A model generated the notes under the pieces. That model saw only the letters and a program-made list of their open reading frames with translations. It had not been told where the DNA came from and searched no databases. This document shows, in pieces, positions 1-64,000 of a stretch of DNA of 64,000 nt. The stretch comes from Xylona heveae TC161 (lineage: Eukaryota; Ascomycota; Xylonomycetes; Xylonales; Xylonaceae), in NCBI RefSeq assembly GCF_001619985.1, contig NW_017264203.1, positions 124,001-188,000 on the forward strand. Reading direction: 5' to 3'. The translations under genes were made by a program, and so were the position numbers. Within the stretch, counting starts at the first letter, position 1. Each line of letters opens with the position of its first letter.

Positions 1-657
1 AGTAATGTTGCAAGGTCCGAGCTCTGTCAAGTGTTAGCTATCGATTTCGAACAGATTTCGAGTCACATGCCTTGGAATAAACCAATCAGTGAGTCTGATC
101 CTGGGCCACCATTCAGCCAGAGCGTGACAGGCGCAGTCTGGGGACTGTGTCTGGCCTCGAAAAACCAGAAAAAGGTGTGAATATCACTATCCATAGTTAA
201 AATCTGAAAGGTTCCGGGAGATTAAGTTTAAGCTTGTGGAGAATTCACTTACTCGGCAAGGTCCACGTATCCAGAGTAGGAATTGACTCCAGGCGTGGTC
301 TGAATGCAAAGTCATTATTGAGCACTTTCACCTGGTAAAATCGATACGGAAACACTAGAGAGGTTTTCTCCCATGGGACCATTGCGCGCCCAATTCGCGA
401 CATGCGCAATGGCGTTGAGAGACAACAGTGTATGACAAAAAAAAAGCAAGGCATTGCGATTTTGTGTTGCCACTTACTTCGCAAACACCGGCTTTACCAG
501 GTTCCTTGTAGCGGATGGTCACGCCGGTAGGACTCTTTATGGTTTTGTAGTCGGTAATGTTTGCAGGCAGCTGCCTAGCGGAGAGAGGTAAATTGATAAA
601 AGCATCCGCCCCCAAAGCGGAGAGAAGCAGCGATGTTACTGCCGTCGTGATCTTCAT
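1..657 (-). CDS. Serine carboxypeptidase, peptidase family S10 (5' part, runs off the left edge)
   Basis: This is the N-terminal part of a secreted or vacuolar S10 carboxypeptidase, which removes C-terminal residues from peptides. Exons read on the minus strand are 657-478, 299-253, 186-71 and 23-1. The start at 657 gives a signal peptide ([20 protein letters not shown]). The spliced protein then reads [59 protein letters not shown] and ELGPCN. These are the family hallmarks, including the LNGGPG oxyanion-hole motif and the first conserved Cys. The catalytic Ser, Asp and His lie beyond the window. Introns 1 and 2 are GT-AG. Intron 3 (70-24, 47 nt) has a perfect GCTAAC branch site but a GC donor (AAG|GCATGT). 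Family assignment is firm; vacuolar versus secreted location is not decidable here. Confidence 0.9.
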
Positions 658-2421
658 CTTTTCGCCAGAACGCCCAATGTCGAGCCGCTCACACAATTGA
701 TTGATGGGATTTTGCGAGCTTAAGCCTGGCCTGAAGCAAAAAAGATGTGCGGATCCCCTTCATCATATAGCTCCAAGGTACCGCAAGAGGAGCTTAGCTC
801 ATAGGTGGAGGGGTAGCTGAGTAGTGGCTGAGCAATCCTGAAAGCTGGAGCAGTAGTAGGAGCTTCCCTTGTTCGACGAAGACCAGCTAGGTGCTACCCT
901 TGTAGTCTACGACATCATACACCATGCCATTTTGGATGCAAAATGCGAGAGTGGCTGCCTTCGACAGGTGCATCTGGTGTGACCGTGGTCCATGCTTCCC
1001 TGCAACAATCGATACCAAATGCCGGGAGTAATAGAAGCCTGAATTCCCAGTTGATGTTCATAGGGGGGAAGCTGCTGGTAAAGAGCGGCTTTAGTCGGCA
1101 TCACCTCAGATCAGTCCTGTCTATGCGAGCAGCTGAAAGAAGACTCATGGAATAGAACCCTTTTGGCCAGGGATTGTGTCACCGTAAGCCTTTTTTGCGC
1201 TCTCACAAACGGAGACTGATTGGCGAGTGCTAAACCTTGTCATAGTAGTAAACGTTCGAAAGATGTAGCACGATTAATGCAGCATGACCTCCGACACATC
1301 CCACCTATAGGGATGGGACAGACCCCATGGGAGGCTCGGCCCGGACAATGTTAGGGCCAAAATCCCCAGTGACGAGAATGATGATCATGCTGCAGAATTG
1401 CAGCAACCAGTCAATGTTGCGATGACGGTACCAGCCAACACCTTCCTGAAGAAATGTAGCGCCGTTGCAGTGAAGCCATCGATAAGCAATGACCGGGTAG
1501 ACCCCCGTCTTAAGATGACAAAGAGAGCCGTAGCAAAAAGCTCCGTTCAAAGACAAATACGAACTGTGGTGCCGTTTGCCTCATTATTGGCAAAATCTGC
1601 AAGGGCAAAGGTGATTGCATCACCCATATCGCGCAATCTAGCCAGGTCAGGCACCAAAGAGTTCTGGTGGTGGGAGTCTTGGTTGCTGTTATCGGCCCCA
1701 TCATTCCAAGTATCTCACCTGCCAATGGCAGACTAGCTCGTCAGTGCGCCCTGTCAATCCTTGTTCTCCCAACGCCTATCTTTGCTGTGTCTCTCACCGC
1801 CAGCCACCCCGAAAAGAGCCCGAACGAAAACTCAGGATTAAGGAAAGTCTAGCCGTAAAATTGTACAAGTACAGAGCAGTCAACAAGAAAATACCGATGA
1901 GGGATAAGTTAGGTACATTCTCATCCATCAATTCAAACGGAAGGTACAACCATAAGAAGTAGATAGTACGAGGTGTGTCGATGCATGTTTTTGGTGATCA
2001 GTGTACAAAGTAAAGTAAACAACTCATTTTCGAACGCCACGCCATGCTTGTACTGTGCATATAAGGTCTCGTGACCTTGACAAGTCCAATTGCAACGTTT
2101 TGGAATGAGCCGGTCCCATGAAAGAATCCATGATCAATGTCAAGGGGAGAAGGGTGGATTTTTGCCCGTGCGATCTCTTTCTTTCATATTTGCTTCTCCG
2201 CAAGGCAGCAGCTTCTTTCCTTTTTGTTTAGATAGTTGGTGTGCTGACGATGAGCGCGGGCGTTGAGAAGCTAATTCTGTCGGGCTACGGCGTCATTTGA
2301 TCACACACTGTATCTGCATATCCAATTGTTTCCCATTATCATGAGTGATTGAAATGGCAATGCTTCGTTTCTAGGCATATCCTTCTGACGCCTTGTCGAA
2401 ATTTTCATTTCCTGTAGGATG
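658..2421. other. Intergenic stretch with no supported gene
   Basis: This 1.76-kb gap lies upstream of the carboxypeptidase and downstream of the MDR dehydrogenase stop. Its first few hundred bases must include the carboxypeptidase promoter. Minus-strand frames at about 1305-1730 give protein-like runs such as DAITFALADFANNEANG and LLIDGFTATALHFFRKVL, but I could not place them in a family or join them with good splice sites. They could be a decayed or multi-exon gene. I see no RNA gene or repeat here. Confidence 0.4.
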
Positions 2422-3751
2422 CTACGCTCCTAAGCATAGCATGACTTTCATAACCAGATTGCCATCGTCGTCCACAGTTCTACCTGCCATCTCAAATGCT
2501 TCACGGGATTGCTCTAGCCCGCGGAAACGATGCGTTACTAATTTGCTGAAATCGGGGCCATCAGACGACGTTTTGGCAAACATCTCAATGCCTTGACTAT
2601 AGGTGTTTGCGTAGCGAAACGAGCCGAGTAAGTCAACTTCGCGAAGAGCAGCCGCAGAAATGGGAAGCTGCTGGATTGGCGTTCCCATCCCGATTAGCAT
2701 GACTCTACCTCCTGGTCGCGTGGCCTACGTAAAGTCAGCAACAGGAGCCAGGTGCGCATCAACCGCCGGAGAGAAAACTGACATAGATGGATGCCTGAGC
2801 ACAAGCTTCTACGCCCGTGCACTCAAAGACAGTGTCAACTTCGCCAACCTCATTCCCTTCGTCGGCCTTGATTTTGGCTATCGATGCTGCCGTGTCTTTG
2901 GCTATTTCCAGCTTCTCTTCAATGGTTCGACCTCGCGTTCTCGGCACGACAAAACCATGGGTAGCAAACCCATTTACAACCGCAAATTCTACCCTTCCTG
3001 GGTCGATGTCTGCGATTATCACGGTTTTCGATCCATTGGTCTTTGCCGTCGCGGCACATAATATTCCAACGGCGCCCGCCCCAAAAACCAGGGTTTTCGA
3101 CCCTTCAGGCAATTGCGCCCTCCTGCACGCGTGGATTGCAACACCCAAAGGCTCAAGAAGACCTCCAAGTTCAAGGGACACATTGTCGGGTAACCTAATG
3201 GAGAGAAATTATAAGCACTCTGTGGAGCCAAGGATGAGCTTGTCGCGCCGGCTTACTTATGGCACCATGCTGCTGGATGGTTGATTTTCTCTTGCAATGT
3301 CCCCTGAAAATGCGGAAATGCCTTTGCAGAACTTCGAAATTTCATCTCTTTGCAAATATTATATCTCCCTTGAGAGCATCGCTCGCATCGGCCGCATGGT
3401 AGGCCGACCTCTAACGCTACCCTGTCCCCAACCTTCAACGAAGTAACTGAAGAACCGACGTCTACTACTACTCCGGCCGACTCATGTCCGAGTGCTAGTG
3501 GTTCACGCACAAGTATGTCTCCATTGCGAAAGTGATTGAAGTAATGCAGATCTGATCCGCAGAGGCCGGTAGCTTGAACAGCTACTTGCACCTCTTCAGA
3601 GCCTGGAGGGCTGAGAACTTGATCTTCCTATTTGAGCATTAGACGACACGGAGAGCACAGAATGTAAAGAACTGGAACGTACTAGACGTAGATCTTTAGC
3701 AGCATGGAGCATTAATGCTTTGACGATTCCTTTTGAGCCCATATTGGCCAT
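2422..3751 (-). CDS. Zinc-dependent MDR dehydrogenase, sorbitol/xylitol/L-idonate dehydrogenase type
   Basis: This is an NAD(P)-dependent medium-chain polyol dehydrogenase of 384 aa, close to the usual 350-390. Exons on the minus strand are 3751-3683, 3627-3257, 3194-2783 and 2724-2422, all GT-AG and closing in frame. The GroES-like half has TGLCGSDLHY and LGHESAG (catalytic zinc Cys and His-Glu) and the four structural-zinc cysteines in LPCGRCERCSQGRYNIC. The Rossmann half has VFGAGAVGILCAATAK and an Asp pair (IADID) at the end of beta-2, which favours NAD. The start at 3751 (MANMGSKG) is first in frame after the promoter; a second ATG at 3742 is possible. It is divergent from the SDR gene and near myo-inositol oxygenase. 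L-idonate 5-dehydrogenase is therefore an attractive specific role, but sorbitol or xylitol dehydrogenase cannot be excluded. Confidence 0.92.
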
Positions 3752-4548
3752 CGTCAAACAGCGTTCATCCACGTTTGAATCTCGCAGGATGCAAGAGCGC
3801 AATGCTGCCTGGGATTAAATATCGAGATAAGTGAGAAATACCTCCGCGCCGTTCCCATAAGGAGAGCCATTGGGGAAACGTGAGCGAATAATGAAATCTT
3901 GATTGACGATTGTGATCAGGGCAATATGTGGGGGTGGGGGTCGAGATAACTTCATGGCACGGTAAGTCGACTCGGTCCCGCTCAAAACTTAACCGAATTC
4001 GCAACTGTACCACTGGAAGTTTACTGGGGTAATCAGCGGTGCTCCGGTAAAGACTAATGGTGGTGCAGCCAAAGTGTGCGGAGATGAGCCGAGTCTGATC
4101 AAAGCATACCAAACATTGCCAGAATATGAAGCACATCAAGAGACCATTTCTAAAAAAAAATTTATTAGGAGCTCTGAATTCGAATACTACCTCCAGAAGG
4201 CGAGCTATCACCATTCCTATGATTTCGCACTTGATACTATCTCCCACTGGAGCGATTTGCCGATTAATCGTGGTCCGCTACCGGAGCGTAAAAAGCTCGT
4301 GGGGGGACTCGTCTCCTCCCGTGGGGGTCACCTACTTTCGACAATGGATTATTATTATGATGATGCTTCAGTGCCACTTCGGTACAGCGATGAGCCGATG
4401 ATGATCGTAACTACCTAGATAGTCCGAGATTATTCCGCGGCCTTTCTTAAAGAGTTACAAGTAAGGTCTCCGAGCCCCCATATATCTTCTGGAACGCCCT
4501 GACCAAATCCTCGAGCATTACTCTGTCTTTGTACCATTTCTAATCCAA
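3752..4548. promoter_or_regulatory. Shared divergent promoter of the MDR and SDR genes, with CreA-like sites
   Basis: The 797-bp gap separates the two divergent start codons. GTGGGG words (SYGGRG, the CreA carbon-catabolite-repressor consensus) occur as a tandem pair at 3928-3939 and again near 4299 and 4321. CGG/CCG half sites of the Zn2Cys6 kind occur near 4036-4051 and 4271-4285 (for example CCGCTACCGG). ORFs here have no recognisable family and look like chance. The layout suggests joint control of the two dehydrogenases, with carbon repression; this is inferred from sequence words only. Confidence 0.45.
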
Positions 4549-5555
4549 ATGGCTTTGCAACTTTTCTCACTTGAGGGCAAGACTGCCCTAATTACCGGTG
4601 GAACGAGAGGCATTGGTCAGTCAATGACCGTTGCTCTAGCAGAAGTGGGGGCGGATATAATTCTCGTCCAGGTAAATTAAAATAGCACTGGCAACGGATT
4701 TCAACACTAATAACTCGGGATAGAGAGACACCACCAATACTCAAACCAAAGAATTGGTCGAGAAAGCGGGCCGGAAAGCTATCATCTACTGCGCCGATTT
4801 GTCTTCCCGAGACGAGGTCAAAAAGGTCGTCCCTATGATCATAAAAGATGGTTATCAAATTGACGTCCTCCTGAACTGTGGAGGCATCCAAAGGCGACAT
4901 CCCAGCGCCGAGTTCCCCGATGATGACTGGGATGAGGTAGCTCCGTGCAACAACCTAGGAACCGCTCGGAAAAACTAACTTCCCCAGGTGCTTCAAGTGA
5001 ATCTGACTTCGGTCTTCACCCTTTGTCGGGAAGTGGGTGCACACATGCTTTCCCGCTCGTCCGATGTGCATGGCCGTCGGGGAAGTATTATTGTAATGCT
5101 TTCCCCCTCAGTTTCCCTTTGATGATTGTGAATTGGTCTAACTCAGCTACTCACACACAGAATGTTGCTTCGCTTCTCTCCTTCCAGGGCGGCATTACTG
5201 TGCCAGCCTACGCGGCTTCCAAAGGTGGCGTCGCGCAGCTCACCAAGGCCTTGTCTAATGAGTGGGCAAGCAAGGGTACCTTGAACGGAAAAACTTTATG
5301 TGGGGAGAACTTCGGCTAATCGACATCCTAGGCATTTCGGTCAATGCAATTGCGCCTGGATATATTGCAACCGATATGAATACGGCGCTCATTAATGACC
5401 CGAACCGTGCCTCGAGCATCCTGTCTCGTATTCCCGTTGGAAGGTGGGGAAGCCCGGAAGATTTCAAGGGGGCCGTTGTATTCCTTGCCAGCAGGGCTAG
5501 TGCCTATGTCTCCGGAGAAATTCTAACGGTGGATGGGGGTTGGATGGGAAGATGA
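4549..5555 (+). CDS. Short-chain dehydrogenase, KduD/IdnO-like (gluconate-type keto-acid reductase)
   Basis: This is a classical SDR of 259 aa with five exons: 4549-4671, 4724-4936, 4988-5092, 5161-5275 and 5332-5555. Visible motifs are the cofactor loop TGGTRGIG near residue 15, the catalytic Tyr and Lys in AYAASKGG, and the C-terminal [12 protein letters not shown] and VDGGWMGR. The segment [19 protein letters not shown] resembles bacterial gluconate 5-dehydrogenase (IdnO). [13 protein letters not shown] and the C-terminus look more like 2-deoxy-D-gluconate 3-dehydrogenase (KduD). The usual NNAG motif reads NCGG. Beside myo-inositol oxygenase and a sorbitol/idonate-type MDR, a 5-keto-D-gluconate reductase role in D-glucuronate use is plausible. 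The SDR family is certain; the substrate is inferred. Confidence 0.93.
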
Positions 5556-6387
5556 AGGGCAGAATGACCCGAGCCGGGGAACATGGGATATAATGGAAGC
5601 ACTACATAGTGGACCGGGAGATGGATCGGCATCTCAAGATTTAGTAACGAGCAATGGTAGATAGGCCTCTGGTTGAGACAATTGAAGGGGGTAATACTTG
5701 GCCTGGAGAAGAAGGGCCATGAGAATAGGAATAATACCCTGGCAGACGTGATGAAACATTGGAATCCTCTTTACTCTGCGTCGGAAGGTGGTGTGGAGAC
5801 ATGACGAAGATACAGGACAATGAACCAATCCGAGGACCTCCAGATGCAACCTCTTCTGCTGTTGGTGCGGCTTGGCACCGTAATGTTTTTCCGGATCCAA
5901 AGGGATCTCCCTTCCGATCCGACGTCGCGGGGAAACCGAGAACGTGGCCTTGCCCTAATGGGGAAAAGGTCCAAACTCCTGGATCATAATCTCCACATTT
6001 AGCAGTAATCCAACTCCCCGCTCTAATGACATCCCGAAGCTCCTTTTTGAAACAGAACCCTATTGGCCGTCTTCCCGGCCGGAGGCGGCTGCTTGCGGAG
6101 TTGATATTGTGGAGAGTAACATGGCTCCCAGGGCAGGAAGCTACCTCGGAGGCCCTCTCTCCCAGGGAAACTGGTGTGAGCGCCTATCCACCCTCCATGA
6201 TGGCTCTGATCTGGCCTCCCATTACCTGAGAGCAAGGGGTGAGGTAGTATATTTATCAGCTTGCACTCGCCCACCTGAGCCGGCATAATATCTTCTGCTC
6301 ATTTTGTCGATCTTCATCATCAAAAATTTACAACAGTCAGTTTTTCCCTTTTGTTTCTTAATAATTGCAGTGGCACCAGCAGAGACC
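5556..6387. promoter_or_regulatory. Promoter and 5' leader region of myo-inositol oxygenase
   Basis: This 0.83-kb gap lies between two genes in the same orientation. It contains a GCGGGG word on the minus strand at about 6016-6021 (CreA-like) and a CCGG-rich stretch at 6066-6100. At 6336-6370 there is a possible 35-nt intron (GTCAGT donor, TGCAG acceptor). Splicing it would create a start codon split as A|TG and add MAPAET ahead of the annotated start. No separate gene was found here. Confidence 0.4.
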
Positions 6388-7393
6388 ATGTCTCCATCCT
6401 TTAACACTGAGCGTGACGGCCAGGCGCTTGAGGCCATCACAGATGACATCCAAGAAGTCAATGTGCTTAAGGCTGCGCTCAAAGTGAAGCAAGGAACTGC
6501 GACCGATGAAGAAATCAATATCTATGAAAAATCACAATTCGATGCTGAGAAAGACAAGGCCAAATTTCGAATGTATGAAGACGCATGTGACCGGGTCAAG
6601 AATTTTTATCGTGAACAGCACGAGAAGCAAACTGTTGCCTACAACCTGAAAGCCCGCAATGACTTCAAATCAAAGACTCGAGCAGAAATGTCCATCTGGG
6701 AGGCCATGGAGAGACTGAATACTGTAAGTTGCTGATGTGATTACGCTCCCCTGACTCAGAGTATGTATTAATCATGTCCTGCAGTTGATTGATGAGTCCG
6801 ACCCAGACACGTCCTTGAGTCAGATTGAGCATCTGCTTCAAACAGCCGAAAGCATCCGCAAGGATCGCAAACCTCGGTGGATGCAGTTGACAGGCTTGAT
6901 TCATGACCTCGGCAAGCTGCTCTTCTTCTTTGATGCACAAGGTCAATGGGACGTTGTCGGCGACACATTTCCCGTCGGCTGTGCCTTTGACAAGCGTATC
7001 ATTTATCCGGATACGTTCAAAAACAACCCTGACTACAACCACGAAATTTATGGTACCAAGTATGGTATCTACTCTCCTCGCTGCGGCTTGGACAATGTCA
7101 TGCTCTCGTGGGGACATGACGAGTATCTATACCACGTGGTCAAAGACCAGTCGACACTCCCTGACGAGGCTCTCGCCATGATCAGATACCATTCCTTCTA
7201 CCCATGGCATGCAGCGGGCGCATACCACGACTTGATGGATGAGCATGACAAGAAAATGCTAGAGGCCGTCAAAGCTTTCAACCCGTACGATCTTTACAGT
7301 AAGAGCGATGACGTGCCGAAAGTGGAGGAGCTCAAACCCTATTACCTTGAGCTGATTGATGAGTACTTTCCGAATAGGGTAATTAAATGGTAG
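6388..7393 (+). CDS. Myo-inositol oxygenase (inositol to D-glucuronate)
   Basis: MIOX is a di-iron HD-domain enzyme that cleaves myo-inositol with O2 to D-glucuronate, entering inositol into sugar-acid catabolism. Exons are 6388-6723 and 6785-7393 (61-nt intron), giving 314 aa against about 285 in animals and slightly more in fungi. Iron-ligand motifs are visible: LIHDLGKLL (His-Asp), [30 protein letters not shown] and RYHSFYPWH. The protein ends with the characteristic [24 protein letters not shown] region. I chose the ATG at 6388 ([11 protein letters not shown]). The possible upstream micro-intron would extend the protein by six residues. Its neighbours, two sugar-type dehydrogenases, suggest a small inositol/glucuronate catabolic cluster. 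Confidence 0.96.
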
Positions 7394-8787
7394 ATGGAGA
7401 TGAAATGGAGAAAACGACAAAGATGAGCACATTATGATATTTTAATGATACGGGTCCAAACGGAAAAGGACAGGAACGCAATTTTGGGCGACGACGTTTA
7501 TTGCACGTGGCATTCCAGCATATGATCTACATTCTATATATGATTTATTTATTTTTTTTCATACTCATTCATTTGTTATATCCCGCAGTTGTTTTTATTA
7601 TATACCTAAGGTTTTAAAATTCTTGTCAAACCCTCGCATCCGCAAGACGCAATCGCATACACTACGGATTAGGGAGTCCGGGGAAACTACCCCGCAAAAA
7701 TGGATTGGCCAGTGCACGGGCCGTTCGGCGCTAGCGGATTAACACAATTTACCCGCTCCGATGAGATTTCCTCCTCGGACCGACAATTCGCCGGAGCTCT
7801 GACTTCGTCAGATATACCGTAGACTGTTATGCGGAGTATTATCTACAAGATTGATGTCATGGGCTGCACTTTTGCATGAAAGATCATAGTAAATAATATT
7901 TCCCTCGGGAAACTTTTTTCGTTATCAATAATGGCTTGCTGTATTTTTAAATTCAATGACAGCACCCTATCTTGTAGCTTAGACTAGCTCATGGAGTCAA
8001 CTTTGTCTATAGCTGGGCTTAACTCTTATAGAAACAATGTTTCTGGGTCAATGATGATACTCCAGTTTATACATGCCTATTAATACCTTATGACGGCAGG
8101 GAGAAAAGGAATTGAAGAATATATAGAGGCGTTCAAGCTGTCGGATAACATACAGAATATCTCTTGCTTATGCATGCTCTGACAATTTCTTTCTAATTCG
8201 TTTATATGGATATGAGGCAAATATTTCCTCGAGCCATCTCTCGTGAGAACAAATCCCTTTGGTCTACATTTATACCCGAATGGCGAGAGAGAAATGATGC
8301 AGAGCTGCGGAGATAGCCGTGGATGGGGAAACGTCAAGTCTTTTTACCCCTGACTCGTCCCAAACGTACCAAGGCCTACGCGAGCGCTCGAGCCCCATCG
8401 AATATTTGGGTCGAGTATAGTTAACCAGCGCTTGAGATTTGACAGGTACAGACCTCTCATAGCTGATCGACAATAGTAATCTGCTACCCTTCATTTTGCT
8501 CTTGGAAATTTCTGTTCAATTTTGAGGAGAAATTAGTACACTGGCACGCAACGTAAGTGGTGTTGTTCCGAAGCCTGCCTGTGTGTTGTTGATCCCCTTT
8601 TGGGTCGTGGGAAGCCGCATTTACTCCGCACCCGCTTCGTGCAACTCAGCAATCGGCCTTGAGTGCTAATTTCATGATGCAGTCTCTCCGCTCTTGATGA
8701 TAATTTGCTTCCGCTGCCTCCGTTAGCCGCTTTGTCGGTGTCTGACGCCCGCTGCAATCAATCTCTCATTTGTTTACCGCACAAACC
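7394..8787. other. Intergenic gap between MIOX and the DOCK gene; no gene seen
   Basis: This 1.4-kb gap starts with the AT-rich MIOX 3' region (T-run near 7550), followed by the palindrome-rich block listed separately at 7660-7780 and then AT-rich sequence. Minus-strand ORFs at 8080-8337 and 8270-8494 have no recognisable domains and overlap one another. The last few hundred bases should hold the DOCK gene promoter. Confidence 0.5.
7660..7780. promoter_or_regulatory. Cluster of inverted repeats and CGG/CCG elements without an adjacent start codon
   Basis: Three elements lie within 120 bp. CGG-N10-CCG spans 7665-7680. CGGGG-AAACTA-CCCCG spans 7679-7694 and shares its edge with the first. TCCGATGAG at 7757-7765 is repeated inverted as CTCCTCGGA at 7771-7779 with one mismatch around a 5-nt loop. 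The paired CGG/CCG geometry is what dimeric Zn2Cys6 regulators bind. The block is GC-rich in an AT-rich setting, 270 bp after the MIOX stop and 1 kb before the DOCK start. It may control a gene now lost, or act at a distance. Binding is inferred, not shown. Confidence 0.45.
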
Positions 8788-11700
8788 ATGCCGTGGCGGC
8801 CGCTCGCTCGAATCGCTTTTGCCGTTGCGATTTTCCCTTTCCAGCCGTCATCACCTGCCGATCTCCCACTTGAAATTGGTGATGAGCTTTATATTATCGA
8901 ACAAGGTGGCGTGGACGGCTCATGGTACCGTGGATATCTGGTGGCGCCTCCATCGTTATTGGCAGGCCTGACCAGCGTAAAGGGACAGACCTTGGAGGCT
9001 AGAGTCTTCTCTGGTATCTTTCCTAAGAATTGTGTCGAGGTCCGAGAGCTCCTTGGAGAGGCTTATCCGGGGCCTGGAAGGGACAGCGGGCAACGCGAAC
9101 TGTCAACTCAAAATGTCACCGGACTCATAACCCCAGAAACGGCCGGGAGCCCCCAAAGCAGCCATGGCGACCTACCATACGCCGGGATACAAAGGGAGCT
9201 TTCGATACGCCGTCTCTCGTCCCATAGAGTCTCAGCTGGAAAGTTAGACAACTCGCTAGGCTGGACTCCACAAAGGCGCAAATCTACCAGAGGTGACGCG
9301 CACGATATAAGCAGACGCCTCTCCCACAGGTCAAAAAGATCCGATCGAGAATCACTGCAATATGTGCCGCTTTCGCCAATCTCCATGGAGCCTCGCGATC
9401 CTTCTGTCCCAAAACCGCCGGCGCCAGTACCAATGCTCAAAGTTGGCGACGAGAATCCGACGTCAATGGAAGAGCCTCTCGTGGATGAGATTGCTTCATG
9501 TCTTCGCGAATGGCATTCGACTAATTTGCACGAACTCTTGTTGAGTAGGAAATACGACGCAATTAGAGAGCTTGCGGGACTGGTACAAAAGTTGGATCTG
9601 GCAAGAAGACAGATGTTATACAACGTTCTCACGGCGCGCGAGCTAACGGCTTTGCGGGAATGGACTATTTGGAACCTTGTTCGAGGAAATAAGCTTCTGG
9701 GAACGGACATAATTGTACGCGATCCCGTCACACGAGGCCGAATTTTGACAGGAGAGGACTCTGCAATCGAAATCACGAAGCTACAATCAAGTATGAGTCT
9801 GTTAGACGAGCCACCAATGGCTGCTACAGAGGGCGCGGTGCGACACCACTTGCTTCTGGATTTGAAATCATTTGCCAGTGCATCTTCGGATGCAGTCACC
9901 GTGAGCTTCCACCTGTGCTCGAAAGGTCCCGGCACACCGCCAGTTCTTCTCTCAGAGGCATTCAGTATCGACCTCCCCGGAGAAAAGCATATCTCAGATC
10001 AGCTGCAAAAAAGGAGAACGAGTACATTGTTTACGGATTTGAGTCCTTCGGATATTGGTGAGACCACTGGTGCAGAATCCCAGCTCTTTCTGGTGATGAA
10101 AATATTTGCCGCGCAAGAGACGATAAGAAATGCAACATCGTCTACGAAACTTCAATCTTCACATGACTCCTCTAGCCATCGCAAAACCGTTTCAGCCGCA
10201 GCTTCCACCGGCGTCGACACTCTGAGAGACGGAAGTCGAAGTTTCATGTGGACACAGAAAGGTCAAGGCGGATTGCAACGCAGCAATGGGGAGGCGTCCC
10301 AGGCCGAACGCCGAGATGATCCTGTCAGATCGCACGCTAGGCCCGGTTCTGATCCGCAGAAACCGCTGTTGCTTACGCGAACAGCGGGCGTTGCGGTGCA
10401 TAGGATTGATCAACTAATGCGACAAGGCGAAGAATCTGAGCTTGTGCTGGACATGTGGTCCCCGGCTTCGGAAACCAAACATGAGCCTCAGGGGCCCGGA
10501 TGGAACGAAATAATCAGAGAATTAGTCAAAAGTGAGAGTGGACGCTATTCCAAGTCGCCAAGAAAGGATAGAATGTCCGTCTTCCTTAAGCCTCTCGCGA
10601 GCTCTGACGCAGGGACCCTAATTAAGCGCACGCCCACCCTGCTTCACAATGTCATCCAATCTAGGAAAATTGGATTCTCTGGCGTCCCGACCTCAGCACG
10701 ATCAGACATCTACGTTACGTTAAACGGTGCCTCTTTGTCCCGTGAGACGTCGTTGTCTCACCCTAAGCTTGGTGCCACTCCTCTGACGAATACGTCAATG
10801 TCAAATCTTCAACTGGCTCTCGAAGTTCGCAACTCTACTGGGGAGCGTCTACAAAATTGCATACATCCGTCAAGCGGCTCTGGTAGCTGCACCTCATATC
10901 GTACAGTGGCGGTGGAGAGAGGGGGCTACTGGAATCAGACCGTTCGGCTTGAGATCCCGCCGGAGAACGTAGCTGACTATCACCTCTTCATGACTATTTT
11001 CAATCTACCAGGAAATCCGTTCGCTACTTGTTGGGTACCGCTGTGGCACGATGAAGCCTTCATTAGGGACGGACAGCATTCTGTCATCCTCTATAAGCAC
11101 GCTGACTTGGGCTCTGGACCAGCTGATGGTAGCGTCGCATATTTGAGCCTTCCTTGGAGTGCGAGGGGCAAGCAGAACATTCTCACAGATGAAGCTGTAA
11201 CAGGGCCAGGTGCAACCATTGAACTTGAGACATATCTTTGCAGCACGTCACTCTTCCAGGATAAGGTTCTTATTGCCATCACAAAGTGGCGCGAAAAGTC
11301 TCCGGAAGAGCTAATGGAGGTTGTTAAGCGCCTGGTCTTCGTCCCTGAAATGGAAATCGTCAAGCGGCTTCGCGAAGTGTTTGATTCATTGTTCGCCATT
11401 TTGGTAGAATACGCCGGCAGAGATGACCTCGAGGACTCCGTCTTTAATGCTCTGGTAACAGTGCTCGGTATCGTACATGACCGGAGATTCGATTTGGGCC
11501 CTCTCGTGGAGCAGTACGCCGAGACTCAATTTAATTATCCTTTTGCCACGCCTTGTCTACTGAGAAGTCTTACGCGACTATTATCAAACGCGGCAGATGC
11601 AGAGGTCTCCAGAAAATTGCGGTCCGCATTCAAAGTTGGGCGTCATCTTTTCAAATTCACCTTTAAGGCTAGAGAACAACAAAAGGCCAAGGAGGCAGGT

Positions 11701-14700
11701 ATTGGGATCACTAGCACCCAGACCAACTTCAACCGGGATGTCGGTGCGATTTTCAGAGCGCTGGAGACACTAATGAGAAATCCGTCACCAACCCTTATAG
11801 GAACCAAAACACTTGCGGTACAGCACTTCCACACCTGGCTGCCAGAACTGTCACGGCTTTTGGATGGCAATGAAATTCTCCAGATGGCTGTGGACTTTAT
11901 GGATGCCTGTGCCGACGTGAAAGGGAAGCTGGCTCTCTATAAGCTGGTACTGCTCGTGAATCTCTCTGGTCTTGGCGTATTTAAAAAGCCAGAAGCTCGT
12001 CGAATTTTGCATGTGAACACAGTCCGATGGCTGGCTCCATATTGGGGAAGAACAGAACAGGTTACAAGCCAATACCGAGACCAGGTACGGTTGTGCTGTT
12101 CGGTTGTGGCTGCACAGTCAAATGAGCTAGGCCCCCTGGTCTGCGAGTACTTACCCAAGGTCATCGATTCCTACATGATTCTTCAGGGTTCTCGCACTCC
12201 CCAGAGCCATACCACGTCCCATCTTTTCCCCAGAACTTATCCTTTCCAGCTTATGGCCTCACACAAGCAACATAGGATTGAAGAAGTCCTGGTAGAACTT
12301 GCAGCTTTGCTAGCGACTATAGCCAAGCATCCGACTGCAATTGACACTGGGCTGCCCGAGTCTCAACTTTCAGAGTATCTCTCAAATGCGATGTACATTT
12401 TGACTTCTGTTCTCAACGGAGACTCCTTTCCGAGCACATGGCTTAGTCTTCATGTATTGCATCATAAATCTGCCATGCGGCTTTTGGAAAGCATTTCAAC
12501 CAAGCTCAGAGATAGTTTTCTACCTGACCCTGAAAGTGCCGAGGATTTCGACACGGAACTTTGGCGAGCTTTCTTTACCACGTTATTGAAGCTCGTCGCC
12601 AGTGACGCGCTTGCATTGGAAACATTCCCAGAGCAAAAACGTCGAGCGGTTTGGAAAATTGGGGGGGATGTCCGGGAATTAGGAGCGGAGATTCTTCGTC
12701 GCAGCTGGGAAGCTATTGGATGGAACACTTCACCCGAAGATCAAAGGCGCTACGGCTTAGAAAAAATGGGTGGTTATCAAGTCCAATATGTACCGGGCCT
12801 CGTGTCTCCTATCGTCGAGCTTTGTCTGAGCGTCCATGAAGGCTTAAGACGAGCCGCTATACGGATACTCCAGACTATGATAGTTAGCGAATGGAGCTTG
12901 AGCCAGGATCTTTCGATCATTCAGGCAGAACTGATCGACTGTCTCGATCATTTATTTAAAACAAACCCTATGAGCGAGAGCATTCTTCAGAAGATGTTCA
13001 TTGCAGAGATGAGAGAGCTGTTTGAACCTCTGGCTCGGACGCCAGATGATTCGCTGTATAATGCATTCAACGGGCTTATCACCACAGTTGACGAGCTGCT
13101 GGATCTCCTCGTTGCTGTTCACAGTACCGATGGCACTGACGAAACTTTTCAAACCATTCATACTCTGCGATTAATGGAATTCTTACGCGACCTGCAAAAA
13201 GATGACATGTACATTCGCTATGTCCATCAATTAGCCCAAACTCAGGCTGAAAGCAACAATGGAGCAGAGGCTGGCCTTGCGCTCCGCCTCCATGCAGATT
13301 TGTACAGCTGGGACTCAACCGACCTATTACCACCGATTGAACATCTTTCACTTCCAGCACACTCATCTTTTGAACGAAAAGAGCACTTATACTTCGACAT
13401 GATTAAGTATTTTGAGGAAAGCAAAGCTTGGAATGCGGCGCTAGCCACGTATAAGGAACTGGAAGTCCTCTACGACGAGATTGTATTTGACTTTGCAAAG
13501 CTAGCAAGGACGCAGAGGGCCATGGCAAGGATATACGAGTCCATTTCCAGAGGCGATGGCGAGTATCAGCGTTATTTCCGAGTTGTTTATAAGGGGCTGG
13601 GCTTTCCGACCGGCCTGCGAGACAAGCAGTATATCTTCCAAGGCCTACCTTCAGAGCGCTTTGTTGGCTTCACCGATCGCCTGCAACAAATTCATCCCAC
13701 TGCGCAAATAGTCACAACGGACAAGGTGGAAGATATGGAAGGCCAGTTTCTGCAGGTCAGCGCTGTCAGTCTGCATAGGGATCTGCTCCATCCGGTATAT
13801 CTGCGGCCAAAGGTTCCTCAGCCAATCCGCGATTTTCTTCTTTCTTCGCAACCAAACCACTTTGCTGTGACCTCGCGCAGAAAAGGCGATGCCAACAATG
13901 TCAAGAACCAAGTGTTAGAGAAAACGATATTTGTTACGGCTGAACAGTTCCCAAATATTCTTCGACGCAGTGAGATTGTTTCAGTCAAGCAAGTAGAGCT
14001 CTCGCAAATTGAGTCTGCTTTGGAACGAACAGTGCGAAAGACTCAGGAGCTTGGTGTCTTTGAGAAGAAGCTTGGGGAAAGCGATGACAAAATTCTTTTC
14101 AAGGGCCTTTCGGAACTGCTTATGTACTCTGTCGATCCTACTTCGACAAATAGTGTCTCTCACTACAGAGAATTGATACCGGATTTTTACGCTGATCAAA
14201 TGATGGAGGAACCGAGAATGTCTGGGCCACTGGAGAATGCTCTACAAACGGCGCTTGTTGATCACGCATGGATGGTGAAACGTTGCTTAGCGCTGTTTTC
14301 CAAGGCGGAGCATCGTTCCACCAAGGAAGAACTTACTCGATGTTCGTGACAGATTACTATGATACTGGGGTTTTTGTGAACTAATGCTAATGATTTACAG
14401 ATTTTGAAATAACATTTGCGCCGGAGCTTGCCATCCTCGCACCTCCAGTAACGGCTGACCAACCTGCACAGCCTGAATGGCTTCCTCCTTTATCTGTTCC
14501 CTCCTTAGTAGCAGACACATCCCTGAATCTGAGGCGCTCATTCTCCCACAGTCAACTTCTATTGGAGCAATCGCCGGCACTGATCGCAGATGATAAAGCA
14601 TTCCACTCAGTGGTCAGTTCTGAATCTGCAGGACAAGGCAGTCGCAGAACAGAGCAGTCGGAGAAACCTGAGAAGATTGAAAAGCCGGAGAAGAATCGCC

Positions 14701-15299
14701 TCAGTCTTCATTTCCTCACGCGCCACATTACTAATTCCTCCGCCGGCGCCGGCGCCGAAGACCGCGAACGCGACTCTGACCAGGTATCCAACCGCCAGCA
14801 TGATTATCATCTCTTCCGCAGACCTAGTGCTATCACTACAGACGACGCTGCCACTGTATCCAGTCACGCAACTGCTACTACGACAAGAACGACCCCACGC
14901 AACGGCAATCGCGGCGTTGACGGTCCGGGAAGCGGTGATGTTAGAAGAAGCGAATCCACAGCCAGAGGCCGCGACGAGAACCGGGCCAATGGAAGCGGAA
15001 GTCGTGGTGGCAATAGTAGTAAAAGCCTTGCCCATAGGCTGAGCAAAGTTTCTAGTGTACTCGAAATGGATCTTCCCACACCTCGGCGTGGTCGCAGTCC
15101 TGCTATGGAAAGTGAGAATACTCAACGACCAACGACAAAGGATAGTTTCCTCACAAGATCGTCAAGTCGACGTAAAGGCGGCGCTCCAGGGGCCCTCAAG
15201 AATTCCGGGTTAGGGAGAGCGTCAGAAGGTGTCAAGAAAAGGATGAGTTTAATGAAGTTGGGCCGCAAAGGGAGCAAGGCGAGTAGTGTTTTGAGCTGA
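8788..15299 (+). CDS. DOCK-family guanine nucleotide exchange factor (SH3, DHR-1, DHR-2)
   Basis: DOCK proteins activate Rho/Rac GTPases at the plasma membrane and steer polarity and actin. Two exons (8788-14341 and 14401-15299) are joined at CGA T|AT and give 2150 aa. An SH3 domain occupies about residues 10-80 (VAIFPFQPSSPADLPLEIGDEL, WYRGYL, GIFPKNCVEV). A DHR-1/C2 lipid-binding region follows at roughly 630-780 (SDIYVTLNGASL, NPFATCWVPLW). The DHR-2 exchange domain sits near 1500-1840 (HLYFDMIKYFEESKAWNAA, YFRVVYKGLGFPTGLRDKQY, FQGLPSERFVGF). The 299-aa second exon is mostly Ser/Arg-rich tail (NRLSLHFLTRHI, KRMSLMKLGRKGSKASSVLS). The start at 8788 (MPWRPLARIAFAV) puts the SH3 domain right at the N-terminus, as in other fungal homologues. 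Confidence 0.93.
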
Positions 15300-16638
15300 A
15301 TAGCGAGGAGCACTTGCCTCTGTCGTCATGCCTCTCATGGTTTTTGTTTCCTTTTCCAAAGCCCTGTCTCTTCAAGCTTCATATCAAAGACCCTTAAACC
15401 CATAGTTCACAAAACCCAAGCCTGAAACATTAACCTTCAGCAGGAGACCAAATTCTGCTCACACAGTGTTTGCTCATGCACACTCATTGTTTTGTGTATG
15501 TGTGCTTCTTGTCCCGTTTGTTCGTTCTGCAGCCTACTGCAGTGCCTGTTCATGTTTTTCTCTTCCTTGTATGTTTTATTTTCATTGTCCATTCTATTCT
15601 TCCTGGCATTCTACTGCTTGTCGTGTTCATTCTTGCTTTCCAGAAATAGGTCACACCCGACTGATTTTCTGGTTCTTGTCCATGGACCTGTATTCAAATA
15701 CCCCTTTTTTTTTTTAATTTATTTATTGTTTTCCCTCCATTTTTTCTATATTTATTGTTTTCCCCTGCATTGCATCTGCCATGCAGTTTGAATTGCATTT
15801 TCTTTCTTCCCTTGTTTAAGTTAACACATTTGTGTTTGAAATTCCTTGAAGCCTTCCTTTCAGACTCTGCTCGTACGTGCATTTTACTCAAGTATCTGGA
15901 TATCCAAATCATATATTGGATAGTTGTGCATTGTCACATAGGTCTTTTTACTGTCACTGTGTAAATTATTATTATTATCATCATCATCATCATCATCATC
16001 ATCTCAGAATTACAAAAATTATCTATATCTTTCATCCTTGGATGCTCAGTGATCAGCACATCAGCACATGATCGTTTGCCCATTACAATTGTCTAATAGA
16101 AGCAACTGCCAGACATGATCCGTCAGAAAGTCAGGATACGTTAATGCACCTAATGTCCGCCGCTACTGTTGCAACACTTGCTATTTTCGATCGGTCACGT
16201 GCAGTCCGCGGAGCGTCGCGCGAAGCGCGAATGGTTGACCTCCTCCAAAAGCACCCCCAATAACTATCCGCGGGCCTCCGAAACCAAACACTTCTTCGTA
16301 AAGTACGACGCCGACTCTAGTGTTGGTTGGTCTGGTCTATCAGAGTCTCCCTCTGGAAAATACAGGGCATATATATCTGACTGTTTTCTTCATTTCACAA
16401 TGCTCCGGGAACTAATTTTCATGTGATCCGCGGACCATTAGAGTCTTGTTTTGGCATTGCAGTACAGAATACAGTGTTTGTTTACAAATTTCTTTTCGTT
16501 TTTTTTGTTGGTTATACGGTACTTTTGAGTTTTGCTATGAAATTTGCGCGGTTGGAGTTGTAAGCGTTGCGGTGCCGGCGCGTGATTGCGTATGTTGCAA
16601 CAGGTTGCTGTGAGGTTTATATACTATCAATTCCAAGT
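15300..16638. other. T-rich intergenic region, no gene seen
   Basis: This gap holds the DOCK 3' region and the promoter of the Zn2Cys6 gene. The plus strand is strongly pyrimidine-rich from about 15440 to 15850, which makes spurious hydrophobic ORFs. A short trinucleotide run of ATT and then ATC units lies at about 15966-16001. A CACGTG word occurs near 16197 followed by CG-rich sequence. I found no tRNA or protein gene. Confidence 0.5.
15966..16001. repeat. Trinucleotide microsatellite, ATT then ATC units
   Basis: Five or so ATT units pass directly into about eight ATC units in the 3' intergenic region. It is a simple-sequence tract with no coding role that I can see. Confidence 0.8.
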
Positions 16639-20109
<3,471 letters not shown>

Positions 20110-21056
20110 TACTTATATCATGTGATCCATTCGTACCTCCATTGGTGTCTAGGTGACCTGTAACACCGGACCCGTTTTATTGTCCTATCCTCTTAACTGT
20201 ACCGATTGTTCATCCTGCTTCTCCCACTCGAGTCTTGCTTCTTGCGTCTTGCCTCCTCTACTGTCACTTTATATCATCCCACTACTTCAAAGTTGTCTCC
20301 GTGAAAGACATTACTCACTGCTACCCAGCACTCGCTGGTGAACGACATTACATACCCACTCGACTATCGTCTGTATATCGGATATCCATCCTATAGAATT
20401 ACGCAGTCACAATCAACAAGTTCCGAGAGTGAACTTTACGTAGTAGTAGTGTTATACTAGTATACCCGAGCTTTAATACGAATATACTATCCGCGACTCA
20501 AAAGGTCCGACGTGCGGGTCCAAGGTGCGAGCCCAAAGAAATCGATACGGCTAAAGATGAAGAGAACATACGACGGATACTCATAATGCGGAGCAATGTA
20601 AATGGTTAACAATTGACACATGGTTTGGACACAAAGACGTAAAGCTTAATTTAAGAATTGTATCAAGAGAAGTAAAACCAAACCCGGCAAAAGGGGGAAG
20701 ATACTTGAAGATTAAAACGAAAGATAAAAAATTGAAAAAAAAAAAAAAAAAAAAAACAAATGGAAATGGAAATAAAATAAATAAATAGGTGAGCAAAAGC
20801 GCCGATCCATTCGCCGACCGTCCCATTTTTTGAAAATAGTAGAAAAAAGCTATAAGCCATGATCCGTAGATCAAGATGAACATCCGAGATGAATAGAGAA
20901 GAAGCAAGAACGGAAAGAGAAAACAGCAGGGGAAAGAAAGGGGAAAAGAAGCAAGGATGAAACAGAAAACGGTAGGGGAAAGAAAGGGAGAAAGAAATAA
21001 GTGATTAACCCGGAAGACAGGAAGGATAGAATTAATGAATAGAAAAGAAACAGAAA
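20110..21056. other. Convergent 3' intergenic region, no gene seen
   Basis: This 0.95-kb gap lies between two converging genes. It contains an A-run of about 22 at 20735-20756 and purine-rich sequence from 20880 to 21050. The Phe-rich minus-strand ORFs across it come from the poly-A and purine tracts. Termination signals for both neighbours should lie here, but I could not define them. Confidence 0.5.
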
Positions 21057-22508
21057 TCAAGACACCTCTTGAACTATTTTTCCATTTCCCTGGCCAGCAG
21101 CAAATACTGTTCCTACTGGTGCATTGAGCCATTCCTGGGGCACGCCGACTCTGCTTCCGTCACGGGAATTGACCCAGCGGACGAGATGGGGCTTTGGTTT
21201 CTCGGGGATGACTTCCTGCGCAGCGGCAGCGGCAGCACTGGGTGTCACGTTGCCTGCTGCTCCGCTGGCGGTTTCAGTGACGGTTGCTGCGGCCTTGCCG
21301 CGGCGTTTGGGGGCTTGCTTTTTGAGAAGACGATTTATGGTGTCCATCTGATGGTGTTAGTGAGTACGATAGGAAGCACTGGGGTAGGAGAGAACAAAGA
21401 TAAATACCTTTTCCTCTTCGTTGCGCTTTTCGCTGAGATTCTTTCGCCGACGCGCCATTTCGGCTCTGCGCATGGCGTGTTCTTCTGCCGTGAGGTGCTT
21501 TTTCACTTTGCTTTCTAAGTTTCATAAAAAAGGGGTTAATTAATTGGCCAGGAAGGAAATGGGATAGGTACCTGGTAGTGAGTAGTGATAGATAAGGTAC
21601 TGAGTGAACAGGGGGTGAAAAGAATGGTATATAGAGGACAAACACTCACCAGATGGCAACGCCAACAAGTCCGCATTCATGACCTCGTCTAGTCGGCTTC
21701 GTTGCCGTTTGGTCATTCTGCTGTAATCCGGCGTGCTGGCCCGACTGCCAGACATGGGCGTCTCATCGTCACCGCTCTCCGCTTCTTCACCTTCTTCGTC
21801 CTCTTCTTCCTCTTCCTCCTCTTCTTCCTCCTCCTCCTCCTCCTCGTCCTCTTCTTCTCCCTCACCTCCACCTTCGCCTTCTTCCTCCTCGTTACCCTCC
21901 TCGTCTTCCTCGTCAGACTCAATATCAGATAATTCTTCGTCGTCGTCATCGTCATCTAAATCCATTTCCTTTGCCTCCACGCTCTTTACTTTGCCAGAGT
22001 CCGCGGGCGTCACTGTCAACGCCGGCTTCCCTGACGAAGGAGCCGTCATTCTCTTGATGACGGGGGGCGGGGGAGGAGCATCGTCCATTTCCGTGTCTTC
22101 TTGTACATCGTCACTTTCACCCTCAGCATCCTCGTCGCCGACCTCGTCTTCCTCTTCAACCTCATCGTCGTCGTCTTCGTCCTCGCTGCCGCTGTCCTCG
22201 ATAATGGGGCGCTTTGCGCGACTCCCCCGCGGTCCCGTCACAATCTCGCCCGGTGTAAAGCTGTCGCGTGTTCGCTTCAAATCCATCGCACCTCGAGCTT
22301 TAGACGACATGTTGACGGTCAATCGGATTGTCTTTTTGGGATCTTCGGGAGACGAACTCTCGTGTCGGCCGGTCGTTGGGCTGGTAGTATTACTGGCAGC
22401 TACTGCCGCTGCTGCTGCACGTCGCGGCCGTGATGAAGTAGCTGTGGGCGAGCTGGGAGAGACATCTTCTGTTAGAGCAGCTCGAGGACGGAGAGATCGC
22501 CGCGGCAT
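21057..22508 (-). CDS. ies2: INO80 chromatin remodelling complex subunit Ies2 (PAPA-1-like)
   Basis: Ies2 is a nuclear subunit that stimulates the INO80 remodeller. Exons on the minus strand are 22508-21650, 21514-21408 and 21347-21057, giving 418 aa. The N-terminus is basic (MPRRSLRPRA). The middle is extremely acidic, with Asp/Glu runs coded around 21780-22200. The PAPA-1 conserved region follows: TPDYSRMTKRQRSRLDE in exon 1, then KVKKHLTAEEHAMRRAEMA and RRRKNLSEKRNEEEK in exon 2, leading to TINRLLKKQAPKRRG. The end has HLVRWVNSRDGSRVGVPQEW, matching the terminal block of fungal Ies2. A long poly-Ser ORF on the opposite strand (21733-22590) is a shadow of the acidic tract. Confidence 0.9.
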
Positions 22509-22892
22509 TGTGAAGACGATGAGTAGTGTAGAATATGAAAACAAGATTTTAAAAAAAGACACTGGGATGGATATGGGCTCTCGGCGATGATTTGCCACAA
22601 GGAGCATCAGTAATAAGCGTGCTCAGGCATAAGACGGATTATTTGTGTTATTATGTGATGACCCGGCAGCCCTGCAGGCTACCGGGCTGTGTCTGTATGG
22701 GGCGACGCCCAGCCATGGATCGTGATTCGCATGGGCTGGGCGTTGATTGGGGGTTTCGGCAGGGACGTATATCTTTCGTAAGGTGGTAGGTGCGTTTGAA
22801 ACAATTGAAACCACAACAATCCATGGATGAAGAACACTCGCGCAGTACAATAAATTGAATCATCAGGGGAAAAGACACTGGAATATACTTAC

Positions 22893-23017
22893 AAAGTGGT
22901 ACCTGAGTCCTGTGCTCGGAATATGTCTTGGTCAGGTCGAATCCAGTCGTCGGGATCATCATAGTCGCTGCTCTGCCGTCGCGGCCGCTTGGCTGGTCGC
23001 TCCGTCTTGTAGCTCAT
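22893..23017 (-). CDS. Possible first exon of a small unknown gene
   Basis: From an ATG at 23017 the minus strand reads MSYKTERPAKRPRRQSSDYD, then DPDDWIRPDQDIFRAQDSGTTL, a basic-then-acidic sequence with natural-looking composition. It ends at a strong GTAAGT donor at 22892; a weaker GTACC donor lies at 22902. The next exon is unclear: frames at 22623-22850 (NHDPWLGVAPYRHSPVACRA) are open but no good acceptor decides between them. The gene would be divergent from the Pex14-domain gene, with about 330 bp between starts. I do not recognise the family. Confidence 0.35.
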
Positions 23018-23347
23018 ACGTGTCTGTAACAGTCACACCGATATGACAGTCACGCTTTTCATTCCATTCAACCTCACTCGCCTTGATTGAGAGAGAGAAA
23101 GCAAAAAAGAGATGACTAAAGTATAATTGTAAAATGATATCGAATTAGAGAACATAAGACCAAGTAGAAGGTTGATGAGAATCCGGTGTGTCCATAACTT
23201 ATTGGTGTGTCTTGATTCAAAGGCGGTGAATCGATTGTCCAATCACCGCTCCTCATGACTCAGCAGCCGAGGGTCTTGATAGCTGACATGTGACCGCATC
23301 ATTCAACTCCACGACAAACCGCCCTTATCTTTCATACAACTACAGCA

Positions 23348-24565
23348 ATGACAGACTCTTCAGATCAAAAGAAATCCTCTCAGGAGGGAGACAGGGAGAA
23401 GACGGATATCATTTCAGATTCAGCATCTTCAACTGAAAGATCAGACAACAATGCGCCGGACGCAGACGAGCCAGCTCAACCGAAGCAGCACAACGCTGCT
23501 CATTCCGAATATACTCTCCAACTCGAAACAGCTGCCGAATTCCTCAAGGATGACGAGATCAGAAATGCTCCTGATAGCCTGAAACGGAAGTTCCTCTCTG
23601 CTAAAAACATAAAATCCGAAGACATTGAAACACTCCTGCGCGATGCACCAAAGGCCGATCCTCCTTCGCCCACTTCAGCCGACAATGTCTCCGAGAACCA
23701 GTCGCGATCAGACATTAGACCGTCTTCTACGAAACCCTCAGAATCACCGCCGGTAGTAACGTATCCAGAATTTCTCGTACAGGCATCCAAGCCACCGCCT
23801 CTCGTCACACTCAGCCGACTGGCTACAACCCTGTACATCTCCGGTGCCGCCGCCCTGGCAACCTACGGAGCAAACAAATACATTCTCTCGCCCATGTTTA
23901 ACTCTCTCACTTCTGCACGGCATTCTCTCGCCTCTACCGCGCAGACCAACGTCGATACGTTGAACGAGAAGCTCTCAGGACTCGTATCAGAAATCCCTCC
24001 CTTGGCCGCTGTCAAGTTCGTTAAATCCGAGGAAGGCGAAACCGACGGTCCTCAGCACTTAGATACCGAGTCCGAGGAACCGACAGAGCTCTTCCACCGC
24101 GACTTTGGCACGCAAACGTCTCGTCGTCAATCAAACAGCCTGTCGGCGCATCCTGTTCCGGGACTATTCCCACCCGGAGTAACCACCTCTGGCGTCCCTG
24201 ACAGCACTTCGGATCCCACGACTTCGCAGCAACTCCGTATTGAAGCACTCCAGGGACATTTGAACGAGATGGTATCGTTCCACGAGCTTGACGCGGAGAC
24301 AAATTCCGAAGTGACTACCAGCATGCGCGACCTCTCAACATACCTTGATGGGCTCACGTATAGTTCGGCGTATTGGTCTAGCTCAGGCTCGTATCTCGGC
24401 TCCGTTAGCGGCGCGGGACTTGGTGGTGTGGGAAGCGCCAAGAATGACGATGATGGCATTACAAAGTTCAGAAACGAGATTCGTTCGGTCAAGGGTGTCT
24501 TGCTCTCTGCAAGAAACTTTCCCACTGGGCCGGGACGAGTAACGCCGAGTTCTTTCGCGAGGTGA
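23348..24565 (+). CDS. Peroxisomal docking peroxin with Pex14 N-terminal domain (Pex14/17-like)
   Basis: This 405-aa protein is encoded by one exon. Residues about 52-100 (YTLQLETAAEFLKDDEIRNA, LKRKFLSAKNIKSEDIETLL) match the Pex14 N-terminal fold that binds PTS1 and PTS2 receptors at the peroxisome membrane. A Pro-rich linker (YPEFLVQASKPPPLVTL) leads into one hydrophobic segment (LATTLYISGAAALATYGANK), followed by a region likely to be coiled. The domain begins some 50 residues in, rather than at the very N-terminus as in canonical Pex14. This makes the filamentous-fungal Pex14/17 (Pex33) branch more likely than Pex14 itself. The role is docking of cargo receptors during matrix protein import. 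Confidence 0.8.
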   Translation: MTDSSDQKKSSQEGDREKTDIISDSASSTERSDNNAPDADEPAQPKQHNAAHSEYTLQLETAAEFLKDDEIRNAPDSLKRKFLSAKNIKSEDIETLLRDAPKADPPSPTSADNVSENQSRSDIRPSSTKPSESPPVVTYPEFLVQASKPPPLVTLSRLATTLYISGAAALATYGANKYILSPMFNSLTSARHSLASTAQTNVDTLNEKLSGLVSEIPPLAAVKFVKSEEGETDGPQHLDTESEEPTELFHRDFGTQTSRRQSNSLSAHPVPGLFPPGVTTSGVPDSTSDPTTSQQLRIEALQGHLNEMVSFHELDAETNSEVTTSMRDLSTYLDGLTYSSAYWSSSGSYLGSVSGAGLGGVGSAKNDDDGITKFRNEIRSVKGVLLSARNFPTGPGRVTPSSFAR

Positions 24566-24849
24566 TGTAGCTTTTTGAGCGAGATTGTACTTTTTTACGC
24601 TTTTCTGTTTATTTTATTTCTTTCCCTAGCATTCTCAGCCATAACGGCATCTCATCATATCGTTCCGGCGTTATTGTGCTATCATTCTTTTCGCCTTTAT
24701 ATACCTATTCTTGTACAGTACTGTGTATATCATTCAATATACTTCATCACATTGCATTAAAATCATCAGTTCATTCCAGTAAAGAAACCAGATTCTTAAG
24801 TCCATCCCATTTGCTCATTAAGGAAGAGCTCGAGATATCCTTACCCCTC

Positions 24850-27376
24850 TTATTCCGAGAGGCAGCGACCCAGCTCCGCCGCAGCAGCAAGCACTCGCTC
24901 CTCTTCCAGTCGTCTTCCGACTAGTTGAAGACCTACTGGCGTTCCATGGAACAAGTTCGGATCATCTGCAGTTCGAATACACGTATGAGCATTTTTTCCT
25001 TCACCTCCTTTTGGAAAGAAGGGAAATGAATCCACTTTGGATGAACTCACATTGTTTCCACACCTGCTCGTCCATCTCACCCAAATACTCTCCCCTCTGA
25101 CGCCCAGCATCAGCCGCAGCCAGATCACGCGCCTTATCGACCGTCGTGACTGGCACAGAAATAGCCGTATAATCCAAAGCGTTAATGACGCCCGTGTATC
25201 CCGGATAAATCGCTTGGCCAGGAAGATATGACGCCGTCGGAGCAATAGGCAGAATGAAAAAGTCGACTGCGCGACCAGTAGACGTCTTCGAGGCCGTGCT
25301 GTTCCAGTATTCTAAGTATGCGGTCTGATATGCATTCCGGCGGAGGGCGTAGCTCCAGCTCTCGTTGACGGTCTTGGGTGTCAAATGGCCCGGAGAAGAG
25401 CCGTAGATGTTGGCAATCTGAGGGACAACGGGCTCGCCGCTAGACCCGATAGAAGAGTGGATGTCGTTGCCGCCGTCCATGACGAAGAGGCTCCACTGGC
25501 GATTGGTCAGTGGTCTGTTAAATGTAGTGGGTGCGAGGGAGGTTTTTGTTCTATATTGGCGAGTTGGAAGGTGATAGGAACGAGGGCTAGGAGTTGATAG
25601 GTGTGGGATTATAGGATTTTGTGGGGAATAGAGAAGACTTTGAAGAGAGGGAAAAGACAGATAGAAGAAGGAGAAGAAGGAGAAGAAGGGAAGAAGGAAC
25701 GTACAATGATTTCAAAAGCTTCTTTGTGGGATGGTGGCTCCCATTCGATGACCTGAAAAGAGATTCGGCGTTAGTTTCAACTGCCCAGATGGACCACGTG
25801 TCTTTGAGGGATAGTACACCGGCAAATGAAGTCGGTGAGTAATACGTACTTCGTGTCCATGAGCCTTGAGCTTTGCAACAGTCTCATCAATAGCACGAGT
25901 AATGGGAGGATGGGGCAGGACTATCCCGTCGCTGCGGAGGACACCAAAGGCGAGACCTCCCGACTTGGCATGCTTTGCGACCGCTTCAGTTTCGCTCTGA
26001 CGCCATGGCATGTTCACAACTGTTGGGTCGTGCAGCCATGGTTGTGTTGAAAGAATGGATTTCGTGATGACTTCTAGATCGTCGACTCTGTGGCCCATGG
26101 GACCGACAACAGGGCTGACGAGTTCTTGGCCTTCCATCTGGATATATACAGAGTCAGATTGAGAAGATTTCTTTTTATGAGCATTACGGGAAATACGTAC
26201 GCTGCCGGCAATCTTGGACCATGGTAATCTGCCAATAGATGGTTTAAGGCCATACAAGCCTTGGAAAGCGGCTGGAAGACGAATGGATGCGGCTATATGA
26301 TTGTCAGTATTGCCGGTCTTCTCCCTCAGGTCGTCAAGTCTGGAAAGAAAGAAAGTAAAGTAAATCAAGAGAGATCGAAATGGGTAAATCTAGCCATGCC
26401 AATACTTACCAATATCTGTTCCAAATCCGATAATACTCCCCTTCATTGCCAATAGTGAAGCTTCACCTCCAGATGACCCGCCTGCGGACACCAAACGATT
26501 GCGCGCATTCCAGGTGTACCCAATGATATTGTTGTTGGTGTCAATGGCCTATTTTCCTGGTAAGCTGTGGCGTCCAGTGTATGCTGGAACAGTCTGCTTC
26601 ATCGCAGGCGTTCCCAATTCTCAGGAGAGCCAAGAGCCTAAATCACCCAGGGTTATGCAATTTTTACTTACCATTAGTGCTGTTGGAACATTGGTCTTAG
26701 CATAGATGACTGCTCCGAGCTCTCTCAACTCTTTGACCAAAAGTGCCTCGTCCTTCGCTGTTTCTTTCCGGCCTAAGTTACTGATATAACCTACAGTGGT
26801 CTCTGCACCTTCGACGCGGATCTGGTCTTTCCAGCTGACTGGGAGACCATGTAGCCTGCCAATTGGTTTCCCATGAGCAGCAATATATGCATCAAGCTCA
26901 TCGGCTTGGGCAAGTGCTTGCTGAAAGAGAACATCGCTCAGGCAGTTTGTCTACATGCAACAGTTAGTGTGAAATCGATAAGAGCAAGTTTCAAAAGCGG
27001 AAAAAAGAAACAATTAATGCAACAGCCTCTCATAAAACTTTACACACTGCGTTTAATAAAAGGAACAAAACAAATCTCGAGACTTATGTACCACTTGATG
27101 AGCAATTGCAGCGCGTTTGCAAAATGCTAGAGTGACTTCTTTAGCTGTGATCTCCCGACGTGCAAGCTTTCCCAGAAGCTCTTCGATGGACAGTTTCTCG
27201 GTGAATTCAATTTCCCTCGGCTCGAGGTAAGCTCTAGGGAAATTTGTTGCATCTGGAAGCTCTGCTGGAGGCGGAATAGCATCTCCAGGAATCGTATATG
27301 GCCCCAGTAGCTTTGCGACCTCAGCCCGCTTGCGCTCGGCAGCGGCTTGCCATGTGCCTTCGGAGGATACGATCAT
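24850..27376 (-). CDS. Amidase of the amidase-signature family (acetamidase/fatty-acid amide hydrolase type)
   Basis: This family hydrolyses carboxylic amides with a Lys-cisSer-Ser triad. Eight exons on the minus strand close in frame to 563 aa: 27376-27092, 26950-26672, 26548-26410, 26292-26201, 26137-25850, 25752-25705, 25495-25051 and 24965-24850. The triad context is visible: Lys in GLPVSWKDQIRVEG, Ser in SAGGSSGGEASL, and the nucleophile region GTDIAASIRLPAAFQGLYGL. The C-terminus has FHGTPVGLQLVGRRLEEERV. The nucleophile motif reads AAS where most members have GGS. The size fits fungal acetamidases (about 550 aa). There is no signal peptide, so it is probably cytosolic. The substrate is unknown. 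Confidence 0.93.
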
Positions 27377-28372
27377 GATCAATGAGAGGACGGGTTTTTG
27401 CCAATTAGAATGGAAAAGCACGCCTGGAAATATCGATCATCTGTAATGATTCCCCCGCATATGTATTGAGCACGCTCCACTCGTCATCGTCATGATGGTG
27501 ACGAGCGGCCCCACTTTCCCCACGCGGTAGGTCTGATATTATATTGTACATGGATGGTTTCCAAGCATGCTATTTATCAGCTCAGCTGCCTCGCAAGTTG
27601 CTTTCTGTTGGCCAGGCCGTTGGATTGAATACGAGTAAATCATGGTAAGGAGCTGATGTTGGATTCATACACTACTCAACTGTATGCAGTCGGTTCAGGA
27701 AAGAAGATAAAACAGGCGTCTGATGAGGGTAGAGATTGACTGAGGCGTTAATATTCGTGATTGGATTACAGCTGATATTTTAAAGTCGTTAGAGCTCCTG
27801 TTCTCACCGTAACAAACACTGTCAGCAAAACCCTTGGGCGAGTGTCTATTCGCGTTGAACTTCGCCACTACAAGGCTGCCGCAAGCCAACGCATTGTTGC
27901 ATAAATCTGCTTCTGAAGAAATTCGATTTCGCCAAAAATGAGTGGACAATTTGAGCTGAAATTACTCCGATGAATGCAAAGTGAGCCTGTAATCATTCTA
28001 TTTCCAAGATAATGGGATAAGTCAACGTTTCAGGCAATCACTGCGTATGATTTCTAAAACATACTGCGATGATTGACCACAAGGGTTCACATTCGCTTCA
28101 CAGGAGAAATAAATAATAGAAATCTTTCAGACAGGTAGTAGAAATTGTAAGGTTGTAGAATCGATAAGTAGTCTTGTAGACCACCGTATTCACTGTAGAT
28201 GACAACGAACTTTTCTTGCACTAGATCTGTAAACAGGGAGCTGGTATCCCATGTGCCATTTTACCAAAAACGCCGCCCATGCTGATCTAAACAAAACATC
28301 CTGCGCCAACACTGGAACCGTGCCGAGAAGGGAAATTTTTGAAGCAATGCAATGGTCTGACAAAAATCCGCC
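27377..28372. other. Intergenic region, no gene seen
   Basis: This gap of almost 1 kb lies upstream of the amidase and downstream of the Utp7 stop, so it carries the amidase promoter and the Utp7 3' end. A minus-strand ORF at 27695-27949 has no recognisable domain. I saw no repeats or RNA genes. Confidence 0.5.
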
Positions 28373-30074
28373 TTAAGCGGTTTTCCTTTCGAATCTTGCG
28401 AGAGCAGGGCCAAGCTCTTCTGCCCTCGTTTTAAAGTTTGCCTTGTGTCGCTTATGTGTCTCCTTCCTCAGAGCTTCGATTCTCAGCCGCTTGTCGTCAA
28501 TAATGTTTTTGCTTCCCTTCTTCCGAAGGTGTTTACGGAGACTGCTGTTCTTTCCACGGCCACGGTTCTTCAGGTTCGCAATAGGATCCTCCGGCTTGCG
28601 GTCCAAGTCGGCTTCAGCTCTGCGAGTCTGCTCGGAAGCAACGTCGAGTCTACCAATATAGTCGGGGTTCAAGGAGATCATTTCAGGTTGCAGCTTGTTC
28701 AACAAGCCACGCACCTCAGCCTCTTGTCGTTGCTTGCTGTTCTCGTAAGGGTTGACTTCGAGAGCATCAAAGTTAGGTTCACCTGCTCCAGGAACAATGA
28801 TGCTGCTGAATCCGGCATTGTGCGAAATGCCAAGCACATCTTCGAATGGACACCATCGCACCCGTTCGATTCGGTTTCCTTCACCACCCCATGACATGTA
28901 CGGAGACTGGATCTTCTCCTGGTCTGCCAGAGACTTGTTGAACAAGCCCTGCCAAACGGAGGTTTGGGTGCCCCATCCCACTGCGGTGAGGCCACGATCA
29001 CTAATGGCTACAGATGATCCTGGCTGGCGCAAAAAGTAGTTGTTTACTTCCTTGAACATGCGAATATCCCATACTGACATCTTCAAATCTTGTCCAGTTG
29101 ATACCATGTAACGTCCCTCTCGGTCAACGGCCAGCGACCGAACCGGGCCACGGTGAGCCAGCAACTTCACCAATGGCGTCGTAGAGTTTGGTGACCAGAG
29201 CGTCACAGAACCATTCTGGTGGCCCATATGGAGGATAGCATTGGAAGGATTTTGTGTGAGCGATGTTGGTGAGCCCATCTTCGTAGGAATTTCAATAACC
29301 ATCTGGCCGGTTGACGTGTCTTGATATTTGAGATAACCAGCATTTCCCTGATATAAAGTCAGTTTTACTTGCAAGAGCTGGGAAAGAAACAGCTTGACGC
29401 CCACATACCACTGTCGCCAGGAGGAAATGGTAGGGCAGGAACTCCATGTTTGTAACCTCAATATGCTTCTGTAAACAGTGGAGCTCGACGCCGGCATGAT
29501 CGTAGATGTACACATATTTCTTCTGTGCCACGGCAAAGTATTGATCATTATGGAGCCACTTCGCATCGCGCACTGTTTCTCCCAATTGCATTTCACAGCC
29601 AAGCTTGCCATCTCTCCAATCCATGGTCGCAATATGACCCTTGCGGCCAGCAAGCAAGAGACTTCTGCCATTTCGTGTATAATCTGCTGTGTACGGACCC
29701 AAACCTTCTAGCTTCAATTCAAATCCCTTCTTCGCTGTTTCCATGGGTAACTCTGCCTGAATGTCGTCTTGGCGGACTTTGTACGTCTTTTCCATTTCAT
29801 TCTCAGGCTCGAGAAGTCCGGATTCGTTCTCAAGCAAAATCTCTGCATCACGCGCCTTGACTGTCGCATCCTTGTATTTGTTTTCCAGTGCCTTGAGGTT
29901 GCTGCGCAATTTCTTGTCTCGAACGGTGCCGGTTTGAATCTTGCGGCCTCGTCCATATTGCTGATGGGCTTCTTCCGCGCGGCGTTTCGCAACTATAGCC
30001 TCAGAATCCTTCGACTCCTTGCCCTTCTTGGGCTGAGAGTGTTTTCTCTCAGCCTGCGCCTTTTCGACCTCCAT
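28373..30074 (-). CDS. utp7: U3 snoRNP / small-subunit processome WD40 protein Utp7 (WDR46/BING4)
   Basis: Utp7 acts in the nucleolar 90S pre-ribosome during 18S rRNA maturation. Two exons (30074-29409 and 29347-28373) give 546 aa, near the yeast size. The N-terminus is basic and coiled (RKIQTGTVRDKKLRSNLKAL, YKDATVKARDAEILLENE). The WD40 propeller contains GPYTADYTRNGRSLLLAGRKGHIATMD-type blades and LLAHRGPVRSLAVDREGRYM, STGQDLKMSVWDIR. The diagnostic BING4CT block follows: PGSSVAISDRGLTAVGWG, YMSWGGEGNRIERVRWCPFEDVLGISH, PGAGEPNFDALEVNPYE. A lysine-rich tail (SSLRKHLRKKGSKNIIDDKR) ends the protein. The gene is head-to-head with Tsr1, also a ribosome-assembly factor. Confidence 0.95.
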
Positions 30075-30400
30075 TTTGAATTGTCAACCCTCGGCCTGCG
30101 TGGAACGGGAAATGTGTGGTTTGCGGTGAGCTTGCTGTTTCCTCCGACAAAAAGTTCGCGAGCCGGAACGACAAAAAAGACACAATTGATTGGATGATCA
30201 GATAAGATTTGAAATTTTCCAGATCTAATCGATCTAATCGTATCGCCACACCGCACAATCAATTATTTGAGTATTTCGATGGCCATTCTCTCGTCCGTGA
30301 GATTTTTGTGTTGAAGCCAAAGTTCGCAAAGCACTCCCTCATTTGTCGGCCGATCGACAAACTGGATTCCTTACCGTTTAGGTTCAAGGCCGGTCCGACC
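30075..30400. promoter_or_regulatory. Bidirectional promoter between Utp7 and Tsr1
   Basis: The 326-bp gap separates the divergent start codons of two ribosome-biogenesis genes. It has a tandem GATCTAATC repeat at 30222-30239 and an AAATTTTCC word near 30212, loosely like the yeast RRPE element. A compact shared promoter would explain co-expression; that is an inference. Confidence 0.55.
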
Positions 30401-33095
30401 ATGGCTCCAATTGCGGGTGCTCATCACCACCGCAACACAACCAAATCTTCACATAAGCCTTACAAGTCACGGCATGCCTCGAAGAATGCTCTAAAGGAGA
30501 AGTCCAAAGGTGAGTATCTCCCCAACCTGAGCTCTAAATAGTCCATACTGACCCTTGCATAGGAAAGGTTGAGCAAAGCGAAAGAGGACAAAGGCGCACC
30601 CCGCACCAGCAAGTCATGTCGAAATTCGATCGGAGAAATCAAGCTCGCCAGAAACAAAATGCAAAGCGTCTAGAGCACACCAAGGCAACCAGCATCTTCT
30701 CTGGCAAGGACGGAGCACCGAGGCTCGTTGCTGTTATTCCTCTATGTGAGGGGCTTGACGCAGCAGCGGCAGTGAAATCTCTCAACTCAAGCATCGATAT
30801 CGAAAGCGACGTTCCTGCTGCCGGACTCTTGCAGGTTTCTGTGGACAGATTTAAGCAGAAAATCGAATACATTGTTGCCAAGAAGGATATTCTATCGGCG
30901 CTCGATGCGGCTCGTGCGGCTGATTTTATCGTGTTTCTACTTTCGCCGGAAAACGAGGTAGACGAGATGGGAGAGCTGATGCTCCGTAGCATTGAGGGAC
31001 AAGGTGTCTCTAACGTGTTGACTGCAGTCCAAGTATGGTTTTGATATGCGCTCCTTCCAAGAAGCTCTTATACTAATTTTACAATAGGGCATTGAGAAAA
31101 TAGATCCCCCCAAACGCCGACCACAGGTCATTGCTTCTCTCAAGTCATTCATCACCCATTTCTTCCCTACTCAAGATAAAGTCCATTCTCTGGACTCAAG
31201 ACAAGACTGCGCGAATGTTATCCGATCCTTATGTACAACCACACCAAAGGGTATTAGATGGCGAGACGAGCGCAGCTGGTTGCTCGCAGAGGAGGTTAGA
31301 TGGCCGGGTGAGGCCACTGAGCCTGATCAGGTCGGCGAGGTCGTCATCAGAGGTCATGTTAGAGGCAAAGGTCTCAAAGCAGACCGAATTGTACAAGTGG
31401 GCGACTGGGGTGATTTCCAGATTGAGAAAATCGTCGAAGTTCCCACGGAAGCCCGCAAGAAGAGCAGCCGCACCGACGAAATGGCAGTAGACGACGAGGG
31501 CAAGGAAAAGATTGTAGACCAGCCCACAGAGGATCAGGATGACCTTAACGAACTTGCACCTGAAGAGGTCCATATGGACGATACAGATGAAATGATGAAC
31601 GAGCCGATTCAGGATCGAAAAGGTGTTTTGTTGGACGAACACCATTATTTCTCTGACGGTGATGAGGACGACGAAAAGGTCCCAAAGAGGCTCCCCAAAG
31701 GAACTTCCAAGTACCAGTCTGCATGGTACTTAGGAGATGTCTCCGACTCTGGCTCTGATCTGGAGGACATTGATTACCAGGACGATGAAGAAGATGATGA
31801 AGACATGGCAACGGACGCCCCCGCTTTGCCGCAAGATGGCATGGAAGGGCTTGATCACTCTGGCCAGCGCGAGCCCACTGAGGCTGCGCCCTCGGAGTAT
31901 CCCCAGTCCGAGATGTTTGTCGACCCCTCCCCCGAGGAGGAAGCGGAGCAAATAGCAGAATACCGGAAACAGCGCAAGACTGAGGCGGAGGAAGATCTCG
32001 AATTCCCCGATGAGATTGAGCTCCACCCGCATATGCTCGCTCGTGAGCGTCTGGCCAGATACCGTGGACTGAAGAGCTTAAGATCAAGTCACTGGGAAAC
32101 GTCCGAGGATCGTGGACACGAACCGGAAGAATGGTATCGCCTTCTCGATGTGCCCAATTACAAGGGTGTCAGAAGCCAGGTCGCCAGGGAAGCCCTTGTC
32201 GGCGGTGTCAAGGTTAGTTTCAAAAACCCTCGGTTGGATTCTTGTGAACCACATTGTCTAATCAAGTTGAAATTGCATATAGCCCGGCACTCTTGTGGAC
32301 ATTCACCTCCGCAACGTGCCTTTGTCTCTGCAAAAGACTTACTCCCCAAGTGAGCCACTGGCAGTCTACTCCCTGCTGCGGCATGAGCATAAGCGCACTG
32401 TCGCGAACGTTAGCATGACGCTGTCCACGGATTACCCCAACCCAATAAAGGCCAAAGAGGAGTTGATCATGCAATGTGGCCCACGCCGAATTGTTATCAA
32501 TCCTGTCTTCTCCGCCATGGGTAACTCGCCAAACAACGTTCACAAGTTTGACCGCTTCTTACATCCTGGCGCGACCACGATGGCTACTTTCATCGGACCT
32601 TTGACATGGGGTTCGGTACCAATACTCTTCTTCAAGAAGAAGTCTGCTGGCGCAACTGACGGAGACCAGGCGCCCTCAGCTAATGGCGACGAAGATAAAG
32701 AAATGGCCGTGGACGGCGAGGGTGAGGGTGAAAGTGACGATGCCAATGTTCCCTTAGAACTCATTGGTACCGGCACTGCCCAGGCTCCGGACCGAAGCCG
32801 TGTGGTTGCCAAGCGTGTCATTCTCACAGGACATCCGTTCAAGATCAATAAGAAGGTCGTCACGATCCGGTACATGTTCTTCAACACCGAGGACGTCGCG
32901 TGGTTCAAGGCCATGCCTTTGTGGACCAGACGTGGCCGCAGCGGCTTCATCAAAGAGAGCTTGGGTACTCATGGATACTTCAAGGCCACATTTGATGGTC
33001 CTATCAATCCCCAGGATGCCGTCGGCATCAGTTTGTATAAGCGTGTTTTCCCAAGGAGTGCCAAGCCATTTCACCCCGAGATGCTTGAGCAATGA
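30401..33095 (+). CDS. tsr1: Ribosome maturation factor Tsr1 (40S assembly)
   Basis: Tsr1 is a Bms1-like, GTPase-inactive protein that binds late pre-40S particles. Exons are 30401-30509, 30563-31032, 31088-32212 and 32283-33095, totalling 838 aa against about 790-815 in yeast and man. The N-terminus is basic (HHHRNTTKSSHKPYKSRHAS). The middle has LVAVIPLCEGLDAAAAVKSL, IEYIVAKKDILSALDAARAADFIVFLLS and the AARP2CN-type GEVVIRGHVRGKGLKADRIV. An acidic insertion follows (31480-32030). The C-terminal block includes TSKYQSAWYLGD, ARERLARYRGLKSLRSSHWE, YKGVRSQVAREALVGGVK and FSAMGNSPNNVHKFDRFL, as in the Bms1/Tsr1 C-terminal domain. All introns are short GT-AG. Confidence 0.95.
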
Positions 33096-33732
33096 AGGAA
33101 ATCTTTAGCTTCCTCCTTCTGTCAAGCGTGCAGATCAGAGGGGATATGACATGATACAAAAATTATGACTCGGAATCAAATAGATGGCTTACGGATTACC
33201 CTAGTGTTTTGGTCAATGGTCTATGGTCTTTGGGCGGTAAATAGTCTTCTCGGGCTATGCACACCGATAGAGACTGATACTATTCAAGTTTGATTTAAAA
33301 GTAAAAGCATCATTATTGTGTAGATTTTAGGTTATGAATATATTCACATTGCCACCGCTTAATGCTTTTAATTCGATAGAATGCTTGCAGCGAACTTGAG
33401 GTGATGCGACGCAACAGGTGAGACCCAGTAGCCGTCAGTTCGGTAGACAAGCCGCCTGGCCGCTTCCCTCGTTCGCCTGTTCGCCTCCGCGTTTTCCAAG
33501 CGATATCGCCGCCACGCCTTTCTGGGATCTTCACATTCGCAGCACGCAACCGCGTTCCAATAACCAGTGACGCCGCTCGCTTTCAATTTTGGGTTTATCT
33601 CGAGATTGTCGCATGGTTATCAGGGCCTTTTGAGTCAAGAGAACTTTTCTGAGCGCTCCCTCCAGTCCGTTTGGACGCAACAACGTATTACGACTCTTTT
33701 TTAATTCTCTCCGACAATAACAAACCTCGAAA
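33096..33732. other. Intergenic region with promoter of Cwc25, no gene seen
   Basis: This 637-bp gap lies between two plus-strand genes. The minus-strand ORFs at 33313-33788 are short, overlap one another and match nothing known. The sequence is AT-rich after the Tsr1 stop and CG-rich near 33430-33540. Confidence 0.5.
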
Positions 33733-34992
33733 ATGGGTGGCGGCGATCTCAATCTGAAGAAATCATGGCACCCCGTGCTGATGAGCAATCAGCGCCGGGT
33801 GTGGGAAGAGGAAAAGAAGGCGCTGGATGAGCGCAAGAAGATCGAACAGATCATGAAGGAGAGACAGGAGGAGCGACAGATTCAGGAACTGCAGCAAATG
33901 CAAGAAGCAGCCGGAGGAAATAAGCGGGCGAACCGTGTGGACTGGATGTATTCTGGTCCATCAGATGGTCAAGCCGGTACGACGGAGGAGATGGAAGGAT
34001 ATCTGCTTGGAAAACGAAGGATTGATCCTCTGATCAAGGGCACCGAGCACAAGAAGTTGGAGAAGGCGGCAGACGAGGGATCATTCATGGCATTGCAGAG
34101 CGCGAATACGGTTCGAGACACGGCAGCAAAGGTCCGGGACGATCCCATGCTTGCCATCAAAAAGCAAGAACAAGCAGCTTACGAAGCAATGATGAATGAC
34201 CCGAGCCGGCGACGGCAGCTCCTTAAAGCAGCTGGTGCTGACGAGAAGAGTCGAGATTCAGAACGAAAACGCCATCGCCACCGACACCGTGATGATGACA
34301 GGGACCACTACCATAGAAGTCATCGAAGAAGGCGGGAAGACGATGAGGATAGACGCAGTCGTCGCTACGACGACAAAGATGACTATGGCGACTACCACCG
34401 GAGCAGTAGACGCAGAAGGGATGACGAAGAGGAAGATAGTTACCGGCGGCGTCACCACCATCGTCGGAGATCCTACACACCTTCTCGCTCAAGATCACGA
34501 TCCCCCGGCCGTGAGAAGAACGGCTTGACTCGGCACAAATCACCAGATCGAAATGGCTACAGAAAAGACTACAGAAATGGGGATTCATACAGTCACCGTG
34601 AGCAGCAGGATCGTTCTGGCGAAAGGGGCCTCAAGGAGAGTTACTCCGGTCGAAATGGTTTTCGCAACGATTACAGGAATGGTCATGATCGTCAGCAAAA
34701 TGGCAGTGGTAGCTCTGGACCATCGGCCGAAGAGACGCGTGCCGCGAAATTGGCCGCCATGCAGCAGGATGCATCTCAACTGGACACCGATCGTGAACAA
34801 AGACTGGCGGCTATTGCAGAGAGGGAGAAAGCTGAGCGCGAGTCAGAAGATGCAGCACGGGCTCGGTCCTCCAAGTTTGGTGGTAGAGGTGACTTTATCA
34901 GCGGCCTTAACAGAAAAGCTGGCGAGCTTGACCTTGGAGAGCGTGTCCGACGGGGAAGAGGCGGCCTTGAGCGTGGTGGCCGTGACGAATGA
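33733..34992 (+). CDS. cwc25: Pre-mRNA splicing factor Cwc25
   Basis: Cwc25 joins the activated spliceosome and promotes the first transesterification. It is a single exon of 419 aa. The start [20 protein letters not shown] with the following coiled, charged stretch ([20 protein letters not shown]) is the Cir_N-type N-terminal domain. Then come [14 protein letters not shown] and [11 protein letters not shown], the conserved Cwc25 block. The rest is a long Arg/Ser/Asp-rich RS-like region (about residues 170-300) ending in [20 protein letters not shown] and a [10 protein letters not shown] tail. The RS-like extension is longer than in yeast, as is usual for filamentous fungi. Confidence 0.95.
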
Positions 34993-36100
34993 CATGCGAC
35001 TTAGGACTTCTCCATCTTGATTTTATGCGCGCCTTTATGGCAGCTAAACCCAACAGTGATGAGCGCAGGAGTCAGGACCCGAAGATTATCTTTCATCGAG
35101 ATCATGGACTATAGTGGAGGCTATCCTGTATTTGCTTGCTCAGATGTCACTAGCAAACCAAGGGTCTGAGACCCTCAATCATGGAGTCATTTACACGCCA
35201 CGAGATTCACATCTGCGGTATGACGAACCTTCACTCCGGTACAAGGTGAAATTTCATTACCGTCATCCTTCAGCTTCATTTGCTTGGGCTATTCATATGT
35301 CCAAATAGTCCTGCCGACTTGGAGTGCCCTTCGCTCCATCAAAGGGCGTATTATAAGGTGCTGTCGGCTCCTACATCTTTTTTATGATGAAAAGAGCGAC
35401 ACTACGCTTTGCAAGTTTGGCGTGCTACAATCATTGGCAACCCATATACGACTTGTTACAAATTCTCTTCTCGGCGCAGGGATGAAGACAGATTGCCAGT
35501 CATTCAGAATAATAGTATTATTTCTCTCATTCTTTTGGCTCTTGCCCAGGAGGAGCTGGTTAGTACCGTCATAGGCACAAGAAGATATGATTTCTGGACA
35601 ATTTAGCATGTCTTATTGCATAATGATTCTTGGTTGTTTGTCTATGCTTGTGTGATCGCACGTGCAGTAACCGTTGAGTACAAAAATTAATGTCCCGGCT
35701 GAAAGCAAAATATACTCTGGAAACTATTTCAAGCCTCGAACGGTTTTCAATATGTAGAAGAAATGTTAAATGGGTATTGTGACAAATTGATAGAGTACTC
35801 TGTAATGCGAGTAAGAATTCGTCCGCGGGGTTGCATTCGATTCTTTTGCATTCTGCGGCGGTCGGTTAAACCTCCCCATTCTTCAGTTATGCGTCTACCC
35901 CCACCGAGGTATCGGCGGGTTCAGCCACCATCGCCGAAGCCGCAGGGTCCCTGATTACAGTATCATGACTGAGCGCTGACACAGAGTGATTTTCGAAGTT
36001 AATTCACAATCACAATTGCAACGCCCCTCCTGTCAATACCCTCCAATTCTCCACTATTCTAATTTTCAACGCTTGAAGTTTTTCGTTTCTAGCCACAAAA
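34993..36100. other. Intergenic region, no gene seen
   Basis: This 1.1-kb gap holds the Cwc25 3' region and the GTP cyclohydrolase II promoter. Small ORFs on both strands (for example 35284-35574) lack recognisable domains. No tRNA-like or repeat structure was noticed. Confidence 0.5.
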
Positions 36101-37375
36101 ATGAGCGAACAACTTCCAGCGCACGTCTCGCCCGTGCTGGAACCGGTCGAGTATCCATTTGCTCAGACGATTTCTGATCTCCGCCATGAGAATCCCCCGC
36201 CAGCACTCATCAGTCCAGCTTTTACGCCGCCCGCGACACCTGGGACAGGGACTCCTGCGATAAGTCGTGAGGCGGAATCAATACCGGTCGATACGTCAAA
36301 TGAAGAGCCACAACGGCTTCTCGAGGCGCTGCCGGAGGTCAATTGCGTCGTGCGCGCACGTATCCCTACAACTACCGGCACTGAAATGTTTCTTCATCTG
36401 TACCAGAATAATGTTGACAACAAAGAACACTTGGCTATAGTATTTGGCTCGCAAATCCGATCCCAATCGTTAGATGCCCCGCGGCCGGGCGAGACAGAAA
36501 TGGATCGAATGATACGAGGCGCTTACACGGGGAGATTGTACCCTGGACGAACATCCAGTCGATTAGAACCACAGTCGGGGCCGAGTCAGCAACAGAAACT
36601 TAAGAGCGTGGTGGATCAGATAGGACACAGTTCTCCTGTTCCTAGCGCTGTACCACGCCAGCCTCCTTCGAAGATTACCAGCGCACCATCATCATCACCA
36701 TTGTCATCTAATAATCCTACGCCTACCTCTTCAGCAGCAACAGCACCTCCCGCTTCCATTAACTCACCTCTTGTCCGAATCCACTCTGAATGCTACACTG
36801 GCGAGACCGCCTGGTCTGCTCGCTGCGACTGCGGAGAGCAACTCGACGAAGCGGCACGGCTTATGGCACTACCGTCTGCGAGCAGCAGCGGCGGCGTTAT
36901 CATCTACCTACGGCAAGAAGGTCGAGGCATTGGGCTCGGCGAAAAGCTCAAGGCATACAATCTGCAGGACCTGGGATCCGACACGGTAGAGGCAAACCTG
37001 ATTCTGCGCCATCCCGCTGATGCGCGTAGCTATGGTCTCGCCACGGCGATGCTGGTAGACCTCGGGCTCGGAGGCGATACGGGCATTCGGCTCCTGACGA
37101 ATAATCCGGACAAGATTCGTGCGGTGGAGGGGCCCAACCGTGAAGTCACGGTCAAGGAGAGAGTGGCCATGGTTCCGCTTGCCTGGCGAAGTCATGGCAA
37201 GCAGGGGTTTAATAGTCCGGAGGTGGGCGGATACCTGCGCACCAAGGTGAGTTTCTTTCCGTCTACTGAAGAGTATATTGATTCAGTAGAGTATTATTGA
37301 AGAGTATATTGATATTAACTTTTTTGACAGATTGAGAAAATGGGCCACATGTTACAAATGAGCGAGGGCTTTTGA
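36101..37375 (+). CDS. rib1: GTP cyclohydrolase II (riboflavin biosynthesis, first step)
   Basis: The enzyme opens GTP to 2,5-diamino-6-ribosylamino-4(3H)-pyrimidinone 5'-phosphate, formate and pyrophosphate. Exons are 36101-37246 and 37331-37375, giving 396 aa. The catalytic core is clear: [20 protein letters not shown] holds the three zinc-binding cysteines, [20 protein letters not shown] carries the active-site Arg and GIG, and [14 protein letters not shown] closes the core. The N-terminal 200 residues contain a low-complexity Ser/Pro insert ([20 protein letters not shown]) common in fungal Rib1. The short last exon adds [14 protein letters not shown]. If the intron is retained the protein ends instead in [17 protein letters not shown]. 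The intron holds a 15-bp direct repeat (37268-37282 and 37299-37313). Confidence 0.95.
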
Positions 37376-39397
37376 TTAAAAGTTGAGCATTGGAGCGGAG
37401 CATTTTGTACAGCAATTCTTATAGGCTTTGTTTCTCATTATTTCTTTATTACTTGTGTACATTTATCCCGCAGTACAAAGTACAGGGGAGAATAGTTTCT
37501 GGATAAACTTTGTTAGATATCCTTATCTTCTTTCTTATTTATCCTCTTTTTACATGTACAAGGCTTGATCATCCTCGTTACCCCATGTTTCGAATCCATG
37601 GGTCGGTATATTGTTTATATCGTTTCTTCTCTGTATCTAAGTCAGGCTTCATGTACAGCGAAAGAGTTGCTGTGAATATATAATGAATATTAATTTCCCT
37701 TGTGCTCATCAAATTTATATTCGTTATTATTTTCATCATGTATATGGTCATTGTGTTTTTATTTTATTTTATTTTAATCTATTTCCATTGTATAGCTAGT
37801 GAGCGGTATTCAGCACGCAGCCAGGGATGAAGCCATGTAAAACACGTGGGGCTCACCGTTCGCGAACCTGTACGGTAGGTAATCCGGTATCCCCACATTT
37901 TACCTTAGTTATATAACCCGCGAGTTCTCGACCCATTGCTTTGAAATGGTTGATTACTACAGTACTCTACTGTATAGCGCTCCCTGCGCTGTAGGCTTTG
38001 CATACTGCGGTACTTCTCTGAACATTGATACTTACCTGGTCTTTTAGTGAATATTGTACTTATATCTGCAGCACGTCATTCACGCTGGGCCTCGGACTGC
38101 AGGACTGCAATTGCTGTGCACGGATATGATGTGATTTGTGCACTTCGCACGTCTACCTACCTACAGTATTGCAATTCCAGTCCCATAGTACAAAGTTCAA
38201 AGTACAAAGTACAAAGTACGGATAGAGAGATAAGGTAAAAGGTGGTGGGAGTAGGAGGTACACGTAGTGCGGCACTGGTTAACTACGGTAGGTAATATTG
38301 AGCATGAGTACCCTGTAGGTCGATTGTCGAGGGCGCAGGAGGTGTCTATGGATTACTGTAGTATTGTATCGCTCGACTGCAACGACTGACAGCAGCCGGC
38401 AGTATGCCGGTCTGGTGGGAGAGCACAGCATCTAGCATACCGTACAAAGTACGAGTGGCTCTATACAATAGCATCTAACCTTCAAACATACTGCATACAC
38501 TGCATAGAGGACAAAGTACAAATACAGAACGAGAATAATGCGGATCTTGGATCCTGGATCCTGATATCGGATATCGACTGGGGAACATCAGTTAGCTCAT
38601 AACTCATAGAGGACAGAGTGTACCTTTGTACAAGTGGTGGATGGTGGACTACGTAGTACCGGCAATCGGCTTGGCATTACGGATAGCAAACCGATCCAAA
38701 GTATCTGTACTTGCGAGCATGAATGATACATGGGGTATAGAAGTATAGATACACAAGTCTTATCAAACGGATGCTCAAGGATCCAACCACCTTTGATTTA
38801 GTGTGGTGGCGTTCTCGTAGGTGCCGCCGACCGCACCGAACTCGGCCTGACGTACCAGAGAATAGATGATACTGTGTCTGCTATGATGTATATTGTAAAG
38901 GATATGAATGTCAATGATTCATGGGAATACCAGATATCTACTGAGTATAGAGTCATTGAGAGAGGGTCTCTTTGGTATGATTAATTGTAAGATGGTAAAG
39001 ATCAGTAACTGTGGCCGGCAGATAAGTGATAGTGGCAGCAAGAATGGTGTGGTGCCAGGTACAGAGTTTATTCGGCGGATTAGATCAACCTTGTTTTAGT
39101 CAGACAGGGGTCGGGATGAGATAATTCGGTCCCGACAGACCACAAGAATCGTCCCTTACACACGTCTCTTGTAGTGGGAGAGGATAAGTTAGTGGGAGCG
39201 CAACGCTTACCTCAACATGGTGTTCTGGCTGGGTCGGCTGTTGTCAGCAAATCCACCCGTTTGGTCCCCCGGTGCCGAAATTTATATATGCTATCTCTCC
39301 CTCGTCTCGACACTTTTCTCATCATCACCATCATCATCATCATCACCACTTCTACAATTAACCACATCTTCCGTTAATTTTCATACATTTCTTCAAA
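37376..39397. other. Two-kb gene-free region with repeated GTACAAAGTAC-type words
   Basis: This is the longest clean gap on this side of the window. It ends at the peroxiredoxin start, so part is promoter. The word ACAAAGTAC, often extended to GTACAAAGTAC, recurs at about 37475, 38190-38219 (four overlapping or tandem copies), 38443 and 38512. ATTTTATTTT runs occur near 37757. ORFs here are all shorter than 85 codons without domains. Confidence 0.55.
39096..39103 (+). promoter_or_regulatory. Candidate Yap1-type site upstream of peroxiredoxin
   Basis: TTAGTCAG lies about 300 bp before the peroxiredoxin ATG and fits the fungal AP-1 (Yap1) consensus TTASTMA. Antioxidant genes are usual Yap1 targets, so the site is plausible, but a short word like this can occur by chance. 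Confidence 0.35.
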
Positions 39398-40141
39398 ATG
39401 TCTTCCGGCATCGCTCGCATCCAGCACCCCGCCCCGGCCTTCAAGGCCACCGCCGTCATTGACGGTTCTTTTGAGGGTATGTTCCCCCCAGTCCTGGTTG
39501 AAGTCAACATCTTTCATCTCAATGATTAAATGGTATTAATATTGAGTGTAGAGGTCCAGCTCTCCGACTACACCTCCAAGGGCAAATGGGTCATCCTCGC
39601 CTTCATCCCCATGGCCTGGACTTTCGTCTGCCCCACTGAGATCATCGCCTTCAGCGACTCGGTTGCCGAGTTCCAGAAGCGTGGTGCTGAGGTCCTCTTC
39701 GCCTCCACCGACTCCGAGTACAGCTTGCTCTCCTGGAGCACCACTGCCCGCAAGAACGGCGGTCTCGGCGAGGTCAAGATCCCCTTGCTCTCCGACAAGA
39801 ACCAGAAGATTAGCCGTGACTATGGCGTCTTGATTGAGGAGGCCGGTGTCGCCCTCCGTGGTCTCTTCCTCATTGACCCCAACGGCATCCTTCGCCAGGT
39901 TTGTCTCACCTCCCCTCAATCTTTTATCATCCCCCCCGGACTATACTAATTCTGATAGATCACCATCAACGACCTTCCCGTTGGCCGCAGCGTCGACGAG
40001 GCCGTCCGTCTTGTCGATGCCTTCAAGTTCACCGACGAGTTCGGCGAGGTCTGCCCTGCCAACTGGAACCCCGGTGCCGAGACCATCAAGGCTACTCCCA
40101 CCGACTCCAAGGAGTACTTCAACAAGGTTCACGGCCAGTAA
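39398..40141 (+). CDS. Typical 2-Cys peroxiredoxin (thioredoxin peroxidase, Tsa1/Prx1 type)
   Basis: It reduces H2O2 and organic peroxides with thioredoxin as donor, mainly in the cytosol. Exons are 39398-39476, 39552-39898 and 39959-40141, giving 202 aa, the family length. The peroxidatic Cys is about residue 53 in [11 protein letters not shown] (P-x3-T-x2-C). The resolving Cys is about residue 174 in [11 protein letters not shown]. Both features of hyperoxidation-sensitive enzymes are present: GGLG ([15 protein letters not shown]) and the C-terminal YF (EYFNKVHGQ). Codon use is strongly biased to C-ending codons, unlike most neighbours, as expected for a highly expressed gene. Confidence 0.96.
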
Positions 40142-40469
40142 ATTTACGATTCCCTCTCACATTTCAGTCACACATGATAAAGATGCATGTGTAAAAGCCA
40201 CGGGAGTTGACTAACTCCTGGTCCTTTGATGCTGCTACGTATAATCTTGCTAGATGGCTTAGAGCTAGATCTCTATTTGCTAGACCTGCATTGGCGCTTT
40301 CCACTTTTCCTTTGTTATAGACAGCATAGCGCTAAATAGACTTTTTTTTTTACCTACCACTTGTCAAATGCCATGGTCAATATTGTGAACGTTACATGCA
40401 TATCAGTCTTTCCACACTGCTTTATCTGTTATCGATATTGACAGTCATCTGCCCAGCATTTCTTCTGCA
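40142..40469. other. Convergent 3' region, no gene seen
   Basis: This short gap lies between the peroxiredoxin stop and the stop of the converging low-complexity gene. It is AT-rich with a T-run near 40342 and should contain both termination regions. Confidence 0.45.
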
Positions 40470-41222
40470 TCACGCCCTCCACGGCGTCGACGGCGGCGCA
40501 CCCCACCCAGATCCCTCCTCCTCGCTCTCACTATCCTCACTATCCTCTTCCTCTTCCCTCCCCTCTTGTTTCCTCTTTTCCCGTCTTGCCCCCCTCCGTC
40601 TCTCCCGCTCCTGGTTCTCTTCTCGCCACTTGACCACGGCAGGCGGCAGAACCGACATATCCGGATCCTGTCGCTTCTCCAGCGGGACCTCGCGACCGTC
40701 CACCCGCTGCTCGACCAATGCTTTGAGACGCGCTTCTATTGCTTTACTCGTCTGCTGTCCTTGACTTGTCTGCTGCTGTGTTTCGTGGCTTGACGGGCGC
40801 TGTTGTATTTCGTGGGTTCCCTCGGTTGACGAGGGCGGTTCTTCTGCTCCGCCGGCCCGAGCCCAGCCATTGGGATAATTAGCCAGATACAATCTACACG
40901 CATGAAGCTGCATGTCCACTTCGACTGCAATTTCGTCCGGACTCAGCGCGTGGTGCGCGAGCACGGTCCCGTCGGGCGCAAAGGCACGTAGGACCCCGTC
41001 GTTGCCGAGGTGCGTGGTGCTTTTGTTTTTGCCGTTGTTTTTGCCGTTACCGTTGTTTTGACTATTGTTGTTGGTGGCGGTGGCGGTGAGGGACGTATGG
41101 ATTGCCTGGACGTGGGAGTGTGCGGGTGTGTCATTGTTTTGAGTACCACTGTTGTTGTTGTTGTTGGTATCGTCGTTGGCGGCGGTGGTGGTGGTGGTGG
41201 TGGTAGCGCGAGTCTTGTCCAT
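40470..41222 (-). CDS. Uncharacterised low-complexity protein (Thr/Asn-rich N-terminus, acidic C-terminus)
   Basis: This intronless ORF of 250 aa has no family I recognise. The first 75 residues are Thr and Asn runs encoded by GTT/GGT repeats on the plus strand. A more ordinary block follows: GVLRAFAPDGTVLAHHALSP and DEIAVEVDMQLHACRLYLAN, the part most likely to be conserved. A Gln/Ser linker, a basic coil (VVKWREENQERERRRGARRE) and a Glu/Asp/Ser tail ending in GWGAPPSTPWRA complete it. The start at 41222 is the only upstream ATG before stops. It is probably a real gene because the middle block looks constrained and the frame stays open through non-repetitive sequence. Confidence 0.6.
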   Translation of the reverse strand: MDKTRATTTTTTTAANDDTNNNNNSGTQNNDTPAHSHVQAIHTSLTATATNNNSQNNGNGKNNGKNKSTTHLGNDGVLRAFAPDGTVLAHHALSPDEIAVEVDMQLHACRLYLANYPNGWARAGGAEEPPSSTEGTHEIQQRPSSHETQQQTSQGQQTSKAIEARLKALVEQRVDGREVPLEKRQDPDMSVLPPAVVKWREENQERERRRGARREKRKQEGREEEEDSEDSESEEEGSGWGAPPSTPWRA

Positions 41223-43187
41223 TGTGCAGGCACTTATTCTTGTCTTTATACAATGTAAGGTAGTTTCTAGTTATTCGACTTGTAGTGTTGGATTTGAGGT
41301 TGAGGTCGTTTAAATGTTGTATGTTGTATGTTGTATGTGTATGTGTATGTGTATGTGTATGTAAGGTAGTCTGTAGTTGTCTACCTGTATGCCTGTATGC
41401 TGTATGCTGTATGTATGTCCTAGCTCTAGCTCGGGACTCGAGTTGCAGATGGTAGAATGGTACAATTCTGGTAGAATGTGAAATTGGAATGTTGATGTTG
41501 TATTTGTTACTTTAATCGATGCAATTGCTCTTATGCCCGTGAGAGCCGGAGACGGGGAGGGGAGGTGGTATAACAATGAGAACGGTGAGTAAATAACAAT
41601 ATGAGGACAACGGATAAATAACAATCAAATAGAAACTTGGCTTGGTTGGCAGACTCTACCACTGGCACTGGACACGTCAAGGTATAGGTCAACGTAACGG
41701 TCAACGTCAATGTCAGTCAGGTGGCTCGTATAACTTTATATCAGTGGCCTGACTGCTACCGCTGAGTGCTGACTACTGATTTCTACTGCTGACGCTGACT
41801 GCGCGCAACAGTAGAAGCAGTAGACGAACGAAACTAGACTGACGAGCAGGGCAGTGGGGGCTATAACTTGTCTTGTATGTAAATTTATATTTAAATTTTG
41901 TCTAGGTAGGTATGAAGGCAGACTTGAGTTTATGCGATTGAGTCAATTATAGTCATCAGCTATATTTCTCAGCTATATTTCTCAGCTATATTTCTCAGCT
42001 ATATTTCTCAGCTATAGCTATCACTTATAGTTATCAGTTATCGGATGACGATATGTTGATCTGTCGAAATGTTGATGATGTTGATGCGTTAGGGACTAGA
42101 CATTAAGCGTTATGCGTTAGGCAACAGCGTCATTATTTTAGTCTTTAGAATCGTTGTATTAGTCTTTCGTCTCGTCTTATGTCTTGTATGTCTTTAGTCG
42201 ACAATTGACAATTGACAAATGACAAGTGCCAAGTGACGCCACTAAGTCCACGTGTGGATTACGGACTACGGACTACGGACTACAGAAGAATGTATCCGTA
42301 CCTGTATCTGAAAAATAAATTGAAACCAACAGGCATAGAATAGGAATAGAATAGGAACAGAGTATGATAGGATAATAGGATAACAGAGGATGAGCAGAAG
42401 AACCGAGGACCAGGACTAGGACGCGTCCAATGGTCCCATGACGAGGCCAGACATCATAGGTCATAGGTCACGATTCACGAGCATACCTGTACCTGGCATA
42501 TGGCATATGGCATATAACATCCCTCATCCCTGCTGCCCTGCTGCCCTGCTGCCCTGCTGCCCCGCCTGCAGCGCTACGTACAAGTATCTATACAGCGGGA
42601 CGATGGGACGATGGGACGCTGGGACGGTAGGTTGGTGGGTTGATGGGTTGGATGTATGGAGTACGAGTAACAAGAATAACAATAACGTCCCTGCATGCGA
42701 GGAGCGAGGATAGATCTACTACAGAGTACAGTCGATAGACTACAGACTACGATGATAGGGCTCTGTGTATGAAGGCTCTGTATCTGTACCATATATCTGA
42801 GAGCCTGGTATATGTATAAGTAGCTTGTCTTCGTCTTTAACAAAAGGGTTAAAAAGGAGGGGCGGGGCTAAATCAAAGGGGGAAAAAAAGAAAGAAAAGA
42901 GAAGAAAAGAGAAGAAAAGAAAAGAAAAGAAGCTACCTGATTTTAGTAGTAGAGATGGTAATGAAGGTTATATGAGATATATAGGGATGATGATATCAAC
43001 AAATGGATTGTATATATAGGACAATTCAGCAAACAGAGGTAGATCCGAACATTGAACGATAGATACAAGGACATGATAAAGAATAGTCAGACATGATAAA
43101 ATAAATATAATGAATACACATAAATAGATATATAAAGACATAATAAACAGGTAGATAATAAATGACAAAACGAGTAATTAATCAAAA
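41223..43187. other. Repeat-rich intergenic region, no gene seen
   Basis: Almost 2 kb between two minus-strand genes, rich in short tandem repeats: TGTATG units at 41315-41365, a 13-bp tandem at 41957-42016, ACGGACT triplets near 42260-42282, CTGCC units at 42530-42560, GGGACGATG-like units at 42597-42625 and GAAAA/GAAGA purine runs at 42890-42940. ORFs are short and mostly translate the repeats. It must include the promoter of the low-complexity gene and the 3' end of the DUF726 gene. Confidence 0.55.
41957..42016. repeat. 13-bp tandem repeat (CAGCTATATTTCT), four copies plus a partial
   Basis: Four exact head-to-tail copies are followed by a truncated fifth (CAGCTATA) in non-coding DNA. 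No function is evident. Confidence 0.93.
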
Positions 43188-45248
43188 TTACTCTGTAATA
43201 CGCATCTTTTCGTCGACCTCCTTTTGCAACCTCTCCGCTTCCTTGTCCGCGTCCTCCTCACCCTCCCCTCCTGCCCCTGCCTCCGCCTCCGCCTGCTGCG
43301 ACTCCTTCTCCCGCTCAAACTGCTTCTCGACGACCTGCAACTCGCGTTCCTGGCGCGCGACATTCTCGCCAATGACATCCTCAAAGCCAATCTTCTCGAG
43401 AATCTTCCCCACGAGGTAGCGATACTTCAAATGTCCACTGACGAGCTCGCTCACATTGACATTTTCCACGCCGGGGACTCCGGCTATGGCCTGTAAGCCT
43501 GCAATGCCATACTGAACTGAGCTCGTGCGGTACAAAAAGGCCAAGATGTAGTCTCGTTCCGAGTAGACATTGACCACGCGGCCTGCCACGACGGCGCGCA
43601 CGTTGCGCCAGTCCGAGGAGTCCGAGGGGGTCGGGGCGCCCATGAGGACGACAGACTCGACAAGCCCAAAGGCCCGGCGGGCCGCGAGGTGCTGGAGACA
43701 GGAGTAAATGACCCGCGCGCCGAGAGAGTAGCCGATCAGCGTGACGGGCCGCTGGCCCTGGGCGCGGTTGATGAGGGCGTCGGCGAGGACTTCGCCGGCC
43801 TTGTCGCCCCGCGTGCGCGCGATGCTGAACGGGTTATCCACCACGCGGGAGATTTTGAGCAGTCCCAGTGGCCACAGCGCGGCGGTCAGACTGGCGAAGA
43901 TGGTGCGTTTGATGATTTCGCTCTTGGCGTAGCCCCATGCCGCGCTCTTGACCATGGCCGTGAGTGCGTTGCCCAGTGAGAGGAGCGCTTCGAGTTCCCA
44001 TCGCAGAGCGAAGATTTCGGACCCGTGCCCTAGCACGCGCCAGGGCCGAGTTATTTCGTCTTGCGACGTAAGCCAGCCGCTGATCCCGATGGTGATGCGT
44101 AGTCTGTGGTCTTCGGAAGCAGAGGCGGCGGGGTTCTTGTTGTCAGACTCGGAGGTAATAGGAGCTCTGGAGGAAGAAGAGGAAGAAGCCTGGGGAGACT
44201 TGGGCCCGCGCACAGGAACAAAGGCAAAGTCCGATACTTCTTTTGCGTAATTATCCATCATTTGCCCCGTCATGCGCCCGCCATATGCGCCAAACAGGCT
44301 CCCCACGACGACGCTGCTTCCAGCCAAGGTTCCCAGGTATCCTGCGGCGGCGGTCGCGCCGAGCCCAAGTCCGCCCATGACGCTGCCGATTCCGGCGGCG
44401 ACAAGAGGAGCGGCCAGGCCGCCAGTGACGCCGATGAGTGCGGCGCCGGCTACAGATGCGAGTCCGACTTTCCATTTGCGCGAGATTTTGTTTTCTTCTG
44501 CCTTTTTGGCAGTTTCTTCGTCGCCGCTCATCTCCTTGGCTGCTTTCAGCAGGCCTTGGGCGACCTTTGTCTCATCCTCGGCAAGGATATTGATGGGTAG
44601 TCTGAGACTGCTAGTCAGGTAGAGCAGAAGAATGCGTGAATCTGCAGTATACTGCTCGAGACTGAGCAAGAGAAGAAGCATCGAGTGTAAGATGAGGATG
44701 CGCGTTTCTTCGGGCAGATTGGCCAGCGGAGTGGAAATTGGAGGGAATAGTTCTAATAACGCAGCAGATACGGTCTCAGTGGGAGCGTTTTCTCGGACTT
44801 CTTTTGTTTGGCCAGTACTCTCATCGACGTGTCCTGGCTTGGCCTCGTGCTTTTGCTGCTGTGCTTGTTGAGGAGAATTGACTACCTCGCCGACTCGTCG
44901 TAGTACACTGTCCCGCCATTCGTCGAATGCTTCTAATGCTGCAATTTTTAACTCTTGCACCTCTGGTTTTGCTAGTTCTCGTGCCTGCTGCTCTTGCTGC
45001 TCCTGTCGTTTGCGTAGTTGGTCGGCCGCATCGTCGGGGTTGTTGGAAGAGTCTGTGTCGGTGTTATGGGGCTCATCTTGTACGGTAAATGTATGAGAGA
45101 TCCGCTTGCGCATTGTCTCAGTAACGCTTGCAATCAGCAGTGTGAGGTCACTGCATTGATGCGCGTCCAGGACGGTCCGCAGAGACTGATCATCGCCTTG
45201 GGACTCCTGCGTGTCCTCCTTTGAGGACCACGGCATTTGTTTGAACAT
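43188..45248 (-). CDS. DUF726 domain protein (TMCO4-like putative alpha/beta hydrolase with membrane segment)
   Basis: Fungal and animal DUF726 proteins are membrane-linked, with an alpha/beta-hydrolase-like core. This one is intronless. The ATG at 45248 (MFKQMPWSSKEDTQ) gives 686 aa; MPWSSKED at 45236 is an alternative. The N-terminal half is charged and helical. A long Gly/Ala-rich hydrophobic region follows (WKVGLASVAGAALIGVTGGL, then AAPLVAAGIGSVMGGLGLGA). The hydrolase part has RPVTLIGYSLGARVIYSCL, a G-x-S-x-G nucleophile elbow, then SVVLMGAPTPSDSSDWRNVR and VVAGRVVNVYSERDYILAFL with candidate acid residues, and GHLKYRYLVGKIL with a candidate His. The C-terminal 60 residues form a Glu/Gln-rich coil. 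The natural substrate is unknown. Confidence 0.88.
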   Translation of the reverse strand: MFKQMPWSSKEDTQESQGDDQSLRTVLDAHQCSDLTLLIASVTETMRKRISHTFTVQDEPHNTDTDSSNNPDDAADQLRKRQEQQEQQARELAKPEVQELKIAALEAFDEWRDSVLRRVGEVVNSPQQAQQQKHEAKPGHVDESTGQTKEVRENAPTETVSAALLELFPPISTPLANLPEETRILILHSMLLLLLSLEQYTADSRILLLYLTSSLRLPINILAEDETKVAQGLLKAAKEMSGDEETAKKAEENKISRKWKVGLASVAGAALIGVTGGLAAPLVAAGIGSVMGGLGLGATAAAGYLGTLAGSSVVVGSLFGAYGGRMTGQMMDNYAKEVSDFAFVPVRGPKSPQASSSSSSRAPITSESDNKNPAASASEDHRLRITIGISGWLTSQDEITRPWRVLGHGSEIFALRWELEALLSLGNALTAMVKSAAWGYAKSEIIKRTIFASLTAALWPLGLLKISRVVDNPFSIARTRGDKAGEVLADALINRAQGQRPVTLIGYSLGARVIYSCLQHLAARRAFGLVESVVLMGAPTPSDSSDWRNVRAVVAGRVVNVYSERDYILAFLYRTSSVQYGIAGLQAIAGVPGVENVNVSELVSGHLKYRYLVGKILEKIGFEDVIGENVARQERELQVVEKQFEREKESQQAEAEAGAGGEGEEDADKEAERLQKEVDEKMRITE

Positions 45249-45674
45249 GGCGATCCAGATTCCTGTCTTGGTGGTAGATTTATGGGGAAATCTGTACCAT
45301 GTGATCTTCGTCACAGTGATGATTTGAAAAGGCAGGTTTGGACCATGCCATATATACTATAAACAATGAAGCTCTCAAGGGATGAGGTAGATAGGCGGTT
45401 CGCTTGCATGACGTCAATCCATCAACATTCGGACTGCAGTTCGCTTCTTCTTTGGGTGGTAGATCAACATCCTCATCATCGAACTTGAACACATGTATTC
45501 CCAGTCACGGCGTCAAATTTCTCACGGAAACAATTGTGAAATGGCACTTGGAGATGAAAGTGGTATTGTAATCTAATTCAAAAGTCTATTTGATTTATTG
45601 ATTCTTGTCATGTCCAATATGGCCCGAATAGTCGTAGACAAACCTGAGTCATGGTAGGTCTTGATAATAGCCTC
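45249..45674. other. Short gap, DUF726 promoter
   Basis: These 426 bp lie upstream of the DUF726 start. The frame remains open from 45314 with a GTG codon, but no ATG lies there, so I treat it as 5' leader and promoter. No other signal was seen. Confidence 0.4.
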
Positions 45675-46101
45675 TCAATTCTCAGAAAGCGCCTGAGATC
45701 CGCTGCCATTATTGCGTCTTGTAATCCAGTCTGGATTGCCGTTTCGCAGAGCCAATCTGGAGTTGATATCTCGCCATTGTCGCTCCGTCATCATTTTGGC
45801 ATTCTGGTGGAGGAAATGCTGTTTGAGTCCGAGGATTCTATTTTCCACCAACGTGGTTGAAGGAAATGCTCGGTGGGAAAGAGCTAAAGTCGTATTCTTC
45901 GCGAACCATTTTCAGCTGAGATTGATCGAAGAGATCGTCGGGAATATGTGGATCAGACATACGTCCATTTTCAATGGAGCTCGTCTTTCCCTTCCGAGCT
46001 GCCGTTTCAAGAAGAACAATTATAATGATCTTCCCGAGAGTCTTCTGGCGATGTGGAGGTAGATCGTAGGCGAGACGGTAATCAATAATCGCTCCGTTCA
46101 T
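45675..46101 (-). CDS. Possible small two-exon gene overlapping the GatC stop codon
   Basis: Exon 46101-45963 (MNGAIIDYRLAYDLPPHRQK and onward to SSIENG) and exon 45883-45675 join in phase across a GTATGT...TTTAG intron of 79 nt to give 115 aa. The second exon reads PLSHRAFPSTTLVENRILGL, KQHFLHQNAKMMTERQWRDI, NSRLALRNGNPDWITRRNNG. This looks like natural protein, not noise. I do not recognise the family. The ATG overlaps the TGA of the upstream gatC-like gene (ATGA), which is strange for a fungal nuclear gene. The true start may therefore be different, or this may be a 3' extension of another transcript. The second exon is the stronger part. Confidence 0.35.
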
Positions 46102-46688
46102 GTACTGTTTTCTTTGGTGCTTTCGACAACAAAAAATCTTCCAATCTTCTGTGACGTAGAACCCAAAACATCCCAGTCTTCTGCACCCTGCGTGTTCACC
46201 TTTGCCTCAGACTTTCGGCGTATGCGTCGGCCTCGGCCGACAATCTCTTCCTTGGCGAATGCTTCCTTGAGATGATCCAGACCAATGGTCTGTTCCAGCT
46301 CCGCCTCGGCAGTTTCATCGCGTAGGCTACTCAATGGCCTGACTCCATCTGTATTGACACTCTGAATCTCCTTCACAAAGTGTAGTTGCGACCCCAGAGT
46401 CTTGAGCATTTCAGCCTCTTCCTCGGGAGATTTAGGGAGCGGTAAAGCGGAGAGGCGAAGCAGGTGATGGAGCTCTTTCTGGGTGATCTCGGCCGTACTA
46501 TCCTCAGCGGTCTGAGGCAGAAGCGATCGTACGGACCATGTAGGTTTGGAAAGCATCGAGGAGATATCATTGGCATTGGATTTGGACGAGTTGGTGCGCC
46601 TACACTCAAATAGAGTGCCTCGGAGTTGCCAGATACCAAGGCGTTGGAGGTGGCATAACGGTTGACGAATTCGTAATGCTATCGACAT
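46098..46688 (-). CDS. Mitochondrial glutamyl-tRNA(Gln) amidotransferase subunit, GatC-like
   Basis: The GatCAB-type enzyme converts mischarged Glu-tRNA(Gln) to Gln-tRNA(Gln) in mitochondria; the C subunit stabilises GatA. This is a single exon of 196 aa from the ATG at 46688. The N-terminus is Arg/Leu-rich without acids (MSIALRIRQPLCHLQRLGIW), a good matrix-targeting presequence. The GatC fold is seen in ITQKELHHLLRLSALPLPKS, PEEEAEMLKTLGSQLHFVKE and IQSVNTDGVRPLSSLRDETA, the last being the classic V(D/N)T.GV.P motif. The C-terminal extension (GRGRRIRRKSEAKV, DWDVLGSTSQKIGRFFVVES) matches the style of fungal Gta3-type subunits. It is divergent from Sec17 with 342 bp between starts. Confidence 0.88.
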   Translation of the reverse strand: MSIALRIRQPLCHLQRLGIWQLRGTLFECRRTNSSKSNANDISSMLSKPTWSVRSLLPQTAEDSTAEITQKELHHLLRLSALPLPKSPEEEAEMLKTLGSQLHFVKEIQSVNTDGVRPLSSLRDETAEAELEQTIGLDHLKEAFAKEEIVGRGRRIRRKSEAKVNTQGAEDWDVLGSTSQKIGRFFVVESTKENST

Positions 46689-47030
46689 TGTGCCAATTAA
46701 TGGAGACACTCAAGAGTAATATATTAATCTCCCGAGGTGTCTTCACAATACTCTTGCAAGGAGTCCGCAATAGTTAAGAGTTGTTGATGCTGGCAGAGGA
46801 AGGAGAGGTCTCCGTTTACGCCTAAAAGGGAAGGTTTCGCGACTGTGGCTGGAGTGGATTTAGTGGCTGGTGTAATCGGGCACGATAACGCCCCATGTGT
46901 TGATCCCCAGCTCTCTGACAAGCGTCATAACCACCCTGTCAACCAACAAACTCTTCCATCTTCCAGTCGCATATCTCACCCTTGTGTCTTTCTTGCTGGA
47001 ACCGAAGCGTTTCAATTTTAGATCGTCATC
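46689..47030. promoter_or_regulatory. Bidirectional promoter between the GatC-like gene and Sec17
   Basis: The 342-bp gap lies between divergent start codons. ORFs in it (46724-46921 minus, 46897-47136 plus) have no domains. No known element stood out. Confidence 0.45.
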
Positions 47031-48156
47031 ATGGCACAGGATCCCAGAGTGCTACTGCAGCAGGTATAAGCTTAACCCCGCCGCATTCCTAGGGAGCAAG
47101 GTTATTAACTACTGCTCTTCCAGGCAGACAAATTAGTATCAAGCGCCAGTGGTGGATTCAGTTTCTTCGGAGGCCGGACAGAGAAATTTGAAAATGCAGC
47201 AGATTTATATGTCCAGGCAGCCAATGCGTTTCGAATGCAGAAGCAGGGTATGTCTCCCTCGACGAAACGCTTTCCAACCAAGCACACCTTCTCAGATTGC
47301 TGATTATGCGCTTCGATAAAGGCAAGGAAGCTGGACTCGCGTTTGAACGAGCGGCGAGTATCCAAACTGAGAAGCTCAATGAGCCCGATGATGCCGCAAA
47401 TTCCATGACCGAAGCATTCAAAGCATACCGAAAGTCTGATCCCGAAGACGCTGCGCGGGTCCTAGAGCAGGCCATCTCTCACTACACTTTGAAGGGCAAC
47501 TTCAGAAGAGCGGCGACACAGAAACAGAATCTTGCAGAACTTTACGAGGTTGAACTCGGAGACCAAAAACGAGCTATGGATGCCTACGAAACAGCTGCCG
47601 GTTGGTTCGAAGGCGACAATGCGGAAGCGTATGACCCCTTTACCTCGCAACATACATTTGAGCATTGTATTTTAATCATCAATTTTGCAGACTCGCAAAC
47701 AAGCTTTGGCTCAAGCTTGCAGAACTTGCGGCTCTCGAAGGCGACTACTACAAGGGCATCGAGAACTTTGAAAAGGTGGCCAAGACATCTGTCAATAACA
47801 ACCTCATGAAGTATTCGGTCAAGGAATATCTTCTGAAAGCAGGCATCTGTCATCTTGCTACAAATGTATGTGTTATACGAATGCTGGGTATATAATTGCA
47901 GCTAACAGAAGGCCAGGACATGGTCGGTACTGGACGAGCGATCGAAGGCTACCGTGAATTGGACCAGACTTTTGCGTCTACGAGAGAGCATCAACTTCTC
48001 GTAGACTTGGCAGAAGCGGTTGAACAAGGTGACCAAGAAGCCTTTTCTGATAAGCTATTTCAATTTGACCAGCTGAGTAAGCTGGACAAGTGGAAGACGA
48101 CGCTTTTGCTGCGTGTGAAGAATAACATTGAGGAAAAGGGAGAGGACTTTTCGTAA
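47031..48156 (+). CDS. sec17: Alpha-SNAP, vesicular-fusion protein Sec17
   Basis: Sec17 is the soluble adaptor that brings the ATPase Sec18/NSF to cis-SNARE complexes for disassembly. Exons are 47031-47063, 47124-47247, 47322-47628, 47691-47865 and 47917-48156, giving 292 aa, the exact family size. The TPR-like helical array is clear: GGRTEKFENAADLYVQAANA, ATQKQNLAELYEVELGDQKR, AMDAYETAAGWFEGDNAEAL, ANKLWLKLAELAALEGDYYK. The C-terminal Sec18-activating end reads LSKLDKWKTTLLLRVKNNIE, EKGEDFS. Intron 2 ends in AAAG, an uncommon but allowed AAG acceptor. Intron 4 has a CTAAC branch site at about 47902 just before the GGCCAG acceptor; an earlier in-frame GCAG acceptor would add LTEGQ. Confidence 0.93.
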
Positions 48157-48692
48157 ATTTGGCGCTTTGAGAGCATATGATTTTGGGAACAATAACACAG
48201 TTTGATCATTATACTAATAGTTTATGAATGAGATATCATCCTTACTATCATTTAACGGCTAATAAATTTCGCGTTGCATATCATTTTCCTACCCAAAATA
48301 CTTGATTCTCACTCTACATAAAAATGATATGATATCATACATTCAGACTCCGCTTGATTGGAGGGTAAAGAGGAAATTGAAAAAAAAAAAAAGAGGGAGA
48401 TATTTTGGCATTATAGTCTGGAATAGACTCAACTAAAAACCCCATAAATGTCAAATAAGAATAAATTGATAAGGAACGGTAATGAAGGTGTCTGGTCGTC
48501 TCACGGTTTCGTGGCGGAATGAAGCGTCTGGAGGATTAGTCATCAGCCGTCACTCGCCGCAGTCGCATATCGGGACCCTAAAAAGTCGGAGACTGTCTGG
48601 GACTCTGTCAACAATCAACGAGACACTGAAACGTGCCGCCCGTCGATCGATCCTCAGCGGCTTTATTGCTCAGCTGAGTCCTGCAAATCCGG
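48157..48692. other. Intergenic gap, no gene seen
   Basis: This gap holds the Sec17 3' region (AT-rich, A-run near 48382) and the promoter of the AAA ATPase. A short plus ORF at 48482-48751 overlaps the ATPase start in another frame and is taken as chance. Confidence 0.45.
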
Positions 48693-51667
48693 ATGCATGC
48701 AGTGACATGGCGCGCTCTGCGGTTGCTGCCCGGGAATGCCGTACGGAGTAGCTGCCGTACCATTGGAGGCCGCCGTTACCGCGCCCCAATCCGTGCCTTT
48801 CATCGATCTGCAATTGCGTATGCCAGTCCTCAAGACCCCTCGGATACGAAACCACCGGCATGGAGACAGAACGGAGAGGAGAAACCCGCCGAAGAGGAAG
48901 CAGATGAGGGAAGAAACAACCCCGAAGTGACGGAAAACGATGGTCTACCTGAACCGACACCAGAACAGTTGCAACGCGGTCAAGACAAGAACTCAACCTA
49001 TGGCTCTGCAGCGCGGAGGTCAATGCGAAACCGAAAATCATCTCAACCCCCACCTCAACTACCCCCAGTGGTTCTGCCCGAATGGTTCTTCGAAAGAAGA
49101 GTGAAACTCTGGGACAACTTAGAATCCGGAGCGGAAGGATCGCCGAGCCTGGGCGTTTTCAAAGGGACAGAAGGAGACGCTCCGGCGTTCGATCCTCTCA
49201 AGGATGGAACACCCCGTGAACAGGATCAATTTCGCTACGTGTTGCCAGAGGATATCTGGAACGAAGTCAAAGCAACGGTTAGAGCTGGGCTCAAACTTCC
49301 GACCACGCGCTTCACCGACGATTTCACTCCCGACAAGCGGAACCTCTTGCTACAATGTCCTCACGATGGTGGAATATACTTTCTTGATGAGGTCGTTGCC
49401 TCCGTCGCAAAAGCGCTCAAATGTGATGTCGTGCAACTCGACTCGCAAGACTTGGCCGAGTTTGGCGGCGATTACCTTACGGAATCCTCCATTCGTTCGC
49501 TCAGCTACGATACTTATCAAGGCGTGTCTACACAGAGTGGAAAGGAGGCAGAAGAGGAGGAAGACGATGACGATGACTTTGCGGGCGAGGACGAAGATGA
49601 GGAAGGAATTCCTTCACGGTCAAATTCGTCACGGCTTGGCAATCCGTCAATCTCAAAAGTTAGCGCGATACCCATTGGAACATTTGCTGGAAGCCTAGAG
49701 GACCTTTTCAAGGGCGCAAAGGTCACCAAGCTTGGCGATGGAGCGGGCTCCAATGGTGCTCTCGAAGACTCTGCGCTAGGCTTCGGTCGGGGCAGGGGAG
49801 GGCCTTTGGAGAACTGGGAAGAATTGAAGTTTTCTGCATTTCTAGAAGCATTGGTAGACTCTCCCCGCCAAAAGAGAGCAAAATCTGGTTGCGAAGTTCA
49901 AACATCAGAGGAGAGAGGAACCATTGTACTCATCAAGGATTTCAAAGAGATTCAGGAAACTGCACGGGGCGCTAGAATGATCCACAAGATCCAGCAGGGC
50001 GTCGTCAAAAGAAGAAACCTGGGGCAGAAGGTGATTATGCTTGGAACAGTGGCTGCGCAAGAGTTTATGCCTTCATTTACGAAGTGGGGCATTAGAGCTG
50101 CGCAAACACAGGGAGAAATGGGCGACAACCATGGCCGAACCATTGTGGTGCCGCCCTCAGGTTATTCCGCCAAGGCAGACGTTTTCCATCAAGACGAGGT
50201 GCAACGGACACGGGAGATCAACACCAGACATTTGCGAGATATGATTCGCCGCCTCAGCTCCGATGCAGATCTTACCAATGAAATTTGCGACCAGATTGAT
50301 GTTCGTATTAACACAGCCGAAGGCGCGTCTATTGGCATTGAGGATTCAGTTTGGTCTTTTGACAGAGTACACCGAGTAGCCGTCACCGTGCTTGGTCTGC
50401 TAGAAGATGGCCAGGTGTTGGAGCCGGGCCTGATAGACCGAGCACTGGAGCTGCTGAACCGAAGCGACAATAGCAAATTCAGAATGGCGGCAGAAGAAAA
50501 GGAAGTCTCGAAGCAGGAGAAGCTGATGGAGGAATCTGTAACAGGAACACCCAACCAGCGCCCTTCAAAAGGTCTAGAATTGGAAGAACGGATGAAAAGG
50601 TTACGAAAGACTTGCAACTCGCATGAGAAGAAGTTATTAAATGGAGTTGTAAAGCCTGGTATGTCTTGCATCCCACAAAAGTTTACGCCCTTTTATCCAG
50701 TTATACCTAACTGATTCCACTAGAAAACATCCATACGGCCTTTTCTGACGTCCGAGCTCCATCTGAAACGGTGGACGCTCTGCGGACCTTGACGTCACTG
50801 TCATTGATCCGCCCAGAGGCATTCACGTACGGTGTCCTGGCCACCGACAAGATTCCCGGTCTGCTTCTGTACGGCCCACCAGGCACTGGTAAAACCCTAC
50901 TTGCCAAGGCTGTCGCAAAGGAGAGCGGCGCTACGGTTCTTGAAGTCAGCGGATCCGAAGTGTACGACATGTACGTCGGCGAGGGCGAGAAGAACGTCAA
51001 GGCCATTTTCAGCTTGGCCCGAAAACTGAGCCCATGCATTGTCTTCATTGACGAAGCGGATGCCATTTTTGGATCACGTGGCGGGCACTCCAGCCGGACC
51101 AGTCACCGTGAACTGATCAACCAGTTTTTGCGCGAATGGGATGGCATGAACAACTTGTCTGCTTTCATCATGGTGGCCACAAATCGACCATTCGACCTTG
51201 ACGATGCCGTCCTGCGTCGTCTTCCGCGGCGCTTGCTCGTCGATCTGCCCGTCGAAGCGGACCGTGAAGCCATTCTCAAGATTCATCTCAAGGACGAGAC
51301 TCTTGATCCTAGCGTATCGCTGGCTGCTCTCGCATCCCAGACACCATTCTACTCTGGGTCCGACCTCAAGAACCTTTCCGTTGCCGCGGCGCTTGCCTGC
51401 GTGCGTGAAGAAAACGACGCAGCGGCGAAACATGAGGGGCCCGAACCTTACAAGTACCCGGAAAAGCGAACATTGAGTCAGCGCCACTTTGACAGGGCGA
51501 TGGAGGAAATCAGCGCCAGCATCAACGAGGACATGAGTTCCTTGACGGCCATTAAGAAGTTTGACGAAAAGTATGGCGATCGCAGGTCCCAGCGAAAGAA
51601 GGCGCCGACATGGGGATTCGCGACTGCTCCTGAGGAGGTCCGAGACACAAAGCCTGTCCGGAGCTAA
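48693..51667 (+). CDS. Mitochondrial AAA ATPase, Msp1/ATAD1-Yta6-like clade
   Basis: Two exons (48693-50658 and 50724-51667, phase-1 junction) give 969 aa. The N-terminus (MHAVTWRALRLLPGNAVRSS and on to RAFHRSAIAYAS) is a classic matrix presequence with a plausible cleavage site. A long N-terminal region of unknown fold carries a strong acidic run (EEEEDDDDDFAGEDEDEEG, about residue 290). The single AAA module is at the C-terminus. Walker A GPPGTGKTLLAKAVA lies near residue 706, Walker B CIVFIDEADAIFGSRGG near 760, then sensor-1 MVATNRPFDLDDAVLRRLPR with the arginine fingers. This resembles Msp1/ATAD1 ATPases that extract proteins, but the long N-terminal half and presequence mark a filamentous-fungal form. 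The substrate is unknown. Confidence 0.9.
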
Positions 51668-52499
51668 ATTGGTCTTCTTTCGAAATGGATTGGGATAAAG
51701 GACAAGCGGCAAGGGATTATTTATACTGTACATTACGTGTATCAATAGCGCATTATGGATCGGAGCATTCGTGGCTAGATAGATTATTCTTTCAATTTAC
51801 AGATGAAACATTATGACTATTCATATCAATGGCATCGAACGGTGTGTATATATTGTAGATTGTAATGGTTGAGATGTGACTGCGGAGGACAGTCTGCCCC
51901 GCTCTGCTCTGCCGAGGGGGTCCCTCCCCTCGCTCTTTCCGTGATCGACGCCAGGATTGTTGTCGTAACGAGTCCTACGAACCATTGAAGACCGAAATAT
52001 CCTCTTTTTTTCGCACATCTAAAATTGTACCCAATTTTGACGGCTGATCTTCTTTCGTTCCTCATTCGCGATGCTAGACTATTGCATTTGGCCTTGAATC
52101 TCTTTGCGGATGATCCTCTCGCGCCGCCAACGCATTTCAACACCAACCGCCAACGTCATGTCATCTACTAACTAGTACCGGCGGACCCTCGACAAAATAA
52201 AATCTCCCCGCAGCTCACCGCAGTCTTATTCTGCCAACCTGCACCCCAACCTGCAATTGAACCTTTTCTCTCCAATTTGTTAATACTGTCAACAAACCAC
52301 GCTCTCACTCTCACTCGATTCGCAATCGCATTATCCAATTCCCCCAAGTCCAACTCCTTCAAATTGCGCCCTCTTAGCTCTTACCCGTCCTAGCTCTCAG
52401 CTCTCCTAGCTCTCTTCCATCACACTACTTTCCCCCCCACCAACATACCCCCCAGCAACACACTATCCAACGTACACTCTACATCCAAGGATCGCACAC
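51668..52499. other. Intergenic gap, no gene seen
   Basis: This 0.83-kb gap holds the ATPase 3' region and the Gag1-like gene promoter. The plus strand is pyrimidine-rich with AGCTCT words from 52376 to 52410, consistent with a leader region. Minus ORFs at 51821-52146 overlap each other and lack domains. Confidence 0.5.
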
Positions 52500-54308
52500 A
52501 TGCAGCATTCCAACATCCCCAACCTGCCCAGCCTGTCCGCCACCTCTCCGCTCGCGCTCGCCGCCCTGGAGAACCCCAAATCCGGCATGTCCGCATCCAC
52601 CGCCGCCGCCGTGCGCCGGCGCTACCTCTCGCGCAACAGCAACAGCAACCCGACCGACCCCACCGGCTCCGCCGCCAAGCGCAGCGAAGCCGGCCGCGCG
52701 GCCGCGCGCGAACTCGCAGTCAAAGTCAAAGAGGAATGGGAGTTTACTTTTGATCCCGCTGCGCCGGTCAAGCGCGATGGCGAGGGGGACGATATGCACC
52801 TCGCGGGCAGCGAGGTCACGGAGGCCGGGGGAGTAGTACGCGAGTGGCGCGAGCGGGATGCGGATTCGCTGTCCCCTGAGCCGGAGGGCGACGAGGAAGA
52901 GGAGAAGGATGCGCAGAACAGAGAGGAGTATTCGTTTTTGAATGGCATTGCGTCCTCGGCGGCGGCTGCGTTGGGGATTGGGCATCACGGAGCGCATGGA
53001 GTTCACGGGGCGCATGGAACGCATGGGACGCAGGGTCGTGAGGTATCCGGGGATAAGCATGCTCAAGGGTCAGACGAGGCTAGCTCCCATAGGAGAGACG
53101 CTGGAGAAACATATCTCTTCACGACCCCAGACGACGTCGGTCCGTCGCTGGCCAAACGCACAGCGGAGCGGCGGTACAAGAAGCGCAAACTCCTGGAAGA
53201 GGAAATGCGCTGGAACGAGGGCCTAAGATGCTGGGCCGCCAGACGGGATGCGTGGTCTGGTGCGAAACGTAAAGTTGCGCGGCTGTCCCGGTCGTCGTCG
53301 TCGTCGTATCCTGATGTGTATACTTCGTCTGGATTGTCTACAGGTACGGGTACGGGTACAGTTTCAGGGTCAGGGGCTTCGTCTGCGGGGTCTGCGTCGA
53401 CGTCTGCTCGGCTTCAACCTACGCCTGACTCGGATGCACGTGTGGATGGCGGAGTTGAGGTCGATCTCGCCGCCGATGGCGTCCCGCTCGGTCAATTGCC
53501 TTTGCCGCCTGTTTCTCCTTTACATCCAGACCGTTCGTCCTCTTTACGTCCCGGTCCCGGTGGTCCAGACCCCTCGTCTTCGTCTTCATATCCAAGCACG
53601 CACAAACACAACCACCAAAACCAAAACCACGACACCGACACCGACACCGACACAGATACACACAGAGACGGAGGCAAAGACGACACGTCGACGGCAACAG
53701 CAACGCAAATCCTCATCCCCCTCGCCCCACCACTCATCCCCCCCTCCAATCCCGTCCGCGCAGCCATCACCCCGGCCGCCTACAGCAACATATACTCCAA
53801 GATCGTCGTCCAGGGCCTTGCCCCTTCCATCCCGATTAATCTCAAGGACATGACCCGCTCCCTCGTCCAGGGCTGGAAAGACGATGGCCAGTGGCCCCCG
53901 AAACCGACCGCGCCGGAGCCGAGTATGTTTGTTGCCAAGAGGATGGTTGAGCGGGCCGGTCATGGTTCTGCTGTTCCTCATTCTTCTGTTCCTCGTTCTT
54001 CTGTTCAACATGGTTCTGCTGCTGCTGCTGGTACGACTGGGACGGGTCGTGGGGCGGCTGTTGGGACGGCCACCGCTGGGACAGCCAGTCGGACAGCGAC
54101 AACAGGTGGGATGGGGACAGGGACGACTGGCGGAGGTGAAGGTCAAGGTCGGAGGGGAAGTGGACACGGACACGGGCACGGAATAGGACATAATATCCTG
54201 CGTGCGTTTGGCGGGGGGCATTTCCATCATCACGGTCAAAGTGCGCAGGGTAGCCAGGGTGCGCAGGGTAGTCAAGGCCATGGTCAAGGTGGTCAAGGAC
54301 GTCAATAG
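52500..54308 (+). CDS. Gag1-like clamp (DUF4050) domain protein
   Basis: This intronless ORF of 602 aa has the fungal DUF4050/Gag1-like signature split in two: RRYKKRKLLEEEMRWNEGLR with CWAARRDAWSGAK around residue 230, and AAITPAAYSNIYSKIVVQGL, APSIPINLKDMTRSLVQGWK, DDGQWPP around residues 420-475. The gap between them is filled with Ser/Gly/Pro and TDTDTDTDT low complexity. The C-terminus is Gly/His/Thr-rich repeats (GHGHGHGIGH, QGSQGAQGSQG). From memory, the domain is named for a fission yeast protein that dampens TORC1 signalling; I would not assign that function here without an alignment. High CG content and repeats create long shadow ORFs in other frames. Confidence 0.78.
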   Translation: MQHSNIPNLPSLSATSPLALAALENPKSGMSASTAAAVRRRYLSRNSNSNPTDPTGSAAKRSEAGRAAARELAVKVKEEWEFTFDPAAPVKRDGEGDDMHLAGSEVTEAGGVVREWRERDADSLSPEPEGDEEEEKDAQNREEYSFLNGIASSAAAALGIGHHGAHGVHGAHGTHGTQGREVSGDKHAQGSDEASSHRRDAGETYLFTTPDDVGPSLAKRTAERRYKKRKLLEEEMRWNEGLRCWAARRDAWSGAKRKVARLSRSSSSSYPDVYTSSGLSTGTGTGTVSGSGASSAGSASTSARLQPTPDSDARVDGGVEVDLAADGVPLGQLPLPPVSPLHPDRSSSLRPGPGGPDPSSSSSYPSTHKHNHQNQNHDTDTDTDTDTHRDGGKDDTSTATATQILIPLAPPLIPPSNPVRAAITPAAYSNIYSKIVVQGLAPSIPINLKDMTRSLVQGWKDDGQWPPKPTAPEPSMFVAKRMVERAGHGSAVPHSSVPRSSVQHGSAAAAGTTGTGRGAAVGTATAGTASRTATTGGMGTGTTGGGEGQGRRGSGHGHGHGIGHNILRAFGGGHFHHHGQSAQGSQGAQGSQGHGQGGQGRQ

Positions 54309-54965
54309 CAGCGACGGTAGCAGTAGCACCGCCACTACTATCACAAACAATGTAAATGTAAGATAATATCTTATGTAGAATAGGTATGGTAACATATTAT
54401 GCAGAACATCTAGTCTTGTAAACTTAAATGTTCAAGGTTAACAATAATAAAAAATACTTTGAACCGCGCTAGAGGTGGACATTGCCTGATCGGTCGATGA
54501 TATATGTCTCTCTGCAAGGCATCACCACTTCTATGCGAGGGTTCTGTAGCCTGCTGCAAGGTGTAAATTATGAAAGTAGGCCTGGATGCATGCATCATGT
54601 CATGAAACAGTCCCCTGTGGCTACCCTCCTTCCCCCCCCCCCTTTGGGTGCGGGGACCCAAAATCCAAAACCCCTGAGGTTTGATACAGGTGGTAGTCTG
54701 CCATCCCTCCAGAGCTGAAGAATGAAACTCACTAAATTACAGTTAAAGCTTTTAGTATTGTAGTTAAGAATTGTGGTTAAGAATCTATATTTTAACCTAT
54801 CTAGCTCAATTTTCATGCTATATGCTTCGGGGTTGATACATTTCCAACATAGAATACATAGGTTTATTGTAAAAATCATCTTTATGTTAGTCAAATTTAG
54901 GGAGGGAAGGAGGGAGAAGCAAAGCTTCAACGGACTGAATTTTAATTCTTATACTATCTATACTA

Positions 54966-55036
54966 TACATACCATACCATACGTACCATACCATACCATA
55001 CCATACGTACCATACCATACGTACCATACCATACCA
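54966..55036. repeat. ACCAT/ACGTACCAT tandem array
   Basis: Five-base ACCAT units are interspersed with ACGT, giving a higher-order pattern of ACGTACCATACCAT. The tract is followed by CCCTATA units. It is non-coding. Confidence 0.85.
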
Positions 55037-55231
55037 GTAACCCTATACCCTATACCCTTAATATACAAAATAGTTCAAAGTCCACCTCCGAGTGAAACAT
55101 AGCGTGAAACAAAGAGAGGGCCTTGCATCAATTAATTGACCCTTGCATAGGTAATGAAGCCCTTGCATGCAGCTCAATTATATAAGGAGTCAAGATGGCC
55201 CCGGAATCTCAATTCTTTCAACATCACCGTG

Positions 55232-55301
55232 CTATGACTACTATGCTATGACTACTATGCTATGACTACTATGCTATGACTACTATGCTATGACTACTAT
55301 G
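55232..55301. repeat. 14-bp tandem repeat (CTATGACTACTATG), five copies
   Basis: Five exact head-to-tail copies are followed by a diverged TTATG. This is non-coding minisatellite DNA between convergent genes. Confidence 0.93.
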
Positions 55302-56017
55302 TTATGAAAACAAGCTTCCCCGGCGAGGCCGTGGAGAATACTAAGAGTCCAGACTAACCCTTCAGACTAACCTCTCAATAGGGACCATCCGATCGCCAGA
55401 CTAGAAGCTCCCAGCGGCCAGCGCCCAGGAATCACACGTTCAACTTGTTAAAGGTAATAAATAATTGATGTTATTATTACTAGAGATATTTGTGAAACAA
55501 AGTCCTATGCGATGCATTGTGCAATGTGCGATTATGCCACTATGCTGCCACTATGCTAGTAATGCTAGTGCTAGTGATGTAATTAATACTATTATGCTAT
55601 AATGCTATAATGCTATGCTATAATGCAATAATATGCTATAATGGCAACCGAAATGAAAGCATTATTCACCGCTATTCGATTTACCTCGTAGGTATGTATG
55701 TGTATGTACTGAGGTACCGAGGTAATGCAACACCGGGCGCCGTGAGATGGGAGATGGGAGGTCCTAGAAAGGAAAGGAATGGAAGAAGAGAAGAAGGGAT
55801 GAAGAAAGGAGAAGAATGGTAGAAGGGAAAAGGGGAAGAAAAGGTAATAGATGTTGAAAGCTAGAATGTTGAAGCAGAAGCCAATGTTTTTGAGGGAGGA
55901 GAAGAAAAAGAAGAAGAGGAAAGAAAAATAAGATGATTATATTCATAATATAAGTGTTCATGAGGTTGGATGTCCAAGGAGACAAGGTAGTAAACTGCGC
56001 ACGATACAAAGCAAGCA

Positions 56018-57928
56018 CTAAGGCTTGTGTGACTCGTGTTCGTGGTGTTCGGGAATGGGCGAGTGGGCCAGAGGAGGCTTCTCTCCGCCAGTGGCGGTGC
56101 TTGGCCTGGACACGTCGTGTTGGATTTGATGCGGGAGTTTGGTGAAGCTCTCGCGGCTATTGACGCGGTCAATGTCGTACGGGTTGCCTTCGTACAGCGA
56201 GTTTTGCGTGCGGATCGACCGCAAGCTCTGCTTCGTTTGTGTTCGCGAAAGCGGTTCGTGGGTGGTGGTGGTGGTCCCGTGCTCGCCAGGAGCAGCGCTC
56301 GGGCCTTCATCATCGACGTCCGAGGACGACGAGGACTTGTCGTCTTCGGCCTCGGCGACCGGCGGTGCCTGCGACTCGCGCAATTTGCGCATAAAGGCTT
56401 CGGAAGTGGCAGCGAACTTGCATCGAGCGCGGATTTGCGCGCCGTACTTGTAGAAGAGGAACGGGAACGGAACGCATGCGACGGCGAGGAAGGCGGGAAT
56501 CGACGACGCCCAGTGGATACCCAGGTTGTGGTACATGTAGGTTGTGAACAAGGGGAACGCAGTTCCAAAGAGCGATCGGAGCACGGCGTTGGCGGCGAGC
56601 ACGGAGGCGGCGAAGATGGTATAGGAATCAATCAGGTAGTTGAACACGCTGAGAAAGACAAAGACCATGCCGAAACCAAAAGGCACACCGGCAGCGATAC
56701 TGGCCATCCAATGGACGTGGGGAGAGTTGGTCCACGCAAACCAGAACAGTCCAATAGGGATCAAGATGCCGCCAATCAAGCAAAGCGGAAGACGCTCCTC
56801 GGGCGGAGCGAAGCCACCGTGCTTCTTGACCGCGCGCACATATCGTTTATTGTCGAAGATGGAGGTGAAGACGGCAGACAGCATGCCAACCATGACACCC
56901 AAAAATGCCAGGCCACCGATACCTTCGTTCCAGTGACGCTCTTCCTGGTACACAATGGGAAAGGCGCCAAACATCATATAGAGCGTACCGTAGATGATGG
57001 CCATGTAAATGCTGAGCAAGAGCACAATGGGTTCGAACAAGAGCAAGACCCACGGTCGCAACAGCGAGGTTTTGAGGGCCTCGGAGAGCTTGACAGGACC
57101 CCGTTCAATCTCCAATTTGCTCCGGTAGACTTTGCCCGTCATCTTCGACAGGTTCTGGGCTCGGTGACGAAGCAGCACCGGCGCATAAGTCTCCGGCACA
57201 AGGACGGAGCAGATGATCCAAATAACGCCGCTGAAAATGGCAAGAAAGCCTTCAACCCATCGCCAGCCAGCATTCATGCCGAGAAATCCTCCAATAATGG
57301 GACCAAGTGTCGGACCCAAGAATGGCGCGGCGGCAAAAATGCTCAATGCGAGACCTCTCTGGGCAGCAGGGAACATGTCGGCAATGACACCACCAGCATT
57401 GGTGAGCGGCGAGGATCCAAAGGCACCGGCAAAGAATCGAAGGATGATGAGCGTCTGAATGTTTTGCGAGCCTGCAGCTCCGGCGCAAAAGGCCGTGAGG
57501 GCGCCATATGTGAAGAAGAAGAGCACCTGGCGTCCAAACAATTCACTGAGCGGAGCCCAGAGCAGAGGACCAATGGCGAACCCCAAGACGAAGAGCGCTA
57601 CACCCAGCGTCACCACTTCGGTCCCCACGTTGAATTGCATCATCATTTCCCGAATACCGCCAGTATACGCGGACGAGGTCAAGGCCACGGCAAGTGTTGC
57701 CACGGCCACGAGAATGGTAATTGCCCATTTTTTGAACAGCGAAAAGCCCATGGGATTGCAAGGATCGTCGGGAATCCATTCCACAACATAGGGATCTTCT
57801 TCTGTCCCAGAACCATTGTGATGATGATTTATGACTTCAGGTGGACAGTAGCCCCGCTCTAACACGAGCCGCATGTGCGGCACGTGAGCTGGCTTTTGAG
57901 CCTCGACATCACCTCCCTCCGCCTTCAT
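56018..57928 (-). CDS. MFS multidrug-type transporter, DHA1 family
   Basis: This is a proton-coupled efflux-type permease, probably at the plasma membrane, of 636 aa in one exon. The cytosolic N-terminus ends with VVEWIPDDPCNPMGFSLFKK, typical of fungal DHA1. Twelve hydrophobic segments follow. Motif A is APLSELFGRQVLFF, and motif C is seen in FLGPTLGPIIGGFLGMNAGW, diagnostic of antiporters. The ETYAPVLLRHRAQNL segment leads the central loop. The C-terminal tail of about 120 residues is unusually long: acidic and Ser-rich (DDKSSSSSDVDDEG), then Thr-rich with TQTKQSLRSIRTQNSLYEGN, suggesting phosphorylation. No cluster genes flank it, so drug or metabolite specificity is open. A 608-codon open frame on the other strand is a codon-bias shadow. 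Confidence 0.93.
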   Translation of the reverse strand: MKAEGGDVEAQKPAHVPHMRLVLERGYCPPEVINHHHNGSGTEEDPYVVEWIPDDPCNPMGFSLFKKWAITILVAVATLAVALTSSAYTGGIREMMMQFNVGTEVVTLGVALFVLGFAIGPLLWAPLSELFGRQVLFFFTYGALTAFCAGAAGSQNIQTLIILRFFAGAFGSSPLTNAGGVIADMFPAAQRGLALSIFAAAPFLGPTLGPIIGGFLGMNAGWRWVEGFLAIFSGVIWIICSVLVPETYAPVLLRHRAQNLSKMTGKVYRSKLEIERGPVKLSEALKTSLLRPWVLLLFEPIVLLLSIYMAIIYGTLYMMFGAFPIVYQEERHWNEGIGGLAFLGVMVGMLSAVFTSIFDNKRYVRAVKKHGGFAPPEERLPLCLIGGILIPIGLFWFAWTNSPHVHWMASIAAGVPFGFGMVFVFLSVFNYLIDSYTIFAASVLAANAVLRSLFGTAFPLFTTYMYHNLGIHWASSIPAFLAVACVPFPFLFYKYGAQIRARCKFAATSEAFMRKLRESQAPPVAEAEDDKSSSSSDVDDEGPSAAPGEHGTTTTTHEPLSRTQTKQSLRSIRTQNSLYEGNPYDIDRVNSRESFTKLPHQIQHDVSRPSTATGGEKPPLAHSPIPEHHEHESHKP

Positions 57929-60124
57929 TTTTTTTGGGGCGGGAGAAGATGAAGAAAATAAAAGTTATCCTCGTATACTGCTGATGAGTTTGATGTTGTA
58001 TCGATTACGCAAAAAGCATTGAAAACGTCGGTGGAATAGGCGCGATAGTCCTGTGGCGCGTATGGAGTAGCTCAGGATGAGCAGGTAAATAATTCAAAAA
58101 CGAATGAAGAGCTCATTAAAAGCTCGAATTAGTTATGAGGCCAATGAAAAGGATATCAACGGCAAGGACGAGGGGTGCCTCGTGGCGTCTCTGACATCAG
58201 GATATTCAAATCAAGAGACATCTGTGCGCTCCAGGGTGGCTTCTTTAGTATTTAAATTGTTTGGAGTCAAAGGAGAGGAAAAGAGTTGGTGTCTTCGGCA
58301 AGTCAGATCGGTTTGCCCCGACCGGAATTAAGACCTGGGGGGGGACGGAGATCATCCCGTCCTTCGCTTGGTCTGCTCTCTAGCGCATGGTGGCTTACCC
58401 AATCAAGCTAAGTCACGCCCTATTTAGACCAGAGTTGCTTCCTGACAGCCGAGGCATCTTTGGAGACTGACCAATGACAATACAATCTCCCTCGGAAAAG
58501 CACAATTTATGCCACGCGCATTACCGAATTATGCGTTTATCCTCGGCATAGCCGGGATCTTAAATATCCGACTCCTTTTGTGCAAAGATGTCTTTCATAA
58601 CTCTACAATATGCAGATATATGCAGAGATATGCAGGTATATTCCCCAATTTACGGCCCGGGAATCCTTGACAGGATTTGAGACCCTAAAATGTGCAGACC
58701 CGCATGGGAAACACAAAACATCTGACACATCCTACGGCCGTAGCATCGTCGTCCTTTACGCAGCCAAGCATTCCCCACGGCCATGAACCAAGATATCCAG
58801 ATATGATTGAAGGAGGATTTGTGTCCTCTGACTCATGATCCAGGATTTATCGTAGAATGAGTTTTTAAGCTAGCTATACGTTAATTAAAAGGATTGCTGC
58901 GACATTGACGATACAGCTGATAATCGCAATCTCATTTAATCTGTCATCTTATCAGATGATCAGAGTCGGTGTGGGCGAGGGCTGGCCGTCCTGGTCCCTA
59001 AGCGCCATGGTCGGATATCCCACGTCCGTGACGCGAATCTCAAGTCGAAAATTGTGACTCGGAGTCCAGAATCAGCCTGCCCCGTGTCTGACCCTTTCTC
59101 TTGGGACAAGGTTCCAGTTCGGCGTGTTCCCCCCCCCTTTCGATACCCATGTTTTTTTCTTTTGACCCGTGCATCTAGAGCCAAAATCTCACTTGCAATC
59201 CCCTTGATCCCTTCTCGCATCTAGCCTTCCTTGGGCATGATTTGCTCGTATCCTTTTTTTTGTTTCTACGAGTATGGAGTATGTTCCCTAGCTGATATGC
59301 GCTGCAGGTGCCAGTGGCTTTAGCTAGTCGCCGAGTGAGTAAATCTGACCTGACCATCATCAACACCCCTCATGCCCAAGGTACCTATGCAGATGCGTGG
59401 CAGTCTTCTTTCGGCGGATATTTCTCATTGCTTTTTCCAGTCCTTGGCCAGAATTGGAAAATTATCACAATCATCATATTGCTTGTGAGTGGACTATGGT
59501 CTGATTTTAGTTGCCGCAATGTATAGCCCTGGCTTTGCGGCGCGTGGCCAGCACTCCCTAGCGCCCGACGCCCCCCTACTACCGCCCGAAAGGCTGCATA
59601 ACTTTAAGCCGAGCACAATCTCTGTACGGGATAAATGTGCCTCCGCATGCCGGCCATAACTTCAATGGCATCATAAGAAGATATTTTTGAATATTAATAA
59701 AATTAAAGGATTGATCGACTCCAATCCACTTCTTATGACTTTCTCTCCTCAATGAGCTGTCCACACTCTCAAATGCCTTCGAGGCTAGCCTTTTGTGCTA
59801 ATCCAACAATAGAAGTCCTGTTGCTGTCAAAATTCTAGAAATTATGATAGCTTTATCCATATGGTAGAAGAGACACTTGTCAAACATGAGCTGATAAACG
59901 TGAAAACAATATACCGTCGTTCGCGAACGACGCTCTCATCAAAACGGAATATTTTGACCTGCCAGCTCCCTTGGCCGGTTTTCCAATCAATAAACGCCAA
60001 AAGTATGCCAAGCAATGTCCCCAACCCTTTCAGCGGTATCTTTTCAACGTAATATGTACAGTATTATTTTATATATTCCAGCGCATTTCTAAAATGCCTC
60101 ATGATCCTTTGTATTCACTGTCGG
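57929..60124. other. Long intergenic region, no gene seen
   Basis: About 2.2 kb upstream of the MFS gene. ORFs are short and lack domains. A G-run lies at 58336-58343 and a C-run at about 59130-59138. ATATGCAG words repeat at 58610-58640. The MFS promoter must lie at the 57.9-58.5 kb end. I found no tRNA or transposon ends. Confidence 0.5.
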
Positions 60125-60588
60125 CTAGTTCTTCTTCACCGAATCGGCTTCGGAGGTCGAAATTTCCCGAATCACCACATCCTTATTATCGTTCTCCTTC
60201 TTCTCGTCGCTTCTTCCGCTCCAAAAAGAGCTAATTGACCATCGACTTGTAGATGATTCCTCTGGCTTTGGCTTCTGTTCGCGGATTACAGGTGAAGGAT
60301 TGTGTGTTGCTGTCGTCGGCTCAGGCGTTGTTTCTGGCTGATTCTCTTTCACATCATGCTGCTTCGCGCTGGAATCATAAGCCAATCAATTCGTTCAAAA
60401 TCATATCTCGACGTACAATTCAGCCTGCTTCTCCCTCTCCTGTTCTTGAAAAGATGGGCCGAAAGTCGCTACGCCTGGGTGGAAGAGTCAGTATAGAGCT
60501 CGAACGACAGTCGAAGAGTTTCCCTCGTACCATTGGCCACACCAAAGCCCACTGCCAAGAGCAGAGGCACGAATCCTCGTCTGCCCAT
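60125..60588 (-). CDS. Small membrane-anchored protein of unknown function
   Basis: Three exons on the minus strand (60588-60531, 60474-60417 and 60368-60125) join in frame to 119 aa, with GTACGA/CCCAG and GTACGT/TTCCAG introns of 56 and 48 nt. The protein starts MGRRGFVPLLLAVGFGVANG, one short hydrophobic segment. It continues VATFGPSFQEQEREKQAEF, then a polar Pro/Glu/Ser region ending SRWSISSFWSGRSDEKKEND and REISTSEADSVKKN. A tiny N-terminal anchor with a charged tail resembles small mitochondrial or ER proteins of fungi, but I cannot name a family. An upstream in-frame ATG at 60690 would add 34 residues; I prefer 60588 because the hydrophobic anchor then sits at the N-terminus. It is divergent from the Mus7 gene. 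Confidence 0.62.
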
Positions 60589-60877
60589 TTCACTACAAGT
60601 GGCGGGCGTCCCTCCCAAAATCGCAGAACTCGCTGGTGTAGGCGACGTCGTCAAAGATGTACTGTACTGTAGCGCCTTTGCCTTCCCCACGACGCGCTAA
60701 TGCCAATTAAGCGATTCCATTACAGTTGCCTGAACCGCCTGACGCGTGGGCGCGTCTTTCTGTAGTTTATCGCTAAAAGCTTTAGGTAAACTGCCAAACA
60801 TCATTGCTTGAATGTTTCGGTCAACATCTCGTGCTGAAGCAACGGGTATTTTGTCCGCGGAATGATTATTCGGGCAA

Positions 60878-63800
60878 ATGGTGGAATGGAGAGACCGGGG
60901 TTACGTTCCGGACTCAGATGAGGAGGAAGATGACTCTCAGCCTACTTTTCCTACCCATCAATTTCCCGCTCAGGATGACGCCGACAGCGAGGACGAGTTG
61001 TCCAAGGATTTTGGCACAAGCTCCAATGGCCTCTGGAGTATACCACGTATCAGGTCAAGCGGTGCCACGCTCAAGGACAAAATCGCCCCCGGCTCCGTCA
61101 CGCGCGAAAATCATAAAGAGTCGATAGATCAACAAGAAGTGGCAAGTCCCCATCGTCTTCCAGACCTATGGTATGCTAATAACACACCAGCCATCCTTGT
61201 CCCCGAAGCGGCTACACTCATCGGGAGATTCTAGTCAACCAACACCAAAAACAGACTCGCCATTGGTTCTGCAGCAGAATCCAGAACTTACGAAAGAGAC
61301 GCAATTGCCAGAAGCTCGTGATGCAATCCCGTTACACCCCGACTGTGAGACCTCTGCTCACTTCGATACCATAGACGGAAATCTCTCAGACTCATCTTCC
61401 TCTCTCCTCAGTGAACCGCCGTTGGATTTGGAACAAAATGGAATGTTCGGAGATCTTCCGGCGCTCCCAGAGGAACCCGGTATCTCCGGATTTGCTGGCG
61501 TTGTTCTTCCAACGATCGATAGACGGGAAGCCTCTAATGGGCTTTCTCGACGCTCATTGAGGCAGAGGAACCCTATTCAACTTCACCCTTATATGCTAGA
61601 AGGAGAGAGATACAGACAATTTCTGCGTGCAAGAGGCTTGAAACCCCTGCGAATAGCAGCAGATAGCCAGCAAACGAGACGAAGAGGGAGCAACTCGTCG
61701 GATGTGGAGTATCAGGCGGATAACGCGGAATCGCAGTCTATTCCAGCGGCGAGCTCGCCACCAAGGGCTTCACCATCACGAGTTCTTGGCAAATTTCCTT
61801 CCAATCCGCCTCCGAATGTCATGACTGAGCTGAACATTGATTTTGGAGGTGACGATGACTTCCCTGATGTCGATGCGATACTTCACAGAAACCTTGAAGG
61901 TGCCGTGCAAGCGGGCCACAAACGCCGAAAAACTCAGACCTACACTCACAAGCAAAGGAAAGTTCCTAATATTGTTGCCCCGCAGGGGTCTCCTGCAAAG
62001 CTCATTAGGACAGAAGGGCAGGATGACGATTCAATTTTCAATATTCCGCCATCTTCACCATCGTCTAACACAACGCGACTGACGGACGAAGAACTTCCAA
62101 TCCGTGCAGCATTCAAATTTCCTCGGGGCGTGTCCATCGACCCGCCTGATACCCCTGCAACGTCATCCGAAACAAGAAATGCGCCACTTGTGGAATTATC
62201 AGAAGACTCTGATAGTGGAAATGATTTTGACCATCGCCCCTTGAGACCGATTTTGGCCCCACACTCCCCTGGTCTTCCACCGTCTCCTCCAGTGCTATCG
62301 ACTGGCCCATCTCATTCGGCGTCTCAAAATGATGATTCAAAACAGTTGAGAAAAGTCAGAAGACGAATAAAGGGTGTCCTCCCCGCCTCGTGGTTGAGGC
62401 TTGATCAACAGGCCCAGAAGACCACTCGAGCCGGGCATCCTTCGCATAACCACCAAAACCCACCCACAACTGATACAAACCCGCAACGAGGTGTTGCCCA
62501 AAGATTGGCTGGAACCAGAAGGCATGATGTTTCAACTCCTCGAGGAGTATCAGGTCCTTTTCTCTTATCAAGCTCAAGTGAAGATGATTCCGACGATCAG
62601 ACTATACAATATACAGGGCCAGTGAGGCACGATGATTTCTCTCATCCTTTCACAGAACCTGAAGACGTCCAAGAAGATAATCGGATTGACTTGATGCTTC
62701 CTTCTGTGTCACGCCATCGACAGTCGGGCAAAGGCCAGCGAAAAAAACAGCTCAGACTCACAGATATCATTCAATCGACCGTGGAAAGGAGAATCGGAAA
62801 AGGTACCCCTTCAGGTTTGTTGTCTCCAGTATCGTCGAAACGGCAAAAGAAGAATCACCTCTCCTCCAAGCTTCAGAAAGCTATTCAACGGAAGTCTGTG
62901 ACTCCTGCTCCGCCCAAATTGAGCATAATAGATGCTCCAGCGTCTTTGGTTTCTACCCAAGACACACCCAAGTTCATCAGGTTGGCTTTACGTCAAGCAC
63001 GGCGGCAGAAGAATTACGGCAGACACAGTCCGACAAGTAAAGTGATTCGGCTTCATACCGTAGAAGACACTCAAGATGCGACATCTGTTCTACGGGACTG
63101 GCGGCGTGGAAAGATTAGACCGTGGACAAGCAGGGACAAGTCGCCCATCCGCGACGATGCCCAGCACCCTCTCGCACGACTCCCTGAAAATGACTCTCGG
63201 AGTGCAATCCAGCGCCCAGCCCCGGTGGCCGAAGCTGAGGGGCTCAGAGGGTCGAGCAACGCGGAAAATTCTCTTAGATTTCCTGAACAACTGCCACTGG
63301 TTCCTGCTCAACCAGTAAAACAAAAAGGGCAATTAAAGGCAAAAACAAGGCAGACGGTGTTTGGGCCGCGGATATCTCTCAAGAACAAGCCTAAGAGGCA
63401 AAAAGGCCTTCAACCGCTTCTTCAAAGACATCAACCACGTCCGGCTCAAGTGGAATGGACCGAAACCGACTACGGTCAGCGTCACCCACGAGCGGCCTTT
63501 CAGCAGAAGCTCGGGATAATTGACCGTCAATTCCAAGAAAAATCGACTAAGGACTCGAAAATTTCGAATTTGCCTCTTGAAAGGTTTCTCGAGGACACCA
63601 CTGATATGCCCTCAATTACAAGCAACGGCCAGATGCGTACTGCTCTAGAAACGAACAACGATAGTTTCAATGGCCCGCCTGGGCTGTTACGAGTTGACCA
63701 GAGCCGTCGTCAACGCAAGCGCATTGCCAACCGTCTGGATATTAATGCTATAAATTTTGGCCAACTTGAAGGCTCGGTTGTGGTGCCTGACGATGGTATC

Positions 63801-64000
63801 TCAGAGTCAGGTCAAACATCTCGCACCGACTATAGTGGCGCTCTTAGAAACGTAGGAAGTTACGGCACTGTTCATACTACCGACTTCCAAATGTGCCCAC
63901 TGCGAATAGGAACGTTCTTTCATAAAAGCACGTTTATTGGGAGTGGAGATCTTGCGAAAGTCTTGCATTTTGTGCCGTCAGAAACTATTTCCGAGCAGTC
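60878..64000 (+). CDS. Mus7/Mms22 family DNA repair protein (5' part, runs off the right edge)
   Basis: Mms22/Mus7 works with the Rtt101-Mms1 cullin ligase in recovery of damaged replication forks. Exon 1 starts at 60878 (MVEWRDRGYVPDSDEEEDDS), the acidic N-terminus typical of fungal homologues. Exon 2 runs from 61191 to the window end without a stop. Conserved pieces include SRRSLRQRNPIQLHPYMLEG and ERYRQFLRARGLKPLRIA near residue 200, FGPRISLKNKPKRQKGLQPL, RKRIANRLDINAINFGQLEG, and FQMCPLRIGTFFHKSTFIGS at the end. The intron (to 61190) may begin at 61139 with a weak GTGGCA donor or at 61142 with a strong GCAAGT donor; both keep phase 0. About 1020 residues are in the window; homologues are about 2000 aa or more. 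Confidence 0.88.

Follow-up and report, generated by a model that had tools for sequence, protein, structure and literature searches.

Organization of the Three-Gene Block

In the window, i.e., the whole 64,000-nucleotide stretch of DNA analyzed from the tree-dwelling fungus Xylona heveae TC161, positions 2422-7393 hold three genes only. On the minus strand, a zinc-dependent medium-chain dehydrogenase of the polyol/sugar-acid type (MDR) lies at 2422..3751 and is built, in our splice model, from four exons (3751 (or 3742)-3683, 3627-3257, 3194-2783 and 2724-2422). The deposited X. heveae protein begins at the upstream ATG (3751), which gives 384 aa, and the ATG at 3742 would give 381 aa. The plus strand carries a short-chain dehydrogenase (SDR) of the predicted GluF/KgrA-like (KduD/IdnO-like) family at 4549..5555, with five modeled exons (4549-4671, 4724-4936, 4988-5092, 5161-5275 and 5332-5555; 259 aa), and a myo-inositol oxygenase (MIOX) at 6388..7393, with two modeled exons (6388-6723 and 6785-7393; 314 aa). 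The MDR and SDR genes are divergent, their start codons bounding a common intergenic region of 797 bp (3752..4548), and SDR and MIOX stand in tandem, with 832 bp (5556..6387) separating the stop codon of SDR from the start of MIOX. The spliced MDR, SDR and MIOX are identical (100%) to the deposited X. heveae TC161 proteins P0001, P0121 and P0241. The compact block with a divergent MDR/SDR pair beside MIOX, described earlier in a sequence-only reading of this DNA, is thus real, with all three genes in place. A search of the open frames in its flanks found no additional pathway family.

The MDR/SDR and MIOX upstream regions show no clear excess of common k-mers (k = 8-11) that would indicate a common promoter motif. 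At k = 8, 27 k-mers are shared against a mean of 20.7, a number reached by 34 of the 200 shuffles. No site resembling the GaaR or XlnR consensus was found in these regions.

Inositol Oxygenase and Short-Chain Dehydrogenase

The identity of MIOX, proposed earlier from its His/Asp motifs, is clear. The protein matches PF05153 with 430.5 bits (cut-off 25), and alignment to mouse MIOX places all six iron-ligand positions (H128, H152, D153, H223, H248 and D281), which we take, by assignment from the mouse enzyme, to be the di-iron ligands. Across the 24.3-Mb assembly, PF05153 matches only these two MIOX exons, and no other MIOX gene was detected.

The SDR matches the Pfam families adh_short (186.5 bits) and adh_short_C2 and carries S151, Y164 and K168, presumably the catalytic triad. 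As to the cofactor, NADP(H) is suggested by the Arg in VQRD, which follows the second strand. Earlier called KduD/IdnO-like, the protein is nearer to KduD (47% identity) than to IdnO (42%), and with 316.7 bits it remains below the 338.85 cut-off of the bacterial KduD equivalog TIGR01832. Its placement held, within what appears to be the GluF/KgrA-like family. The published primers and sgRNA of Aspergillus niger gluF encode the end peptides GWMGR (at the end) and LFSL (near the start), and the ends of the SDR agree with A. niger GluF (EHA27001.1) at these primer-derived peptides. Among the listed SDR homologues, 115 of the 120 have the C-terminal GWMGR, and 103 of the 120 have LFSL among their first 45 residues. 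GluF was formerly mis-annotated as 2-deoxy-D-gluconate 3-dehydrogenase; several of the listed homologues bear this very name, which we count in favor of a GluF-like SDR. In length, GluF has 265 aa and the listed Aspergillus homologues that were read have 257 aa. Membership of the GluF/KgrA-like family is supported by these sequence features, and the substrate of the SDR is probably 5-keto-D-gluconate.

Medium-Chain Dehydrogenase

The MDR consists of ADH_N and ADH_zinc_N Pfam domains. C46, H71, E72 and E161, together with C101, C104, C107 and C115, are invariant in the 26 aligned homologues (26/26); we take the first four to be the catalytic-zinc positions and the cysteines to be those of the structural zinc. 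In the phylogenetic tree, the MDR family forms a separate clade (support 100/100), outside the sampled LAD, XDH and animal SDH sequences. The AU tests reject none of the possible sister groups, with p = 0.099 for the IdnD type, 0.155 for XDH, 0.29 for LAD and 0.066 for animal SDH. A grouping with xylitol/sorbitol dehydrogenase, the result that the sequence-only reading had named as speaking against its proposal, is therefore only half excluded: the tree keeps the MDR apart from these clades, yet the AU tests do not reject them as sister groups.

These data bear on the possibility that the neighborhood serves general sugar/polyol catabolism, with the MDR working as a polyol dehydrogenase of the sorbitol, xylitol or galactitol type and the SDR reducing another keto-acid or keto-sugar. 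The retained XDH, LAD and animal SDH sister groups agree with it, as do the best solved relatives and fold matches of the MDR, which are ketose reductase and sorbitol, xylitol and L-arabinitol dehydrogenases; the fold search confirms a sorbitol-dehydrogenase fold and no more. In pairwise comparison, the overall similarity of the MDR to SDH (256 bits) exceeds that to IdnD (133.5 bits), and several of its listed homologues were deposited under sorbitol dehydrogenase. In addition, Neurospora crassa sodh-1, the predicted GluE orthologue, is discussed for other sugar pathways in PMC13158570. The fully supported separate clade argues against a polyol enzyme, and so does the fact that X. heveae encodes its LAD (505 bits against the N. 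crassa enzyme) and two XDH-clade MDRs outside the block. The company that the MDR keeps (GluF-like SDR neighbor in 24/24 comparable rows, MIOX linked in 17/22; see below) and its conserved, IdnD-like loop point the same way, and we consider the polyol reading somewhat unlikely.

This loop, FxSS[AG]KxxPHxQGT[LM]Q, is kept in all 120 listed MDR homologues. It resembles E. coli IdnD at the equivalent place (MRFFGSAMYFPHVDGG), where SDH has FCATPPDDG; the loop of P. stipitis XDH is also longer, with letters that differ from those of the MDR. In bacterial loci, an SDR lies within 300 bp in 2/4 long-loop cases versus 2/76 others (p = 0.011), and within 1 kb in 2/4 versus 3/76 (p = 0.018). This association, which was noticed ahead of testing, is weak. 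The best of five structural models has a mean pLDDT of 85.7 (62.5-76.1 for the other four), but loop residues 123-130 are modeled at a pLDDT below 50 and therefore no claim is made on the pocket.

Two further lines were set aside. The MDR scores 189.3 bits against the bacterial IdnD equivalog PRK09880, far under its cut-off of 469. PRK09880 is also the best match of two of the three X. heveae MDR paralogues, L005 (203.9) and L008 (161.7), and is listed third for L007, so that an NCBIfam match was rejected as proof of L-idonate specificity. The GluE tail derived from primers, [L/I/V]-ESGDD, fits the tails of the MDR family but also LAD- and XDH-like tails, and is not evidence. Taken together, we put the chances that L-idonate is the substrate of the MDR at about even.

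Conserved Neighborhood

Gene order was compared in a non-exhaustive table, whose rows were matched by hand from three homologue lists (the best 120 each). Genes were considered linked by their locus tags, or when listed contig sizes were equal and taken as the same contig. Rows that mixed strains or assemblies were left out (e.g., Paraphaeosphaeria minitans, Friedmanniomyces, Aureobasidium, other Elasticomyces rows, Macrophomina MIOX and Coniosporium MIOX). The Recurvomyces row was counted by its tags, though the listed contig sizes differ, and both rows of the Elasticomyces pair list a contig size of 66,086 but carry different strain names.

Among the homologues listed, MDR and SDR occur together in 24/24 comparable rows, the window included. 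Their tags are consecutive in all ten rows with tags, and the other 14 rows (14/14) place them on equal-size listed contigs. MIOX is linked to MDR and/or SDR in 17/22 rows, counting the window and one further contig, and is at most two tags away in 5/5 rows with both MDR and MIOX tags. Its linkage spans Xylonomycetes, Dothideomycetes and, via the SDR, Lecanoromycetes. The conserved synteny with MIOX, which the sequence-only reading had named as a check, exists in other fungi. Since the adjacency of the three genes recurs in other genomes, chance is a poor explanation, and finding the trio together in distantly related fungi suggests a common breakdown route. The three genes quite likely act in one pathway. 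No report of an MDR-SDR-MIOX trio was found in the literature searched.

MIOX could also be a loosely linked passenger, e.g., in inositol homeostasis, beside a functional MDR-SDR pair that leads from L-idonate to D-gluconate. Its linkage to MDR or SDR was not seen by tags or contigs in the remaining 5/22 rows, versus 24/24 for the pair itself, and in Extremus and Saxophila it lies five tags from the SDR. Against this, the close linkage and its range across three classes have to be set, together with the fact that the MIOX product is the substrate of the pathway that the pair is thought to end. A passenger role therefore appears improbable.

Proposed Pathway

In the reading that we prefer, MIOX would cleave the sugar alcohol myo-inositol to D-glucuronate, which enzymes encoded outside the block would convert to L-gulonate, 2-keto-L-gulonate and L-idonate. 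The MDR would then act on L-idonate and the SDR on 5-keto-D-gluconate, ending at D-gluconate, on which a gluconokinase would act. We infer this direction, as well as co-regulation of the trio, along with the substrates and cofactors. The assembly contains a gluconokinase-family gene above the cut-off (C6:949503-949883). The evidence is evenly balanced on whether the block is a conserved ascomycete catabolic cluster that combines the entry and the last two steps of an inositol/glucuronate-to-gluconate route.

The sequence-only reading had suggested that the block could be a self-contained inositol-to-gluconate module, and had looked to Eurotiales genomes for comparison. Its enzyme families are supported; the synteny is there, and the MDR falls outside the sampled XDH/LAD clades. 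The block is not self-contained, because it has no gene for any of the three middle steps, which lead from D-glucuronate to L-idonate via L-gulonate and 2-keto-L-gulonate, and the host is a xylonomycete (Xylonomycetes), not a member of the Eurotiales.

A second pathway locus was considered on contig C6, where AKR, 2-hydroxyacid dehydrogenase and gluconokinase matches fall within ~15 kb. It was rejected, the 2-hydroxyacid match being weak (26.8 bits). Presumably, this match may be an adenosylhomocysteinase and the AKR may be of the pyridoxal-reductase type. The gluconokinase alone was retained from this locus.

The MDR might instead act earlier, as a dehydrogenase of L-gulonate or another hexonate, with another MDR of the genome oxidizing L-idonate. 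The trio would then mark an inositol-first hexonate route, and A. niger gluD-gluE would form another arm of the pathway. In the available portions of the A. niger literature, the oxidation of L-gulonate has no assigned gene, and the divergent partner of gluE encodes a 2-hydroxyacid dehydrogenase, an arrangement not seen for any MDR match in X. heveae among the best candidates; the two further XDH-clade MDRs could supply the other enzyme. However, the partner SDR is GluF-like, the substrate of GluF is the product of L-idonate oxidation, and the MDR loop is IdnD-like. The chance that the MDR is such an earlier-acting enzyme is slim.

For the preferred route from inositol to gluconate, gene order across several fungal classes ties MIOX to the proposed final two enzymes of the D-glucuronate pathway. 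Whether these fungi burn inositol to gluconate becomes a testable question, and the trio offers a guilt-by-association handle on a pathway with one unassigned step (L-gulonate to 2-keto-L-gulonate).

Comparison with Known Systems

X. heveae MIOX resembles the mouse (2huo) and human (2ibn) enzymes, with a family match over the whole domain and the iron-ligand positions kept. It differs from them by a fungal N-terminal extension of ~50-65 residues beyond the aligned part and by its clustering with hexonate dehydrogenases. Fungal xylitol and L-arabinitol dehydrogenases and animal sorbitol dehydrogenases have the zinc MDR superfamily and the fold in common with the MDR, but their clades are apart and its loop differs.

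In E. coli idnD-idnO, an L-idonate MDR adjoins a 5-ketogluconate reductase SDR, as in the proposed pair. Over 299 aligned columns, the MDR and IdnD are 28% identical, and their loops are similar; the SDR, 42% identical to IdnO, has GIQRRHP in common with it. In contrast, the MDR scores far under the IdnD equivalog cut-off and belongs to a separate clade, and MIOX is absent from the E. coli stretch examined.

The D-glucuronate pathway genes of A. niger, as given in the available portions of the literature, are gaaA, gluC/gurA, gluD/gurB, gluE/iddA and gluF/kgrA; GluE/IddA is NRRL3_00319, with NCU01905 as its predicted N. crassa counterpart. In the published cluster, gluD and gluE diverge from a common promoter of 455 bp, and MIOX is not part of it in the consulted parts of PMC5306355 or in the whole text of PMC5814732. 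A divergent pair of an MDR and a gluD-like 2-hydroxyacid dehydrogenase was not encountered in X. heveae, where no MDR match lies near a 2-hydroxyacid dehydrogenase match among the best-scored candidates. The trio arrangement thus differs from the published pair: the X. heveae MDR is divergent with a GluF-like SDR, and MIOX comes next. The A. niger pathway nevertheless ends with the two enzyme families proposed here, an MDR acting on L-idonate and a GluF-like SDR acting on 5-keto-D-gluconate, followed by gluconokinase.

Organization of the Block and Its Flanks

The window originates from Xylona heveae TC161, classed as a xylonomycete, and its deposited proteins are 100% identical. It corresponds to C11:124001-188000 (C11, a contig of the 24.3-Mb assembly). 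According to splice models, the three genes occupy positions 2422-7393, with the zinc medium-chain dehydrogenase gene (MDR) on the minus strand and the short-chain dehydrogenase (SDR) and myo-inositol oxygenase (MIOX) genes on the plus strand. The divergent MDR and SDR are separated by 797 bp, and MIOX follows in tandem, 832 bp downstream of SDR. The deposited proteins agree with these models, the deposited MDR start being at 3751.

The MIOX family assignment is unambiguous (Pfam, 430.5 bits), as the sequence-only reading had it, and the positions that we take to be the iron ligands are all kept. PF05153 hits the assembly at just two places, which are the two exons of this gene.

The flanks were searched as open frames rather than full gene models, in 10 pieces covering 10 kb of upstream and the following 9 kb of downstream DNA and in 20 pieces farther along the window. 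A DOCK-family gene lies downstream of the block, and a partial MFS frame precedes the window start by ~10 kb; no further pathway family was found beside the block among these 30 pieces. Two adjacent minus-strand frames upstream of the block (C11:118013-119415; L041:4013-5415 in the extracted locus) match the PDDEXK_12 nuclease (PF20516; 74.6 and 28.4 bits). The start of a secreted protein is visible at window positions 245-759 (minus), in a gene continuing beyond the window start; judging by its N-terminal letters, it may be a serine carboxypeptidase S10.

Conservation in Other Fungi

Gene order was matched by hand from locus tags and listed contig sizes, using three homologue lists of 120 rows each. 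MDR occurs with SDR in 24 of 24 comparable rows (window counted), in lists of the most similar rows, which are biased towards orthologues; in all ten rows with tags these are consecutive, and in the remaining 14 the contigs are of equal listed size. The sequence-only reading had proposed comparing gene order around MIOX in Eurotiales. No named Eurotiales row was recognised in the MDR list (120 rows), while Eurotiales rows do occur in the SDR and MIOX lists. Among the fungi compared, MIOX is linked to MDR or SDR in 17 of 22 rows (window and one further contig counted). The tags are MDR 8159, SDR 8158 and MIOX 8157 in Neofusicoccum ribis; MDR and MIOX are 8710 and 8712 in Bogoriella, 5576 and 5578 in Bathelium, 5115 and 5113 in Recurvomyces, and 6126 and 6125 in Neodothiora. 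SDR and MIOX are 8362 and 8361 in Trapelia, and five tags apart in Extremus and Saxophila. Linkage of MIOX was not seen in Malbranchea (4,506 tags apart), in Rhizodiscina and Penicillium atrosanguineum (contigs of different listed sizes) or in Glonium and Lepidopterella (differing sizes in pooled rows, two ambiguous cases). Linked MIOX genes are found in Xylonomycetes, Dothideomycetes and Lecanoromycetes, and the MDR-SDR pairing also in Sareomycetes and the unplaced Piccolia.

The fungal MDR and MIOX have close matches in two plant-filed proteins, P0002 from Quercus suber and P0329 from Carpinus fangiana, respectively; these probably stem from fungal DNA contaminating the plant assemblies. Within P0002, part of the sequence occurs twice.

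The Dehydrogenase Pair

The closest solved relatives of MDR are ketose reductase and sorbitol, xylitol and L-arabinitol dehydrogenases (SDH, XDH and LAD), in agreement with the fold search. In a 31-row tree, MDR and ten fungal homologues form one clade (support 100/100) outside LAD, XDH, animal SDH and the bacterial L-idonate dehydrogenase (IdnD) type. The grouping with xylitol or sorbitol dehydrogenases that the sequence-only reading named as contrary evidence is not seen in this tree, but AU tests on a smaller sequence set rejected no sister relation, including one to those clades. X. heveae has its own LAD elsewhere (505 bits to N. crassa LAD) and two further genes of the XDH clade. On the IdnD equivalog, MDR reaches 189.3 bits, below the cut-off of 469, and X. 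heveae MDR paralogues also match this model. The chances that L-idonate is the MDR substrate appear evenly balanced. A third polyol-type MDR (L008, L021) is located near the start of contig C1 (C1:11648-16341), with two SDR matches within 4 kb (C1:14047 and C1:15586), forming another MDR-SDR neighbourhood.

All 120 MDR homologues listed contain the segment FxSS[AG]KxxPHxQGT[LM]Q. The equivalent loop, taken to line the substrate pocket, reads FCATPPDDG in human SDH and in the ketose reductase of whitefly, and MRFFGSAMYFPHVDGG in E. coli IdnD. A longer, SA-type loop is present in 4 of the 80 bacterial relatives kept. An SDR lies within 300 bp at two of these four loci vs. 2/76 others (p = 0.011), and within 1 kb at two vs. 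3/76 (p = 0.018), in a comparison made after the loop was noticed and with four positives; this association may serve as a lead, nothing beyond. In Komagataeibacter melomenusus (L054:8001-9863), an MDR with the longer SA-PH loop adjoins an SDR 58% identical to the E. coli 5-ketogluconate reductase IdnO, an idnD-idnO-like pair of an acetic acid bacterium. The IdnD-type MDRs of Ameyamaea chiangmaiensis (L059) and Brytella acorum (L060) carry the same loop; no SDR match at E <= 1e-15 was found in the flanking DNA searched, which for the left flank of L059 is only 1.3 kb.

The KduD/IdnO-like nature proposed for SDR is supported at the family level. SDR shares 47% of its residues with a solved KduD chain and 42% with E. 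coli IdnO, whose GIQRRHP string it also has (exact in 93 of the 120 homologues listed). Its KduD equivalog score, 316.7 bits, is below the cut-off of 338.85. For A. niger, the published gluF primers and sgRNA (PMC5814732) imply a protein with LFSL close to its start and GWMGR as its end. Both peptides are present in the deposited X. heveae SDR (P0121); among the homologues listed, LFSL is found near the start in 103/120 and GWMGR at the end in 115/120. A likeness to E. coli IdnO of <35% is given in the GluF paper, and six Eurotiomycete SDR-family rows measured 36-38% identity to the same protein. GluF has 265 aa vs. 257 aa in the Aspergillus SDR-family rows examined, so strict orthology to GluF is no more than a possibility.

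Comparison with the Fungal D-Glucuronate Pathway

The pathway, including that of A. niger, is described in PMC13158570 and PMC6353982. The block would supply MIOX and candidates for the last two steps (L-idonate to 5-keto-D-gluconate to D-gluconate). Genes for the three middle steps, from D-glucuronate via L-gulonate and 2-keto-L-gulonate to L-idonate, are absent from it, so the self-contained inositol-to-gluconate module first envisaged was not borne out. Elsewhere, the genome has a gluconokinase-family gene, as well as AKR and 2-hydroxyacid dehydrogenase genes, among which GaaA-, GluC- or GluD-like ones may lie. On contig C6 (C6:935197-950121; L141, L142), the gluconokinase has an AKR and a weakly scoring 2-hydroxyacid dehydrogenase match for neighbours within 15 kb, which resembles a second pathway locus but probably is not one.

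In A. niger, gluD and gluE form a divergent pair with a 455-bp promoter (PMC5306355); no positional counterpart was found among the scored X. heveae candidates. No published report of a fungal MIOX-MDR-SDR cluster was found in the accessible portion of open-licence PubMed Central. We rate the block as known enzyme kinds in a new arrangement, for which we infer a joint function.
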